This document shows, in pieces, positions 1-56,816 of a stretch of DNA of 56,816 nt (position 1 is its first letter; the number at the start of each line of letters is the position of its first letter). The stretch lies in the IMG/VR virus record IMGVR_UViG_3300027833_001879, positions 1 through 56,816 of that record; one strand, written 5' to 3'. The notes beneath the pieces are model-generated. The model ran no database searches and had not been told where the DNA came from. It saw only the letters and a list, made by a program, of their open reading frames with translations. This DNA is from a virus. Made by a program: the position numbers and the translations under genes.

Positions 1-159
1 ATAAAGTGGAAAATAAGGATCATCTATAACTAAAGCTGCATTACTTATTTCTTTAATTTGCATACCTCTAGGTTTAGAAGTATAATCAGGATTCTCTAAT
101 GTATCTCTTAATGCCTTTTCATAAACATCTGCAAATGTATCTCCTCTATATGTTCTCAT
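1..159 (-). CDS. Thymidylate synthase family protein, N-terminal part (cut by window edge)
   Basis: Only the first 53 residues are in the window; the frame is open at base 1. The segment with PRGMQIKEISNAALVIDDP (about residues 31-49) resembles the start of phage thymidylate synthase-fold enzymes, which make dTMP from dUMP or, in some phages, hydroxymethylate dUMP or dCMP. The catalytic Cys lies outside the window, so substrate and product cannot be told. The ATG at 159 overlaps the end of the upstream small gene by 14 bases, so the two are probably translated from one message. Downstream of two nucleotide kinases, it fits a nucleotide-supply operon. Confidence 0.6.
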   Translation of the reverse strand, partial: MRTYRGDTFADVYEKALRDTLENPDYTSKPRGMQIKEISNAALVIDDPYFPLY

Positions 160-328
160 TCTTTTTTTTCTTTTCTCTAATATTATTTAATGCTTTTTCT
201 AACCTAGTATTAAATGGCATATGTTTATACTCACCAGCTAATTCTGATAAACGCCTGCTCTCTGCAAGTACCTCATCTCTAATACCTTCATTATAAGCTT
301 CATATAATAAATCTTCAGGTTTAGCCAT
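146..328 (-). CDS. Small hypothetical protein, 60 aa
   Basis: I do not recognise this protein. It is charged, mostly helical in appearance and ends in a lysine/asparagine-rich tail (REKKKKNENI). Its ATG at 328 shares a base with the end of the dNMP kinase gene, and its 3' end overlaps the thymidylate synthase-like start. This packing between two nucleotide-metabolism genes supports a real gene. No catalytic motif or membrane segment is visible. Confidence 0.6.
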   Translation of the reverse strand: MAKPEDLLYEAYNEGIRDEVLAESRRLSELAGEYKHMPFNTRLEKALNNIREKKKKNENI

Positions 329-939
329 TATTCAAATAAGTTTAATTGTTTATTATCTCCAGTTACTGTATTTTGGTGCTTTAAGAATTCTGCTATAATA
401 TTAGATACTTCTATTGCACTCATTGTACCTACATTAACATGTAACTTATTTTTAATAGTACTTAATCTATGAGCTCTTTTAAATCCGTCAAGCTCAGCTT
501 TAACTTCTTCTTCATTACCATAAAATGATTTACCATCATCTCTTTTTAATATTGTATGTGGATCATTTGTTAATGTAATTAAATATAAATCTTCTCTTAG
601 TGCTTTTGTAAATTTCTTTTCGATATCAAAAACATAATCACCAGAGTAACCTCTATATAATGGTGAATAAACAGTTTCACCTAAATGAGATCTATTAAAA
701 ATAAGATTAATATCAGTATCACCTTTTTTATGACCTACTTTAGATTTCATCATTAATAAAAACATGCTTTCATAAAGCTCTTTGGAATATGTAGTATGTT
801 TTTCTATATCATCCTTAAACGGTAATGATGAATAATGAAGCTTATGAAAAACATGTTCACTCATATTTTTAATAATTAAATCTTGTTGTGTATCTTTACC
901 TACATTATCGGTACCTTCTATAATAATGAATTTACTCAT
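328..939 (-). CDS. Deoxynucleoside monophosphate kinase (thymidylate kinase-like)
   Basis: A 203-residue P-loop kinase. The Walker A motif EGTDNVGKDT spans about residues 8-17 and is typical of the thymidylate kinase/dNMP kinase group (EGxDGxGKsT). A downstream NRSHLGETVYSPLYRG segment resembles the DR(Y/S) nucleotide-binding region of that family. It should phosphorylate a dNMP, most likely dTMP, for phage DNA synthesis. It lies 17 bases after the guanylate kinase and overlaps the next small gene by one base. An ATATAAAAATAAA motif sits immediately upstream of its ATG. The exact substrate is inferred from family and context. Confidence 0.8.
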   Translation of the reverse strand: MSKFIIIEGTDNVGKDTQQDLIIKNMSEHVFHKLHYSSLPFKDDIEKHTTYSKELYESMFLLMMKSKVGHKKGDTDINLIFNRSHLGETVYSPLYRGYSGDYVFDIEKKFTKALREDLYLITLTNDPHTILKRDDGKSFYGNEEEVKAELDGFKRAHRLSTIKNKLHVNVGTMSAIEVSNIIAEFLKHQNTVTGDNKQLNLFE

Positions 940-941
940 GT

Positions 942-954
942 TTTATTTTTATAT
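942..954 (-). promoter_or_regulatory. ATATAAAAATAAA element upstream of dNMP kinase
   Basis: An exact copy of a 13-base motif also found before the topoisomerase large subunit, clamp loader, helicase and DNA polymerase genes. It ends 2 bases before the start codon. Either it is a -10-like early/middle promoter giving a very short leader, or the A-rich half acts in ribosome binding. Confidence 0.5.
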
Positions 955-956
955 GA

Positions 957-1436
957 TTAAAAGTTAGAATTGTTTATGAGAATATCATAATCTTTAAAAT
1001 CTTTAAAGTCAATTTCATCTGCATCTAGTCTTCTTTGAATTTTATCATTAAGATCTCCTCTTTCTTTTAATCGTTTTGTTCTAGTTTCTAAAGGTATATC
1101 TAAATAAATGATTGTGCAATCTTTTCTATGAATAGGATTTACTGCCTCCACACCTTTAGGTGTCATTACAAACAGATTACAAGTATTCATAAATTGATCA
1201 TAGCTAGTACCATAATACCAACCGTTAAATTCTACGTATTCATACCAATAATTATTATCTGCAAATCTTTTAAAATCCTTTTCAGAAATAAAGTAATAAT
1301 CTTGGCCATCTATTTCACCTTCTCTAGGCGGTCGAGTAGTATAAGAAGTACCGTATGTAAAACCTCTACCTTCTAAAACCTTTCTCATATGATCTTTTCC
1401 AGCAGCAGCCTTTCCTATTAGTATAACTTTATTCAT
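957..1436 (-). CDS. gmk: Guanylate kinase
   Basis: A 159-residue guanylate kinase, which makes (d)GDP from (d)GMP. It shows the P-loop IGKAAAGKD near the N terminus, then the GMP-binding signature SYTTRPPREGEIDGQDYYF and a conserved EYVEFNGWYYGTS stretch, in family order. I start it at the ATG at 1436, because the frame extends to 1463 only through a TTG. The ATG overlaps the last codons of the upstream gene (ATGAATAA), the typical coupled arrangement here. It is slightly shorter than the usual 180-200 residues. It belongs with the dNMP kinase and thymidylate synthase-like genes downstream. Confidence 0.88.
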   Translation of the reverse strand: MNKVILIGKAAAGKDHMRKVLEGRGFTYGTSYTTRPPREGEIDGQDYYFISEKDFKRFADNNYWYEYVEFNGWYYGTSYDQFMNTCNLFVMTPKGVEAVNPIHRKDCTIIYLDIPLETRTKRLKERGDLNDKIQRRLDADEIDFKDFKDYDILINNSNF

Positions 1437-1659
1437 TCGGGACAGCTTCTTCTGAAGATTCAAATGTTCGTTCTAATGTTGATAGACAATCTTCAGCTTC
1501 AGCCAATGATCTAGTTAAAGTCATCATTTCCTCTATATGCTGAGGGTGTTCACCTATACCTACTGGGTTTGTTAAATAAATTGTTAGTGTTGCTAAAGCT
1601 AATTGCTTCTGTGCTTCAAATTGAGATTTTAAAGCATCATAAATTATATTCTTATTCAT
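1429..1659 (-). CDS. Hypothetical protein, 76 aa
   Basis: Not recognised. It is a small, mostly helical protein with an acidic C terminus (LERTFESSEEAVPNE). It begins 2 bases after the KTSC-domain gene ends, and its stop codon is embedded in the guanylate kinase start. No motif suggests a function. The tight packing on both sides supports expression as part of the same operon. Confidence 0.65.
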   Translation of the reverse strand: MNKNIIYDALKSQFEAQKQLALATLTIYLTNPVGIGEHPQHIEEMMTLTRSLAEAEDCLSTLERTFESSEEAVPNE

Positions 1660-1661
1660 AT

Positions 1662-1889
1662 TTAGTCTGTTAAAAGTTGTATGTGTTCAAAGTTATTTTT
1701 AATTTTCTCGTTAAAGAATTTGCCAATTGAATCTGCTTTACATAAGTTATTATATAATTCAGGATCTACATTTGCATATTCATATAAAGCTCCACCTGTA
1801 AATTCTACCTTGAGAGTACCAGTGGCAAAGTTATAAACGTATTTGTTGATCATTGATGAATCAACTGTGGATGATTGTTCTTTTATCAT
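1662..1889 (-). CDS. KTSC-domain protein
   Basis: A 75-residue protein matching the small KTSC domain family found widely in phages and bacteria. It starts with a short beta-hairpin-like region, followed by GGALYEYANVDPELYNNLC and the ADSIGKFFNEKIKNNF segment that corresponds to the family's K-x-S-x-G-x-(Y/F)-x(2)-x-I signature. Function of the domain is unknown; roles in RNA or lysyl-tRNA synthetase-associated contexts have been suggested for homologues. It overlaps the preceding small ORF by 29 bases. Confidence 0.75.
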   Translation of the reverse strand: MIKEQSSTVDSSMINKYVYNFATGTLKVEFTGGALYEYANVDPELYNNLCKADSIGKFFNEKIKNNFEHIQLLTD

Positions 1890-2037
1890 ATTGTTTTAAT
1901 TTAATTTTATAAAGTTTTTTTACACTCTCCGTTGTAAGGTTTTTTGTTTTTCCTAACCATTTCCATGCTTTATCTTCGCTGTTCGCAATACAAGCTATTC
2001 GGCAATCGTTTTTTATACAAAATTGATAAGTGTTCAT
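1861..2037 (-). CDS. Small hypothetical protein, 58 aa
   Basis: A short ORF from ATG at 2037 to TGA at 1861, 40 bases downstream of the topoisomerase gp52 homologue. It begins MNTYQFCIKNDCRIACIANS and continues EDKAWKWLGKT, the pattern of small phage proteins with an N-terminal beta-hairpin and an 'AW' helix. It overlaps the KTSC gene by 29 bases. Without it, the 180 bases between gp52 and KTSC would be empty, which is unusual in this compact genome. Function unknown. Confidence 0.6.
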   Translation of the reverse strand: MNTYQFCIKNDCRIACIANSEDKAWKWLGKTKNLTTESVKKLYKIKLKQYDKRTIIHS

Positions 2038-2077
2038 ATAGATTGATTTATTATTATATGTTGTTTTTAAAAAAAGT

Positions 2078-3427
2078 TTACTTAATTGATTGCTTTAATT
2101 TTTTAAGATCTGTTAAATACATTTCTTTAGGATCGGTTGCTTTTAATGTTTTGAGTGCAATAATACACCCTTCTTTTTCTAATAATAATTTTTCATATCT
2201 TTCTTTTGTTAAAGAATGAATAGCCATTGATAAAAGATAATCATATGAACCATGAACAGTATCATACGCATTAGTTTTTAAATAAGTTACAATTTTTTCT
2301 TTAGGCACATTATTAATTTTTAACTTACCATCAATAATATCTTTAATGAACCTTGCTTTATTTGTTACTAATGATAATTGCTTTTCTGTTTTATCAATTA
2401 AATAATCTTTTCGTGTTTGATACCATCCTAACCTTACGTCTACAAAATGTTTTACAATATCTTCAGCTTTATCAAAAATCTTTAATTTGCCATTTTCATC
2501 TAGTGTTGTTAGGTTTTCAGTTTCTTGTGTATTTAATCTTAAAGTTCTTTCCAATTTACCTTCACTGCTTACTAAGCTATTTAACACAGACCTTCTGAAC
2601 TTTAATATGTACTCAATAGTTTCAGATGAATTATCATCATAAGAAGTTATGATACCTTTTTCTTGTAAAAGATTTAATATTTCTTCATACCTTTCATATG
2701 TATAGTTTGGTGGTATTGCAGTTATCTTTACGGTAGTTGTATTAATAATTTGATACTGACCTTTAATCTTCCATGTTTTTGGATTTTCTAAATCTCTAAT
2801 AAAAGTTCCTTTAAATTCCTGTATCCACGGAGCTAATACTTTCATCTTTTTATTATTAAGAGTAGATATACATGCATCTACTACATCTTTAGGATTTCTA
2901 TTTAAAATATTTGTAGCAAAACCAACAGCAATTCCTGATGTACCATTTAATATAACAGTTGGTACAATTGGTAAGAAAAATGCAGGTTCTATTTTTTCAC
3001 CTTCTTCTATTTTATTTTCTAATAAATCAAAATCTTGATAAAGTAATCTAAAGTTAGGATGTAGCTTTGCACTAATGTAACGAGGTGCACCAGCAGCAGG
3101 GCTTCTTAAAGAACCAAACTGACCAACGCCTTCTAATAATGGTAATGAATTTTTAAATTTTTGAGCCATTCCAACCATTGAAGATTCTAATGAAGTATTA
3201 CCATGATGATAAAATGCTTCAGCTGCAACTCTACCTGCAAGCTGAAATAACTTCATAGGTTTTTCATTACCAGTTTTCCATATTTTATTTGCAATATAAA
3301 CAACCTTTCTCTGTGTTGGTTTAAGTCCATCGATGCAACTTGGTATAGCTCTGTTTTCTACAACATATCTTGCATAATCTAAATATTCTTTATCAAAAAA
3401 AGATGTTACAGTTCTAGTTTTTTTCAT
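2078..3427 (-). CDS. 52: Type II DNA topoisomerase, medium subunit (T4 gp52-like)
   Basis: A 449-residue breakage-reunion subunit of a type IIA topoisomerase. The catalytic tyrosine is Y117 in GAPRYISAKL, preceded by the HHGNTSLESSMVGMAQ region and followed by LPNxxPTVILNGTSGIAVGFATN-type sequence (shown here as PIVPTVILNGTSGIAVGFA), all in the order of T4 gp52/ParC/GyrA. It stops without the GyrA beta-pinwheel, as T4 gp52 does. The stop of the ATPase subunit lies directly before its ATG, so both subunits come from one operon. In T4 the enzyme supports replication initiation and relaxes DNA. Confidence 0.93.
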   Translation of the reverse strand: MKKTRTVTSFFDKEYLDYARYVVENRAIPSCIDGLKPTQRKVVYIANKIWKTGNEKPMKLFQLAGRVAAEAFYHHGNTSLESSMVGMAQKFKNSLPLLEGVGQFGSLRSPAAGAPRYISAKLHPNFRLLYQDFDLLENKIEEGEKIEPAFFLPIVPTVILNGTSGIAVGFATNILNRNPKDVVDACISTLNNKKMKVLAPWIQEFKGTFIRDLENPKTWKIKGQYQIINTTTVKITAIPPNYTYERYEEILNLLQEKGIITSYDDNSSETIEYILKFRRSVLNSLVSSEGKLERTLRLNTQETENLTTLDENGKLKIFDKAEDIVKHFVDVRLGWYQTRKDYLIDKTEKQLSLVTNKARFIKDIIDGKLKINNVPKEKIVTYLKTNAYDTVHGSYDYLLSMAIHSLTKERYEKLLLEKEGCIIALKTLKATDPKEMYLTDLKKLKQSIK

Positions 3428-5302
3428 TTAAAATAATGATTTGTTGTTTTTAATTATTACAGTCTCCCCAAGTATCTTTCCTTTACGCGGTGTAGAATCT
3501 TTAGAAAACCAGATATCTAATGTATTATTAAATCCATTGTCTTTAGTAAGAGTAAAAGTTCTCGGGCTTCTAATGATCTCTTTATATTCTGCATCTTCCA
3601 ATGCAGCCAAACCTTTCTTATATTCGATTGACCAAGAATTTAAATTTCTCTGTTTAGATTCCCATTCTTGATAATCATTATCTGAATAAAAGTTTAAAGA
3701 TTCTTTACCTTTCTTTGCAACCATCAGAGGTGTTTCTACTTTAAGTACTCTACCTTCGCTAAATAATTCTGGCCAGTATTTACCTAAGAAATTAATCAGT
3801 AGTGCTGCAATAGAATTACCGTCTACATCTGCATCGGTATACAAAAGTATTTTACCATATCTTAGATCTTTAGGTTCATGCCCGATCTTTAAACCCATAG
3901 CAGCCATCATAGATTGTACCTCTTTATTCTGCACAACCTTGGATGCCGTTAATTCTCTAACATTTATAAATTTACCTCTTAATGGAAATGCTCCTTGGTA
4001 CTGTGGCTCTCTATATCTTCTAAATGCAGAGGATGCAGAATCGCCTTCAAATATAGCAAGTGTACATTTTTCTCTATCACCTCTTTTCTTTGCATCAATT
4101 AATTTAAGAACTTTAGTTTTATCTAAACCTTTATTTAATTTTCTAAGTTTTGCTCTTTCATCAGCATCTTTTTTTCTTTCAATCCAATCTAATACTGATT
4201 GTATGATTTCAGAATTTAAAACTTGCCTCAACACTTTTTCACTTAAAACATGGCTTGTACCAAAATCCTTAGGAGCAGTAATTAATTTTTCCTTTGTTTG
4301 AGAAGAGAACGCTGGATTAATAACAGTACAGTTAATAAACAAATATAAATGCTGTCTTAATTCAGAAGGCTTTACGTCTACTCTATATTTCCTTTTAATT
4401 TTATCCCTAAGATAAGATGTAATTTGCCAGTCTATATTATTAACATGAGTACCGCCGTCTTTAGTTTCAACTGAATTAACAAATGATATTGCTTTAAAGC
4501 CTGTCGTTGAATGTCCTATTCCAATTTTCCAATGTTCTGATTGATCATAAAATACTGGAGTTACATAACGACTTGCATAATCTTTAAAAGTTCTAAATGC
4601 AATAGGTTTATCATTTAAGAATATTTTAAGGGTAGGATTACATGCTGCAATATCAATAAGTCTTTTAGTAATCATTAAATAATGATTCTTATCAATACCT
4701 TTTAAATCAAATCTTTTAAAATCAGTAAGATATGTTATTTTTGTAAATGCAGTTTTCTTATTTGTAATTTTAGCCTTAGAGCGCTCAGACATATTATTTT
4801 TAAAAGTCTGAACAAATTGTTTTTTACCATCACAAGTTTCAATAGTGAATTCTTTACTAAATATATTTGTTAGTGTACTACCTACACCATTTGTTCCAAC
4901 AACGACCCTATCTTCAGTATCATCAAAATTACTACCAGCCTTTAAGTTTGAAAAAATCATTTCAGGTACCCACTCATCATACTCTTTATGAATCTTTACA
5001 GGTATTCCTCCGTTGTCCCAAATTGATATTTGGCCAGTAGACATATCAATGTTTACCTTAACTTTATTTAATTTAGTATTTCTTTTATGTTCATCTACTG
5101 AGTTGGAAACGATTTCATCAAAGAGTTTTAAGAAGCCTGGATTATAAGTTACTTCAGTAAGTTGAAATTGATCTTTACCTTTCATTGGTAAAAATACTTC
5201 TTCAGTATGTGGCTTAATAGATCCAACATACATACCAGGTCTTAATAGAACATGTTCTGTATCTGTTAATTTTTGGTATTTCTTTTCAATGCTTACTGCC
5301 AT
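3428..5302 (-). CDS. 39: Type II DNA topoisomerase, large (ATPase) subunit (T4 gp39/gp60-like)
   Basis: A 624-residue GyrB/ParE-like subunit. The GHKL ATPase region has DEIVSNSVDEH (metal/ATP-binding Glu/Asn), DNGGIPV and VGTNGVGSTLTN. The TOPRIM domain has the catalytic EGDSASSAF and the metal-binding TDADVDG. In T4 these functions are split between gp39 and gp60; here they are in one unbroken frame, the ancestral arrangement. An exact ATATAAAAATAAA motif sits 3 bases before the start codon, after a TTGAC, suggesting its own promoter. Confidence 0.93.
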   Translation of the reverse strand: MAVSIEKKYQKLTDTEHVLLRPGMYVGSIKPHTEEVFLPMKGKDQFQLTEVTYNPGFLKLFDEIVSNSVDEHKRNTKLNKVKVNIDMSTGQISIWDNGGIPVKIHKEYDEWVPEMIFSNLKAGSNFDDTEDRVVVGTNGVGSTLTNIFSKEFTIETCDGKKQFVQTFKNNMSERSKAKITNKKTAFTKITYLTDFKRFDLKGIDKNHYLMITKRLIDIAACNPTLKIFLNDKPIAFRTFKDYASRYVTPVFYDQSEHWKIGIGHSTTGFKAISFVNSVETKDGGTHVNNIDWQITSYLRDKIKRKYRVDVKPSELRQHLYLFINCTVINPAFSSQTKEKLITAPKDFGTSHVLSEKVLRQVLNSEIIQSVLDWIERKKDADERAKLRKLNKGLDKTKVLKLIDAKKRGDREKCTLAIFEGDSASSAFRRYREPQYQGAFPLRGKFINVRELTASKVVQNKEVQSMMAAMGLKIGHEPKDLRYGKILLYTDADVDGNSIAALLINFLGKYWPELFSEGRVLKVETPLMVAKKGKESLNFYSDNDYQEWESKQRNLNSWSIEYKKGLAALEDAEYKEIIRSPRTFTLTKDNGFNNTLDIWFSKDSTPRKGKILGETVIIKNNKSLF

Positions 5303-5305
5303 ATT

Positions 5306-5318
5306 TTTATTTTTATAT
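5306..5318 (-). promoter_or_regulatory. ATATAAAAATAAA element upstream of topoisomerase operon
   Basis: The 13-base motif lies 3 bases before the ATG at 5302 and is preceded by TTGACT. It is shared with several replication genes in this window and is read as an early/middle promoter candidate. Confidence 0.55.
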
Positions 5319-5337
5319 AGTCAATTTATCTATTTGT

Positions 5338-5523
5338 TTACCTAAATGATCTTTTGAGTGTAGTGTTAAGAGAATGTAAATAAATATCAAAGTATCTTTC
5401 TTTATTTAAATGATCCCATTTAATTTTCCAAATAGATATTAATTTTTTAATAGCAGGATAATGATAACGGTTATTATTTTTATTTGTTATTACTTTTATA
5501 ACATATGTATAATCATCTATCAT
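5338..5523 (-). CDS. Small hypothetical protein, 61 aa
   Basis: Unrecognised. A basic, aromatic-rich small protein (many Lys, Tyr, Ile). Its ATG at 5523 overlaps the TGA of the preceding 48-residue ORF as ATGA, a classic translational-coupling arrangement, which is the main evidence that it is real. It ends 35 bases before the topoisomerase operon. No motif gives a function. Confidence 0.5.
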   Translation of the reverse strand: MIDDYTYVIKVITNKNNNRYHYPAIKKLISIWKIKWDHLNKERYFDIYLHSLNTTLKRSFR

Positions 5524-5666
5524 ATTGATCTGTTTCTTCTTACGTTATCCCACTGTACCTTTTTAGAAGAGCCTAACATTTTATACTTGGATACTTTGCC
5601 ATTAAACGAGTTCCTAGTTTGGTTAACTTGTGTTTGTCCGTTGTTTGTTTCTTGATTTGTTGTCAT
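5520..5666 (-). CDS. Very small hypothetical protein, 48 aa
   Basis: An ORF from ATG at 5666 to TGA at 5520. It is polar and basic (begins MTTNQETNNGQTQVNQT, ends DNVRRNRSI). It lies 32 bases downstream of the tRNA-Ala 3' end, is preceded by an A-rich leader (AATAAAAATAAAAATAG) like those of other genes here, and is coupled by ATGA overlap to the next ORF. Function unknown. Confidence 0.5.
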   Translation of the reverse strand: MTTNQETNNGQTQVNQTRNSFNGKVSKYKMLGSSKKVQWDNVRRNRSI

Positions 5667-5698
5667 TACTTATTTAACTATTTTTATTTTTATTATTG

Positions 5699-5772
5699 TG
5701 GAGAATATCGGAGTCGAACCGATGACCTCCTGCGTGCAAGGCAGGCGCTCTAGCCAGCTGAGCTAATTCCCC
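5699..5772 (-). tRNA. tRNA-Ala (anticodon UGC)
   Basis: A 74-base cloverleaf on the minus strand. The acceptor stem GGGGAAT pairs with ATTCTCC and contains the G3-U70 wobble that identifies tRNA-Ala. The D arm has GCTCAGCTGG, the anticodon stem CCTGC/GCAGG encloses CTTGCAC with anticodon TGC at 5736-5738, and the T arm is ATCGG-TTCGACT-CCGAT. The 3' CCA is not encoded (A then CAA), so it must be added by a host enzyme. It starts only 4 bases after the tmRNA 3' end, so both may be cut from one precursor. Confidence 0.95.
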
Positions 5773-5776
5773 TTTG

Positions 5777-6119
5777 TGGAGGTGGTGGGATTCGAACCCA
5801 CGTCCAATAAGTATTCATAAAAACATTTCTTACAGCTTAGGATAAGTTTATTTAAACTTCCAAAATCAGATTTTGATATTCCATGGCCACAAAATCATAA
5901 AGGCTCTATTGGTTGCAATGTTTAGGGTACATTACTAAAACCGCAATCTGCTTCCTTTTACATCTTAGTTATTTACAAGCATACTAATAACATGATGTGC
6001 ATTACTTACCTAGTTAGGCAGCCATTGCTAACTCAGCGTTGTCGGCTAAGGTTGATGTAGGTCATCACCCGGTGCTGTAGTTCTTATTTCAATCAGATTG
6101 TCAAAAACCGTTCACCCCC
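5777..6119 (-). ncRNA. ssrA: tmRNA (transfer-messenger RNA), phage-encoded
   Basis: A one-piece tmRNA of about 343 bases. The 5' end GGGGGTG pairs with the 3' end CACCTCC to form an acceptor stem with the G3-U70 alanine identity pair. The 5' domain has GGTTTTTGACA, comparable to GGxTTCGACA of bacterial tmRNAs. The 3' domain has CTAAGCTGTAAG, then TTGGACGTGGGTTCGAATC with a proper T arm, close to the E. coli 3' end. A tag reading frame lies at 6014-6046. Between tag and 3' end there is room for the usual pseudoknots. tmRNA rescues stalled ribosomes and tags the nascent protein for proteolysis. CCA is not encoded. Confidence 0.93.
6014..6046 (-). other. tmRNA tag-peptide reading frame (ADNAELAMAA)
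   Basis: Inside the tmRNA, the frame GCC GAC AAC GCT GAG TTA GCA ATG GCT GCC TAA encodes ADNAELAMAA. It lies about where the tag is found relative to the 5' pseudoknot. The hydrophobic Ala-rich end is the part read by ClpXP-type proteases. From memory, an AMAA ending occurs in some Bacteroidetes tags. The exact resume codon (GCC) is inferred by analogy with known tmRNAs. Confidence 0.75.
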
Positions 6120-6138
6120 AATAATTCAATGAACTTTA

Positions 6139-6468
6139 TTATATATTATAAGTAACTTTAGGATGTAGATGAAATGCTCTTTTTAATTCATCATAACCTT
6201 TTTTTGCACCAAATCTATTATTTGCACCTATGTGCCATTCAATTTTTTCATCATCAGAATATTCACGATATTCTTTGTAATCATATATAGTAATTGCAGT
6301 ACCATCTTCGGTTTGCATTTCCCATTCATTTTGAGTTTTTTCATCAACATCATTATCTGTATACATTACAGTGCCACATACTTTTTCTATGTCTTGTTTA
6401 GTTGCCATAAAGTAATGGCCGTGGAATGTTACGTTTGTTGCTAAATCTGGTCTTTCTAATCTGGTCAT
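6139..6468 (-). CDS. Hypothetical protein, 109 aa
   Basis: Not recognised with confidence. A 109-residue acidic protein with TDNDVDEKTQNEWEMQTEDG followed by ITIYDYKEYREYSDDEKIEWHIGA. The latter reads like a small beta-rich domain that could bind an 'IYDYKE' pattern seen in phage proteins of unknown function. It stands alone between the tmRNA and the exonuclease gene, with an A-rich leader. No catalytic motif, signal peptide or membrane segment. Confidence 0.65.
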   Translation of the reverse strand: MTRLERPDLATNVTFHGHYFMATKQDIEKVCGTVMYTDNDVDEKTQNEWEMQTEDGTAITIYDYKEYREYSDDEKIEWHIGANNRFGAKKGYDELKRAFHLHPKVTYNI

Positions 6469-6530
6469 TTTATCTAATGTTATTGTTCAGTATATTATAA
6501 TAGTAACAAATCTTTTCTCTTTCTGAAAGA

Positions 6531-7334
6531 TTAATATGGCATTTCTATATTTTTGTTTTCTTCAGCTTTAAACTTTGCAACCAATTTTTTGCAAATAACC
6601 TTTAGCTCTGTTGAGAATTCACCTTTATCAATAATCCAATCAATATATCTTCCGTCCATTTCAAATACTTCCTTAAAAGATTTACCTTTATTCTTTCCAA
6701 AATTAAATACAATTGTTCTCTTTCCATTTACTTCATCAAACTTTAACTTACTTCCTAAATCAACTTGATCAGCTCTACGAGTATTTACTACCTTATCAAT
6801 TTCTTCAGCAGTTTGTGGCATATCATAAACTTCTCTTTGTTTTTGAAATATTTCCATAGTAGCTCTAACATCAGCTTCAGCCCTATGAGCGCCTTCTAAA
6901 TCTTTACCTGTGAATTTTTTATAAGTATTTGTTAGATCTCTTTTTTCATAATTACTATATATAAGAAATGGATCCATTACAGCTCTACCTCTGTGGTTAA
7001 ATACAATACCACATCTCATAAATTCCTCACATAAGAAAGGAACATCAAAGAATAAGGCATTATACCCTCCTAAGTCACTATCACCAATAAAGTCATTGAT
7101 TTCAGATGCTATCATTTCAAAGGTAGGTTTATCCTTTAGCATCTCTAAAGATATGCCGTGCTTGTCTTCAGCCTCGGCTCTCATTTGTACATTTCCTGGG
7201 TTTACTAATTGATTGTAAGTTTCAATCTCATTGCCATCAAAATCTGTTTTAATCATACAGATCTCAATTATGCGGTCAGCTGTTGTGCTGATTCCTGTGG
7301 TTTCTAAGTCAAACCAAACTATATTCTTTTTCAT
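6531..7334 (-). CDS. DnaQ-like 3'-5' exonuclease with C-terminal DUF3820-like domain
   Basis: A 267-residue DEDDh exonuclease. Exo I is WFDLETTG (D and E about residues 8-10), Exo II is GGYNALFFDVPFL with its Asp, and Exo III is EGAHRAEADVRAT with catalytic His and Asp. After about residue 195 comes a second domain, RTIVFNFGKNKGKSFKEVF ... YIDWIIDKGEFS, matching the small DUF3820-type domain often fused to or near DnaQ-like nucleases. T4 DexA is a related exonuclease, but this domain fusion differs. The substrate could be RNA or single-stranded DNA. It is preceded by its own AT-rich leader. Confidence 0.85.
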   Translation of the reverse strand: MKKNIVWFDLETTGISTTADRIIEICMIKTDFDGNEIETYNQLVNPGNVQMRAEAEDKHGISLEMLKDKPTFEMIASEINDFIGDSDLGGYNALFFDVPFLCEEFMRCGIVFNHRGRAVMDPFLIYSNYEKRDLTNTYKKFTGKDLEGAHRAEADVRATMEIFQKQREVYDMPQTAEEIDKVVNTRRADQVDLGSKLKFDEVNGKRTIVFNFGKNKGKSFKEVFEMDGRYIDWIIDKGEFSTELKVICKKLVAKFKAEENKNIEMPY

Positions 7335-7410
7335 ACTATTTTAACTTTAACTGTTATAAATATTATATAGCTAAAAATAAAATTAGTTTTAAGAAAATAA
7401 AAAGTTTTTA

Positions 7411-10400
7411 TTATCTGGTAACCTTAAATGCCCCATCAGGTATACTTAACATTGCAGTTTGTATTTGTGCAGGGAATCCAGATATTGCAGATGCAACTTT
7501 ACCGAGCTGGCGTTCTAATGCTTTGTTAGATGAACCAGATCTTGCTGCAGCAGGAGCACCACTAGAATTACCACCGGACTCACCTTCTGTTTTTGGTCCA
7601 AAGATTGAAAATCCAGTATCAGCCGGCTCAGCCATCATATCTCTGATATCTTCTACTGCTCTAGCTAATGCTTTATATGCTCCGCGATCATCTGACAGTT
7701 CAGAGCTTGATTTAAATAGATCACCAAATGCTACTGTCTTATCAATATCTATTTTATTAATAGAATCTGCGATTTTAGAAATTCCTTCAGCTGCCTTATC
7801 TAATAATCCTTTTTCTGCTACATCTCCTAATGTTACAATGAATGATGAGAAGTCGTGTAGTTGTGGTGATATAAGAGGATTAGTTTTATAAAGATCGCTA
7901 AATGCCGTTCCTATTGAAGTTAATAATGTACCAATAGATTTTGCAACCGAAACAGGATCAAAATCTCCACTAAACGCCTTAAGTCCTGCCGCTATATCAA
8001 TTAATGCATCACCAGCACCATCTACTGCGTCAATACCTTTTTCAACTAAGTTTTCATCCCAAGACATAAACCAATTTCCATCAGTTTCTTCTGCGCCACC
8101 AATAGAAGCAAATGCAGAACCAACCATTCCTAATACTTGTTTAATACTATTTGCTGTGGCTTCTGGATCTTTTAGACCAGCGAATGTTTCTAATGCGGTG
8201 GCAATTTTATTTAGTTCGGTACCTGCACCTTGTACAGCTGCAACACCTTCAGCAACTTTATTTTTTTTAATTCCAAATAAACTACTCCAAAACCCACCTG
8301 CTTCAACATTGCCTTCTTCAGCAACTGCAGCAAACGCTTCTTGTACAAATCCTATAGATTTACTAATGGCTGCACCTACTGCATCAAAATCTACGTTACT
8401 TTCTACTAATTTTTGAAACTCACTTAAACCTAATGCGATATCCTTTAATGCTTTACCTGCACTTTGTACTGATTGTACGCCTTCTTGTACTTTATTCTTT
8501 TTAATTCCAAATAAAGAACCGAAGAATCCACCTGCATCCACATTACCTTCATCAGCAACAGCGGCAAAGGCCTGTTGTACAAATCCTACAGATTTGCTGA
8601 TAGCAGCGCCAACTGCATCAAAATCTATATTACTTTCTACTAATTTTTGAAATTCACCTAAACCTAATGCAATATCTTTTAATGCTTTACCTGCACCTTG
8701 CACGGATGAAAGCCCTTCTGCAACTTTATTCTTTTTAATTCCAAATAAAGAACCAAAGAATCCACCTGCATCAACATTTCCTTCTTCGGCAACAGCAGCA
8801 AACGCTCTTTGTATAAAACCAACTGTTTTACTAATAGCCTCACCTAATACATCAAAGTCTACTTTAGAATCAACTAATTTTTGGAATTCAGTTAAGCCAA
8901 CAACTATACTAGTTAAAGCTTTACCTGCACCCATTACAGAATCAATACCTTTCTTAGTGGCATTAGGGCTGAATGCGTTTCCAAACACTGCTCCAAATAA
9001 CCCAGTTGGTGTTGCAGCTTCGCCACCAGCAGCAGCGAATGCACCTGTTATACCAGTCAATACGGTTGTTAGCTGTAAACTCTCATCAGCAGTCCAGCCT
9101 AATTTTTGATAATCTTTTAATCCTTTAGATAATTTAGTTAATGCCATACCGGCCGCTCCAAAACCTACAGCCGCTGCTGTCATTGCAACCGCATCAGCTC
9201 CACCACTTATTGCACCACCTATACTCTTAAAGATTCCACTTACTACTCCACCTTTATTAGGAGGTCCTATAAATGCTGTCTTTACACCTGCTAATGTAGT
9301 TGTTAAATTAAGAGCATCTTGTTCAGTAAAATTAACAGCCTGCATTGCTTTTAGGCCTGGTGCTAATGCTAGTAACCCTAAACCTATTGCACCAAAGGCA
9401 GCTGCACCTGGTATTATTGCAATCGCGGCAAGTCCTGCTGCTGCGAATACTAAACCTAATGCAGTTAATACACCAGCCTGAACAGCTACGCTGTCTAATG
9501 TTGCATCTTTTGTAGCTTTAGCAAATGGAGTATAACCTATACCAAATATAGCTAACCCAACTCCCATAAGGAAAAGAGAAAGTGCACCTTGTGCTATTAA
9601 ACTCAAACCTGCCCCTAATAGTGCAGTTACTAAACCAATGCCACCTAAGACCGCCAATTGTATACCAACTGCGCCAATAGTAGGTGCTGTGGATGCTACG
9701 AATGTTGCAAATATTGCATAGCCTATTCCAAAGACAATTAAACCCGCGCCCATAAGCATAAGGGATAATGATCCTTTATTAATTTGTTTATTTAATAATC
9801 CAATTATAGCGACAGCCCCACCTATTAAAACTATACTTGCAACCATTCCTAAAAGAATTTCAGGTTGCATCATAATAAAAAATGTAGTTATTGCAAATAG
9901 AGCTAAACCAACTGCAAATGATTTTAAAGCATCGCCTACTCTGTCTAATGCCCTTGCGCCTTTTCTTATTGGTTTGCTCATCTTACCAAGTAAGAACATA
10001 GCACCACCTATTAAAACTAAACTAGCAAGTAAAAAAGGAATTGCGACAAGTCCAACAATAGCTAATAATCCAGCTAAAGCTAAATTTTTAGCAAACTTTA
10101 ACATTGAAGAACTTATTAAATCTAAAACCTTTGCACCTTTCTTTACAGTCTTAGCTTCTTTACCTAATTTTACAAATGCAGGTGTAACTATACCAAGAGC
10201 AGTATTTAAAAGCTTTGCTCCAATAAGACCTATAGGTAATAAAAAAGTAGATAGTGCTAGATTTTTAGCAAAAGTACCAATAGAATTAGCTATTATCTCG
10301 AAAAATTGTGCAGCCTTTTTTAATTCCTTACCCTTTTCGCTTAATTCTAAAAATGTAGGCGTAATTATACCAAGAGCAGTATTTAAAAGCTTTGCTCCAA

Positions 10401-11085
10401 TAATTCCTATTGGTAATAGAAATGCAGCTATTGCTAGATTTTTGGCAAAAGTACCAATAGAACTTGATATTATTTGAAATGCTTCAGCACCTTCTTTTAT
10501 TTTCTTAGTATTAAATTCTTGCATCACCCCGTAGAGATCAGTTATAGCATCCTTGAATTTAGTTATAGCTTTCTTAGGAACAAATTTAAATATAAGTAAA
10601 CCTTTTGCTAATGTACCAGCACCAGCACCTAATAGTTTTAGGGCCTCCGCACCATCCTTAAATCCTGGATCAACTTTAGCACCTTTACCTTTGGCCTTTC
10701 CTTCGGATTTACCTTTACCACTTTTTCCTGCTGCTATTTGTTTTAAGAGCTTTGTTTGTATTTTCTGCTCTCTCATTGCTAGCAATTCACCACCACTCAA
10801 ACCAGTTTCATCAGACTCAGTAACGGCTTCAATTAAAAGACCAAGCATACTAGACAATTCAGCACCTAAGCTATCACTAGATGAGCGTGTTGCCCCAACA
10901 AGAGTACTTAACTTATTAGAAAGAGATACTTGTATTTTTCTAAGTATATCAGTTTGGACGTTACGCTGCCCTTTTCCTGTGGCAACTGCTACTGTTAATG
11001 CATCGAGAGATTCTGCTGATGATTCAGTTGCAGCTTGAATCTTAGTTAAAGGATTCATTAAGTCTTGTAGAGTTACAGCAGCCAT
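7411..11085 (-). CDS. Tail tape-measure protein candidate, 1224 aa
   Basis: The largest protein of the window. Its N-terminal 150 residues are polar. Residues of about 150-650 are strongly hydrophobic Gly/Ala/Ile/Leu-rich helical segments that repeat (FAKNLA ... LLPIG(I/L)IGAKLLNTALGI occurs twice, with further relatives). Next come three near-identical 78-residue repeats (DNA 8137-8826), then a low-complexity linker and a short C-terminal domain. Great length, internal repeats and membrane-like helices are typical of tape measures, and it directly follows a gp26-like chaperone pair, the usual position. It has no sequence similarity I can claim to T4 gp29. An alternative is another long baseplate or tail-hub protein. 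Confidence 0.7.
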   Translation of the reverse strand: MAAVTLQDLMNPLTKIQAATESSAESLDALTVAVATGKGQRNVQTDILRKIQVSLSNKLSTLVGATRSSSDSLGAELSSMLGLLIEAVTESDETGLSGGELLAMREQKIQTKLLKQIAAGKSGKGKSEGKAKGKGAKVDPGFKDGAEALKLLGAGAGTLAKGLLIFKFVPKKAITKFKDAITDLYGVMQEFNTKKIKEGAEAFQIISSSIGTFAKNLAIAAFLLPIGIIGAKLLNTALGIITPTFLELSEKGKELKKAAQFFEIIANSIGTFAKNLALSTFLLPIGLIGAKLLNTALGIVTPAFVKLGKEAKTVKKGAKVLDLISSSMLKFAKNLALAGLLAIVGLVAIPFLLASLVLIGGAMFLLGKMSKPIRKGARALDRVGDALKSFAVGLALFAITTFFIMMQPEILLGMVASIVLIGGAVAIIGLLNKQINKGSLSLMLMGAGLIVFGIGYAIFATFVASTAPTIGAVGIQLAVLGGIGLVTALLGAGLSLIAQGALSLFLMGVGLAIFGIGYTPFAKATKDATLDSVAVQAGVLTALGLVFAAAGLAAIAIIPGAAAFGAIGLGLLALAPGLKAMQAVNFTEQDALNLTTTLAGVKTAFIGPPNKGGVVSGIFKSIGGAISGGADAVAMTAAAVGFGAAGMALTKLSKGLKDYQKLGWTADESLQLTTVLTGITGAFAAAGGEAATPTGLFGAVFGNAFSPNATKKGIDSVMGAGKALTSIVVGLTEFQKLVDSKVDFDVLGEAISKTVGFIQRAFAAVAEEGNVDAGGFFGSLFGIKKNKVAEGLSSVQGAGKALKDIALGLGEFQKLVESNIDFDAVGAAISKSVGFVQQAFAAVADEGNVDAGGFFGSLFGIKKNKVQEGVQSVQSAGKALKDIALGLSEFQKLVESNVDFDAVGAAISKSIGFVQEAFAAVAEEGNVEAGGFWSSLFGIKKNKVAEGVAAVQGAGTELNKIATALETFAGLKDPEATANSIKQVLGMVGSAFASIGGAEETDGNWFMSWDENLVEKGIDAVDGAGDALIDIAAGLKAFSGDFDPVSVAKSIGTLLTSIGTAFSDLYKTNPLISPQLHDFSSFIVTLGDVAEKGLLDKAAEGISKIADSINKIDIDKTVAFGDLFKSSSELSDDRGAYKALARAVEDIRDMMAEPADTGFSIFGPKTEGESGGNSSGAPAAARSGSSNKALERQLGKVASAISGFPAQIQTAMLSIPDGAFKVTR
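8137..8826 (-). repeat. Three tandem 78-codon repeats inside the tape-measure gene
   Basis: The sequence aattccaaata recurs at 8269, 8503 and 8737, exactly 234 bases apart, and the flanking sequence is similar. Each unit encodes a segment like FAAVAEEGNVDAGGFFGSLF followed by GIKKNKV and a KLVES(N/K)xDFDAVG stretch. The first and second units in the protein are closest. Expansion by unequal recombination is the likely origin. Confidence 0.9.
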
Positions 11086-11098
11086 TTAGATTTTATTT

Positions 11099-11434
11099 TT
11101 ACAATTTTGGCATGGACATCTTAGGGAGTGAAGGCGTTTTATAAGAACTCATATTTCTTTGAGCCTGCGATTTCATCCCATCCATATTGTATTTATCCTG
11201 TGTGTCTTTAGTATTTTGTTGCTCTTGCTTATTACGCTCCTTTAACAAATCATTATAGATTTCCAGGGTATACTCATATTCATAGAAAGGAAGCAAATCC
11301 AACTCTGATGGTTGGAGATGCAACTTTTCTAATAATAATACTCTAATCTTAAAGAAGTTCAGCAGAGATATCTGAAACAATGAACAGAGCCTTGATACCG
11401 CCGGGAAACGTGAGCGGTACGCTGACCTCCTCAC
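11099..11434 (-). CDS. Tail-assembly chaperone-like ORF in the +1 frame of the gp26 homologue
   Basis: This frame opens at a GTG (11434) inside the upstream gene, but its first 30 residues look like a chance translation of that gene. Convincing protein begins at KIRVLLLEKLHLQPSELDLL, right where the upstream gene stops. There is no ATG in this frame before the C-terminal MDGMK. That pattern suggests expression by a +1 shift at CTT-TAA-G at the upstream stop (about 11349-11354), giving a C-terminally extended gp26-like product. The C terminus is Gln/Lys/Ser/Pro-rich. The position just before the tape measure matches tail-assembly chaperones, possibly the counterpart of T4 gp51. Independent initiation at a rare codon is the alternative. 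Confidence 0.6.
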   Translation of the reverse strand: MRRSAYRSRFPAVSRLCSLFQISLLNFFKIRVLLLEKLHLQPSELDLLPFYEYEYTLEIYNDLLKERNKQEQQNTKDTQDKYNMDGMKSQAQRNMSSYKTPSLPKMSMPKL

Positions 11435-12344
11435 CGCAGCTTTTACATGGGAATACCATCTCCGGCTTAACGCCGACTTTCATGTCTTCAGCTAATCTGT
11501 AGACGATTGTATATTTTGTAGAATCCCAACCTTGAAAGGATGTTATCTTTGCAAATATATCTTTTTCACTCCAGCCTCTCCATTCTCTCTGTAGATAAGG
11601 TAGTATAGCCAGTGTAGATTTATCCCACCCTAAGTTTTTCTCTTCTCTATCTCTGATATAATCAGTTATCGCCCTCATAACACCTATTGTAGGAGGTGCC
11701 ATTTGTATAACTCCATAACTTTTAGTTGCTACGGAATAACATCTATCACTGTTATCATAGTATTTTTCAAATTTTTCTACAACAGAATTAAATTGTAAAT
11801 TAGAAGTTCTTAACTCCATAGAATCTTGAGATTTACAATCTTGAGATTTACATGATTTTTTACCAACTGGCATCATTAGTGTTTGTTCACCAGTTTTAAA
11901 TGTTAATTCTCTAATTGAAAGTATTAAGTAAATTCTATCTTCCTCAAGAATATCCTTATAAGAACCTCTAGTAGATCCATACATTACTTTACTACATGAT
12001 ACTACTATATTATTTAAACCTTCATCAACTTCTCTTAAGTTATTTTCATCGATAGTTGAAAATGTTCTAACTTCTGCAACTTTTGCAGGTCTGATATGAA
12101 TTTCAAAATCATCTCTATAAAATTTACCTTTAGAAGGAAACTCACTAAGGTCTAATGCAGTATACCCAACCATTGCATTTATTCTTTTAATCTCAGGATC
12201 ATCAGAAGTTATGGTATTTTTTTGTTGTTGTGTAACTACTTTACCTAAATCTTGTATTACTTTGTTAGGAGTTTCTGTAGCTTCTACTGAAATACCTTCA
12301 GCAGCTGCAAACTCCTTTTTAATGTTATCTTCGTGCTCTGACAT
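11349..12344 (-). CDS. 26: Baseplate hub/tail chaperone protein (T4 gp26-like)
   Basis: A 331-residue protein. The core, from LDLSEFPSKGKFYRDDFEIHIR to about IREL, resembles the gp26/T4_baseplate family (short 'F-P-S-x-G-x-F-Y' entry, then an E-x-x-x-L region). Near the C terminus FPCKSCGEEV is a CxxC zinc-knuckle-like pair; a second Cys cluster KKSCKSQDCKSQDS lies centrally. T4 gp26 (about 208 aa) is needed for hub assembly; this protein is longer by an N-terminal tail. It lies directly before the +1-frame ORF and the tape-measure gene. Confidence 0.7.
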   Translation of the reverse strand: MSEHEDNIKKEFAAAEGISVEATETPNKVIQDLGKVVTQQQKNTITSDDPEIKRINAMVGYTALDLSEFPSKGKFYRDDFEIHIRPAKVAEVRTFSTIDENNLREVDEGLNNIVVSCSKVMYGSTRGSYKDILEEDRIYLILSIRELTFKTGEQTLMMPVGKKSCKSQDCKSQDSMELRTSNLQFNSVVEKFEKYYDNSDRCYSVATKSYGVIQMAPPTIGVMRAITDYIRDREEKNLGWDKSTLAILPYLQREWRGWSEKDIFAKITSFQGWDSTKYTIVYRLAEDMKVGVKPEMVFPCKSCGEEVSVPLTFPGGIKALFIVSDISAELL

Positions 12345-12347
12345 TTT

Positions 12348-12818
12348 TTAATTATTTTTTATTAATTGTTTTTCTATTTTGTTTTCATCAACAATATGTT
12401 CTACTATTAACTGTCTAACATATCTTGAAATGGCAACAGGCTTAACCCTGTTTTCCATTGACTTTTGTATAATAATTGCATTAAGACTATCCTCATCCTC
12501 AGGCGTTAATAATACTTGTAATTTTTTAGTAAGTTTTTTCTTTTGTGGAATAAGCTCCTGTACAGTTTCATTAAAACCATATTTAGGATTATCAGATTTA
12601 AATTTATTAATCCAATATTCTACTCTTTTTAAAATATCACTTAATGAATCGTCTTCTTTAAAAACTTCTAAGACTTCTCTGTTAAATGAAGTAGTTCCAA
12701 AATCTTTTACGGCTCTCTTAATGTATTTACCTGATCCAAAGTTATTAGGATTATCATTTGCTGAATACCCTACATAAACTTTGTTCGTTTTTTGTTGTTG
12801 TAATTTATAGATTATCAT
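12348..12818 (-). CDS. GIY-YIG family homing-type endonuclease
   Basis: A 156-residue protein. The N-terminal nuclease domain has the GIY-YIG pattern as IIYKL ... KVYVGYS, then FGSGKYIKRAVKDFG with the conserved basic residue, a central Glu in RVEYWINKFKS, and a terminal GFNE. The C-terminal part after about residue 90 is Lys-rich and ends in a helix SRYVRQLIVEHI, perhaps a ribbon-helix-helix-like DNA-binding element. It sits 4 bases before the gp26-like gene and just after the tail-tube terminator, separating tail genes adjacent in T4-like maps. This is typical of free-standing seg-type mobile endonucleases. Confidence 0.83.
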   Translation of the reverse strand: MIIYKLQQQKTNKVYVGYSANDNPNNFGSGKYIKRAVKDFGTTSFNREVLEVFKEDDSLSDILKRVEYWINKFKSDNPKYGFNETVQELIPQKKKLTKKLQVLLTPEDEDSLNAIIIQKSMENRVKPVAISRYVRQLIVEHIVDENKIEKQLIKNN

Positions 12819-12860
12819 TTTTCTATATTATATATTTTATATTATATATTAGAGTGAAGG

Positions 12861-12900
12861 CAAAAAAACTGGGAATACATTAATATTCCCAGTTTTAATT
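12861..12900 (-). terminator. Rho-independent terminator after the tail tube gene
   Basis: On the minus strand, AACTGGGAATA and TATTCCCAGTT form an 11-base stem with a short loop, followed by TTTTTTT. It lies about 20 bases after the tail tube stop and ends the sheath-tube transcript before the endonuclease gene. Confidence 0.9.
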
Positions 12901-12914
12901 TTAATTAATTAGTA

Positions 12915-13469
12915 TTAAGCTCCTACATTCTCCTCAACCCAGTGATCACAACGATAAGTTATTGTTAATTCTACTGCATCTTGGTTTTCATAGGCTAGTT
13001 CATCAACAAAATCCATTTGCTGTATTGGGAATACATCTTTAAATGTAATCTTTCTAAAAATATCACCTGCTCGGTTATACTGAACTAAAATCATACTACC
13101 TACATAATCCTTCTTTAATCCCATTTCACCAGTTAATGGATCATAGATTAAATTAGTCCAGTTACGGAATGTATTATATATGTAATTTTCATTTGCATCA
13201 TTTAAGTTAAGTGTAAAGTTAACTGGTAAATCAACAAACGTTTGCGCTGGCATACCTGCAAAAGATCTATCGGCAAATTTATATTTTTGCGCGATTGGAT
13301 CAATCGATGGATTTAATGCATTTAATCCTCCAATGGATTTTACTTGCTCTAAGATTAATCCTGTGTCATCCCCTAATGGCGAAAATACAGTCAGCTCAAA
13401 GAGGTTAGGTTGGATTGGCTCGAACCTTTGGCTACTGGCCCTTGATTGGGTATAATGTGGTAACGGCAT
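12915..13469 (-). CDS. 19: Tail tube protein (T4 gp19-like)
   Basis: A 184-residue protein of gp19 size (T4 gp19 is about 163 aa). Its segments follow the tube fold. Examples are FELTVFSPLG near the start, LILEQVKSIGGLN, the loop FAGMPAQTFVDLPVNFTLNL, and the C-terminal strand VELTITYRCDHWVEE. It assembles as hexameric rings on the baseplate. It comes directly after the sheath gene, as in T4, and is followed by a strong terminator. An AATATATAAA late-promoter candidate lies upstream. Confidence 0.88.
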   Translation of the reverse strand: MPLPHYTQSRASSQRFEPIQPNLFELTVFSPLGDDTGLILEQVKSIGGLNALNPSIDPIAQKYKFADRSFAGMPAQTFVDLPVNFTLNLNDANENYIYNTFRNWTNLIYDPLTGEMGLKKDYVGSMILVQYNRAGDIFRKITFKDVFPIQQMDFVDELAYENQDAVELTITYRCDHWVEENVGA

Positions 13470-13485
13470 AGTTTATTTTTGTTTT

Positions 13486-13495
13486 TTTATATATT
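13486..13495 (-). promoter_or_regulatory. AATATATAAA late-promoter candidate upstream of tail tube
   Basis: The motif lies 16 bases before the tail tube ATG. The same decamer precedes the internal head protein, protease-scaffold, portal, membrane protein and 627-aa head protein genes. It resembles the T4 late -10 octamer TATAAATA. Confidence 0.55.
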
Positions 13496-13511
13496 CATCT
13501 TTAGTTACTCC

Positions 13512-16500
13512 CTATTGAAAGTTTCCTGTACTAATTGCACCAGTTCTTAAAATAGTTGTTCTTTGTACAAGAATTTCCATACCTCTAGTTGGTTCAATAT
13601 AGGTATCTAGGATACCAACATTCTGATCAATGACTTCTGGTGTGTTATTTGTTTCATCCATTATATTTCTATAATCATAAACACCATCATCATTTTGAAT
13701 GGTAGATAAGAAGTTATCAGCTAATGTTTTAATTTCTAATCTTGTTTGTGCTGTATTAAATTCGAATAAGTAGTTTTTAAGAATTGCATCAATACCATCT
13801 TGGATATAAATTACAACCTCTCTAACGTTAATTGAACTTAAAGCAGATTTTGGAACCTGTTGTGCAGTTTTATTTGCAAATATAGTTGGTCCTGTTCCAC
13901 TTTGGAATACAATCGGATTAATTCCGAATGGCTCTAAGTAATAACGGTCTTCTTGATCTAAATTTAATTCTAAACCTACAACCCCATTACCACCTATAAC
14001 TCCACGTCTTACTCCAGCCACGATTGACCACGGTAATGCGTTTTCATATTTAAGTATGAAATTATTGGATACGTATGCAGCAGGTGGAACACTTATGTTC
14101 TTACCTAAATCTCTAACAGTCATAAATGGATAATAATAACCACCCCATGAACCTCCACTTGTAGATGAAGGTAACGAGAATCTAACTGTTGGATTCAATG
14201 CAAGATTTCCACCTTCAGATATAAACTTGGAAGATAAACCACCAATTGCATCTGTAAAGCTTGGATCAGTATTTTTCTTAAAGTCTTTAGCCGATGGAGC
14301 ATTAACTATTGCAAAAGCATTTTTTCTACCTGCACATAAGTTAGTATAGATAGCTTTACAATTTGCTTCGATTCCATTTCCATAAGTATCTACTACATAA
14401 CGGAAGTTAATCGTTTCTTTATCGGTTAGCGCTTTATATAAATTAGTACCACCTAAAATTGGAGATAAACATTTATTTTGTTGAGCATTTGTTCCAGTAG
14501 GTACATGTTTAGTAGCATCTAATTTAAATCCTGGTAAAAGGAATACATTAAGATAATCAATCCATGAATCAATTGGGTAATATAATTCTACTTTTCTTTG
14601 TGCTGGGTTTGTTAATATTTCAACATCAATTTCAGATTGGCAAGTAACCAATACTGCAGATTGACCTGCAGGTATAATTGGATATTCTGTAGAAGTTAAA
14701 TCACCTACAACAGAATTAATTCTTGTTAACCTTGATGGTGCGCCTGCGACAGTACCATTTAAATGCACGAAATAATTTCCTACTATTACATCAGCTATTT
14801 CTGGTGTTACAGCTATATCAGAATTTATTAAAATTTGATTAGGTTTTAATGTTGGCTCATTTAATGAATCACCTATAATATCAATTCCTAAGTTAAGAGC
14901 GCCTTTTAAAGTTTGTACACCTAAAATACCTGCAGCATACGGAGCAGGATTTAAAGCAGTACTAGTAGATTTCATAAAAACTCCAGCTGGATCATCTATA
15001 GTAAATTGATTATGTGGTGTTATATTTGTATAACTATCTTCAGTATAAGGAGTAATTCTAACAGCTGGCATAAAATAATCAGGATCTGATATTGCAATTT
15101 TATTTATTGCTGCAGTTGGTGCTCCAGTATGAATAAATCCATAACTAATAGCATTCATTACTAAGTATGATTGATATTGTTGGCCACCTTTTTCAAAAAC
15201 TGCTTCATCACCATCAGTTAATACACCGCTTGCAAATTGAGCTTGAACCGTTGATCCATAAGAACCTATGATTCCTGCAGGAGTACCATTTATTGGTCCG
15301 AATTCATCAACTACAAAATTAAAGTCTGCTTCATTAATATAAGTATAACTCGCAGCAGCACCTGTTGCAAAGTTTGCTGGTATAATACCACCTACATCAG
15401 ATAATAATAAAGTTACAGTGTTACCTGATACTTGTACTGATATTACTGGTACATATTTTCCGGCAGCCAATATAAATGAACCTACTACACTTGTTGTATT
15501 AGCAGTCATTGTACTGAATGCAGTCCATATAGCATCTTTAACAGCATTTGTGTTTGTTACTTGTATTTGTATATCATCTCCACTACTTGGAACTTCTACT
15601 GTAATTGTACTTGTACTATTTGCAACAGTTGTTCCAGGTTCAAAAACTCCTGGGAAAGATAAGTCAGAAACTATCGATCCACTATATGATAGAAAGTTAA
15701 CATCATCCTGGCTACCAAACGCAGTAGCTGCTTCAAGATTATGTCCTACCATATCAATTCCTCCAGGAACTCCATCTATTAACGTATCACCATCAAATAA
15801 ATTTTCATTAACGGTAACAAATAATCCAGTAGATGCAGTATCAGCATTTACAAGTTTTTCAACAAAAAGGTTGTTACCTAATAGATCTACAAAATCAGGA
15901 AGTAAACAAGCAGTATATGTTGCTCTTAAGTTAACTTCTGTTTCATTAAAGAATTCAGCTAATTGTGTATCAGTATTATCGGTTGAAAATTTCTTTCTTA
16001 ATAATCCTTGTGTTGGATCAAAGTATTGTTGGAATGTTGGATCTGCTGCAAACCTTTCATAAGGAGTAACTTTATTAAATTCTCCACCAAAGTTTCCTTC
16101 AATTACATAAACATCTACAAAGAAGTCAGATATTAAACTATCTTTATCTAAATAACCTGGTACATTAGCAGCACCATACCATTCTTCTACTGTTACAGCA
16201 TATTGTAAAACATTTGTTGGTGCAGATTTTTTAACTATAACTGAAATAGGATTCTGTCCTAAATTAGTAACATCTAATAAATCGTTAACTGTTGTTGAAC
16301 TTAATGCATCTTCATCAGCTCCAACGTTAAGTAAAAAATCGTCTGTTGATGGGAACCAAAATTTATCTCTGTTATAAAATCTTTGGTATTCATATAAAGC
16401 TCCTTCATTTTTTTGTGCTTCTGGTGTTGCTGATGTTGAAAACCTAACAGCATTAACTTTATCATTAGCATCTAAGTTAAGTAAATTTAAAGCAAGAATA

Positions 16501-16760
16501 GGTCCTCTTTCCAATGCTGCTAAACAGCTTCTGTGGAAAAAAGAATCTTTTCTTTCTAAGTTTCTGTCTATGTCTCCGTATACTTGCTTAAAGAAAGCAG
16601 TATCAGGAACAAACACAGGTGTATTAAACGGGCCAGTCTTAGAGAAACCGACAATTAGTCGAGTTTGATTAGCAGGAATACTTACTACTTGACTTTTGTC
16701 AAATTCAAATCTGTATGTTCCTGCAGCCTTAAGAGAAGCGATTTTTGGATCTAGTGCCAT
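13512..16760 (-). CDS. 18: Tail sheath protein (T4 gp18-like), unusually large
   Basis: A 1082-residue contractile sheath protein; T4 gp18 is 659. The N terminus (SIPANQTRLIVGFSKTGPFN, FVPDTAFFKQVYGDID) and the C-terminal third (INVREVVIYIQDGIDAILKN, then a strand-rich region ending EPTRGMEILVQRTTILRT) carry the conserved core that forms the sheath lattice. Residues of about 160-700 are Thr/Val/Gly-rich, strand-like inserted domains that would protrude from the tail surface. Such insertions are known to vary among T4-like sheaths. It is transcribed with the tail tube gene. Confidence 0.9.
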   Translation of the reverse strand: MALDPKIASLKAAGTYRFEFDKSQVVSIPANQTRLIVGFSKTGPFNTPVFVPDTAFFKQVYGDIDRNLERKDSFFHRSCLAALERGPILALNLLNLDANDKVNAVRFSTSATPEAQKNEGALYEYQRFYNRDKFWFPSTDDFLLNVGADEDALSSTTVNDLLDVTNLGQNPISVIVKKSAPTNVLQYAVTVEEWYGAANVPGYLDKDSLISDFFVDVYVIEGNFGGEFNKVTPYERFAADPTFQQYFDPTQGLLRKKFSTDNTDTQLAEFFNETEVNLRATYTACLLPDFVDLLGNNLFVEKLVNADTASTGLFVTVNENLFDGDTLIDGVPGGIDMVGHNLEAATAFGSQDDVNFLSYSGSIVSDLSFPGVFEPGTTVANSTSTITVEVPSSGDDIQIQVTNTNAVKDAIWTAFSTMTANTTSVVGSFILAAGKYVPVISVQVSGNTVTLLLSDVGGIIPANFATGAAASYTYINEADFNFVVDEFGPINGTPAGIIGSYGSTVQAQFASGVLTDGDEAVFEKGGQQYQSYLVMNAISYGFIHTGAPTAAINKIAISDPDYFMPAVRITPYTEDSYTNITPHNQFTIDDPAGVFMKSTSTALNPAPYAAGILGVQTLKGALNLGIDIIGDSLNEPTLKPNQILINSDIAVTPEIADVIVGNYFVHLNGTVAGAPSRLTRINSVVGDLTSTEYPIIPAGQSAVLVTCQSEIDVEILTNPAQRKVELYYPIDSWIDYLNVFLLPGFKLDATKHVPTGTNAQQNKCLSPILGGTNLYKALTDKETINFRYVVDTYGNGIEANCKAIYTNLCAGRKNAFAIVNAPSAKDFKKNTDPSFTDAIGGLSSKFISEGGNLALNPTVRFSLPSSTSGGSWGGYYYPFMTVRDLGKNISVPPAAYVSNNFILKYENALPWSIVAGVRRGVIGGNGVVGLELNLDQEDRYYLEPFGINPIVFQSGTGPTIFANKTAQQVPKSALSSINVREVVIYIQDGIDAILKNYLFEFNTAQTRLEIKTLADNFLSTIQNDDGVYDYRNIMDETNNTPEVIDQNVGILDTYIEPTRGMEILVQRTTILRTGAISTGNFQ

Positions 16761-16792
16761 CTTGTATTATATTTTTTTTGTTTATTAGTTTT

Positions 16793-16802
16793 TTTATATA
16801 TC
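16793..16802 (-). promoter_or_regulatory. GATATATAAA late-promoter candidate upstream of tail sheath
   Basis: A one-base variant of the AATATATAAA motif, 32 bases before the sheath ATG, followed by an A-rich leader. It lies in the 59-base gap after the terminase gene. Confidence 0.5.
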
Positions 16803-16819
16803 TACCAAGTATCTACTTT

Positions 16820-18634
16820 TTATACTAAGTCATAGATATCAAAATTTAGATTACCACCTTTGGAATCTTTTTCTAGTATTTCTTCTATTTGATTTTGTAT
16901 AGATGGATCAATCACATCATATATTTCTTCGACAAAATCAGAAAAATCTAAAGTAGTAAAGAATTCAGAACTATTTATACAAGTCATAATTAAATCATCA
17001 TTACCTAATTGGCCTGCATATGACCCATTAGGAAGTTTACCAAACGTAGAAGATTCTTTAACAGTATCTCTATCAAAGATTTGAATTTTATTTTGAGTAA
17101 TGTATTTTTTAAAATTTTGACAAAAAATAGGTTTATTGTCTTTCTTTACTTTAAGACCGAAAGATTTTGTCTTAGCATCAACTCGGTGTTTAAATTTAAC
17201 AACACTTTCTTCATCAAAATCATTTCTCTGTGGAAATACTGTTTCCATTCTTTTTATTAATTCTCCACCAAACATATTCCATTCTATAATAAGTTTTACA
17301 TTTTCAGAATAAAATAAATCAAATGCTAAAATATAAAGTGTTTTTGCAAATTCTTCAATAGTATGCTCATTACTTCTAAATCTTCCAATTTGCCTAATTC
17401 CAAAAAAGTCAACAAAGCTACCTGGTGTTGTTACAGATTTCCAATCACTTTCATCTAGCATCTTTACTTGGAAAATATTAATAACAGAATAATCTCCACC
17501 AGTTCCTTCAGCAATATCTACAGAGAATACCCAGTAATTATAATCTTCTTCTATTTCATCTAAATTAAATCCTGGTTGCCATAGCATACCAGTGTAATTA
17601 ATTTCAGCATCATCAAATTCTGGTATTTCTTTATGTTCAAACTCTACTTGATTCTCTGTAAGCTTTTTTAAACTAGCTGGATTTAATAGTAAAGAAGATC
17701 CTGCTATAAATTGATTTCCATACTGTCTATTAAATGCCTCGTCGCTTCCTAGGTTAGCAACTTCTTGTCGCATCCATGCATCATCACGACCAGGTACATC
17801 CCACCAATCAACTCTAAATGGGGTATACTCACTTAAGCCTTTATCGGCAGCAGTATATATGTCATAAAATTTATTAAAGCCGTTAGGCGTACTAGTTATA
17901 ATTACTTTAGAGTTAGCCGATGCGGATACTGTTGGATATACATTTTCATAAAAAGTATTTACAAAATTTGCAGGTATATGCGCAAACTCATCCATAAATA
18001 ATAAATGAATAGTAAAACCGATTGCTGCTTTCTTGGTTGTTGTCTGACCTATAATTCTACAACCGTTATCAAACTTGGAATTAAAAACATCCCATTTCAG
18101 TGTACCGGGCTTGATAAAGAACGGTAGATGTTCTAATATAGTTTTACCTTTATCAATAATTTCTCTTGTTGTAGCACCCTTATTTGAAAGTATTAGTGAA
18201 TTTTTATCAAAATTAAATACAGAATACCATGCAATAAAAATAGATGAACATATTGTTTTACCAACCTGCCTACTTGCTAAGCATATATTAAATCTTTCAG
18301 CTTGAAATTGCCTTAACATATTTTCTTGGTAAGGTCTTAAATTAATTGTCTGTAAACCTTCATCGGTCATTACAGTACAATAAGTATTAGCAAAATAAAC
18401 AATATCTTTTGCACACTTTTTAATTTCTCTTATCTCTTCATCAGTATAATTAAATACAATATTACCTTTTCTTAAATTAGGATTACCTTCATAAAAAGGT
18501 GTAGACTTTGGTTTATAACCTTCATCAATTGCTAGCATTAATTGTTCAACCTTATGACTAGTCCATGCAAAAGACTCGGCACCTTTCGATATCTTAAATT
18601 CAAATCCTGCTGATTCTGCTTGCGGTTTAGCCAT
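16820..18634 (-). CDS. 17: Terminase large subunit (T4 gp17-like)
   Basis: A 604-residue DNA-packaging motor of the same length as T4 gp17 (610). Walker A is SRQVGKT (residues 121-127), Walker B LLFMDE (211-216), and the coupling motif TSTPNG (248-253). The C-terminal RNase-H-like nuclease starts with VFSVDIAEGTGGDY, whose Asp373 is the first metal ligand, followed later by a VKLIIEWNMFGGEL strand. It pumps DNA into the prohead and cuts the concatemer. Its ATG overlaps the GroES-like gene by 8 bases. Confidence 0.95.
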   Translation of the reverse strand: MAKPQAESAGFEFKISKGAESFAWTSHKVEQLMLAIDEGYKPKSTPFYEGNPNLRKGNIVFNYTDEEIREIKKCAKDIVYFANTYCTVMTDEGLQTINLRPYQENMLRQFQAERFNICLASRQVGKTICSSIFIAWYSVFNFDKNSLILSNKGATTREIIDKGKTILEHLPFFIKPGTLKWDVFNSKFDNGCRIIGQTTTKKAAIGFTIHLLFMDEFAHIPANFVNTFYENVYPTVSASANSKVIITSTPNGFNKFYDIYTAADKGLSEYTPFRVDWWDVPGRDDAWMRQEVANLGSDEAFNRQYGNQFIAGSSLLLNPASLKKLTENQVEFEHKEIPEFDDAEINYTGMLWQPGFNLDEIEEDYNYWVFSVDIAEGTGGDYSVINIFQVKMLDESDWKSVTTPGSFVDFFGIRQIGRFRSNEHTIEEFAKTLYILAFDLFYSENVKLIIEWNMFGGELIKRMETVFPQRNDFDEESVVKFKHRVDAKTKSFGLKVKKDNKPIFCQNFKKYITQNKIQIFDRDTVKESSTFGKLPNGSYAGQLGNDDLIMTCINSSEFFTTLDFSDFVEEIYDVIDPSIQNQIEEILEKDSKGGNLNFDIYDLV

Positions 18635-18893
18635 TATCTTCTGTTAAAATAGCAATAAGATCTGTAATATGAATTAGTTCATGTTCAACATTATCTAATT
18701 TTACCATAGTTCCTTTGCCCATATTTTTTAATACAACATCACCTTCTTTTAAATCTTTATTATTTCCTGGATTAATAATCTTTACTTTACGATTATATTT
18801 TTCATTAGCCATAATAATACCACTGGCGGTTGTTCTCTCTTGTTGCTCAATCTCTTGAACTAACAAATAATTATTTTTCATCTCCATCAACAT
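18627..18893 (-). CDS. GroES-like co-chaperonin (functional analogue of T4 gp31)
   Basis: An 88-residue Cpn10-fold protein. The opening NNYLLVQEIEQQERTTASGI matches the GroES start ([20 protein letters not shown]). KVKIINPGNN ... LKEGDVVLKN corresponds to the GroES strand and 'VGD' turn, and HITDLIAIL to the family's C-terminal ESDILAI. It is nearer to bacterial GroES than to T4 gp31, which suggests capture from a host. The TTAS-GI stretch sits where the mobile loop that docks to GroEL lies. ATGs at 18893, 18887 and 18881 are all possible; the last matches GroES length best. It probably adapts host GroEL to fold the capsid protein. Confidence 0.85.
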   Translation of the reverse strand: MLMEMKNNYLLVQEIEQQERTTASGIIMANEKYNRKVKIINPGNNKDLKEGDVVLKNMGKGTMVKLDNVEHELIHITDLIAILTEDNG

Positions 18894-19476
18894 CTTGTAT
18901 ATCTTCTTCTTTAATTGTGTCTTGTAAAGCTCTCATTAAATCTTTTGTCCCTCGAGATTTAATACCACTTTGTTTATTGGATGAGGATGAACCCTCAGTA
19001 TTATGATAGACATCTACATCGCGTGATATCTTTTTAGCATTTTCCTCAATTGCCACCATATACATTGTTTGACTTTTAATAATATCTAAAAGAGTTCTTT
19101 GTAAATCACTAAGTACTTCAAACATTCTTGGTGACACATCACCTTCATGAATAGTCTCCATTAATAAAGTAATAGCAGTTTCACTATTTTGCATTTGTCT
19201 TATTAGCATAGATAAAGCCGATTCATCTAATTGTGCTTTAGCTCTAATGTATTCATGCTCGGCAATAATCTCCTCGCTTAAATAAAAGGTTAATAAACTA
19301 TTCATTACCTTTTCAGCTTTATTTTTAGCTTTATTTAATTGTAGAGCTTGGCCACTTTCTATTCTTACTGGTTGTAATTCTTCTGAATTTTCACTTAAAC
19401 CTTCTACTTCATCTGGCAAATCATTTAAGAGATCTCCTAAGCTATCACGAAATTTTCCTTTCGACGAGTCTTTCAT
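18871..19476 (-). CDS. 16: Terminase small subunit candidate (T4 gp16-like)
   Basis: A 201-residue, highly charged protein. The acidic N-terminal 45 residues are followed by a long predicted helical/coiled-coil stretch of about 50-150 (KAKNKAEKVMNSLLTFYLSE ... MLIRQMQNSE), then a Ser/Lys/acidic C-terminal tail ending EDIQDVDGDEK. Size, coiled-coil centre and position just before the large terminase (with only the GroES-like gene between) fit the ring-forming gp16 that stimulates gp17. Sequence similarity alone is weak, so the assignment rests on context. Confidence 0.6.
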   Translation of the reverse strand: MKDSSKGKFRDSLGDLLNDLPDEVEGLSENSEELQPVRIESGQALQLNKAKNKAEKVMNSLLTFYLSEEIIAEHEYIRAKAQLDESALSMLIRQMQNSETAITLLMETIHEGDVSPRMFEVLSDLQRTLLDIIKSQTMYMVAIEENAKKISRDVDVYHNTEGSSSSNKQSGIKSRGTKDLMRALQDTIKEEDIQDVDGDEK

Positions 19477-19507
19477 TTTTATCTAAATTTATAATATATA
19501 TTCCAAG

Positions 19508-21493
19508 TTATCTCGGGTTAGTAACTCTTGGTAGCAATAATTCTGGTGAAGCATTATCTAATAATAAAGCTAAGTGAGAATCTTTAACTACATACTGACT
19601 TAATACTAATTCTTGTAATTCTTCTTCAATAGGTTCACTCCATATTCTTATATTAGTTAAATCAGTTGGACATCCTAATAACTTCCAAGTATAATCACTA
19701 GGTACACTAATATTAGGTACCGTTTGCGTATTAGTATATATGCTAGTAAGATCAGCAGACTTATCTGGATTTATTGCACCACTTAATTCTACAGTATTAT
19801 ATAAAAATAATGATAACTGGTTTGCTATGTTATTTAAATTAATTGTTGCAGCATACCATTTACCTTTTGTAAGTACTAGTGAACTTTTAGATAAGTCATA
19901 TTTATAATAAGTATCATTAAGTTTAATTATAAACCAATTTGCAGTATAAGTTAATTGAACAAAACTTAAGTTTGGTACAACATCAGTATCATATGAAATA
20001 AACGTATTACTAACTTCTTTATTAAACTTAGCGGTAGTAGTTATTGTACCATTAATATATGGAGTATCTAATGTAAGAGTATTAGTAGCATAATCAATAG
20101 ATTTAACTTTTTGAATTCCGTTATATGAAGTAGTACCTTTAATAGCAATCCAATCCCCTGCCCTTATTTCAACAGCCTCTCCGAGTGGTAAACCACCAGC
20201 CGGTGCAGTTATCATAGGATACCCTGCATTATTAGTTATTGATGATATTACAACATTTTTGCCTATTGGTGCTTTGGATGTTGGTCTAAACCAGAAAGTA
20301 AATGCTCTATTTTCAGTATCAGCCCATCCGCCATTATATTTATATTTAACGCCTATTCCTCCATTAACTAAAGTTCCTAATGCATAATGATATTTAGAAA
20401 TGATTGTCCACTGATTGTAAACATTCTCTTCCGTAATAGTCATTTTTTTATTTAATGCCCTTCTTACATAATCATTTGCTTGGCTACCTATAGTATTATA
20501 CTCATTAGGCTTTCTAACATCCTTAAATTCATTTTCTCTTTCAACTCTAAACTTATCTTCTACACTTGAAATTAATGCTTCAGTAGAAGCTTCGGCTGCC
20601 AGCCCCTCAACAGTATCTTCATAACCAACATTTGTCCTCTGCTGATATGTAACAAGACTTACTCTCCAATAAGATCCAGTGTACATAAAGTCATCAGCCT
20701 CTGCCATTGCATCAACCTCATACATGCGATTTAAAAATTGTTTAAAATGTAAATAGTCTCTCATCTGTGGTTTAGCACCAATTCCAAAGACTGCTTCAAA
20801 TGCAGATTTTACAATATGAATTTCAAACTGTACAGGAAAATCCATCATTAATGGATTAAATGCAATGTCTCTAGTTGGAAGCTCATTATCAGGTATCATT
20901 ATCTTAACCTCACCAGATTTAATAACATCAAATAATGAATATTCTTTTAGGATAACATCACTACTTCTTTGATCCGCTTTGGTTTTATAATAATCAACAC
21001 AAAATCCAAATAAGTTAGACGCCATTGCTGATAGCTGTGTATACATTTGACCAGCCCTTGATATGTCATATGGGTTCCAGCCACCTTCACAACAATCGAA
21101 CGCTAAGTTTAACGCTCCTGAGCAACCGTCAACACCACCACAATCAATTTGAGGTATTTTACAAATTACACCACCATCTGTTACTATTTCTAATGCGATA
21201 GAATTAAATGTTAAAGTACAATCACCAACTTGTGTATATCTGTATTGAATCCAAAATTTATTTGCAGGATTTAAAACTAATAATTCAAGGTTAGCATCTG
21301 TTAGTTGAACCCAATCAGAATATGTTACACCATCAATACCCCACCTGAAATCTTTATTATAATAACAAGAGGTACTCTCACCTGTTATAGAATCGGTAAA
21401 TCCTAATACTTCGGTTACATTTTCATAAGGTGTCTGTAGACTAACTAATAACTGATCGCCATTAGCATCTGTACTGGATCCTGTTATTGCCAT
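19508..21493 (-). CDS. Virion structural protein, 661 aa (neck-like, with lectin-like C terminus)
   Basis: The N-terminal 100 residues look beta-rich, followed by a Cys-rich patch (ICKIPQIDCGGVDGCSG ... FDCCEGGW). The middle (about 245-300: MRDYLHFKQFLNRMYEVDAM ... YWRVSLVTYQQRTNVG) resembles the T4 gp14 neck-protein pattern GDYIYF...LFEI...FYQLG. The C-terminal 250 residues (INPDKSADLT ... LTNIRIWSEPI) have the LamG/concanavalin-like pattern often found in phage proteins that bind glycans. It is followed by the small terminase, as neck genes are in T4. Assignment as gp14 is tentative; a baseplate or decoration protein is the alternative. Confidence 0.5.
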   Translation of the reverse strand: MAITGSSTDANGDQLLVSLQTPYENVTEVLGFTDSITGESTSCYYNKDFRWGIDGVTYSDWVQLTDANLELLVLNPANKFWIQYRYTQVGDCTLTFNSIALEIVTDGGVICKIPQIDCGGVDGCSGALNLAFDCCEGGWNPYDISRAGQMYTQLSAMASNLFGFCVDYYKTKADQRSSDVILKEYSLFDVIKSGEVKIMIPDNELPTRDIAFNPLMMDFPVQFEIHIVKSAFEAVFGIGAKPQMRDYLHFKQFLNRMYEVDAMAEADDFMYTGSYWRVSLVTYQQRTNVGYEDTVEGLAAEASTEALISSVEDKFRVERENEFKDVRKPNEYNTIGSQANDYVRRALNKKMTITEENVYNQWTIISKYHYALGTLVNGGIGVKYKYNGGWADTENRAFTFWFRPTSKAPIGKNVVISSITNNAGYPMITAPAGGLPLGEAVEIRAGDWIAIKGTTSYNGIQKVKSIDYATNTLTLDTPYINGTITTTAKFNKEVSNTFISYDTDVVPNLSFVQLTYTANWFIIKLNDTYYKYDLSKSSLVLTKGKWYAATINLNNIANQLSLFLYNTVELSGAINPDKSADLTSIYTNTQTVPNISVPSDYTWKLLGCPTDLTNIRIWSEPIEEELQELVLSQYVVKDSHLALLLDNASPELLLPRVTNPR

Positions 21494-21494
21494 G

Positions 21495-21923
21495 TTATGA
21501 ATTTATTTGTTGTTCATATGAACTTTCGGAATTACCTTCCTTTTTAAAAGTTTCTCCAATTATATAAGAACCTACAAATGGTGTTAATGCAGCAAAATAT
21601 GCAGCTGCACCCATAAGATCAGCATTTTTAACAATAACACAAACTCCTATAAGGGTCCATAGTGCAATTGTAATATACATTAGATTTTCTCGTTTACTAT
21701 TTTTTCCTTTTCTAAAAATAGAACTATCACTACTTGGTCTCATGCTTTCACCAAATATGTATGATGCCACGAATCCAGTTAAAGAAATAAAATATCCAGC
21801 TAATTGAGTAAAGTCAGTATCAAAAAATGTAGCAGTAACACCAACAGCAACCCACAAAAAGACTACCAAGTATGTAACGCATTCACGCTTTGATTCACAA
21901 CAACGATTAAGAAATGATTTCAT
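21495..21923 (-). CDS. Membrane protein made of two tandem repeats (four TM segments)
   Basis: About 142 residues from ATG at 21923 (the frame extends to a TTG at 21929). Two similar halves are visible: TYLVVFLWVAVGVTATFF ... GYFISLTGFVASYIFGES and MYITIALWTLIGVCVIV ... YFAALTPFVGSYIIGETF. Each half has two hydrophobic helices and is preceded by (K)RE(C/N). The halves are joined by a Ser/Lys-rich loop. Small paired-TM proteins of phages are often holins, but no charged-tail or dual-start holin signature is clear. It is preceded by an AATATATAAA motif. Confidence 0.7.
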   Translation of the reverse strand: MKSFLNRCCESKRECVTYLVVFLWVAVGVTATFFDTDFTQLAGYFISLTGFVASYIFGESMRPSSDSSIFRKGKNSKRENLMYITIALWTLIGVCVIVKNADLMGAAAYFAALTPFVGSYIIGETFKKEGNSESSYEQQINS

Positions 21924-21939
21924 ATACAAACATTATTTG

Positions 21940-21949
21940 TTTATATATT
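21940..21949 (-). promoter_or_regulatory. AATATATAAA late-promoter candidate upstream of the membrane protein
   Basis: The motif lies 16 bases before the ATG at 21923, in the gap after the 222-aa gene. Same sequence as upstream of other head and tail genes. Confidence 0.55.
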
Positions 21950-21955
21950 CATGTT

Positions 21956-22624
21956 CTAATACGGTGTATAATCTGTCTTAACTAATAATATTGGATCGTC
22001 TTCTTCTATTTTAGGATCAACTGCTGTAATAATATCAAAAGCATCTAAGATTTGTGCTTCTTCCATCTCAGCTAATATGTCAAATAATGTAACTGCTTTA
22101 ATATAAAAATAAGAAGTTCTTTCTAAGTATTTGTTTTTCATTATTCCTACATCCATAAATCTTTTATTGAATATGTCTAATTGCTCCCTGTTTAATATTT
22201 TAGTAAGATCAAAAGTTCCTTCTATTATATTAAAATGAAAACTTACAATTTCTCGACCGTCACCAACTTTTACTAACCTTGAAAATATCTTTTCATTTGA
22301 TATCTTAAATGTAATGGTCTCTAAATTTACAAGCCTATTAATTATAGCTTGCAAAAAGAAAATGGAATTTGGTTTAAAGTTAGGGTTAGGTAATAGATCT
22401 TGGTCAATTACTTTTTTCATTTCCCCTCTTAAAAATGTTGAGGTTTTTATTGCATTTTGGAATTGATCCAATGATACAATAAATTCTGAATCCTTATCAG
22501 ATTCATTTATACATTCTTTTTTTACTTTTGATATGATAAGATTATCAACATAATCATTTTTATATAAAGTAAACGCGATATGCGTAGGTATTTCTAATTC
22601 AAATTGTTTATCAATCAACATCAT
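21956..22624 (-). CDS. Hypothetical protein, 222 aa
   Basis: Not recognised. A mixed alpha/beta, charged protein without membrane segments. Its start overlaps the clamp-loader small-subunit gene by 14 bases, so it is read from the same message and may act in replication or late transcription. Two start ATGs are adjacent (22624 and 22621). Residues 60-130 carry a helical stretch with FFLQAIINRLVNLETITFKI; the C terminus is acidic (IEEDDP). Confidence 0.6.
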   Translation of the reverse strand: MMLIDKQFELEIPTHIAFTLYKNDYVDNLIISKVKKECINESDKDSEFIVSLDQFQNAIKTSTFLRGEMKKVIDQDLLPNPNFKPNSIFFLQAIINRLVNLETITFKISNEKIFSRLVKVGDGREIVSFHFNIIEGTFDLTKILNREQLDIFNKRFMDVGIMKNKYLERTSYFYIKAVTLFDILAEMEEAQILDAFDIITAVDPKIEEDDPILLVKTDYTPY

Positions 22625-23021
22625 TACTCATCTGTTTTTCTAATACTTTTATTGCATTTTTAATTTCAGATGGGTGGTGCTTCATAGCTTCTTTAAAATC
22701 ACGTTCACCTATTTCATTAATCTTTAGATAAAATTCTAAAGCTTTAGATTCAGGAACCCATGGTTTTATTTTCTTAGAGGCTTTGGTTTTAGTATAAATA
22801 AAACCAGGTACTCTATTAAATTTTGATGCAACCATTCTCCATGCTTCTGCTTGTCCTACTGGATCAATCTTTAATGCATTAAACATATTTGCTTGAACAG
22901 GAAATTTAATACTCATAAACCTATTTACCATAAAGGAGTTTTTAGATTTATCATACCCTTTTAATTTTTCCCATTGCGGATCTCGACCAAACAAGACCTT
23001 TATGTAATCAAATAATTTCAT
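22611..23021 (-). CDS. 62: Clamp-loader small subunit (T4 gp62-like)
   Basis: A 136-residue protein. The start MKLFDYIKVLFGRDPQWEKL followed by a (M/I)VNR(F/C)(M/L)S motif and, later, KKIKPWVPE and a helix ending MSND matches the shorter gp62 proteins of marine T4-like phages (T4 gp62 is 187 aa). With gp44 it loads the sliding clamp. Its gene is near that for gp44, separated only by the RNase H-like gene and a 51-residue ORF. An exact TATAAATA lies 11 bases upstream. Confidence 0.75.
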   Translation of the reverse strand: MKLFDYIKVLFGRDPQWEKLKGYDKSKNSFMVNRFMSIKFPVQANMFNALKIDPVGQAEAWRMVASKFNRVPGFIYTKTKASKKIKPWVPESKALEFYLKINEIGERDFKEAMKHHPSEIKNAIKVLEKQMSNDVD

Positions 23022-23031
23022 TACCTTTTAT

Positions 23032-23039
23032 TATTTATA
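23032..23039 (-). promoter_or_regulatory. TATAAATA (exact T4 late-promoter octamer) upstream of gp62 homologue
   Basis: The octamer lies 11 bases before the ATG at 23021, within CGTATAAATAATAAAAGG. In T4 this sequence is recognised by gp55-bound RNA polymerase. The spacing is shorter than at most other candidates here, so function is uncertain. Confidence 0.4.
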
Positions 23040-23068
23040 CGACTTATTAATGTAATTGTTTTCTTTTT

Positions 23069-24304
23069 TTAGAAAATCTTTCCTTTTGTTTTTTTGTTTG
23101 TAATAAAGGACATATTATCAGCATCATCATCAGATTCACCTTTGAAGAAGCTAGCTTTAAATGCAGAGTTATCATCACCATCATATTTAGTACCTTCAAC
23201 TATTTTTTTCATTGTTGATACATTAGGTAATACTAATTCATTTACATTTATTTGAGATTCTACTGATTTGAACATTTCATCTAATATGCCTTCTGGGATA
23301 GTGTGAGAACTAAGAACCATTAAATTAACATTAGATTTAAGATTAGTTATAATCTGCTCTCTACTCATATGTTTAGCTTTCATATGTTTAATGAGTATAT
23401 TAGCTAAATCAGTAATATAACCATCTTCATATAAGTACATATGAGATAAGGTACCATGTTTTAATTTAAATTCATCTATAATAGCAGTAGCCTTGCTTTC
23501 ACTGACACCATACCTTCTGGTTTTTCCATTTGTAGTTGATGTATGCCAATATGCAGGAGGTACATTATCTCCGGAATCACCAGTAAGAACTTTACGAAAA
23601 CGGAATTCTTCTGGATCTACTTCTATTACTGATACCTTTTTCTTTGCAATAATTGATGAAAGTAATTTTTTTGATTGTGCTTCTGGAGAAGCCGATACTT
23701 TTAGTACATCAAATATATCTTTAGAGGAAACCTCATCCTCGGTAGTAAGCCATTCAGAAAAGCCTTGATACGTATACATTTTTTTATGAGCAGGTGAGAA
23801 TAAGATTGTATGAGTGCTATTAGTTTGACTCCTGTTTACTAATTGAACTAAATCTCTATCACCTGTGAACATAATAACCGATTTGTCATTTGCTAATGAT
23901 TCGGTATTCCATGCATACATTAAATCATCACCTTCTGCGCCATTTATTTTAGAATAGATAACACCTTGTTTAATAAGTAGCTGGGTAAACTCTTCAGTAA
24001 CTTTAGAAAAGTTTTTCCAATTAATAGAACTGTCTTGTTTACGATTACCTTTGTATTCTGCATCTGGATAAAAATCTTTTCTCCATGATCTTGAATCTAT
24101 GGTCCATACTACTTTATCGATAAGGCCTTCGAATAGTCGGATTTGATATGCAAAATCCGTAGCTAGCTTTCTCATAAAGACTATTGCATCTTCATCAGTA
24201 GCAAGCATTTCTGTTTTTTTAGATTTTCTAGGTAGAACATAAAGAGTTCTAAAAAGAAAATAATTACCGTCTATTACAAACGTATGCCTTCCTGTTTTTC
24301 TCAT
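23069..24304 (-). CDS. rnh: 5'-3' exonuclease / RNase H of the FEN family (T4 rnh-like)
   Basis: A 411-residue FEN-family nuclease; T4 RNase H is 305. The metal-binding carboxylates appear in order: FVIDGNYF near the N terminus, VVWTIDSRSWRKDFYPDAEYKGNR (arch region), GAEGDDLMYAW, FTGDRDLVQLV, and LTGDSGDNVPPA with the GDxxDN motif before a helix-hairpin-helix-like part. It removes RNA primers from Okazaki fragments. The C-terminal 60 residues are an acidic/Lys extension that could bind the clamp or the single-strand protein. It lies between the two clamp-loader genes. Confidence 0.88.
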   Translation of the reverse strand: MRKTGRHTFVIDGNYFLFRTLYVLPRKSKKTEMLATDEDAIVFMRKLATDFAYQIRLFEGLIDKVVWTIDSRSWRKDFYPDAEYKGNRKQDSSINWKNFSKVTEEFTQLLIKQGVIYSKINGAEGDDLMYAWNTESLANDKSVIMFTGDRDLVQLVNRSQTNSTHTILFSPAHKKMYTYQGFSEWLTTEDEVSSKDIFDVLKVSASPEAQSKKLLSSIIAKKKVSVIEVDPEEFRFRKVLTGDSGDNVPPAYWHTSTTNGKTRRYGVSESKATAIIDEFKLKHGTLSHMYLYEDGYITDLANILIKHMKAKHMSREQIITNLKSNVNLMVLSSHTIPEGILDEMFKSVESQINVNELVLPNVSTMKKIVEGTKYDGDDNSAFKASFFKGESDDDADNMSFITNKKTKGKIF

Positions 24305-24335
24305 ATTAATGTATTTAATATAATAATAACAAATT

Positions 24336-24491
24336 TTAGTTATTATTGAAAGTAGTTTTTAATGTTTTTTCTTCGCAGCATTCTTTATCATAGCCTTTTT
24401 GTCTAAGATTATAATAATGACTAACTGCTGCCCCTAATTGATAATGATTAGGGTACGCTTTAATTAATTTTTCTAAGAATTGTGCTCTCAT
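24336..24491 (-). CDS. Small hypothetical protein, 51 aa, coupled to gp44
   Basis: An ORF from ATG at 24491 to TAA at 24336. The ATG overlaps the gp44 TGA as ATGA. It encodes MRAQFLEKLIKAYPNHYQLG followed by AAVSHYYNLRQKGY and a Cys-Cys pair, mostly helical. The coupling suggests co-expression with the clamp loader. Function unknown; it is too short to be gp62, which is found downstream. Confidence 0.6.
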   Translation of the reverse strand: MRAQFLEKLIKAYPNHYQLGAAVSHYYNLRQKGYDKECCEEKTLKTTFNNN

Positions 24492-25450
24492 ACTCCATTT
24501 AGTATTGATTGCAGTTCATAAATACATGCAAGCATTGATACTGCAGGATCTATTACTTGCTGCCTTTGTGATTGATACTTTGCTACTGTGATAATTATTT
24601 GTGGTATAAATTGAATATATGATTGTCTTTCCTGTTGGACAAACTCTATAAACTCTGCACCTAATGAAGATAAAACATCATCAGATCTATTTGCATAATT
24701 TGATAACATATATTGATAATTTTTTACAGGATCTGTTCCGTCTATAACTAAATCATAAATATCTTTATAAACTGAACTAAATTGTTTTATATCATTTACC
24801 GTTATTGTATCTTTACCTTGTGACTGAAACCCCTGTAGCTGATTAAGCATGTTCCTTAAATCTGGAAATTTTCTTTTTACTAATTCTACAGCTGCATGTT
24901 TATCAATACCAATACTTTCATCTTTACAGATTTTTAGAATCCTCATAATGTAGTGTTTCATTATTTCAGTTTCTTCATCTTTAGAAAAATCAAAATCAAT
25001 CATCTCAAACCTTGACTGAATTGGATCTGGTACTTTATTAATATAATTACATGTTGCTACGAATCTTGCATTAGTTGCAAACTGATCCATTGTAGCTCTT
25101 AATGCTTTAAAGAATTGATCAGATACTCCATCGATCTCATCTAATATAATTACTTTCATTTTTCCTGGCTCATCCATAATAGAACGATTAGCACAGAAAT
25201 CAGTAATTCGGTTTCTTACAACATCTACTGAGGTATCAGTTGATGCATTAATATAAAGATATGGATGTTTAAAATGTTTTACTAAAACTTTAGCAGCAGA
25301 TGTTTTTCCTGTACCTGGGCTGCCGTGTAATAATAAATGTTGGTAAACGCCCTTGCTTAATTTTTCTCCTACTCTCTTAGGAGTTATTAAATCCTCTAAT
25401 GCCTTAGGGCGATATTTTTCTGTAAGTAAAATGTTTTGTATATTGCGCAT
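24488..25450 (-). CDS. 44: Clamp-loader large subunit (T4 gp44-like, RFC family AAA+ ATPase)
   Basis: A 320-residue protein, same size as T4 gp44 (319). LTEKYRPKALEDLI opens the AAA+ domain, Walker A is HGSPGTGKTS (about residues 42-51), Walker B IILDEIDG, sensor 1 ATCNY, and the arginine finger region PDPIQSRF replaces the common SRC motif. It loads the gp45 clamp with gp62. It is preceded by an exact ATATAAAAATAAA motif, and the neighbouring plus-strand gene diverges from it. Confidence 0.94.
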   Translation of the reverse strand: MRNIQNILLTEKYRPKALEDLITPKRVGEKLSKGVYQHLLLHGSPGTGKTSAAKVLVKHFKHPYLYINASTDTSVDVVRNRITDFCANRSIMDEPGKMKVIILDEIDGVSDQFFKALRATMDQFATNARFVATCNYINKVPDPIQSRFEMIDFDFSKDEETEIMKHYIMRILKICKDESIGIDKHAAVELVKRKFPDLRNMLNQLQGFQSQGKDTITVNDIKQFSSVYKDIYDLVIDGTDPVKNYQYMLSNYANRSDDVLSSLGAEFIEFVQQERQSYIQFIPQIIITVAKYQSQRQQVIDPAVSMLACIYELQSILNGV

Positions 25451-25457
25451 GAATTGA

Positions 25458-25470
25458 TTTATTTTTATAT
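25458..25470 (-). promoter_or_regulatory. ATATAAAAATAAA element upstream of clamp loader
   Basis: An exact copy of the replication-gene motif, 7 bases before the gp44 ATG, in the 74-base divergent region shared with the plus-strand DUF115-like gene. Confidence 0.55.
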
Positions 25471-25524
25471 GGTAAAGTAGGAGAGTTGTTTACACTAGAA
25501 TAAATATTAAAATACAAAAAAATA

Positions 25525-26322
25525 ATGCAAAGAAGAGCACTAAAAAAGATTACACAAGAACCTATAGCAAGTGTACGGTCAAGTAATATTACCAGAAGGG
25601 TTCTTCCTAATCGAAACATTAATAAAATTAAAAGCATACCTCCTGCTCGTGGACTTTCACAAAGACAATTAGAAATTAAAAATGCAGAAGTACCTGTCGG
25701 GAAACCAGTTGAGTACTCTGTTGTCCCAAGAAAATTTGAAGGAGAAACTATTTATATTATTGGTGGAGGTCCATCATTAAAGAATTTTAACTTTGATCAA
25801 TTAAAAGGGCTTAAAACTATTGTAATTAATAAAGCAGTATTTTTTCATCAGACAGCTGACGTATTATATTGGACTGATAGTAGATTTTATACTTGGTATA
25901 AAAACGACATAGATAATTTTAGCGGTTTAAAGTTTTCTTTAAAACCCGGAAGTCAATATACTAAAGATATAAAAGTTTTACGAAAAGGTGTGGCGCATGG
26001 TTTAGAAAAAGATCCTCATACATTAGCTCATGGGTATAATAGTGGATATGCAGCAATTAATCTTGCTTATCATTTAGGAGCTAACAGAATTGTCTTATTA
26101 GGGTTTGATATGCATAATACTAATAAAGATACTCATTTTCATGACGGTTACCCAACACGACCTGCAGGTGATCATATATACAGAGATAAATTTTTACCAG
26201 GATTTAAAGAATTAGAAAAAGATTTAAGAACAGTTGGTGTAACTGTTTTTAATGCATCTACACATAGTCAATTAAACACTTTTCCTAAAATTACATTGGC
26301 GCAAGCATTAAGCTTTAGATGA
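25525..26322 (+). CDS. DUF115-like protein (only plus-strand gene)
   Basis: A 265-residue protein on the opposite strand to everything else. After a basic 60-residue N-terminal segment comes TIYIIGGGPSLKNFNFDQL, the GxGPSL glycine-rich motif of DUF115 / 6-hydroxymethylpterin pyrophosphokinase MptE-like proteins, which are related to some sialyl- and glycosyltransferases. It is followed by VLYWTDSRFYTWY and a GANRIVLLGFDMHN segment, also typical. The fold suggests nucleotide or nucleotide-sugar binding, but reaction and substrate are unknown. It may belong with the glycan genes. It has a short A-rich leader and meets the zinc-ribbon gene tail to tail (15-base overlap). Confidence 0.75.
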   Translation: MQRRALKKITQEPIASVRSSNITRRVLPNRNINKIKSIPPARGLSQRQLEIKNAEVPVGKPVEYSVVPRKFEGETIYIIGGGPSLKNFNFDQLKGLKTIVINKAVFFHQTADVLYWTDSRFYTWYKNDIDNFSGLKFSLKPGSQYTKDIKVLRKGVAHGLEKDPHTLAHGYNSGYAAINLAYHLGANRIVLLGFDMHNTNKDTHFHDGYPTRPAGDHIYRDKFLPGFKELEKDLRTVGVTVFNASTHSQLNTFPKITLAQALSFR

Positions 26323-26799
26323 TCTCTTTGCATAGGTCATAAACTCTTTCTGCTCTCTTTTAAGGAGGTGTTTACAGTGTTTAGTAAATTTGATTGATGT
26401 ATCTATAATTCTACCATCTACACTTCTATTCCGTGAGTTATGGGCTTTAGAACATTTGCTACATACAAAATTTTCTACTTTCTTTGAATCCATTCTAGAT
26501 TTAATAGGAACTTTGCATATTCCACAATTCCATTCAACCAAGTCCGCGTCCTTTTCTATTTGTTTAAGAGTAGTAAAGGTTTCTCTAAAAGGATTCCATA
26601 TAACTTTATTAACATTCTTTTCATGGTCATTCATATCTTCTACTTTAAAGATAACCTCAAAAGCTTGAGTATCTGAATCCAGCCATTTCATATGACGATT
26701 ATTTAAAAGCAATTTTTGCTTTAAAGGCGGCAGGTTTTCTAGAAGAATACCATACCGCCTTTTATACCATCCAAAGTTTATTTTACGAACTTTATACAT
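26308..26799 (-). CDS. Zinc-ribbon hypothetical protein, 163 aa
   Basis: The sequence WNCGICKVPIKS ... NFVCSKCSKAH contains two CxxC pairs about 19 residues apart, a classical zinc ribbon. The N-terminal 80 residues are basic with VRKINFGWYKRRYGILLENL, and the C terminus is Lys/Arg-rich. It could bind DNA, RNA or a protein; nothing more specific is visible. It converges with the DUF115-like gene, so their transcripts meet. It follows the tiny Cys-rich peptide by 11 bases. Confidence 0.6.
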   Translation of the reverse strand: MYKVRKINFGWYKRRYGILLENLPPLKQKLLLNNRHMKWLDSDTQAFEVIFKVEDMNDHEKNVNKVIWNPFRETFTTLKQIEKDADLVEWNCGICKVPIKSRMDSKKVENFVCSKCSKAHNSRNRSVDGRIIDTSIKFTKHCKHLLKREQKEFMTYAKRSSKA

Positions 26800-26810
26800 A
26801 GAGTTTTAAT

Positions 26811-26876
26811 TTAACAGTTACAGCATGTACAATCACATGATGAACCACAGTTACATACTTTACAATCACATTTCAT
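26811..26876 (-). CDS. Tiny cysteine-rich peptide, 21 aa (metallothionein-like)
   Basis: From ATG at 26876 to TAA at 26811. Nine of 21 residues are Cys, at positions 3, 5, 8, 10, 14, 16, 18, 19 and 21, arranged as CxC, CxC, CxCxCC, CxC, with Lys, Asp, Asn, Gly, Ser, Thr between. This spacing is that of metal-thiolate clusters. An A-rich leader (AAAATAATTATTAATATG) precedes it, like real genes here, and it fills the only gap between two genes. Without homologues it remains a candidate; Cys-rich repeats in AT-rich DNA by chance are unlikely. Confidence 0.5.
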   Translation of the reverse strand: MKCDCKVCNCGSSCDCTCCNC

Positions 26877-26889
26877 ATTAATAATTATT

Positions 26890-28011
26890 TTATAGGTTTG
26901 GTCTTAATCTTGCAAATTTCTCAGATACAGATTCTGCTACATATTCAAAAGATTCTGGTAATGCAGCTAATTTCTTTTTAGCATCAGCTTCCTTTTTCTT
27001 AAGCTCTGCAATATCTTCTTTACTATCTTCAATTGACTTTTGTAGTTTTTGAACCTTTTCTTCAGAACCTCTACCAGTTTTTAGATCTCTTTGCGCCTGT
27101 TCTAAATCTTTAGTAGCTTTATTCATCGTAGTTCTCTCATCTTCTATTCTATCATTAAAAGCTTTAATATCAGCTTCTAATTTTGCAGATGGATCATCTT
27201 TCGGTGCCTTTTTCTTGAGTTCAGTAATATCATCAGCTAGTCCTTTAAATACTTCATCGTTACCTTCAAGCTTAGCTTTTTTCTGCTGTGCTAGTTTAAA
27301 ATTAATCTCTGCTTGTAATTTAGCCGTTTCATCATCACCGTCCTTTACAGCATCATATGCACTTTTAGCTTTACCGATTTCATCTAACACTGCGTCTTTA
27401 GCAATCTTAGCTTTTTCTTTATCTTCTGCTGGTAATGGTGGTGGTGTTTTTCCTGTCTTTCCATCTTTTCCTGTTTTAGCAGGTTTTTCTGTTTTAGCAG
27501 GTTTTTCTGTTGTAGGCATTGCAGAGTCGTCTGCTGGTTTATCATTACCATCAGATTCATAATCTTTTAATGCCTTTTGAGCATCTGTGGCTTTTCCAGT
27601 TAATTTAGTTTGTTTAATTTTTAATCTTTTTGCTTCTTCACCATCAGCAGCTTTAAGTACAATCTTATTTGCAGCTAAAGAAGATTTTGTCTTAGCTAAT
27701 TTTACAACTTGCTTTAATCCATCAGTTGTAGCCAAATCAGCCATTCTTTGTCCTATGTTAGAAGCAGTATCTGCTAATGCTGAATTCTTAGCTTTATTAG
27801 CCTGATCTAATACTTCCTTTTGTTTAGCAGAAAGAGTATCTGAACCCTTTTCTTTTCTCTTAGCATAATCTACATCATTAAGAGCTTGTGCAACTCTAGC
27901 TTTTTGATATTTCTTAGCATTGTTTTTAATCTTTTTCCACTTAATAGGATTCTTAACGGCATCAATTAGTGCTTCATTAACAAACTCAGAATATGTTTTT
28001 AGTTTTGGCAT
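26890..28011 (-). CDS. Internal head protein with capsid-targeting N terminus, 373 aa
   Basis: The N terminus MPKLKTYSEFVNEA matches the capsid-targeting sequence of T4 internal proteins (IPIII starts MKTYQEFIAEA) with the prohead protease site after E13 (VNE|A). The rest is Lys/Ala/Asp-rich coiled coil: residues 15-160 and 200-350 helical, with a flexible Lys/Thr/Pro segment (about 170-200: EKPAKTEKPAKTGKDGKTGK). It sits directly after the capsid gene in the head operon, with its own AATATATAAA and a terminator before it. Packaged with DNA and perhaps ejected, or a scaffold core component. Confidence 0.7.
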   Translation of the reverse strand: MPKLKTYSEFVNEALIDAVKNPIKWKKIKNNAKKYQKARVAQALNDVDYAKRKEKGSDTLSAKQKEVLDQANKAKNSALADTASNIGQRMADLATTDGLKQVVKLAKTKSSLAANKIVLKAADGEEAKRLKIKQTKLTGKATDAQKALKDYESDGNDKPADDSAMPTTEKPAKTEKPAKTGKDGKTGKTPPPLPAEDKEKAKIAKDAVLDEIGKAKSAYDAVKDGDDETAKLQAEINFKLAQQKKAKLEGNDEVFKGLADDITELKKKAPKDDPSAKLEADIKAFNDRIEDERTTMNKATKDLEQAQRDLKTGRGSEEKVQKLQKSIEDSKEDIAELKKKEADAKKKLAALPESFEYVAESVSEKFARLRPNL

Positions 28012-28034
28012 GATCTATTATTGTTTTTAATTGT

Positions 28035-28044
28035 TTTATATATT
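28035..28044 (-). promoter_or_regulatory. AATATATAAA late-promoter candidate upstream of internal head protein
   Basis: The motif lies 24 bases before the ATG at 28011 and 14 bases after the capsid-gene terminator, so this gene most likely has a separate transcript. Confidence 0.6.
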
Positions 28045-28057
28045 TGAGCTATAAGAA

Positions 28058-28086
28058 CAAAAAAGCCACTCCGAAGAGTGGCTTTC
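28058..28086 (-). terminator. Rho-independent terminator after the major capsid gene
   Basis: On the minus strand, AAAGCCACTC-TTCG-GAGTGGCTTT forms a 10-bp stem with a stable UUCG tetraloop followed by TTTT. It lies about 31 bases after the capsid stop codon. Confidence 0.95.
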
Positions 28087-28116
28087 TATATAAAAATATT
28101 ACAATGGTTCTACTTA

Positions 28117-30009
28117 TTAGATAAGTTGAGCTCCACCACCGAACGTAAAGTTCATTGTGTAATACATTAATTCAGGATTGAACCCAGCATCTACTAAAGC
28201 AAATCTTGATTTAACCGCGATTTTAGGAGCCATAGTTCCTTCTGCGATTGTTTCAACAGATTCAGCCATTAAGTAAGGCATAAATACCAAACCAGGAGAA
28301 TTACCATCACCTTTACGTCCTACAGCTACTGTGTAGTCATTAAAAGCTCTGTTAGGATCTACATAAATTGTTACCCCAGCAATTGCACCGATTGGATATA
28401 AAGATCCACCAGCTTGGTTAACTGTGTTAGATAACGGGAATGCAATAAATCCAGCTACAGATTGAAGAGCAGTTGCCATTTCTCCACCTGTTACTGCAAA
28501 CGTTGCAGGTCCTCTTCTTCCTCTAGTAGCAATTAAGTTACTTGCAGCAAGAATTTTAGTATAGATTCTACGTTGTAGAGTTCCTTGAGTGTTTCCACCT
28601 CCAGCTACAGTAGCACCAGTTACAGCGACAGTTGCAATTGCATTAGTCGTGTTGTTAGGTCCTAAAGGTAAAGCAGCATTAGCGACAGGGGCAGCAGCAG
28701 CAGTAAATGCTTCTGATAAAACCGTACCGTTTACAGCTTGTACATTAACAGCGTTTGTTACACCGTTTCTGAAGATTCTATCCAAGATATACTTGTTAAT
28801 AGATTGAGTTAACTCATTTACCAATACTGCTTCAACTTGAGCGACAGCATCAATACCGAATTGCTTCAGATCTTGAACTTGTTCTCTTGTTACACCAGCA
28901 GCTACTTGGAAAGTATCAGCGGCAACAGATTTGTTAAATAAAGTTAATCCCATTAAGTTATCAACAGTAGATTCTCCAACACCTCTAAGGTAAGGATCAG
29001 TTCCATTCATGTTTTGAGATCCAGCAGCGAATGCAGGAGCCAAAGCAGCAGGGTTATTAGCTGGTTGGAATGCATTTCCAGAGAAACCTGAAATATGATC
29101 TTCCAACGCCTTAACGTATCCTAACTGAGTACCACCATTAATAGCAGTTTGGAATGTTCCACCAACAGTCATGGCAGCAACACCACCTACAAAGGTAGCT
29201 ACTTGTGAACCAGCTACAGCAGCACGAGTTGCACCAGCAGCAGGAGCAGCAGGCCATGCAGCAACAGCAAGTTGAATAAACCAGTTTGCACCGGCAGCAA
29301 TTGATGTATAAATCGGTTCAGCAGCACCTTCACCACCTTGTGTGAATGTATTTGCAATACCATTTGCACCAGTTGCAACAATTGCAGCAGTGGATGATCT
29401 TACTCTGAAGATTTTTAAACCGTCAATTCTAGAAACACCTACAAAAGTTAATTCGTAAGCAGGTCCGTCGGTTGCAGCAACATTAGAACCAACGTATATT
29501 ACATCGTTTACAGTCCAGTTAGCAGCACCACCTACAGCAGGAATTGCATCTACTTTAATTAAAAGAGAAGTACCATCTACATCTTGACCTCCATTTACAG
29601 GAGCTCCAGTAGTTCTACCTCCACCATATACAAAGTCTAAGTAAGTTAATACTCCCATAGGGCCTTGCATTGGTACAACAGGTACTAAGTCTAAACCTAC
29701 AGTCTGAGCTGCTACTTGCATTGCAAGTGGTAACAAAGAAAAAGGTCTGTCACCAGATCCAGTTACTTGTGCTGGGAAAGCATTCATTGATCCAGGGTTT
29801 CCTGGTAATGTTGCGTTGCCCATACTTTGAACATTCATGTTCGGGTTAAGGTGTACAGTATTGTAAACACTTTCATTAAGGTTATGGTAATGGCAATACT
29901 TAGACATCCAAGATAACTTAGATTTTTCAGTAATTCCAGTACTTTCCTCAATAACAGGTCCCCAAGTCTTTTGAACCTCAGCCTCATTGATTAATTGATT
30001 TGCGTACAT
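28117..30009 (-). CDS. 23: Major capsid protein (T4 gp23-like)
   Basis: A 630-residue protein; T4 gp23 is 521. The region LAMQVAAQTVGLDLVPVVPM ... VLTYLDFVYG matches gp23's IPNLIAFDICGVQPM ... VFALRAVYG. Further along come EQVQDLKQFGIDAVAQVEAV, the helix equivalent to the RQLKAAYSIELAQDL region, and a C-terminal TIYVDPNRAFNDYTVAVGRK (strand near the T4 YRVYIDQYAK). The N terminus QLINEAEVQKTWGPVIEEST corresponds to the T4 propeptide and carries [ILV]xE sites for the head protease. An Ala/Gly-rich insert (about 190-330) makes it longer than T4. It is the last gene of its transcript, before a strong terminator. Confidence 0.92.
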   Translation of the reverse strand: MYANQLINEAEVQKTWGPVIEESTGITEKSKLSWMSKYCHYHNLNESVYNTVHLNPNMNVQSMGNATLPGNPGSMNAFPAQVTGSGDRPFSLLPLAMQVAAQTVGLDLVPVVPMQGPMGVLTYLDFVYGGGRTTGAPVNGGQDVDGTSLLIKVDAIPAVGGAANWTVNDVIYVGSNVAATDGPAYELTFVGVSRIDGLKIFRVRSSTAAIVATGANGIANTFTQGGEGAAEPIYTSIAAGANWFIQLAVAAWPAAPAAGATRAAVAGSQVATFVGGVAAMTVGGTFQTAINGGTQLGYVKALEDHISGFSGNAFQPANNPAALAPAFAAGSQNMNGTDPYLRGVGESTVDNLMGLTLFNKSVAADTFQVAAGVTREQVQDLKQFGIDAVAQVEAVLVNELTQSINKYILDRIFRNGVTNAVNVQAVNGTVLSEAFTAAAAPVANAALPLGPNNTTNAIATVAVTGATVAGGGNTQGTLQRRIYTKILAASNLIATRGRRGPATFAVTGGEMATALQSVAGFIAFPLSNTVNQAGGSLYPIGAIAGVTIYVDPNRAFNDYTVAVGRKGDGNSPGLVFMPYLMAESVETIAEGTMAPKIAVKSRFALVDAGFNPELMYYTMNFTFGGGAQLI

Positions 30010-30034
30010 TTTTTAAAATTATTTTTCGCATTTG

Positions 30035-30055
30035 TGGAATACTATTAATATTCCG
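30035..30055. promoter_or_regulatory. Hairpin in the capsid-gene leader
   Basis: GGAATACTATTAATATTCC forms a 6-bp stem in the 105-base leader before the capsid ATG. On the minus strand it is an untranslated hairpin and could stabilise the message or act on initiation; on the plus strand it is followed by GTTTTT, but no plus gene ends here. Function unproven. Confidence 0.35.
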
Positions 30056-30114
30056 TTTTTAATCGCCTAAGTCCTTTTCTTCTTGACTACTCGATTAATA
30101 TTGTTTAGATTAAG

Positions 30115-31236
30115 TTATCTACCTAATCTGAATTTCATTTTTTGAATTAAATCTGCAGAGAAGCTTTCATTTAATAATGGCTCAGTTTTTGCTTGAGCAG
30201 CTTCAGCAGCAGTTTTACTTTCATTGATTGATTCTAAATTCATTTGAGTATCTCTAAGATCTCTTGTTTGCCAAAAGTTATTAATAGCATAAGGAGTACT
30301 TAAAGAGTGGAATTTAGATTCAGCAATTATTTGTTCTTTTCTATTTTGTGACAGTGCATTCCATTTATCAGAATATTTAGACGGCATATCATTAATAAAA
30401 TTAATTGTCTTTCTTTCAGTTATAAAACATGAGTCCCAAACATTCTCTGCTTGTACAGTTGACATAATAGAATCTTTATTCATTGATTCAACTAATAGAA
30501 CTTTTTTATCATCAGCCAAAGAATCAAACTGATTCTTTTTAGATTCTGATAAGAAATTCATAAAGTGCATTTCAGAAAGATTTTTAGTTTCTGCCTTAGA
30601 AATTAAAGCAGCTAATTTTTCACTGATAGTATCTTTATAAGATTTAGTATCTTTAACAGTTTCAACTGATTCATTAATAGATTCTTCTATTGTTGCTTCA
30701 GATGATTCTTCGTTAATTAATGTTCCATCAACAGTATTTGCATTTTCTGCAATATACTCAGAATATTTAATAGACTTAGTTAAATTTTCACCAAGATATT
30801 CTGAATAAGCAATATTCTTATCAACAGTTTCAGCAACATACTCAGAGTATTCAATTCCTTTTTCTAATTTTTCTCCTAAGTAATTAGAATATTGAATTCC
30901 TTTATCTGCTTGTTCAGCAACGTGTTCGCTGTATTGAATAGTTTTATCTAGTTCTTCTCCTAAGTAAGAAGAATAGTTTTTAATCTTATCTACGTTTTCC
31001 GCTAAGTAGTCGGAGTAAGATATGCTTTTGTCAAGATTCTCAGATAAGTATTCAGAATAATCAGTTACCTGATTTACTTTCTCTGCAACATGCTCAGTGT
31101 ATGCAACCAATTTTTGAATTAGTTCATCACTGTTTGAATTTGCAGATTCCTTAACACTGTCTAATGTATTTTTAACATATTCAGTGTACTTATTGAAATC
31201 CTCAACGGTTACAAAATTTTCTGATGTATTTTCCAT
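30115..31236 (-). CDS. 22: Possible separately initiated scaffold product (gp22-like, internal start)
   Basis: An in-frame internal ATG at 31236 begins MENTSENFVTVEDFNK. The preceding bases AAATAAATAAAACAAATAAAACAGATCTAACA look like the A-rich leaders before other starts here. Translation from it would give a 373-residue scaffold without protease, as phage lambda makes Nu3 inside C. T4 makes far more gp22 than gp21, so a separate start would solve a stoichiometry problem. Inferred. Confidence 0.4.
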   Translation of the reverse strand: MENTSENFVTVEDFNKYTEYVKNTLDSVKESANSNSDELIQKLVAYTEHVAEKVNQVTDYSEYLSENLDKSISYSDYLAENVDKIKNYSSYLGEELDKTIQYSEHVAEQADKGIQYSNYLGEKLEKGIEYSEYVAETVDKNIAYSEYLGENLTKSIKYSEYIAENANTVDGTLINEESSEATIEESINESVETVKDTKSYKDTISEKLAALISKAETKNLSEMHFMNFLSESKKNQFDSLADDKKVLLVESMNKDSIMSTVQAENVWDSCFITERKTINFINDMPSKYSDKWNALSQNRKEQIIAESKFHSLSTPYAINNFWQTRDLRDTQMNLESINESKTAAEAAQAKTEPLLNESFSADLIQKMKFRLGR

Positions 31237-31827
31237 TGTTAGATCTGTTTTATTTGTTTTATTTATTTCGTCTTCAGTATTCTCCATTTCGTAAATGTAT
31301 AAACCTTCAGTATCTTCAAATCCATAAGATTCATTTACTCTCGCCAATTCTGCATTTTCAAAACCAGGATCAGCTACTAAATCATATGTAAAGAATTTTT
31401 TAATTTTAACTTTACCTGCCTCATCAACAGTACCTGCAGCTCTACTTGAAATATGTAATGGAATACCATCTTCTATTAATGCCTGAGCTTCTTTACCTTT
31501 TGTAGTATTTAGTAATCTTATTCTTCCTAAAACTTGCTTCTTTCCTTTATCGTATTCTAAATCTTCGATAACATGAGATACATTTGATAGACTAATATCA
31601 AAATCTTTAGGGTGGTCAAGCTCTCCTAACAATTTGTTAGTTTTAACTTTTTCCTTTAATTCATTTATATGAGGAAGAACTTCAGCCTCTTCATATATTC
31701 TATTGTTTTTATTCTTTACTCCGATCTCTGTAAATACACCTTCTAAAACAATTGAGCCATCGGCATCCTTTGTCATGTTTAGGTTAGACTTTGATCTTTC
31801 TAGAATTAAAAGTTTCTTATTAGACAT
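30115..31827 (-). CDS. 21: Prohead protease fused to scaffold (T4 gp21-gp22 fusion)
   Basis: A 570-residue fusion. Residues 1-165 are the T4 gp21-like serine protease (herpes-assemblin fold): KLLGELDHPKD with catalytic H72 and HISSRAAG with S127/S128; T4 gp21 is 212 aa. Residues 198-570 resemble scaffold: an acidic coiled coil with nine exact-length 14-residue repeats (243-368) like YSEYLxENLDKxI, then helical regions up to a basic end MKFRLGR. Each repeat contains [ILV]-[AGS]-E, the protease cleavage pattern. An ATG at 31236 (residue 198) preceded by an A-rich leader may allow separate scaffold synthesis. It lies between portal and capsid genes, as genes 21 and 22 do in T4. Confidence 0.85.
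   Translation of the reverse strand: MSNKKLLILERSKSNLNMTKDADGSIVLEGVFTEIGVKNKNNRIYEEAEVLPHINELKEKVKTNKLLGELDHPKDFDISLSNVSHVIEDLEYDKGKKQVLGRIRLLNTTKGKEAQALIEDGIPLHISSRAAGTVDEAGKVKIKKFFTYDLVADPGFENAELARVNESYGFEDTEGLYIYEMENTEDEINKTNKTDLTMENTSENFVTVEDFNKYTEYVKNTLDSVKESANSNSDELIQKLVAYTEHVAEKVNQVTDYSEYLSENLDKSISYSDYLAENVDKIKNYSSYLGEELDKTIQYSEHVAEQADKGIQYSNYLGEKLEKGIEYSEYVAETVDKNIAYSEYLGENLTKSIKYSEYIAENANTVDGTLINEESSEATIEESINESVETVKDTKSYKDTISEKLAALISKAETKNLSEMHFMNFLSESKKNQFDSLADDKKVLLVESMNKDSIMSTVQAENVWDSCFITERKTINFINDMPSKYSDKWNALSQNRKEQIIAESKFHSLSTPYAINNFWQTRDLRDTQMNLESINESKTAAEAAQAKTEPLLNESFSADLIQKMKFRLGR
30724..31101 (-). repeat. Nine tandem 14-codon repeats in the scaffold part
   Basis: Residues 243-368 consist of nine 14-residue (two-heptad) units without gaps: Y-(S/T)-x-(Y/H)-(L/V/I)-x-E-x-x-x-x-x-x-x. 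The conserved Tyr, hydrophobic and Glu positions repeat at every unit, and each has an [ILV]-x-E tripeptide. The DNA copies have diverged, so the repeat is old or under protein-level selection. Confidence 0.9.
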
Positions 31828-31847
31828 CTTTCTAGTTTATTATTTGA

Positions 31848-31857
31848 TTTATATATT
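31848..31857 (-). promoter_or_regulatory. AATATATAAA late-promoter candidate upstream of protease-scaffold
   Basis: The motif is 21 bases before the ATG at 31827, in the 47-base gap after the portal gene. Confidence 0.55.
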
Positions 31858-31874
31858 ACAACTCTTATTAGTTT

Positions 31875-33521
31875 TTATATTCCAGCTAATGGGTCCTCTT
31901 CCATGCCGTCATCTTTCTTCTCTGGTTTAAAATCTTTAGGATTAGCGCCTAAAAGTATCTTTTCAATATCTTCTTCTTTATAACCAGCTACTGATAGTTC
32001 CTCACGTTCTTTTGCTCGGGCATTTGCTTTCATATCATCACGTGTAAATCCACCGTATCTCTTAATTAAGAATCCTAAATCAAAGTATGGTATTTCTTCC
32101 ATATCAGGACCCATTGTACTTAATTGAGTTTTCATATTACCAATAAAGTCTACTCTTTTTGTTGAAAGTTCCATTTCTTTCATTTCTTCAAATACATTAT
32201 CTTTTTCAAAACTTAATCCTAAACCAGCTTTAAATGCAATATCATTTTTTAATTCAGGATGATTAAGACACATTTGAAGATATACAGGCTTAACCAATAT
32301 TTCTTGCCATATAGATCTTAGTCTAGAAATAAATCTACCAAACTTAATTTCATCTCTTAACATACCACTTGCCTCCATATCATAAGTATTACCACCTTCT
32401 CTATCAAATCTAGAAAAAGGGATTTTTGATGCAAGTTGTAATTTATCAGAAAAGTATTTTAAAGATTCAGTATCACCTAAATCAGGACCGTCTCCACCAA
32501 TAGTTTGAATTTCTGGTGAATCACCATCTTTAGACGGTAGCCAGTATTCTTTATTAAACGGCATCATTGGCTTACCGTTAGTTTGTATTTCACCACTTTC
32601 AAAATTAAAATCAACAACCTCTCTATATGAATTCATTAATGTTGATAATGATTGTTTTGCTCTTGTTTTAGATTTACCACCGACTGGGATAGTAAACTGA
32701 GTTTTAAATGAAGCATTAGATACAGCCCAGATTATTCTACTATGCTCCATTATTCTTAATAAGTTAAATGATCTAATTAATCTTTCAACATAGGATATTC
32801 TCATTGGGGAATTAACTTGTGAATATGAAATGTATATTATTTGTGAATCCCATAATTTTCTTTCTTTTGCCCCTTCTCCTTTATATTGAATCCAAACCTT
32901 TTTACCATCTTCATCATCAATACCTGGCATTAGTGATATTGGATCTAATTCTTTAAAACCAATAATTTCAGTTTGCTTATCATTATAAACTATTTCAAAT
33001 GCAAGATAACCATCTATCATCCATTTTCTAAAATAATTCCAAGGGGATACCGAATCACTAAATCCAAAGTAATTATAAATGTTATTATATACATCATTAA
33101 TTTCTTCTTCAATAGATTCTCCTATGTGCCCATTAAAATCAGCATAAGCCATATAATTAGATTCATCAAACACAATGGCTTCATCTGTGATTACATCTAA
33201 GATCTCTTCTATTTCATCTTGTACTGCAAATTGTCTAAGCTGATCACGTTTTCTAATATAATCTTGGTCAAAGAATGCAATGTTTTTCTTTAATGTAGTA
33301 TCAGTTAATGATAGAGCAGCAAATGCACCATACATATCATCACTATCAGATCCCATTGGATTAAATGAATAACCCATCTGGTTTTCAGTAAAACCAACTG
33401 CCCTAGAATTACGAATGATCATATCATCATAAGCCATTCCTAAATTAGAAAGATCTTTAAGGATCTTTCTTACTGGATTACCAGTGCTTAAAGGACCTCT
33501 TCTATCTGTAAAACCTGCCAT
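31875..33521 (-). CDS. 20: Portal protein (T4 gp20-like)
   Basis: A 548-residue protein, close to T4 gp20 (524). The stretch RDQLRQFAVQDEIEEILDVI TDEAIV (two adjoining segments) is the conserved portal N-terminal helix region. YFRKWMIDGYLAFEIVYND, EYWLPSKDGDSPEIQTIGG and SKIPFSRFDREGGNTYDMEA also follow gp20. A C-terminal acidic tail ends EEDPLAGI. It forms the dodecameric vertex through which DNA enters and to which terminase docks. It is the first gene of the portal-protease-capsid series. Confidence 0.93.
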   Translation of the reverse strand: MAGFTDRRGPLSTGNPVRKILKDLSNLGMAYDDMIIRNSRAVGFTENQMGYSFNPMGSDSDDMYGAFAALSLTDTTLKKNIAFFDQDYIRKRDQLRQFAVQDEIEEILDVITDEAIVFDESNYMAYADFNGHIGESIEEEINDVYNNIYNYFGFSDSVSPWNYFRKWMIDGYLAFEIVYNDKQTEIIGFKELDPISLMPGIDDEDGKKVWIQYKGEGAKERKLWDSQIIYISYSQVNSPMRISYVERLIRSFNLLRIMEHSRIIWAVSNASFKTQFTIPVGGKSKTRAKQSLSTLMNSYREVVDFNFESGEIQTNGKPMMPFNKEYWLPSKDGDSPEIQTIGGDGPDLGDTESLKYFSDKLQLASKIPFSRFDREGGNTYDMEASGMLRDEIKFGRFISRLRSIWQEILVKPVYLQMCLNHPELKNDIAFKAGLGLSFEKDNVFEEMKEMELSTKRVDFIGNMKTQLSTMGPDMEEIPYFDLGFLIKRYGGFTRDDMKANARAKEREELSVAGYKEEDIEKILLGANPKDFKPEKKDDGMEEDPLAGI

Positions 33522-33539
33522 ATTCTTGTTTTTTATTAT

Positions 33540-33549
33540 TTTATATATT
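33540..33549 (-). promoter_or_regulatory. AATATATAAA late-promoter candidate upstream of portal
   Basis: The motif overlaps the last codons of the upstream gene (AAT ATA TAA encodes its final Asn-Ile-stop) and lies 19 bases before the portal ATG. Confidence 0.55.
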
Positions 33550-34119
33550 CTTGTAGTATAATGATTGTGCTTGATTTATATTTCCACCGAAAAATTCATT
33601 CTCATTGTTCACTGCACCAACATACCAATCTTCATAACCTATTACATAAGGATTCTTCATTCTATCCATTCTGTACTGTCTTACACAATAAGTTAAATTA
33701 TATTTTTTACCGTATGCTCTTTTTAAAAATTCCCATTTAAAATTTGTTATAGGTTTTTGTTCTGATGGGTTACCTAATGCATTACCTTTAGTCAATGATT
33801 TTATTTGGCTCTGTAAAGAAACAGTTAATTCGGTTAAAAATGGAAGCCTAGCTTCATACGGCATATAATGTAAATTAATACCTAATTGATGACCATCATC
33901 TGATTCCCCTAAACCAATTACTAAAGGTTTAGTATCATAAAAAGTTTCTTGTGTTGTATAATAATTAAAACAATACATTTTACCCGGCTGTAATGGTCCT
34001 TTACTTTTTGCACCAATTCTAGGTATATCATTAGTTGATTGTTTAGACGCACCAGTCCTACCTTTGTTTTCAGCAAGGTAAATATCAAGGTCTTGTTTAA
34101 ATACTCCTATTAAAGCCAT
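33541..34119 (-). CDS. Hypothetical phage protein, 192 aa
   Basis: Conserved-looking but unnamed by me. A segment PGKMYCFNYYTTQETFYDTK followed by PLVIGLGESDDGHQLGINLHYMP is characteristic of a phage family found in several T4-like and other tailed phages. It lies one base after the gp4-like nuclease gene, at the position of gene 53 in T4, but it lacks the gp53 signature. It may be a minor virion or head-tail connector component. A late promoter for the portal overlaps its 3' end. Confidence 0.6.
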   Translation of the reverse strand: MALIGVFKQDLDIYLAENKGRTGASKQSTNDIPRIGAKSKGPLQPGKMYCFNYYTTQETFYDTKPLVIGLGESDDGHQLGINLHYMPYEARLPFLTELTVSLQSQIKSLTKGNALGNPSEQKPITNFKWEFLKRAYGKKYNLTYCVRQYRMDRMKNPYVIGYEDWYVGAVNNENEFFGGNINQAQSLYYKNI

Positions 34120-34595
34120 TAGAATAAATTTGAATCTTCGGTTAACAACATTACTTTACAATTTCTTTCTTTTGCCATTTTATTTAAAGCATTTGTTTTA
34201 CATAAATTTCTTACATATGATTCGTAAGCATATTTAAAGCTTTTTAATGCCTTTGCTGTTTTTCGTTTAGGTTCTTTTGGTTTTTGCAATTGAGCCTTAG
34301 GTTTTATTTCAACAACATATTCTTGTGTAGCATCTCCCTTTTTCATCTTAAAGAAAAAATCAGGGTAATATTTATGCCATCTATTATCTAATAAATTAAA
34401 GTAAGGTATGGAGAAAGGTTCAGAAATCCAATAAATAACATCTTCATTATGATCACACCAATGACAAAACTTTCTTTCCCAGCTACTTCTATATATGATA
34501 GGATCCCCTCCTCTATACTTCTGAGGGAACTTAGGTTTATAATACCCTTGCTTAAATCCAGATTTAGATGTAGGTTTTACCTTTTTTATACTCAT
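34119..34595 (-). CDS. 4: Head completion nuclease (T4 gp4-like)
   Basis: A 158-residue protein (T4 gp4 is about 150). It shows KFPQKYRGGDPIIYRSSWER followed by KFCHWCDHNEDVIYWISEPF, then IPY ... HKYYPDFFFKMKKG and VVEIKPK. These are the conserved gp4 motifs of the TnsA-like/restriction endonuclease fold; E (in SSWER), D (in YPDF) and ExK (in VEIKPK) are the likely catalytic residues. It trims or finishes packaged DNA ends before tail joining. It lies downstream of gp55. Confidence 0.87.
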   Translation of the reverse strand: MSIKKVKPTSKSGFKQGYYKPKFPQKYRGGDPIIYRSSWERKFCHWCDHNEDVIYWISEPFSIPYFNLLDNRWHKYYPDFFFKMKKGDATQEYVVEIKPKAQLQKPKEPKRKTAKALKSFKYAYESYVRNLCKTNALNKMAKERNCKVMLLTEDSNLF

Positions 34596-34601
34596 GCAAA
34601 T

Positions 34602-34967
34602 TTATATCGTATAAATACCTTCGCTATCAGCACTCCCGTTAATTGAAACTGTGCCATGATATTTTTTTGGATGTAATTTATTCCAACCTTTTGCAAATCC
34701 TCTTTTAGCTATTTCAGTAAAATAAGCAAATGCATTTGTACTTTTTTCTGGATTAAAATTTCTCCAATATCTATAAAGATCCATATAAGCATACGCAATA
34801 CAGTCTTGTCTATCTTCTGGGTTTCTATATGTTAATTTTCGTGAACATTTATCTGCTAATAACATTAGAAATTCTAAAGCCTTTGGGGTTAACTCGTCTT
34901 GTTCTTTTGACAAAACGATTTGATCCAATAGATCTCTGTTATTTAAATAGTTTCTTTTCCTTGCCAT
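34602..34967 (-). CDS. 55: Late-transcription sigma factor (T4 gp55-like)
   Basis: A 121-residue protein; T4 gp55 is 185. The region YRNPEDRQDCIAYAYMDLYR followed by YWRNFNPEKSTNAFAYFTEI and AKRGFAKGWNKLHP is the sigma region 2-like core of the gp55 family, which recognises the -10 TATAAATA. It binds host RNA polymerase and, with the sliding clamp, activates late genes. No gp33-like co-activator is evident nearby. The gene is itself preceded by an exact TATAAATA and by a terminator. Confidence 0.88.
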   Translation of the reverse strand: MARKRNYLNNRDLLDQIVLSKEQDELTPKALEFLMLLADKCSRKLTYRNPEDRQDCIAYAYMDLYRYWRNFNPEKSTNAFAYFTEIAKRGFAKGWNKLHPKKYHGTVSINGSADSEGIYTI

Positions 34968-34985
34968 TGACTTTGTTTTATTTAT

Positions 34986-34993
34986 TATTTATA
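34986..34993 (-). promoter_or_regulatory. TATAAATA late-promoter candidate upstream of gp55
   Basis: An exact match to the T4 late-promoter octamer, 19 bases before the gp55 ATG, in the context GTATATAAATAATAAA. It would allow gp55 to promote its own late transcription. It follows the terminator of the previous gene closely. Confidence 0.6.
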
Positions 34994-35002
34994 TACAAGA
35001 AA

Positions 35003-35028
35003 GGACCGATTGTTTAATCAATCGGTCC
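35003..35028 (-). terminator. Rho-independent terminator after the 627-aa head-region gene
   Basis: GGACCGATTG-ATTAAA-CAATCGGTCC forms a perfect 10-bp stem on the minus strand, followed by TTTC. It lies 30 bases after the stop codon of the 627-aa gene, immediately before the gp55 promoter. Confidence 0.88.
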
Positions 35029-35058
35029 TCTAATTACATTAAACTAGTATTATAAAAA

Positions 35059-36942
35059 TTATATCTTAACTTCTAAATCTCCTTTAGGCATTATTATACT
35101 TTTTCCATTCTTAGGGATAATTACACTTAACATATCATCATCACCTAGAGAAGCATATTCTTCAGCATTAACTAAAACTTCTTGTCTTACTTTAAGACCT
35201 TGCCCGCTTTTTTTAACCGATGCTTCTACGAAGCCGTCGTTTAAATAGTCGTCTTTAGTTTTTTTTTCAGTAATATATGAATTAGCTAATTCTTTTTCTT
35301 TTCCGTTTAACTCTTCAGCTAATAAATTTAAAGCTTCTGTTAATTCTTCAGTTTCACCTAACTTTTTAATAGCAGCTTCAACTTCAGATTTCTTTTCTTC
35401 TAGGAAAGAAATAGAATCAGTAAGATCTTTTCTTTTATTTTCTTCAATTGCTTTTTCATTATTTTCAGCAAGTAATCTTTCAGAAAGAATTGGAGAAATA
35501 TCAAAATTAATAAATTCTTTTACAACATCAACAGTTTCAGTTGCAGTGTCAAGTTTTATCATTTCATTTAATCCCATACCTGGATTTACTTTATTAATAT
35601 AGATACCTTCCTGTACGCCAATCATTGTTAAAAAGACATCAGCATATTCTTGGTTCTGTATTGTAGTAAAGTCATCTAATTCACAAACTAAATCAACACT
35701 TTCAAAGAATTTACAAATTTTATCATTTTGCCATTGATTTTTATACCCTGAGAATTGAGTTGCTTGTAAAGTTTCTTTTAATTCAATTATACTATAATTT
35801 GATAAATCAATTTTGCCCATTGTTAAAGTTCCTTCGGCAATATTATATGTTAATGATTTATTGTTGTCTCCATGTAATGAAAGTATATCTCCAGTTCTTG
35901 AGAACATTTTTAAACCTTCGGATACATCGAAGAATCGTGGATCAGTTACAGTTGCTTCTGTAATGCTTTTACCATCATAAGTATAATTCTTACCATGTAA
36001 TTGGAATGTTAATCCATTTTCAGATTCTAATACAGGCGAAAGAATTTTTACAACCTTTCCGTTTGCAGTAGATGCAACTTTTTGATCTTCAGCATTCATT
36101 TCATTTACAATTGCTTTAGCATCCATTGACCACGGGTTCTTAGCAGCAATAACAGCGAATTTAGATTTTACATCCGATTCATTTAATAAAGAAACTAAAT
36201 CAGAATTTAATGATTCCATTAATTTTCCTTTTTGAAATGATGTTCTTTCAATAGATTCACTAATTCTAAAGTGCCATTTAGATTTATTATATGATTCCAT
36301 TATATACTCTCTCAATTCAGAAATTGGATTTAACCAAGTACTTTGAGATAATTTAGTATATAGGTCTCTTGCGATTTTAAATTTAAGATTAGGATTAGTA
36401 GATTTCTCTATCTCTTCGCTAATTAATGCAAGGTCAGCATTTTTAAGTTTCATTGGGAATGCAGATAATGCTCCCTCTAGAATAGTTAAAGATTCTTTAA
36501 CAGAATATGAAACTCTGGAGTTATCATTATCCATTGCTTTTAATCCGTTAATACTATCCATAACGTTTTCATACAGATCGGTTAATGTAAAGTTCATTTT
36601 GTTATGATTTTTTTGATTATTGTTTTCAGTGTATATATCGGATTTATCTTTATTGCTTTTACGATACATGGATATTCCAGACATTGCCATCTGTTGTGGT
36701 ATTCCCATACCAACTAAAATAGCTAATACTTGTTCATCTGTCATTGATCCACTATGATCGATTTTATGATCATTGTCAACATCTGACATTCTACCACTTT
36801 GTTGAAACAATACATGAATGATATCCAATAATTGTTGTCTTGGTTGATTTAAAAAAGGAGCGTCAGTTTGTACACCTGCTTGTGGATTTACTCCACCATC
36901 AGAATACACCTGAGTCTGCCCTTCATTTGTTGTGTTTTCCAT
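35059..36942 (-). CDS. Hypothetical virion-region protein, 627 aa, coiled-coil C terminus
   Basis: Unrecognised. Residues 30-110 contain PRQQLLDIIHVLFQQSGR and a Gly/Met-rich stretch (VGMGIPQQMAMSGISMYRK). From residue 116 (MNFTLTDLYENVMDSINGL) a long acidic helical protein begins, with many [ILV]xE tripeptides, a beta-like centre (about 300-400: QLHGKNYTYDGKSI) and a coiled coil at about 490-570 (SISFLEEKKSEVEAAIKKL). It lies in the head gene block with a late-promoter motif, so a head or neck role is likely. The ATG at residue 116 (36597) is preceded by GATATATA and an A-rich stretch and could be a second start. Confidence 0.6.
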   Translation of the reverse strand: MENTTNEGQTQVYSDGGVNPQAGVQTDAPFLNQPRQQLLDIIHVLFQQSGRMSDVDNDHKIDHSGSMTDEQVLAILVGMGIPQQMAMSGISMYRKSNKDKSDIYTENNNQKNHNKMNFTLTDLYENVMDSINGLKAMDNDNSRVSYSVKESLTILEGALSAFPMKLKNADLALISEEIEKSTNPNLKFKIARDLYTKLSQSTWLNPISELREYIMESYNKSKWHFRISESIERTSFQKGKLMESLNSDLVSLLNESDVKSKFAVIAAKNPWSMDAKAIVNEMNAEDQKVASTANGKVVKILSPVLESENGLTFQLHGKNYTYDGKSITEATVTDPRFFDVSEGLKMFSRTGDILSLHGDNNKSLTYNIAEGTLTMGKIDLSNYSIIELKETLQATQFSGYKNQWQNDKICKFFESVDLVCELDDFTTIQNQEYADVFLTMIGVQEGIYINKVNPGMGLNEMIKLDTATETVDVVKEFINFDISPILSERLLAENNEKAIEENKRKDLTDSISFLEEKKSEVEAAIKKLGETEELTEALNLLAEELNGKEKELANSYITEKKTKDDYLNDGFVEASVKKSGQGLKVRQEVLVNAEEYASLGDDDMLSVIIPKNGKSIIMPKGDLEVKI

Positions 36943-36962
36943 ATTACACTAATTTGATTTGT

Positions 36963-36972
36963 TTTATATATT
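36963..36972 (-). promoter_or_regulatory. AATATATAAA late-promoter candidate upstream of the 627-aa gene
   Basis: The motif lies 21 bases before the ATG at 36942, in the 53-base gap after the gp15-like gene. Confidence 0.55.
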
Positions 36973-36995
36973 CTAAGTCTTGGTTGTTAATTGTT

Positions 36996-37997
36996 TCATC
37001 CACCAAAGCCATCATCAACAGATCCTAATCCTGATTCGTCTACTGTTGGTTCTGCTTTCGCATTCCTATAATTTAAACTTTCTAATGATTCAGGAACTAC
37101 TGGTGCAGATGATACTGAGCTATCACCAAAAGGACCGCCAGTTAATACTGCATCTGGATCAATATATCCTTTATTACTAAATGCACCACCTGGTTGTACT
37201 TTAGCTATACTTTCTGTTGTTGTTATTAATTCTTGGAATAAACCTCCAAAGAATATTCCTAATTCATTATTTGGTCCTGCTCTTAAAGTACCTACACCAG
37301 CTGCATTAGGATTTGATTTAATAGCTGCTGTTGTCATTAGAGATATTTCAGGAATTAAAATACCTTCCTCAAACACCGGCATAAATGAACTTACTTCAAT
37401 AGGAAATGTTACACTCCATTCTTTTTTATCATTTAACTGAAATTCAAATAATCTATTTTGACTATAATCTTCTGGTACTGCAAAGGTTGCAGCAACTCTC
37501 ATCATACCTAAGTCAACTTGGAATAATGTATTCTTGTAAATTTTACTCATTAAAGATTCGGTTACCTTTAACATTTCCAGATTAGATGAACATACTACGG
37601 TACAATCAAATGACATATTTAACGGCAGGAAATTAGTTTCTAATGAAAAGGTTTTTAATACACCGTCCCATTCTTGTACAAACTCACTTCTAGCAAACTT
37701 ATTTGTTTGGTTACCTGAATCTATGGATATACCAGTTAACTGTATAATACCTCTTGGTACTGACTCATAATCACCTATGGCCTTACCTTTGGCTTCTGCA
37801 TCATACAGAAAATTATCCATAAGAAAACGACCATCACCAGTAATAGAGTAGAAAAATGGAACAGGAATTTTCTTCAGAGTATCCTCGTCAATTTGATTAT
37901 AATAATAAACTTTATCTTTTAGTTCTGCTAAAAGAGCTACTATAATATAACGCAGTATTGTGTTGTCTTTATTAAACTCTTGATTATATGCTGACAT
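36996..37997 (-). CDS. 15: Tail sheath stabiliser / tail terminator (T4 gp15-like)
   Basis: A 333-residue protein; T4 gp15 is 272. It follows gp15 along its length: RYIIVALLAELKDKVYYYNQ for RYATLMGDLFSNIQIKR, IPVPFFYSI for IRVPITYAS, PLNMSFDCTVVCSSNLEMLK for PIKMIYELSIFTRYEDDMFQ, RVAATFAVPED at the RDIKIVLMSA strand, and KEWSVTFPIEVSSFMPV for RRIEWSLTFEVNGWMYP. The C-terminal 110 residues are a flexible Gly/Pro/Ser-rich tail. The hexamer caps tube and sheath and joins the neck. It is next to the head genes, not near the sheath as in T4. Confidence 0.75.
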   Translation of the reverse strand: MSAYNQEFNKDNTILRYIIVALLAELKDKVYYYNQIDEDTLKKIPVPFFYSITGDGRFLMDNFLYDAEAKGKAIGDYESVPRGIIQLTGISIDSGNQTNKFARSEFVQEWDGVLKTFSLETNFLPLNMSFDCTVVCSSNLEMLKVTESLMSKIYKNTLFQVDLGMMRVAATFAVPEDYSQNRLFEFQLNDKKEWSVTFPIEVSSFMPVFEEGILIPEISLMTTAAIKSNPNAAGVGTLRAGPNNELGIFFGGLFQELITTTESIAKVQPGGAFSNKGYIDPDAVLTGGPFGDSSVSSAPVVPESLESLNYRNAKAEPTVDESGLGSVDDGFGG

Positions 37998-38026
37998 GTG
38001 CCATTTTAATTTTTCTTGTATTATAT

Positions 38027-39697
38027 TTATCCAATGGCTTCAATTGTAAATTCACTAAAACCTGCATCTTTAGTAATTTCTAGTTTTTTATCAAAATATT
38101 CACTAGGCAATACAGTATGATTAATTACAAATGTATTAAGGCCAATATCTTGTATAGTGTTATGAAGTATGTTAATTATATGGTATACACCATCTGAATC
38201 AATAGAAGAAAATATTTCATCCAAGAATAAAATATTTAAAGATGGAAATCTAACTTTAATCATTTTCATTAATGCCATAATAATTACGAAGTCTACTTTT
38301 TTCTTTTCTCCGGTGCTTAATGTCTTTGCGCTTATTTCGGTTCCTAGGTGATGTAAGGTACAAAAAAACTTTTCATTAAATCTTATACCAAAAGGTATTC
38401 CCATTTCTCTACCCATCAAAAGTATATGATTGTTAAATGATGGAAGTATAGATCTTACTGCTAAATTCTTAATACCGTCTTCACCTAATAAATTTTCAAG
38501 TATAGTTAAATAATAATCTTCACCTTCACTTTTTAACTTGCCATCACTTTTATCTTTTTTACGAGTATTAAAATCTAACACAAGTTGCTTTAAGTCGGAT
38601 GATGAATCAGATTCGTCTTTATCGGCTAATTCAATTAACTTATGTTTAATATTTTCCATTTGTGTTTCTAACTGCCCAGCCTTTACATGGATTGACCGCC
38701 CTTTAATTCTTAAGTCATGTAATTTACTAACAGAATCTTCATAATCTTTTTTAACAGATTTAAATTGATTATTGAGAGTTATTAAAGATTCTTCTTTTTC
38801 TTTTTTAATTCCTAAATGAAAATCAGAAGTTAATGGAGCAGTACAAGTAGGGCATGTTGAATTTTCAAACAATTTTAAATCTTGCTTAATATTAGAAATT
38901 TTATTAGTCAAAGTAGAATGTTCTGATGACTTATCCCTAGATTCTTTATCTAAAGACTCTAATTTTGTTTTAGTTAATTCAGTAAATTTATTTAATTTTT
39001 TCCGATTTTCATTTAATTCAATTAAATCAGTTTTTAATTTTTTAACTTTGGATTTATCTTTTTCTGCTGCTAATAATTCTATTTGCTCAATCTTATCATA
39101 TACTGAATCAATAGATTCATTAAGAGTTCTTATTTCATCTGCATAAGTACGAATTTCATCAATTATACTTTTACGCTTTTCTTTTACAGATTCAGCCATT
39201 TCATTAATAATTGAAAAACCAAAGATCTTATCTATAATTCTTTTCTTATCATAAGGCGACATTGTAATAAATGATTTAAAATCATTAACCGATAAAATAA
39301 TTACATTCTTAAATACATGATATGGTATTTCATATATTTCAGTTTCTAAAAAATCTTGTAAGTTTACTTTACCTGCAACGTCATAGTCTTCTCCATTGAT
39401 TTTTACATTAAAAATACCTGGGTTAATACCTCTTTCAATTTCAAGCTTATTGCCTTTTGACTCTAGCCAAATCTTACCCCATAGTGCACCATTGACTCTG
39501 TTAGGTAAATCTTTTAAAGTTGATCCTTCTACTTTACCATAACACAAATAAGTAATTACTTTTGCTAAGGTACTTTTACCTGCACCGTTACCACCTAAGA
39601 CTAGATATAAATTACTTTTATCTTCTTCAAAATCTATTATTTGTAATCTATTGCCGTAACTTGCAAAGTTTTTAAATTCTACTTTTTTAATCTTCAT
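38027..39697 (-). CDS. 46: Recombination endonuclease subunit (T4 gp46-like, Rad50/SbcC family)
   Basis: A 556-residue SMC-like ATPase, same length as T4 gp46 (560). Walker A is GGNGAGKS (residues 35-42), a zinc hook CPTC is at 282-285 between the two coiled-coil arms, signature LSTGEKKKVDFVIIMAL and Walker B LNILFLDEIFSSID lie near the C terminus, followed by the FVINH switch. With gp47 it resects DNA ends for recombination-dependent replication and host DNA breakdown. It overlaps gp47 by 11 bases. Confidence 0.94.
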   Translation of the reverse strand: MKIKKVEFKNFASYGNRLQIIDFEEDKSNLYLVLGGNGAGKSTLAKVITYLCYGKVEGSTLKDLPNRVNGALWGKIWLESKGNKLEIERGINPGIFNVKINGEDYDVAGKVNLQDFLETEIYEIPYHVFKNVIILSVNDFKSFITMSPYDKKRIIDKIFGFSIINEMAESVKEKRKSIIDEIRTYADEIRTLNESIDSVYDKIEQIELLAAEKDKSKVKKLKTDLIELNENRKKLNKFTELTKTKLESLDKESRDKSSEHSTLTNKISNIKQDLKLFENSTCPTCTAPLTSDFHLGIKKEKEESLITLNNQFKSVKKDYEDSVSKLHDLRIKGRSIHVKAGQLETQMENIKHKLIELADKDESDSSSDLKQLVLDFNTRKKDKSDGKLKSEGEDYYLTILENLLGEDGIKNLAVRSILPSFNNHILLMGREMGIPFGIRFNEKFFCTLHHLGTEISAKTLSTGEKKKVDFVIIMALMKMIKVRFPSLNILFLDEIFSSIDSDGVYHIINILHNTIQDIGLNTFVINHTVLPSEYFDKKLEITKDAGFSEFTIEAIG

Positions 39698-40775
39698 AGT
39701 TAGGTGATAAGGTTTTCTTGTATAATTCTTGCACTGATGTTTTTAGCCTTTCCTTTAAATCATTATCATAATCTAATGAATTAATATGTTCTGCTGCAAT
39801 ATTCATTAAATTTAATTCGCCGTCAAAATCTGACATTTCACCGTCTTCTCTATCATAAGGATTCTCTTCATCATATATCCTAGGCTCGAGCTTTCTGGCT
39901 AAACCATCAAGATAATCCATAAACATATTAATGTTATACTTACCTAACACATTAGAAGGTATAAAAACATCAACAAAATTATTTTTTATTTCTTTTGCCA
40001 CATCTTCCATTCTCATTTCTAATATTTCATTAATGTAATATCGTAAAAATATTGGGCTTAGGTGATTCTCAAAAAATTGGTGATTGCCAGTTTCTAGGTC
40101 TAATAAAAATATACCTTTTTGGTTATCTCGGTCAGACCTGGTCATTTGGTATGGATTTCCTACAAGGACAAAATTTTCTTTAGCTTGGCAATAATGAATA
40201 TGGCCAGAATAAACTCTTTTAAATCTTTTAAATATAGTTACATCATTTCCGCCATCATGTAAATGTTTTGTACTTGGACTAATCTGAACTCCTCTAGTTT
40301 CAGTATGACAAAACATATAATCAATATTCTCTGTAAGATTATCTAAAGTTTCTTTTTCATGTTCATGGTTTCTTCTCCATGGCATTAACAAACAAGTAGC
40401 ATCTTTATATTTTAATATCTTAGGTTCTTTTAATACATTTACATTAGGTAAATATTTTAAACAATCAACTGATGATATTTCATTTGAATTCTTTCTCATT
40501 ATATCATGATTTCCTACAATGATATGAATATCCGGAAATATTTTGCCTAATTCTTCAAATACTCTAATCGCTAAATCTTGGGCAGCTAAATTAACACTTT
40601 GTCTATTATCAAAAACATCTCCTAAATGATAAAGAACATCACCTTCTTTATATTCTTTCTTTACTAAGGGTATAAAAAAATTAAAAAAGTAATCTTCAAT
40701 TATTTGGAGCCATAACACAGAATTTGATCTACATCCTAAATGTGAATCGGATACCATCCATATTCTCTTTGCCAT
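39687..40775 (-). CDS. 47: Recombination endonuclease subunit (T4 gp47-like, Mre11/SbcD family)
   Basis: A 362-residue calcineurin-type nuclease (T4 gp47 is 339). The five phosphoesterase motifs are present: MVSDSHLG near the N terminus, LGDVFDNRQSV, IIVGNHDIM, FCHTETRG and YSGHIHYCQ, holding two Mn ions. C-terminal sequences bind gp46. It begins 1 base after the upstream unknown gene and overlaps gp46. Confidence 0.94.
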   Translation of the reverse strand: MAKRIWMVSDSHLGCRSNSVLWLQIIEDYFFNFFIPLVKKEYKEGDVLYHLGDVFDNRQSVNLAAQDLAIRVFEELGKIFPDIHIIVGNHDIMRKNSNEISSVDCLKYLPNVNVLKEPKILKYKDATCLLMPWRRNHEHEKETLDNLTENIDYMFCHTETRGVQISPSTKHLHDGGNDVTIFKRFKRVYSGHIHYCQAKENFVLVGNPYQMTRSDRDNQKGIFLLDLETGNHQFFENHLSPIFLRYYINEILEMRMEDVAKEIKNNFVDVFIPSNVLGKYNINMFMDYLDGLARKLEPRIYDEENPYDREDGEMSDFDGELNLMNIAAEHINSLDYDNDLKERLKTSVQELYKKTLSPNYED

Positions 40776-40776
40776 A

Positions 40777-41271
40777 TTAAAATAATTTTCTGATTTTTCT
40801 TTTTTCTAAAATATTGTATTTTGCATCTAATTCATTAATTAATTCATCCTTGAATTTATTAGATAATGAGTTGTAAAATTTATTTGGGAACACATCAAAG
40901 TAATCTGATAAAACACCGAATAAATCTATTCTCGTATATGAAGTTCCAGTTTTTTCTATAATATAAAAAAAGACTTTATTAATTTGTACTTTATTTAATT
41001 TTTTAATAACGCCTTCTGGTGTAGCTTCATTAAGATGCTCAAATTCACTTCCTTTAATTAATTCATCTATTCTGTCAAACATAGAATCATAATGCATCTT
41101 ATCATCAGGATCCATATTATCCAACCATGATGCCGAAACTGTAAAGTTTATTTTATTTAATGATAAATCTTGTTCACCATAAGTATTATTAAAAATCTTA
41201 TCCTTTTCAACATGTCCAGATTTTTTATCATCTTCGCCTTTTGTTAAAGCTTTTTTCTTTTTTCCCCACAT
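40777..41271 (-). CDS. Hypothetical protein, 164 aa
   Basis: Unrecognised. A Lys-rich N terminus (MWGKKKKALTKGEDDKKSG), then a helical body with SASWLDNMDPDDKMHYDSMF DRIDEL (two adjoining pieces), ending in a basic EKRKIRKLF. It lies between the helicase and gp47 genes in the replication block, so a DNA-replication or transcription accessory role is likely. It does not resemble T4 gp33 in sequence, although a co-activator would be expected somewhere. No membrane or catalytic motif. Confidence 0.6.
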   Translation of the reverse strand: MWGKKKKALTKGEDDKKSGHVEKDKIFNNTYGEQDLSLNKINFTVSASWLDNMDPDDKMHYDSMFDRIDELIKGSEFEHLNEATPEGVIKKLNKVQINKVFFYIIEKTGTSYTRIDLFGVLSDYFDVFPNKFYNSLSNKFKDELINELDAKYNILEKRKIRKLF

Positions 41272-41290
41272 ACTATTTTATATTTTTTTA

Positions 41291-42577
41291 TTAAACTGAT
41301 ATATCATCCGTTTCGGTTAATCTCATATGCTCATAATCAATATCAAATTTACACCTCGATCCTTTTCCTTGACCGTCTCTAATTTTTAAAACCTTTAACC
41401 AATATTCTCGCTCTGAATGCATTACGGAATCTTGTATTAATGCATACATTACATCAGCAGTATGCGCAAGACCTGCTGATTCTGCAATGTTTTCCATTCT
41501 TACCTCAGTTGCATCCCATGCACCACGATTAATTTGAGTTGCAGATATTACTAACATATCCCTCTTAACTGCTAATGCTCTAAGATCTTCTGCAATTTGT
41601 TTAATCTTCATATAAGTATTTTCAGTATTAGGATTTCTATAATTTGCAAGAATGTTAATATAATCTACAACTAATACATTTACTTTATGATCTTGGTTTT
41701 CTTCTAAATCTTTTAAGTAAGCTTCTATATCTGGAATGGTTCCTTGTGAAGTTGGATATTCTTTAACAAATAATTTACCAGGAGGTAGTAAACCTCTTGA
41801 TACTTTTTCCAACCTCCGTTTCATATAATCTCTATTCCCAGAATTTTTATCATATTCACTCATTGGAATATGCAAAAGATTAGCACCTATTCTTTTTAAT
41901 ACTTTTTGAGCTGACATCTCAGCCGTTATGAAAACTACGTTATGACCCATCTTAACAAAGTTTGCAGCATCATTTGCTAACCATATAGATTTACCAATAT
42001 TTTGTTCTCCTGCATAAACGATTAAAGATTTAGTATCATAACCTCCGCCAGATACACGATCAACAAAACTCCACCCTGTTTCTATTTTCTTTGATGTTCT
42101 TTGAATATGAGATTCAGGATTAAAGAAATCTAAACCAGTATCAGTATCAAAATTAATTGATCCATCTGTAGATATCATTCCTATTGCTCTATTAACAACA
42201 TCCTCTACATTCTCTGGAGAAACATCTTGAGTTTTTACATATTCAATTGTTCTTACTAACTGTTTATCAAAATGTTTCCATTTAACCCATGCCTCACCAG
42301 TTCTCTTTAACCAATCTTGATCATAGTCTTTAATATTAATATCATAAATAGAAGTTACAATATCTCCAGATATTTCATTTACATCATCCTTTACTAAAGC
42401 TGACATTTGTTGTTTGGATGGACTTTCACCAAACTTTAAATAAAAATCTTTTGCTAACTTTGCAATTTGATCTAGATCCCTATTACCAAAAAAGCCATTA
42501 CCTGTGCCCTTTAAGTAATGCGGTTTTGTTAAAAAATAATTAAAGAAAATCTTTTCGTGATCTATACTTGATTTCAT
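41291..42577 (-). CDS. 41: Replicative DNA helicase (T4 gp41-like, DnaB family)
   Basis: A 428-residue RecA-fold helicase (T4 gp41 is 475). Walker A is GEQNIGKS (residues 190-197), followed by VVFITAEMSAQKVLKRIGAN (motif 1a), Walker B VNVLVVDYIN, motif 3 VISATQINRGA and the arginine-finger region near LKIRDGQGKGSR. It unwinds DNA at the fork as a hexamer and works with primase, which is not in this window. An exact ATATAAAAATAAA motif precedes it. Confidence 0.93.
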   Translation of the reverse strand: MKSSIDHEKIFFNYFLTKPHYLKGTGNGFFGNRDLDQIAKLAKDFYLKFGESPSKQQMSALVKDDVNEISGDIVTSIYDINIKDYDQDWLKRTGEAWVKWKHFDKQLVRTIEYVKTQDVSPENVEDVVNRAIGMISTDGSINFDTDTGLDFFNPESHIQRTSKKIETGWSFVDRVSGGGYDTKSLIVYAGEQNIGKSIWLANDAANFVKMGHNVVFITAEMSAQKVLKRIGANLLHIPMSEYDKNSGNRDYMKRRLEKVSRGLLPPGKLFVKEYPTSQGTIPDIEAYLKDLEENQDHKVNVLVVDYINILANYRNPNTENTYMKIKQIAEDLRALAVKRDMLVISATQINRGAWDATEVRMENIAESAGLAHTADVMYALIQDSVMHSEREYWLKVLKIRDGQGKGSRCKFDIDYEHMRLTETDDISV

Positions 42578-42582
42578 GTAGT

Positions 42583-42595
42583 TTTATTTTTATAT
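42583..42595 (-). promoter_or_regulatory. ATATAAAAATAAA element upstream of gp41 helicase
   Basis: An exact copy of the replication-gene motif, 5 bases before the helicase ATG. The leader would be very short. Confidence 0.55.
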
Positions 42596-42615
42596 GCTAG
42601 TAAACATAATTAGTT

Positions 42616-42915
42616 TTATTCATACGGATTATAAATTACTTCATAAGTCGTATATGCAGAATTTTGCAATGAAATATTAACAAGTTTATGTTTTAATAAA
42701 GTAGTTAAAATAGTATTGCATTGTTCTTTTGATAAGTCCCAACGTTTTGCCATAGAGATATCTGTAAATTTAATCTCCTTTGCAACCTTACCACAGTAAT
42801 CACGTATTAATTCAAAAATAACATCTTCTGCATCAGGGTATGACGGTAGTGTAGTATGATTTCCTAATACATATTTTACTTTGAGCTTTGCTGTATTAAG
42901 AGTTTTCGGTAACAT
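42616..42915 (-). CDS. Small winged-helix-like protein, 99 aa
   Basis: Not recognised as a named family. The arrangement FTDISMAKRWDLSKEQCNTI followed by LTTLLKHKLVNISLQNSAYTTY fits a winged helix-turn-helix: helix, turn, recognition helix, then a beta-hairpin wing. It overlaps the UvsX gene by 20 bases and precedes gp41, the place of gp40 in T4, but it is unrelated to gp40. It may bind DNA or regulate the replication operon. Confidence 0.55.
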   Translation of the reverse strand: MLPKTLNTAKLKVKYVLGNHTTLPSYPDAEDVIFELIRDYCGKVAKEIKFTDISMAKRWDLSKEQCNTILTTLLKHKLVNISLQNSAYTTYEVIYNPYE

Positions 42916-44104
42916 CGTCTTCTGTTGTTTCTGTAATTATATCTGCTAATTCTTCTTGCTCTAATTCATCACCATAAGTAAACTTTGCAGCTACTTGTGG
43001 TTCAATTAATTTTAATACATCATCAGTTAAAACTTGTGGTGTATATAATTGATTAAGATCAACTGCGTCATTTAAATGTTTTACACAAATCTTACGTGCA
43101 GTAGGAGAAGGTTGGAAATAAACAGTAACTTCCTTTTTATCTTTTTTAAATGAATGCTTACGGCAATCTGCTTTACCTGGATCTGTTAATTTTGCATATG
43201 CACCTTCGGTAATAAACCTTCCTCTTTCAATACCACATACATCCCAGCTAATATATTCTTCTAAACCTACATACGGATTCATACCTTTATTAAAAGAAAT
43301 ATGGAATTTAATATTTGTTGGTTTTGCAAATCTATTTTTATTTGGTTTAGCAGTTACAATAATTCCAGTCTGTTCTATACCTTCTTTAAGTTTAGCTTTA
43401 CCTAAAAATAAAATAATAGAAGCTGCATATTCTGGACCAGTTCCACCACCACCTACTTGCCTTGAAAATAAATCTTGTGTTTGGTAAGTATGATTTGTAA
43501 ATAAGAATGGAATTTTACAAATACCGAATTGCGTCATAATAATTCTAAAGGTAGATTTAAGTAATTTAGCTCTTGTCATATCAGCTTTACTACTTCCAGT
43601 TTTTGCATCATCAATTTCTTTTTGAGTTGCAAGGTTACCAGCAGAATCTAAAACTACCATAATTTTTGGTAATGCAATTCCTTTTTTCTTTTGTTCTATT
43701 AATACATCAGTAATAGCAGTTACCGAACTCCTAAATTCTTGAACAGTATTACATGGCTCATACCTAAAAGTTTTTGGATCAATGCCAAATTTTTCAACTA
43801 AGTTTTTATCTACTGCATTTTCTGAATCATAAAAAATTATACTATATCCTTGTTTTTGAGCCTGTTTAATTGCATTAAGTATAAGATAAGTTTTACCGGT
43901 ACCTGATGGTCCTGCTAATGCAACTGCTCTGTTATTTGGATAACCACCAAATAAAGATCCAGTTAAACATGCATTAAGATGATAATTTCCAGTTGGTATA
44001 TAATGATCAATTTCTGAAATAGTTGATTTATCTAAAGTCTCTCCGTATTCGGATATCTTTGACATTTCTTTGTTTAAATCTGCGAATGAAAATTCCTTTG
44101 CCAT
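42896..44104 (-). CDS. uvsX: RecA-like recombinase UvsX
   Basis: A 402-residue strand-exchange protein (T4 UvsX is 391). Walker A GPSGTGKT (residues 65-72), the catalytic Glu in YDSENAVDKN, Walker B KIMVVLDSAGNL, and the L2-region FSRQVGGGGTGPEYAASI are in order. IPFLFTNHTYQTQD holds the sensor. It drives recombination-dependent replication and repair with gp46/47. The C-terminal acidic tail is typical. A AATATAATAATAAAC leader lies upstream. Confidence 0.95.
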   Translation of the reverse strand: MAKEFSFADLNKEMSKISEYGETLDKSTISEIDHYIPTGNYHLNACLTGSLFGGYPNNRAVALAGPSGTGKTYLILNAIKQAQKQGYSIIFYDSENAVDKNLVEKFGIDPKTFRYEPCNTVQEFRSSVTAITDVLIEQKKKGIALPKIMVVLDSAGNLATQKEIDDAKTGSSKADMTRAKLLKSTFRIIMTQFGICKIPFLFTNHTYQTQDLFSRQVGGGGTGPEYAASIILFLGKAKLKEGIEQTGIIVTAKPNKNRFAKPTNIKFHISFNKGMNPYVGLEEYISWDVCGIERGRFITEGAYAKLTDPGKADCRKHSFKKDKKEVTVYFQPSPTARKICVKHLNDAVDLNQLYTPQVLTDDVLKLIEPQVAAKFTYGDELEQEELADIITETTEDDVTENS

Positions 44105-44149
44105 ATTGTTATTGTTTATTATTATATTGATTTTTTACCTTTTGTTTAC

Positions 44150-45274
44150 TTAGAATAAACTGGTTGTGTAAATAAGATTTCTGTTAAATGCCTTAAATCC
44201 CATTGCTGTAACAACACGATTAATTGGATCTAATATTGTTTTTTCAAATTGTCTGTCATGATCAATTTGTGGTGCAAATTCATAAGGATATTCCCCAGGT
44301 GCAAAAGCAAACACTTCACACGATTTGTCTGTTGAGAAATACATTTTACATTTTTCACCATTTCCTAGCGGTTGGTATTTACCTTTAGATGTAGAGTTAT
44401 TTAATAAATAATTATGATAGCCTGCAGATCTAACACCGATTGGGCACCTTGATGCAAATTCAAATGTTTCATAATCATTAACAATATACTTTTGATAGTT
44501 ATTTACTTTTCTTGAAAAACATATTTGATCTACATTTGCTAATTTAAATTGTCGTTTGATATCTTTAAGCAAAGCGGCAAAAGCTTTCATATCTAATTTA
44601 TCAACTGAGAAAATATATGTTAATAATTCTTTTAGTTTTTCTCTAGCAAAAATTGGGGTTGATGATTGAATAATTTCAAAACCCTTTGAGCTAATTTTAG
44701 ATAAGTCATCATAATGAATATCTGGATCTTTCCATACAATATTTTGCATGTACTTTTTCTTTGCTAACCATATTGCATTTTTGGCAATACTTTCTAATTC
44801 AAATGATAAAAAGTTTTCTGCATTATTATCATCAGCATATCTTTGAAGGATCTTTTCTAAATAACCATTTACCCTAACTTTATATAGCATTAAAATAAAT
44901 TCCTTTTCATCACCGTCAAATCCTTCTGATTTTGCTATGACTTCATCAAACTTAACATAAACTGAATCTGTATCAATATAAATACCTACTGGATTTTCAA
45001 TTCTACCGGTTACAGTAATTCCCATTTCTTTGTGGGCAGCAATATCTTTATGCCAATATTGACTAAAGTATCTATTTAATAATTCCTCAGTGTAAAGAAT
45101 AGCATCTTTACCTTGTAAAGTAATAGTTTCTGCAATATCTACATTAAAAAAATAAAAATAAGGATTACCAAATGCACCATAAATAGAGTTAAGCATTAAT
45201 TTAACAGCCTGTTCATAGTTATAAAACTTTGATGCTTCTTTATTAATTTCTTGTAATTCGGTAAGATCTTGCAT
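44150..45274 (-). CDS. 43: DNA polymerase, C-terminal piece (T4 gp43-like, split gene)
   Basis: A 374-residue family-B polymerase C-terminal half. Motif B is KLMLNSIYGAFGNPYF (near residue 25), motif C YIDTDSVYV near residue 100, and the thumb has ISSKGFEIIQSSTPIFA and KKKY. The final residues FNRNLIYTTSLF sit where the clamp-binding tail would be. Motif A (DxxSLYP), the exonuclease and the N-terminal domain are all missing, and the sliding clamp gene with a terminator lies directly upstream, so the missing half must be encoded elsewhere. The ORF has its own start and promoter-like motif, so it is probably a functional subunit, not debris. Confidence 0.9.
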   Translation of the reverse strand: MQDLTELQEINKEASKFYNYEQAVKLMLNSIYGAFGNPYFYFFNVDIAETITLQGKDAILYTEELLNRYFSQYWHKDIAAHKEMGITVTGRIENPVGIYIDTDSVYVKFDEVIAKSEGFDGDEKEFILMLYKVRVNGYLEKILQRYADDNNAENFLSFELESIAKNAIWLAKKKYMQNIVWKDPDIHYDDLSKISSKGFEIIQSSTPIFAREKLKELLTYIFSVDKLDMKAFAALLKDIKRQFKLANVDQICFSRKVNNYQKYIVNDYETFEFASRCPIGVRSAGYHNYLLNNSTSKGKYQPLGNGEKCKMYFSTDKSCEVFAFAPGEYPYEFAPQIDHDRQFEKTILDPINRVVTAMGFKAFNRNLIYTTSLF

Positions 45275-45283
45275 ATTTTTTTA

Positions 45284-45296
45284 TTTATTTTTATAT
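45284..45296 (-). promoter_or_regulatory. ATATAAAAATAAA element upstream of split DNA polymerase
   Basis: An exact motif copy 9 bases before the ATG at 45274, between the clamp terminator and this gene, showing that the polymerase piece has its own promoter candidate. Confidence 0.6.
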
Positions 45297-45318
45297 AGCC
45301 AAATGTATAAAAAGTTTA

Positions 45319-45350
45319 AGAAAAAGGCACTCTAATTAGAGTGCCTTTAA
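45319..45350 (-). terminator. Rho-independent terminator after the sliding clamp gene
   Basis: AAAGGCACTCTAATTAGAGTGCCTTT is a 26-base perfect inverted repeat (about 11-bp stem), followed on the minus strand by TTC. It lies 22 bases after the clamp stop. Confidence 0.9.
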
Positions 45351-45371
45351 TAAGTTAATTAGAATGTATAA

Positions 45372-46121
45372 TTAATCTTCGTCGGTAATTGCTACTGCGA
45401 CTGTTAAGTGGGTATTTGTATCTAATGATTTAAATACTACCTTGTTGCTACAAACTATAACCTTGTAGTTTTCTTTATCTAAAAGATTAATATATTTCTT
45501 GTAAATTACAACCTTTTGCCCTACTACATCATCTCCTTCGTATGAATGTGCTAATGTAGCATCATATGATGGTCCTTGTACAGCAACGCCTTTATCTGTT
45601 ATTGCTAAAGTAAAGGTATCCTCATCTCTTTCTAAATTAAATAATGATTTCATTTTATCTACGTGTGTAGTTAAAAGATCAAATTGAAAGATACTTCCAT
45701 CAGTACTAAATGCACGATCAGTTTCTTCTTTACTCATTTCCATAAATGATAAAGATGGATCCGCACATGCTAAATTAATTTTAAGATCATCATTTTCAAT
45801 TGTAAAATCACTTGCCATTAATTCTCCATCAATTTCAGTGTACTTAATCTTACCTTGAATATCTCCATTAAAGTGAGATAGAGCATCTATAACTTTAGTA
45901 CCGTTATAAAAACTTACCTTTACTGAACTGTCAATATCCGTATCAAAGATATCAGATGTTGGGGTTGATACTAATTTCACTGCATCCCTCTCAGGAAAGT
46001 ATACAGATGAAACTGTTCCTTGTTTACCGATTTTCATAAATATGAATTTATCAATTGGTAAAAGCTTTTTGACAAAGGTACTTAATTCGTAACCGTCAAT
46101 CTTTTTAATAGTTGCTTCCAT
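45372..46121 (-). CDS. 45: Sliding clamp (T4 gp45-like)
   Basis: A 249-residue PCNA-like clamp subunit (T4 gp45 is 228). N-terminal KKIDGYELSTFVKKLLPIDK, the IDGELMASDFTIENDDLKI centre and the C-terminal KVIVCSNKVVFKSLDTN match the two-domain clamp fold. It tethers the polymerase and, with gp55, drives late transcription. It is followed by a strong terminator and preceded by an A-rich leader after the methyltransferase gene. Confidence 0.88.
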   Translation of the reverse strand: MEATIKKIDGYELSTFVKKLLPIDKFIFMKIGKQGTVSSVYFPERDAVKLVSTPTSDIFDTDIDSSVKVSFYNGTKVIDALSHFNGDIQGKIKYTEIDGELMASDFTIENDDLKINLACADPSLSFMEMSKEETDRAFSTDGSIFQFDLLTTHVDKMKSLFNLERDEDTFTLAITDKGVAVQGPSYDATLAHSYEGDDVVGQKVVIYKKYINLLDKENYKVIVCSNKVVFKSLDTNTHLTVAVAITDED

Positions 46122-46168
46122 TATTTTTTGTATTTGTTTATTGTTATATGCATTAATTTAATTTAGTT

Positions 46169-47437
46169 TTAAAATGTACTATTAACTTTATACTTCTTTT
46201 TTGGTGTTGCACCAAGCTCTTCAGTTACTAGTATTTTTTGATTCGTATTATCCTGTTTCATAAATGTAAAGTTTGTCATTTTAGCTTTACCTTCACAGAA
46301 TTTTTTAACCTCAACAGCCATGTCCATTGCAGTTGTTGCTGGTACATTCTGAGCAATATGATTAACTTGCCTAGCATCTTTAATACCAAAGTCTAAAGGT
46401 AATCCCATTAAGTGTAACATTTCTCTAATGTTTAGGTATCGGTTTTCTGTAGGATGAACACCATTAAACATATTTCTACCAATAAGAGCAGAAAAGCTTT
46501 CATTAAAGAAATGCGGTGAAGCATCCCAATAACCTAAACCTTGACTTGTTTTATATTTCTGATGCTCTAACATATCACCAAATGATTTTGTAGATTTTTT
46601 ATTAGAGAATCCTTGTTTATGATATTTTTTATCTAACCATTGAATACATTCATCTAAAAGATCGTTCTTTTCTAAATATTGAGCAATTGTACCTTTACCA
46701 AATTTCTTAGCAAAGTCAGCATGATTTAAACCTTCCTTCTCTAATACAAATTCATAAGGTTTGTAATGATCAGTTACCTTTCCTGCTACCATAAACATAT
46801 CTTGTAGTGTTGCATTTTCTGGTACTTCTGCAAGATAATCTATAAGATGTTTCTTTTCTCTGAATTTCCATTCCAATAAAGGTACGGTTGGTGTATTCCA
46901 AAAGAAATAGAATGTTCGTATTCTTCTTTGTGGGATTCCATGTAATTCAGTATTTGTTTTAATTAAAGAAAAGCTATATCCATATTTTTCACCAATAGCC
47001 TTTAGTCTATTAACAACGCCTTCACCCATTTTAGTAAATAATCCTGGTGCGTTTTCACCCCATAAGACTTTAGGTTTAACATTCTCTAAAACATACTCCG
47101 ATGAATTATACATCCATTGATTTTGAACCGCATCAGATCCTCTAGATGAGGCACTACCACTAGCAGAATTTAACTGTGACAATCCTGCACAAGGGCAAAC
47201 TGAGTTTACAAAATCAACTTGTTCAAATGTTTGATTAGGAATATCTAATTCTTCATGATCTAGTCTATACATCGGTACTTCTGGCCAATAATCTTCAATA
47301 TGACTTTCATTTGCAGCAAATGCTTCATAGCTTAAATGAAATGCTGGTAAATTACCTGTTGCTTTATTACAACCTATTGCGCTACCACCAATTAGTGGAA
47401 TTATAGTACCCCATTTTAATTCTTTTTCTTTATCCAT
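46169..47437 (-). CDS. DNA (cytosine-5) methyltransferase
   Basis: A 422-residue C5-MTase. Motif I is in WGTIIPLIGGSAIGCNKATG, motif IV is SVCPCAGLSQLN (catalytic Cys of the PC pair; most relatives have PPC), motif VI WGENAPGL (for ENV), motif VIII GIPQRRIRTF and motif IX/X near the C terminus around LMGLPLDFGI. It methylates cytosine at carbon 5. With the neighbouring sugar genes it may supply 5mC for further modification or protect phage DNA against host nucleases. It is 5 bases after the epimerase gene and so belongs to the same operon. Recognition sequence unknown. Confidence 0.85.
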   Translation of the reverse strand: MDKEKELKWGTIIPLIGGSAIGCNKATGNLPAFHLSYEAFAANESHIEDYWPEVPMYRLDHEELDIPNQTFEQVDFVNSVCPCAGLSQLNSASGSASSRGSDAVQNQWMYNSSEYVLENVKPKVLWGENAPGLFTKMGEGVVNRLKAIGEKYGYSFSLIKTNTELHGIPQRRIRTFYFFWNTPTVPLLEWKFREKKHLIDYLAEVPENATLQDMFMVAGKVTDHYKPYEFVLEKEGLNHADFAKKFGKGTIAQYLEKNDLLDECIQWLDKKYHKQGFSNKKSTKSFGDMLEHQKYKTSQGLGYWDASPHFFNESFSALIGRNMFNGVHPTENRYLNIREMLHLMGLPLDFGIKDARQVNHIAQNVPATTAMDMAVEVKKFCEGKAKMTNFTFMKQDNTNQKILVTEELGATPKKKYKVNSTF

Positions 47438-47442
47438 TAGTT

Positions 47443-48465
47443 TTATATTTTTACTTTTTCAATTTCTAAATCTTCCATAAATGTTAAAGGATTAATAGTT
47501 CCTTCATTAACTTCATTTTTTAAGTAAGATATAGTTTCCTTTATTGTATCTACAATATCTTTTTTAGGATCCCAGCCCATAGACTTTGCCTTAGAGACAT
47601 CTCCAAAAGAATATACTGCTTCACCTGCAATTGCATCATAATGATCAAATGGTATACCGCTTACATCCATTTCATCAGCAATTAAGTTTTTAAGATCTAA
47701 TAGGTTTGTCATTTTACCTGTTCCTAAATTAAAAGTTTGGTTTGCAGTATCTTCATTTTCCATACAGAGAATATGGAACGCATTAACATCGGCAACATTA
47801 ATATAATCCCTTGATTTTTTATAGTCACCAAATACAATAGGATTATGACCACCCATTATTCTTAGTATAAAACCAGCAAATACTGGAGGTACTGTTCTAT
47901 GATAATCCTGCAAAGGTCCTGCTACATTAAAATATCTAAGTGCAGTATAATTTAAACCTTTAGTTCTTTGATAAGATTCTGCTAACAGCGCAAGACATGC
48001 TTTTGTTGTAGAATAAATTGTTGTTGGATCTGATTGAGTTTCATTATAACCAGCATCACCCATTTTACAATTTTCATATACAGCTGAAGTTTCGCTAAAA
48101 ATAATTCTTTTTACATTTGCCTTAACACAACCGTTCATTACATTAATACTTCCTAAAATATTATTATCTACTGCTTCATAGGGGTCTGCGTTACAATCAT
48201 AAATGGAAACCCAGCCTGCAAAATGATATACATAATCTGGTGCAAATTTTTCAATTACAGTTTCAACATATTGATTTCTAATATCTACTTTATTAAAATT
48301 TTTAATTTTATCATGAACTTTAGGAATGTAGGTACCATTAGACATATTGTCAACAATTGCAATACAGTCTGGGTTATGGCCTCTATTTAGTAAATCATTA
48401 ATAAAATTGGTACCAATAAAACCAGCACCACCTGTTACTAGGATTTTTGTTTCTGAATTATACAT
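47443..48465 (-). CDS. NAD-dependent nucleotide-sugar epimerase/dehydratase (SDR family)
   Basis: A 340-residue extended SDR. Rossmann motif VTGGAGFIGTNF near the N terminus, catalytic Ser-x(n)-Tyr-x3-Lys in FSETSAVYE and YSTTKACLAL, ALRYFNVAGP and RDYINVADVNAFHI typical of UDP-glucose 4-epimerases and related enzymes. It converts one NDP-hexose to another. It lies between methyltransferase and glycosyltransferase genes with 5-base and 4-base gaps. Substrate not determinable from sequence. Confidence 0.85.
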   Translation of the reverse strand: MYNSETKILVTGGAGFIGTNFINDLLNRGHNPDCIAIVDNMSNGTYIPKVHDKIKNFNKVDIRNQYVETVIEKFAPDYVYHFAGWVSIYDCNADPYEAVDNNILGSINVMNGCVKANVKRIIFSETSAVYENCKMGDAGYNETQSDPTTIYSTTKACLALLAESYQRTKGLNYTALRYFNVAGPLQDYHRTVPPVFAGFILRIMGGHNPIVFGDYKKSRDYINVADVNAFHILCMENEDTANQTFNLGTGKMTNLLDLKNLIADEMDVSGIPFDHYDAIAGEAVYSFGDVSKAKSMGWDPKKDIVDTIKETISYLKNEVNEGTINPLTFMEDLEIEKVKI

Positions 48466-48469
48466 ATTT

Positions 48470-49714
48470 TTATTTTGTTATTTTATTATAAGCTTCCCAG
48501 ATTTTATTATCTACATGCTCTCCGGTATAATAGGAATCTTTTAAGTATTTTTCTTGGAGATTATAGAAGAGCTTTTTATAATGATCTGGGTTTGCATTTA
48601 AAAACTCTACTTTCTTTTTTAAATCTTCTGGAGATTTACATCTAATGAAATGCCCATCAGGGAAGACATTAAATTCAGTATCGTAAGACGGGTGTAAGAA
48701 TGGTATAATACCATAGTGTAACATTTCTGCATACTTAGAGGTTACCATTCCTTCTTTAATGGGTACACAGAATGTATACTTAGTAGAAAGTAATTCATCC
48801 GTCATTGATTCAATTCTTTTTTCACCTTTGAACCACTGAGGATATTTTTCTTTTAATTCATCATCCCACTTACCATAAATATCTGTCTTTATATCATTCT
48901 CTACAATATAATCTTTAACAGGATCCCATCGGTCCATTCCTCCTGTACCTTTTCCTTGATTTTGTAACATCATAAATGAATTTGTCTTTTTCATTTCAAA
49001 CAATTCATCAGTGTTATACCTAGTCTTATCTAAAAGAAAGACAGTTTCAATACCTGAATATTCATAAGTAGAAGTAATTGTTTTAACATCTCTTAGTGGT
49101 GGTTGATAAAAATACTGCTCTTCTTTTGTAAAATTATTTTGAGCTAAGTAATATGTAGGTCTATTATTAATACCCCAATCTTTACAGGCTAATACATATC
49201 GATTATCTACAAGTAAACCAACAATTGGTACTTTCTTTTCCAATTCATTCATTGCTTGAATTATTGGTGCTGCATAATATTTAAAAAAGTCTAATGATTT
49301 AACTTGACCATTTCCATCCTTCTTGTTAATATAATTAGGTATATTAACTGTACTTGATGGCCCAGTGTAAAAGAAAATAAAATCTAAATCTAATTCTTTT
49401 ATAAATTTTACAGTTTCATCAGCAGATTTTCTATTCTCCATTTTAGAATGAAATTCATGAATGTTTGATTCTGCCGCTGACTCTGCTTTAATAGGATCTC
49501 CAAATAATGATTGAACTGCCGGCTTTTCTTTTGCTCTAACTCTGCCTAAATCATTAGGACTTAATAACCAATATTCAATATTAGGATTTCTTTTTGCTAT
49601 TGCATTTATTAATTGCTTAGGTTCACAATCTCCACCGATTGCGCCCCAACTGTTTTCATTAAACTTAATCGCTTTACCAAGTTTAAAGAAACCTACTTTT
49701 TTAACATTTTCCAT
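48470..49714 (-). CDS. GT-B fold glycosyltransferase, possibly beta-glucosyltransferase-like
   Basis: A 414-residue protein. The N-terminal half binds acceptor; the C-terminal half has KTDIYGKWDDELKEKYPQWF, then KYTFCVPIKEGMVTSKYAEM LHYGIIPFLHPSYDTEF (adjoining), a pattern like the donor-binding half of T4 DNA beta-glucosyltransferase (FFGNAREKQFKNPKYPW, FITLRVWETMASDAVMLIDEEFD). Both have a comparable order of elements and similar tail. The similarity is distant and unproven. It could glycosylate hydroxylated bases in DNA, or transfer a sugar to virion or surface glycan. It sits directly before the epimerase gene and 0 bases after the nucleotidyltransferase gene. Confidence 0.55.
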   Translation of the reverse strand: MENVKKVGFFKLGKAIKFNENSWGAIGGDCEPKQLINAIAKRNPNIEYWLLSPNDLGRVRAKEKPAVQSLFGDPIKAESAAESNIHEFHSKMENRKSADETVKFIKELDLDFIFFYTGPSSTVNIPNYINKKDGNGQVKSLDFFKYYAAPIIQAMNELEKKVPIVGLLVDNRYVLACKDWGINNRPTYYLAQNNFTKEEQYFYQPPLRDVKTITSTYEYSGIETVFLLDKTRYNTDELFEMKKTNSFMMLQNQGKGTGGMDRWDPVKDYIVENDIKTDIYGKWDDELKEKYPQWFKGEKRIESMTDELLSTKYTFCVPIKEGMVTSKYAEMLHYGIIPFLHPSYDTEFNVFPDGHFIRCKSPEDLKKKVEFLNANPDHYKKLFYNLQEKYLKDSYYTGEHVDNKIWEAYNKITK

Positions 49715-50419
49715 TTAACACGTTTTAATTAAATCTTCTATTACTTCTTTATCATTTTCATATGTTAGATCATACCAACATATATTTAATTCCTCAAACT
49801 TTAAATTATCCATTGAATTAATAAGATGGGTAATTTCATATTCATTCCTATTTGACATTTTAATACTATCAAGATTGTCAAATGCTTCTTTTGAAAATAT
49901 CATATAACCACAGAAATATCTTCCTGAAACAATTCCATGTGGTTTTTCTATAACAACATTTTCTAATATGGAAGCTAATTGTAAATTCCTAGCTCTTGTA
50001 TCATAATCTTTGTAAGTAACTACTGTACTGTTTGGATCATGATATTCTAATCCTATATTTCCTTGATAATAATTGTCACCGAATAAACATAAGAATGCTT
50101 CATTAAATTTACCAGACCAAACTTTTATTGCTGCACCTGGACCATATTCATTATCTTGCTGAAATTCATAAAATATATTAATCTTATTTTTATATTGATT
50201 AAGTTTTTCAATAATAGGATGAGATAATTTTACATTGCCCTTAAAAAAGAAATCTGCTTTGCTTATTGTAACATAACAATCTTCTATTCCATTTTCAATG
50301 CAAAATTCAATACAATATTCAATAGTAGACTTTCCTAAAATAGGATCTACTAATTTATTCTTACCATACCTGGTGGATTTTCCTGCTGCTAATATAATTG
50401 CCTTTGTTACTCTACTCAT
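49715..50419 (-). CDS. Sugar-phosphate (or choline-phosphate) nucleotidyltransferase
   Basis: A 234-residue protein of the NTP-transferase family. The signature AIILAAGKSTRYGKNKLVDP binds the NTP, and CLFGDNYYQGNIGLEYHD contains the metal-binding Asp. It makes an NDP-activated group from NTP and a phosphorylated substrate. Small size and neighbourhood with a phosphotransferase-like kinase (4-base overlap) also recall LicC/LicA of phosphocholine pathways, so the substrate may not be a sugar. Confidence 0.8.
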   Translation of the reverse strand: MSRVTKAIILAAGKSTRYGKNKLVDPILGKSTIEYCIEFCIENGIEDCYVTISKADFFFKGNVKLSHPIIEKLNQYKNKINIFYEFQQDNEYGPGAAIKVWSGKFNEAFLCLFGDNYYQGNIGLEYHDPNSTVVTYKDYDTRARNLQLASILENVVIEKPHGIVSGRYFCGYMIFSKEAFDNLDSIKMSNRNEYEITHLINSMDNLKFEELNICWYDLTYENDKEVIEDLIKTC

Positions 50420-51162
50420 TTTGTATATTTTATTTCTAATTCATCAAATAATTCATGCCCCTTTTTAAGAAAACTTCCTGCTAATTCATATCTTTCATTT
50501 AACTCAAAGAAAGGTACCGCACCTAATAAATGTACAGCTAAAAAGAATTTTAATTGATACTCATCACACCACTCATACATAATTTTTTCTGCACCCTTAC
50601 AGAAGCTACTATATTTTTTATTGTGGTTATTGTATATATGGGATTCATACTCCATTGCAAATGATTGCATTAATTTACCGTAGTCATAATAGTTTTGCTC
50701 TTCGGTTCCTCGCGGATCAATAAATAAGAAGTCTTTATCATGTAAAATATTACTTACTGTTAAATCACCATGAACAAAACCCCATGATGAGGTTGCATCA
50801 AACTTACCTTCATAAGTATAGCCTGTTCTTAATTGTAGCTTATCAAAATAATCTTGGGTCTTTACATCAGATCCTACATTATCAAATTTACCTATTATAG
50901 AAATTAAATTTTCTAATTGTCCTAATGAAGTATTTAGTGGCTGAGTTAAAATTTTATCATACCAAGTAGAATATCTTTTCATTTCATAACTTGTTTCTGA
51001 TAAAGGTTTAATGTCAATAAAGTTAGGATGATCACAGCACATTAAAAAATCCATTTGTTGTTTGAATTTTTCTGGATAATGCCCAGCTTCTTTAATTACT
51101 TTATTACCTTGCAGAAATACTTTATCTCCGCTGTTTCCTACTAAAATTTTACTATTATGCAT
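50416..51162 (-). CDS. Aminoglycoside phosphotransferase/choline kinase-like kinase
   Basis: A 248-residue kinase of the APH/ChoK fold. GFVHGDLTVSNILHDKDFLF is the catalytic loop (HGDLxxxNIL with catalytic Asp), and IDPRGTEEQNYYDYGKLMQS carries the metal-binding Asp that replaces the DFG/IDPEY pattern. N-terminal strand region KILVGNSGDKVFLQGNKVIKE binds ATP. The substrate is likely a small alcohol or sugar. It overlaps the nucleotidyltransferase and the HAD phosphatase genes (22 bases), so all three act in one pathway. Confidence 0.75.
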   Translation of the reverse strand: MHNSKILVGNSGDKVFLQGNKVIKEAGHYPEKFKQQMDFLMCCDHPNFIDIKPLSETSYEMKRYSTWYDKILTQPLNTSLGQLENLISIIGKFDNVGSDVKTQDYFDKLQLRTGYTYEGKFDATSSWGFVHGDLTVSNILHDKDFLFIDPRGTEEQNYYDYGKLMQSFAMEYESHIYNNHNKKYSSFCKGAEKIMYEWCDEYQLKFFLAVHLLGAVPFFELNERYELAGSFLKKGHELFDELEIKYTK

Positions 51163-51692
51163 TTTATTCCAAGTTTACGTGCAAAAGTTAAATCCACATC
51201 AGAATCCCCAACCATTAGGAAGTCTTCAAAATTATATTGTGGAAATTGTTCGAATATTAAGTGCCCCATATCTGGTGACGGTTTTTTATTTGGTACATCT
51301 TCTCTAGTATATATGTAATCAAATAAAGAAGGTTCTATTTGATGATAGCTCATAATTCTATCTACATTTTCCCTAGATGAATTTGATGCTATTACTAAAT
51401 TTTTAAATACTTTACTCTTACACATATATAAAAGTAATTCATTTACTTTAGTTTTATGTAAGTTTTTAGAAAATATTTCTTTTTTATACTTCTGTGCTAA
51501 TTTGCTTTCTTTAGGAGTTAATTGATATTTTTCTAGCAAAACATCCATTCCATAATTAATATCAGCAAGAATAGCAGAAAGTGGTATTTCTACATTTAAA
51601 ACTTTTTCTAGTGCCTTTCTCCAAGAATCGGCATGAATCTCAATAGTTTTAACTAAAGTATCATCAAAGTCTAACATTAAACATTTTTCCAT
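51141..51692 (-). CDS. HAD-superfamily hydrolase (phosphatase)
   Basis: A 183-residue HAD subfamily IA protein. Motif I is MLDFDDTLVKT (nucleophile D9 region), motif II VIASNSSRENV, motif III the Lys in NKKPSP, motif IV LMVGDSDVDLTFA. A helical cap follows motif I (HADSWRKALEKVLN). It dephosphorylates a small phosphate ester, perhaps a sugar phosphate made by KdsA or the kinase. It heads the operon HAD-kinase-nucleotidyltransferase-GT-epimerase-methyltransferase. Confidence 0.85.
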   Translation of the reverse strand: MEKCLMLDFDDTLVKTIEIHADSWRKALEKVLNVEIPLSAILADINYGMDVLLEKYQLTPKESKLAQKYKKEIFSKNLHKTKVNELLLYMCKSKVFKNLVIASNSSRENVDRIMSYHQIEPSLFDYIYTREDVPNKKPSPDMGHLIFEQFPQYNFEDFLMVGDSDVDLTFARKLGIKCIIVKF

Positions 51693-51763
51693 ATAAATTA
51701 CTGATTTATTATTATATGGATAAATTAATAAATGTTTTAAGAGTGCTAGAGATATTTTTAAGA

Positions 51764-51792
51764 CAAAAAAAGACCGCCTAGAAGGCAGCCTT
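51764..51792 (-). terminator. Rho-independent terminator after the histone-H1-like gene
   Basis: On the minus strand GGCTGCC-TTCTA-GGCGGTC forms a 7-bp stem with two GU pairs, followed by TTTTTTT. It lies about 25 bases after the H1-like stop and separates it from the HAD-led operon. Confidence 0.75.
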
Positions 51793-51814
51793 TTAAAATT
51801 AAGTTAATTTTTAT

Positions 51815-51991
51815 TTAGAGATTATTCTTAGTCTCTTGAACATGTAATCTTACTTCTTGTGCTAGATTTTTAATATCTTGCATAGTTTTACGAATTCTTA
51901 CAGCAGCAGCTTTATTTCCTTTTACATAAAATTTATCTACATCTTCAGTACATGCTTCGATTAACGCTTTGATTTCTTCAAATTTTTCCAT
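51815..51991 (-). CDS. Histone H1-like protein (Hc1 family), 58 aa
   Basis: From ATG at 51991 to TAA at 51815. The sequence MEKFEEIKALIEACTEDVDK followed by FYVKGNKAAAVRIRKTMQDI closely follows small Bacteroidetes H1-like proteins, whose pattern is F-N-x-(L/V)-K-x-(L/I) ... KFYxKGNxAAGTRxRKxMQxxKxLAQE(I/V)R. It should bind DNA non-specifically. It suggests capture from a Bacteroidetes host. Too short for automatic calls but preceded by a AATATATAGATT motif and followed by a terminator, so it is transcribed on its own. Confidence 0.85.
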   Translation of the reverse strand: MEKFEEIKALIEACTEDVDKFYVKGNKAAAVRIRKTMQDIKNLAQEVRLHVQETKNNL

Positions 51992-52023
51992 AATTAATTG
52001 TTTTAGTTATTTAGTTTATTTAA

Positions 52024-52033
52024 TCTATATATT
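52024..52033 (-). promoter_or_regulatory. AATATATAGA promoter candidate upstream of H1-like gene
   Basis: A two-base variant of the AATATATAAA motif, 33 bases before the H1-like ATG, overlapping the end of the GT2 gene. Together with the terminator downstream it marks a single-gene unit. Confidence 0.45.
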
Positions 52034-52038
52034 CATCA

Positions 52039-52950
52039 CTAGAACTTGCCTTCACGATTTCTATAAAAGCTTGTTACTTTAGGAATGTACATATAATTTT
52101 TTCCTGCATCCTTTACATTCATCATGACTCTTTTGAACATATCCCAATCAGCAGGTAGTATTCCACCTGAATCGGATGGAGCACCTTTTAGTTTAGGGGC
52201 AGTGTTTTTTTGTTGATCTGGATTTCTATATCTTAAATCTCCAGTTATGCTAGGTCGCCAAGATACTGCTGAATGTGAAGTATCGTTTGGCCCATATCCT
52301 TTATTATTAGGTTTCATTTCTATACCGTCCTTTTGAGGTTGCATAAATATTTTCTTTTTGGTATTAAATGCAGTTACTTTCTTTTTACTTCTAGTAAAAA
52401 CAAATCCTAAATCAGGATATTGTGAATATGCTTTTGCTATTAATTCTAAGTGATTAGGGGCCCATTTATCGTCATGGTCTAATCTAATGATATAATCACA
52501 ACCATCTTTCTTAGCCATGTCTAGTGAGTCATTAAGTGCACCACAGCCTGCAGTAAAGCGAATTTGTTTGGTTGTCCACTTTTTATTATTTCTTTCTCCT
52601 GGTGTAGATCTGTTTTGATATTGTAGCTGATCTTTAGGAATAACATCTTCCATTACTTTTTTAATTTCACCTTCATCGCCTTCATACTTATCAGCAGTTA
52701 AGTATATTTTCCAATTCTTGTACTTCTGAGCTTTAACAGAATTTAACGCGTCAGCCAAGACACCTGGTGTAGTCATATGTTTAGCTCTTTGTTTATTAGC
52801 AGCGCCGGCATTCATATCATGTGTTGCCATAACAATACCAAATTTAATATCCTTATCAATATTAGGACCTAAGTTCTTTTCTAATAAGATTTTAAAATTA
52901 TCAGAACTGATGTAAGCTTCTAATAAATTATATTCTTCAAATGTTATCAT
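52039..52950 (-). CDS. Family 2-like glycosyltransferase with head-targeting-like N terminus
   Basis: A 303-residue GT-A protein. FGIVMATHDMNAG opens the nucleotide-binding domain, SVKAQKYKNWKIYLTADKYE follows the GT2 pattern (the usual S(I/V)xxQ(T/D)YxNWE(L/I)), CDYIIRLDHDDKW has the metal-binding DxD, and a Trp/Asp-rich PADWDMFKRV ends the site. The first 15 residues (MITFEEYNLLEAYI) resemble the capsid-targeting sequences of T4 internal proteins with a possible LLE|A protease site. It overlaps the aminotransferase gene by 4 bases. Confidence 0.75.
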   Translation of the reverse strand: MITFEEYNLLEAYISSDNFKILLEKNLGPNIDKDIKFGIVMATHDMNAGAANKQRAKHMTTPGVLADALNSVKAQKYKNWKIYLTADKYEGDEGEIKKVMEDVIPKDQLQYQNRSTPGERNNKKWTTKQIRFTAGCGALNDSLDMAKKDGCDYIIRLDHDDKWAPNHLELIAKAYSQYPDLGFVFTRSKKKVTAFNTKKKIFMQPQKDGIEMKPNNKGYGPNDTSHSAVSWRPSITGDLRYRNPDQQKNTAPKLKGAPSDSGGILPADWDMFKRVMMNVKDAGKNYMYIPKVTSFYRNREGKF

Positions 52951-54062
52951 TTTTTAAAAAATGTTTTTATTGACTTTATTATTCTTTGCATGTCCTCATC
53001 TGTTAGATCTGAACCTGATGGTAAACAAATACCTTGTAAGAATAATAAAGAACTGTTTCCATTTATATATTTTTTATACTCTTGCATAACTGGTTGTTGG
53101 TGCATTGGTTTCCATATTCTCCTACCTTCAATATTATCATTTGCTAAATGTGCAATTAAATCATCAGGGCGATCTTCACCGTTCATAAGGGCGCAAGTTA
53201 ACCACATATTAGATCTATCATTTTCTTGCTCTTCTTGGAATGAATAAAAAAGATCTCCTAATTCTTTTCTGTAAATTTCATTAACTTCTCGAGTTCTTTT
53301 TATCCTATCCTCAATTACCTCCATTTGACCAACACCAATAGCTGCTAGTACATTGCTCATTCTATAATTATAACCAATTTCTTTGTGATGGTAAAATGGC
53401 ATTGGTTCTTTGGCTTGAGTAGATAAGAACCTCATATAATCTGCCTTCTCTTTGTCATTAGTTACAGCAACGCCGCCACCTGAGGTAGATAATAATTTAT
53501 TTCCATTAAAAGAATAAACGCCAATAGAACCAAAGGTTCCTGTATGTTTATCATCGGTAGTAGAGCCAAGACTTTCTGCTGCATCTTCAATAATAGGTAT
53601 GTCATATTCATCTGATAATTTTTTAATTGCTTTCATATTACAGGGTACCCCAAAAATATGAACTGGTATAATAGCTTTTGGTTTTTTACCTATTGCCATT
53701 GAGTTAAGAATTGCAGTTTCTAATAATAAAGGATCCATATTCCAACTACCTTCCTCAGAATCAATAAAAATAGGCTCAGCTCCACAATATAAAATTGGAC
53801 TCACTGTAGCTACGAAGGTTAATGACGAGCATAAAACAAAATCACCAGCCTCTACTTGTAATGCGCGTAATGCTAGATGAATTCCAGCTGTGCATGAAGT
53901 AACCGCTACTGCATGGTGTGCTCCAGTATATTCTTTAACTCTTTCTTCAAACAAATTTAAGTGAGGTCCAATTGGAGCTATCCAATTATCTTTAAATACA
54001 TCTTTAATATATTTTAGCTCATTGCCTGACATATGAGGCGGTGATAAGTAAATCTTTTTCAT
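52947..54062 (-). CDS. PLP-dependent sugar aminotransferase (DegT/DnrJ/EryC1; PglE-like)
   Basis: A 371-residue enzyme. NWIAPIGPHLNLFEERVKEY opens the family, AVTSCTAGIHLALRALQV binds the cofactor phosphate, PIIEDAAESLGS has the conserved Asp, and SFNGNKLLSTSGGG carries the Schiff-base Lys. It adds an amino group to a 4-keto nucleotide sugar, as PglE and PseC do. It lies between acetyltransferase and GT2 genes. Confidence 0.9.
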   Translation of the reverse strand: MKKIYLSPPHMSGNELKYIKDVFKDNWIAPIGPHLNLFEERVKEYTGAHHAVAVTSCTAGIHLALRALQVEAGDFVLCSSLTFVATVSPILYCGAEPIFIDSEEGSWNMDPLLLETAILNSMAIGKKPKAIIPVHIFGVPCNMKAIKKLSDEYDIPIIEDAAESLGSTTDDKHTGTFGSIGVYSFNGNKLLSTSGGGVAVTNDKEKADYMRFLSTQAKEPMPFYHHKEIGYNYRMSNVLAAIGVGQMEVIEDRIKRTREVNEIYRKELGDLFYSFQEEQENDRSNMWLTCALMNGEDRPDDLIAHLANDNIEGRRIWKPMHQQPVMQEYKKYINGNSSLLFLQGICLPSGSDLTDEDMQRIIKSIKTFFKK

Positions 54063-54063
54063 A

Positions 54064-54612
54064 TTATTTAATTTTAGCAGGATTACCGTATGCTGTTGAA
54101 TTATTAGGAATATCTTTAGTTACAACTGAACCTGCACCAATCATACAATTTTTACCAATTTTAATGTAAGGTAATATTGTTGCACCTGCCCCTATAAATG
54201 TACATTCTCCAATTTCTACACCACCACACAGTGTTGCATTAGGTCCTATAAAACTAAAGTCTCCTAAGACACAATCATGATCTATAGAAGCTGCTGTATT
54301 AATTATACAATGTTTTCCTATTTTAGTACCAACTTGAATTATTGAGCCATGTAGTATCTGTGAACCTTCGCCTGGGTCTATGTCACATATTGCAGTGTGA
54401 TGTATTACAGTTTTAAATTCTTTATCTTTTAGTTTATTTGCTATTTTTTTTCTATCTTTATTATTACCTATTGCAATTACCCAAGGATCCATTGCAGTAT
54501 CATCAAAATCATCATCATTATAATCTTCTACAAAATGAGGATTTTCTGTGTGGTTAATTATAACATCTGTAACAACTCTTGCATGCCCACCTTTTCCGTA
54601 AATATTAATCAT
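54064..54612 (-). CDS. Left-handed beta-helix sugar acetyltransferase (PglD/NeuD-like)
   Basis: A 182-residue protein from ATG at 54612; the frame reaches 54639 only through TTG. The N-terminal MINIYGKGGHARVVTDVI is the PglD/NeuD Rossmann-like start, followed by hexapeptide repeats such as IGKHCIINTAASIDHDCVLG and the catalytic His (IDHDC). It transfers acetyl to the 4-amino group of a nucleotide sugar. The ATG overlaps the dehydratase stop (ATGATTAA). With the dehydratase and aminotransferase it forms a three-step pathway. Confidence 0.87.
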   Translation of the reverse strand: MINIYGKGGHARVVTDVIINHTENPHFVEDYNDDDFDDTAMDPWVIAIGNNKDRKKIANKLKDKEFKTVIHHTAICDIDPGEGSQILHGSIIQVGTKIGKHCIINTAASIDHDCVLGDFSFIGPNATLCGGVEIGECTFIGAGATILPYIKIGKNCMIGAGSVVTKDIPNNSTAYGNPAKIK

Positions 54613-55666
54613 TGCTTTCTCTTTTAAATTCTGGAACAATACTTTTCATTAATAGAAGTATCTTATAAAAATCGTTTGATCTTATTTTAGATAACTTTTC
54701 TATTTTAGGTATTAAAGTTTTAAAATCATATTCTTCATGATTTAATTTCATAATGTTATGGTCATTAGTAGGAATCATATTTTCACCATTACATAATAGC
54801 TCTTCATATAACTTTTCGCCTGGCCTTAAACCTATGTATTCAATTTCAACATTACTTTTAAAATGTTTAATTAAATTTTTTGCTAAATCTGTAATACTTA
54901 CAGGTTCACCCATATCAAACAGAAACACTTCACCGCCCTTTCCTAATACACCTGCCTGTAATACTAATTGGCATGCCTCTGGTATAGTCATAAAATATCT
55001 TATAACTTCTTTATGAGTAACACTCACAGGACCACCCTGTTTAATTTGTTTTATAAATGTTGGAATTACTGAACCTTCAGATCCTAACACATTACCAAAT
55101 CTAGTTACTATAAAGTTAGTAGCTGATTTAGTTTCTAAGAACTGAGTGTATAATTCTGCTATTCTTTTAGTTGCACCCATTATGTTTGTAGGATTAACTG
55201 CTTTATCAGTTGATACCATAACAAATTTATCAACCTCATTCATAAAGGAAATATCAGCAACATTCTTTGTTCCTAGAACATTTGTTTTAATTGCTTCAAT
55301 TGGATTAGCCTCCATCATAGGAACATGTTTATAAGCAGCTGCATGAAATACTACATTAGGTTTAAAAGAATCAAAAACTTCTTCTAATCTATACTTATCT
55401 CTTACATCACCTATTACATATTTAATATGGGATTTTGGATTTGATCTACTTATCTCTTGTCCTAGATGAAACATAGATGCTTCGGCATTATCAAAAACAG
55501 TTACTGATGAAGCATCAAAATTAACAAGCTGTCTTACTATTTCACTACCTATTGAACCAGCACCACCGGTAACAAGAATTCTTTTACCTTTAATAAAATC
55601 TTTAATTGAGTTAAGATCAGTTATTATAGGTTTGCGATTTAATAGCTTAGAATAGTCTAAATTCAT
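54605..55666 (-). CDS. Nucleotide-sugar 4,6-dehydratase (PglF/CapD-like, soluble)
   Basis: A 353-residue SDR. NAD motif RILVTGGAGSIGSEIVRQLV, the cluster VGDVRDK, HAAAYKHVPMMEANPIEAIK, VSTDKAVNPTNIMGATKRIA with the family's SxxxM-x3-K active site, and a C-terminal PGEKLYEELL. This is the soluble catalytic domain of PglF/WbpM, lacking the four N-terminal membrane helices of the full-length enzymes. It makes UDP-4-keto-6-deoxy-hexose from UDP-GlcNAc. It follows KdsA with a 4-base overlap. Confidence 0.9.
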   Translation of the reverse strand: MNLDYSKLLNRKPIITDLNSIKDFIKGKRILVTGGAGSIGSEIVRQLVNFDASSVTVFDNAEASMFHLGQEISRSNPKSHIKYVIGDVRDKYRLEEVFDSFKPNVVFHAAAYKHVPMMEANPIEAIKTNVLGTKNVADISFMNEVDKFVMVSTDKAVNPTNIMGATKRIAELYTQFLETKSATNFIVTRFGNVLGSEGSVIPTFIKQIKQGGPVSVTHKEVIRYFMTIPEACQLVLQAGVLGKGGEVFLFDMGEPVSITDLAKNLIKHFKSNVEIEYIGLRPGEKLYEELLCNGENMIPTNDHNIMKLNHEEYDFKTLIPKIEKLSKIRSNDFYKILLLMKSIVPEFKRESND

Positions 55667-56409
55667 ATATTATTTATTTGAGACACTAACCAATCCAATT
55701 CAACTTGGCTTTCAGAATCCGATATTGCATTTTCAGGATCTGGGTGAGTTTCAATAAATACTCCATCATATTCAAATATCTTAGCTGCTTGTGCATATTG
55801 TTTTGCTAACTTGCGACTGCCTCCAGTTATACCTTCTCCAGCCATTTGAGTTGAATGAGTACAATCTAAAATAACTTTGTCTGCAAATTCTTTCATTACA
55901 TCTACACCTCTAAAATCTACAATTAATCTATCATACCCAAAATTAGATCCTCTTTCAGTTACCCATACTTCACAATTAGGATCAACCTCTTTAATCTTTG
56001 CAACTGCATGTTTCATTGCATCAGCAGATAACCATTGACCTTTCTTAATATTAATTATATTAAAGTTTTTTGCACACGCTACTAAAAGATCTGTTTGTCT
56101 ACATAAGAATGCTGGTATTTGAATAACATCAACTACATCTGAAAGTGGTAATGCTTGGCTAGGCTCGTGTATATCAGTTACAATTCTAATATTAGGATAA
56201 GCTTCTTTAATACTTTGCATAATCCTAATACCTTCGTCTAATCCTGGACCTCTATCAGAATGTATAGAAGTCCTGTTAGCTTTATCAAAAGAACCTTTTA
56301 AATACCAATCTTTACCTCCCATATAACCATCTAAGGTTTTGGCTACTTCTAAAAAGTTATCCTCGTTTTCAATACTACAAGGACCGAGTATGTATGTATA
56401 ATTTTTCAT
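55663..56409 (-). CDS. kdsA: 3-deoxy-D-manno-octulosonate 8-phosphate synthase (KdsA)
   Basis: A 248-residue enzyme (family about 260-285). The motifs GPCSIENEDN, LKGSFDKANRTSIHSDRGPG, VTDIHEPSQA, VIQIPAFLCRQTDLLVA, NIKKGQWLS and ERGSNFGYDRLIVDFRG are diagnostic. Cys11 marks the metal-dependent class (Aquifex-type); E. coli has Asn. It condenses arabinose 5-phosphate with phosphoenolpyruvate to KDO-8-phosphate, a lipopolysaccharide precursor. NeuB (sialic acid synthase) is excluded by the FDKANRTS motif. First gene of the glycan series, just after ribonucleotide reductase. Confidence 0.92.
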   Translation of the reverse strand: MKNYTYILGPCSIENEDNFLEVAKTLDGYMGGKDWYLKGSFDKANRTSIHSDRGPGLDEGIRIMQSIKEAYPNIRIVTDIHEPSQALPLSDVVDVIQIPAFLCRQTDLLVACAKNFNIINIKKGQWLSADAMKHAVAKIKEVDPNCEVWVTERGSNFGYDRLIVDFRGVDVMKEFADKVILDCTHSTQMAGEGITGGSRKLAKQYAQAAKIFEYDGVFIETHPDPENAISDSESQVELDWLVSQINNI

Positions 56410-56418
56410 AACTTATTT

Positions 56419-56816
56419 TTATCCATCACAACTAATACAATCTTCCATTGCCTTTGCTGCAATATCACCTCTTAATACAGATTCAGTTCTCATGTAATAT
56501 AAAGTTTTAATGCCTTGTTTCCATGCTTCTAAATGAACTTGGTTAATCCATTTTGGGGTTGCTTCTTTAGGGAATGCTAAATTTAAGCTTACTGCTTGGT
56601 CAACATATTGCTGTCTTACACCTGCCTGTTTTACTAGCTCTAATTGATTTATTTCCTTAAAGGTTTTAAATACATCTTTAAACGGAACGCCTTCATGGAA
56701 TTCTGGTACATCTTTACATTTCATTAATATGCCTTTTAAGAAACACCAATCATCTAAGAATTTTAATCCTTGAACAGATCCACCATCAGCCATTATCTTG
56801 TCCCATACTTTTTTAT
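56419..56816 (-). CDS. nrdA: Ribonucleotide reductase alpha subunit, C-terminal part (cut by window edge)
   Basis: The frame stays open to the right edge (KKVWDKIMADGGSVQGLKFL spans the first codons). VRQQYVDQAVSLNLAFPKEA, KWINQVHLEAWKQGIKTLYY and MRTESVLRGD are the class I alpha-subunit C-terminal motifs, and the end CISCDG holds the CxxC pair that passes electrons to the active site. It reduces ribonucleotides for DNA synthesis. The N-terminal and active-site parts lie beyond the window. Confidence 0.92.
   Translation of the reverse strand, partial: KKVWDKIMADGGSVQGLKFLDDWCFLKGILMKCKDVPEFHEGVPFKDVFKTFKEINQLELVKQAGVRQQYVDQAVSLNLAFPKEATPKWINQVHLEAWKQGIKTLYYMRTESVLRGDIAAKAMEDCISCDG

Follow-up and report, generated by a model that had tools for sequence, protein, structure and literature searches.

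Tandem repeats resembling the T4 capsid-targeting sequence in a predicted protease-scaffold fusion of a T4-like virus related to very large phages

The window that we analyzed is an IMG/VR fragment of 56,816 nt (IMGVR_UViG_3300027833_001879, positions 1 to 56,816) from a T4-like virus with kinship to the largest known phages. Its minus strand contains a gene for a gp20-type portal protein (31875..33521; Pfam Portal_T4, E 3e-72), a 570-aa ORF for a predicted protease-scaffold fusion (30115..31827) and a gene for a gp23-type major capsid protein (MCP; 28117..30009; Pfam Gp23, E 5e-29). The gene order of T4 is thus held, with the portal upstream of the protease-scaffold gene and the MCP downstream, and no separate gp22-like or scaffold ORF was found between the portal and MCP genes. 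Conserved N-termini place a predicted MCP maturation site at LNE46^S (29872-29874, minus strand), and an [LIM]xE^[SNG] site was present in every MCP N-terminus compared. Upstream of the portal gene is a 627-aa ORF (35059-36942) that is rich in [ILV]xE-S (LISEE, IMESY, LNESD) and has no family matches in Pfam or PHROG; it is a possible further core protein. Elsewhere in the window, three 234-bp direct repeats (8220-8931) lie inside a 1224-aa ORF (7411..11085) that possibly encodes a tape-measure-like protein.

The 570-aa ORF matched Peptidase_S77 (PF03420; Pfam, E 9.5e-14) and the head maturation protease family phrog_207 (PHROG, E 7e-38), and its N-terminal part matched the sequence of the T4 gp21 structure 5jbl (E 3e-5). 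Invariant columns in 38 relatives mark residues 1-166 (31330..31827, minus strand) as a gp21-type protease domain. Both H72 (GELDHP) and S127/S128 (HISSRAAG) are invariant in these relatives, in contexts that correspond to GELNHPP and GVSSRGLG of T4 gp21. An N-terminal [ILVM]xE site, LILE10, is kept in 38/38 relatives; its T4 gp21 counterpart is LIE-9, and an activation site near residue 9 is expected for the gp21 type. The motif is also kept in 38/38 relatives at Glu166 of RVNE^SYGF (31330..31332, minus strand), which is the predicted point of auto-cleavage between protease and scaffold. AlphaFold modeled the domain with a pLDDT of about 75-86 across most of its length. On every feature open to sequence analysis, this protease is a gp21/S77 member. 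At the other end of the protein, hmmsearch identified a conserved C-terminal domain with FWxTRDLR (residues 385-570; 30118..30675, minus strand) that is common to the protease fusions of Tenacibaculum phage PTm1 and Chryseobacterium phage MA9V-2 (E 2.9e-11 and 7e-6). These two fusions resemble the window protein in joining an S77 protease to a C-terminal domain of the same type, but unlike it they have no YSEYLAE repeats. The PTm1 fusion (L087:5998-7767) contains repeats of its own, ~16 aa long and with [FY]TKELSE; these may amount to an independent scaffold of repeats that has protease-like sites.

Between the two domains are nine ungapped 14-residue repeats (residues 243-368; 30724..31101, minus strand) with the pattern Y-S-E-[YH]-[ILV]-[AGS]-E-x-[LVA]-[DEN]-[KQ]-x-I-x. 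An earlier note on this DNA had reported nine repeats with exactly these boundaries and [ILV][AGS]E at the same place in each; both observations hold, the motif being at positions 5-7 in 9/9. All nine fit Y-x-x-[YH]-[ILV]-[AGS]-E, and position 4 is His in two. When the 126 repeat residues were permuted 20,000 times, [ILV][AGS]E occurred 0.77 times on average and at most 5 times, with no more than 2 in the 14-aa register. The note had overlooked a degenerate unit upstream of the nine, YTEYVKNTLDSVKE (YTEYVKN...; residues 214-227; 31147..31188, minus strand). In 70/70 clade A proteins, this unit keeps both tyrosines and never has Glu at position 7. Mean identity between repeat copies is 58% in nucleotides and 46% in amino acids, which indicates that the repeats are old. 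Recent DNA expansion was rejected for the window clade because each of the nine repeats there has its own conserved identity; TRF called no tandem DNA repeats at the array. We also rejected motif density as evidence of cleavage. The protein is Glu-rich, and loose [ILVM]xE is almost as dense in the protease domain (5.4 per 100 aa) as in the repeats (7.0 per 100 aa). Since the loose motif is common throughout the protein, the signal is carried by register and conservation. The repeat domain has cleavage motifs and an acidic, predicted helical composition; in two AlphaFold runs the repeats were helical at low confidence (pLDDT below 50).

Nine repeats were also found in close IMG/VR relatives (n=80, 53 distinct proteins), with ten in one of them (L053). 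A query with the repeat gave 483 matching stretches in IMG/VR, and in 80/80 of the matches fetched the array has 8-15 repeats and is part of a protease fusion. Within INPHARED, the repeats were confined to the huge-phage records LR756500-LR756504 and LR745206, and the four largest curated phage genomes (634-735 kb) carry the array. The largest known phages, of 634, 636, 642 and 735 kb, belong to the Mahaphage clade and have predicted Bacteroidetes hosts (PMC7162821); genomes with the repeats include ones equal in length to these four. No such repeats are present in the Lak-A1 homologue. One to four repeats of the scaffold type also occur in small ORFs outside the protease gene (L128:9760-10380, L129 near 10483-10635 and L126 15658-16576), which possibly encode auxiliary core proteins. 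A short additional copy of the protease domain, with 41% identity, occurs elsewhere in each of two huge phages (W05:C1:11434-11784 and W01:C1:154846-155139). A literature search confined to open-access papers found no earlier description of the repeat scaffold.

To describe selection on the repeats we calculated pN/pS by repeat position in 46 non-redundant sequences of the window clade. Glu7, the P1 residue, was the most constrained column (0.003) and is encoded by both Glu codons. It was followed by Tyr4 (0.005), Tyr1 (0.025) and position 3 (E3; 0.031), with the other positions between 0.15 and 0.59. Glu7 is found in at least 99.5% of clade A repeats and in 97% of clade B repeats, and in the 80 arrays fetched from IMG/VR it was present in 99.5% of 1008 repeats. 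One explanation for such a column is a purely structural helical rod, in which 14 aa are two coiled-coil heptads (14 = 2 x 7), Glu provides salt bridges or helix stability and cuts at other places, the INE, LNE and VNE sites of the linkers, remove the rod. The predicted helices, a peak of hydrophobic periodicity at 103 degrees per residue and linkers rich in INES/LNES sites are consistent with this. However, the constraint on Glu7 exceeds that on the hydrophobic positions of the core (5, 9 and 13). On a helical wheel Glu7 is about 160-167 degrees off the hydrophobic face, which means that its invariance is not accounted for by core packing alone. It also sits exactly two residues past an obligatory aliphatic residue, as the T4 motif needs.

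The sister clade C (LR756500 and L293-L313; tally from 13 proteins) also speaks for the rod. Here the 14-aa register is kept with Glu7 in only 76% of 103 repeats, and one repeat without it, YAEYVGLKTDQNIE, is fixed in most members. A site in every repeat, as in the window and as the earlier note emphasized, is therefore not a necessity, as 25/103 clade C repeats do without the Glu. All of these Glu-less repeats have an aromatic residue or His at position 1 (25/25) and an aliphatic residue at position 5 (25/25), and most have an aromatic residue or His at position 4 (20/25). This retention indicates that the pattern for association is separable from the residue for cleavage. We regard a rod of purely structural function as unlikely.

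T4 has a scaffold, gp22, that its head protease degrades to small peptides (PMC9958956, PMC5694885). The published motif of that protease is L/I-x-E (PMC9026906), which agrees with the earlier description of the repeat motif as the T4 head-protease pattern. Together, the match to L/I-x-E, the constraint on Glu7 and the invariant [LIM]xE site of the MCP make cleavage after the repeat Glu residues plausible. The window virus is like T4 in having a scaffold gene beside those for the protease and MCP and in the dense L/I-x-E sites of the scaffold, of which T4 gp22 has 19 (as [ILV]xE) in 269 aa. It differs from T4 in that its scaffold is fused to the protease, consists of tandem 14-aa modules and has no detectable gp22 homology. 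Searches of 38 members with Pfam and PHROGs gave no match to gp22 (PF25623, phrog_237), and when the C-terminal domain was compared with gp22 by hhalign, the probability was 1%. These comparisons thus did not reveal homology of the scaffold domain to T4 gp22; judged by its position and composition, it would work like gp22.

A second feature of the gene is a conserved A-rich block with the ATG of Met198 (31234..31275, minus strand), which was recognized from its start context and from synonymous suppression. Met198 is directly ahead of the scaffold part and is invariant in 38/38 relatives. The 24 nt upstream of it have a start score of 5.8, as compared with a median of 4.2 for true starts and a 99th percentile of 4.0 for internal Mets. 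In codons 187-198, pS is 0.033, versus a gene mean of 0.40; this is the deepest pS dip within codons 1-368 and is comparable to that at the gene's own start (0.08). The invariant Met and the suppression upstream of it imply an internal start that would yield the scaffold alone, as a 373-aa product (residues 198-570). A promoter element at this site is a possible alternative. Only the window subclade shows a strong dip; the L054 subgroup has a milder one, and in clade B it is moved upstream. The internal start was not confirmed as a uniform feature beyond the window subclade.

Phage lambda C/Nu3 and herpesvirus UL26 also have protease and scaffold in one polypeptide. In lambda C/Nu3 and UL26/UL26.5, an in-frame internal start gives the scaffold alone, and self-cleavage occurs between the two parts. 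The window virus is similar to these in its protease-scaffold fusion, internal scaffold start (here a sequence signature only) and predicted self-cleavage. It differs in having a T4-type gp21/S77 protease and a scaffold built of repeats with a site per repeat. The earlier note had proposed a repeat scaffold fused to its protease and considered this self-dismantling arrangement a distinct design. The locus bears out the fusion, with a gp21-type protease and a repeat domain in the scaffold's place. The claim of a distinct design is only partly supported: a scaffold cut to peptides is the norm for T4 gp22, and protease-scaffold fusions are known from lambda C/Nu3, from UL26 and from the annotation of the PTm1 homologue as a 'prohead core scaffolding protein and protease'. 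The failure of Pfam, PHROG and hhalign to detect gp22 homology would also fit a repeat domain that is no scaffold but a tail of the protease that acts as cargo or binds DNA. This is very improbable given the PTm1 annotation, the acidic and predicted helical composition, the location between protease and MCP where there is no other scaffold ORF, and an internal start that would lead to a protease-free product.

The repeats also resemble the capsid-targeting sequence (CTS) of T4 internal proteins. T4 IPII and IPIII both begin with MKTYQEFIAE, where genetics assigned residues 4 and 7 to targeting and residues 8 and 10 to processing (PMC9026906). The repeat Y1-S-E-Y4-L5-A-E7 aligns without gaps to Y4-Q-E-F7-I8-A-E10 of the CTS. 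The likeness is thus Y-x-E-[YF]-[ILV]-A-E, in which the targeting residues align to Y1 and Y4 and the processing residues to L5 and E7. The earlier note had noticed neither this resemblance nor the internal start. The T4 CTS is single and N-terminal on cargo, whereas the window virus has nine internal copies within its scaffold. An N-terminal placement is found in a separate 373-aa ORF after the MCP gene (26890..28011, minus strand) and in dozens of ORFs of relatives. The 373-aa ORF has the N-terminus MPKLKTYSEFVNE^A with the motif at residues 7-13 (27973-27993), a full fit to Y-x-x-[YF]-[ILV]-x-E. Most of its 37 distinct homologues have a CTS-like N-terminus and a few are divergent. This ORF is a predicted internal head protein.

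We scanned the first 20 residues of ORFs for an N-terminal tag, [YFHW]xx[YFHW][ILVMF]xE, and compared the counts with shuffles. The 735-kb phage (LR756501) had the tag in 63/967 ORFs (shuffles: mean 8, max 17), LR756504 in 29/881 (mean 6.9, max 15) and genome G002 in 12/153 (mean 1.1, max 4). There were 26 tagged ORFs among 627 in LR756500 (mean 4.7, max 10), and 21 of these 26 tags begin exactly at residue 7 (MKYIxxYEEF[LI]xE). The close relative G001 had only 6 tagged ORFs, and one shuffle reached 5. Under a stricter motif, 58 ORFs of the 735-kb phage represent 42 unrelated families when grouped by the remaining protein body. In T4, which served as a control, the scan picked up IPII, IPIII and one other. 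The same scan gave no enrichment in PTm1 and PAU, both of which are without the repeats. We rejected these two as carriers of the same tag, since PTm1 is unenriched and the tag of PAU differs (MKTLxxLYE). In Sphingomonas phage PAU (L422-L432), ~20 ORFs begin with MKT[LI]xxL[YF]E, including annotated scaffolding and internal capsid proteins. The tagged ORFs of LR756501 (L091-L127), LR756500 (L153-L176) and LR756504 (L177-L208) include some chance matches; among the tagged ORFs scanned are a DUF2201 metallopeptidase, a PNK 3'-phosphatase, leucine-rich-repeat proteins, a radical SAM protein and a nucleotidyltransferase. DUF5856 is a separate CTS-tagged ORF in G002 (L144:522-938) and is embedded in a 1207-aa protease polyprotein in MA9V-2 (L089:5911-9534), which suggests head cargo freed from the polyprotein.

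Aromatic-aliphatic-Glu may be nothing but the extended substrate motif of the protease of this lineage, so that repeats and tags share cutting and not docking. One enzyme would then cut both the repeats and the N-terminal tags, and the T4 IPs bear the motif although T4 has no such scaffold repeat. Because T4 uses a CTS but its gp22 is without aromatic repeats, mimicry of a scaffold repeat is not the whole story in T4. By contrast, an aromatic pair is absent from the conserved sites at which cleavage is predicted outside the core (MCP LNE46, VNE166 and LILE10), which argues that this pair is not a protease requirement. In addition, residues 4 and 7 of the T4 CTS serve targeting rather than processing, and the Glu-less repeats of clade C keep an aromatic residue or His at position 1 and mostly at position 4. 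These points make a motif for cutting alone doubtful.

The interpretation that we favor is that this region is a self-cleaved scaffold of tandem CTS-like modules within a gp21-type protease-scaffold polypeptide, and we give it a probability of about 0.6. It builds on what can be read from the sequences: the architecture, register, conservation, internal-start signature, CTS resemblance and N-terminal enrichment. From these we infer cleavage, helical bundling and docking by mimicry, as follows. In each of the nine helical 14-residue modules, positions 1, 4 and 5 would serve core association and Glu7 would be the P1 residue for cleavage. The full-length protein would carry the protease into the core and the internal start at Met198 would supply protease-free scaffold. 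Once the prohead is complete, the protease would free itself at LILE10 and VNE166 and then cut many or most of the repeats. The core would exit as peptides of ~14 residues, for example NLDKSISYSDYLAE, or as longer ones of at least 28 residues if a site is lacking. Since the modules and the T4 CTS are sequences of one kind, a cargo protein with one copy at its N-terminus may mimic a scaffold repeat and so dock in the core, to be released afterwards by the same cleavage. Counting against this interpretation are the low pLDDT of the helices, the lack of detectable gp22 homology, the absence of aromatic repeats from T4 gp22, the P2 residue (Ala in the repeats, mostly Asn in the CTSs of the huge phages), the loss of Glu in clade C, the weak tagging in G001 and the uneven dip at Met198.

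What is new at the sequence level is the tandem CTS-like modules, their presence in the largest phages with many tagged ORFs, and the signature of an internal scaffold start. We suggest more tentatively, as an idea that is somewhat more apt to be wrong than right, that in the lineage of the largest phages the scaffold is a polymer of CTS modules, that cargo mimics the repeat and that the fused protease cuts both at the same position. If this is true, one 7-residue code would build the core, load dozens of proteins and clear the core. A tandem CTS-like scaffold would be a direct model of CTS docking. For the 634-735 kb phages it would be a candidate for the scaffold and would help to predict which proteins they carry into their hosts; it also suggests how tags of the T4 type may recognize the scaffold.
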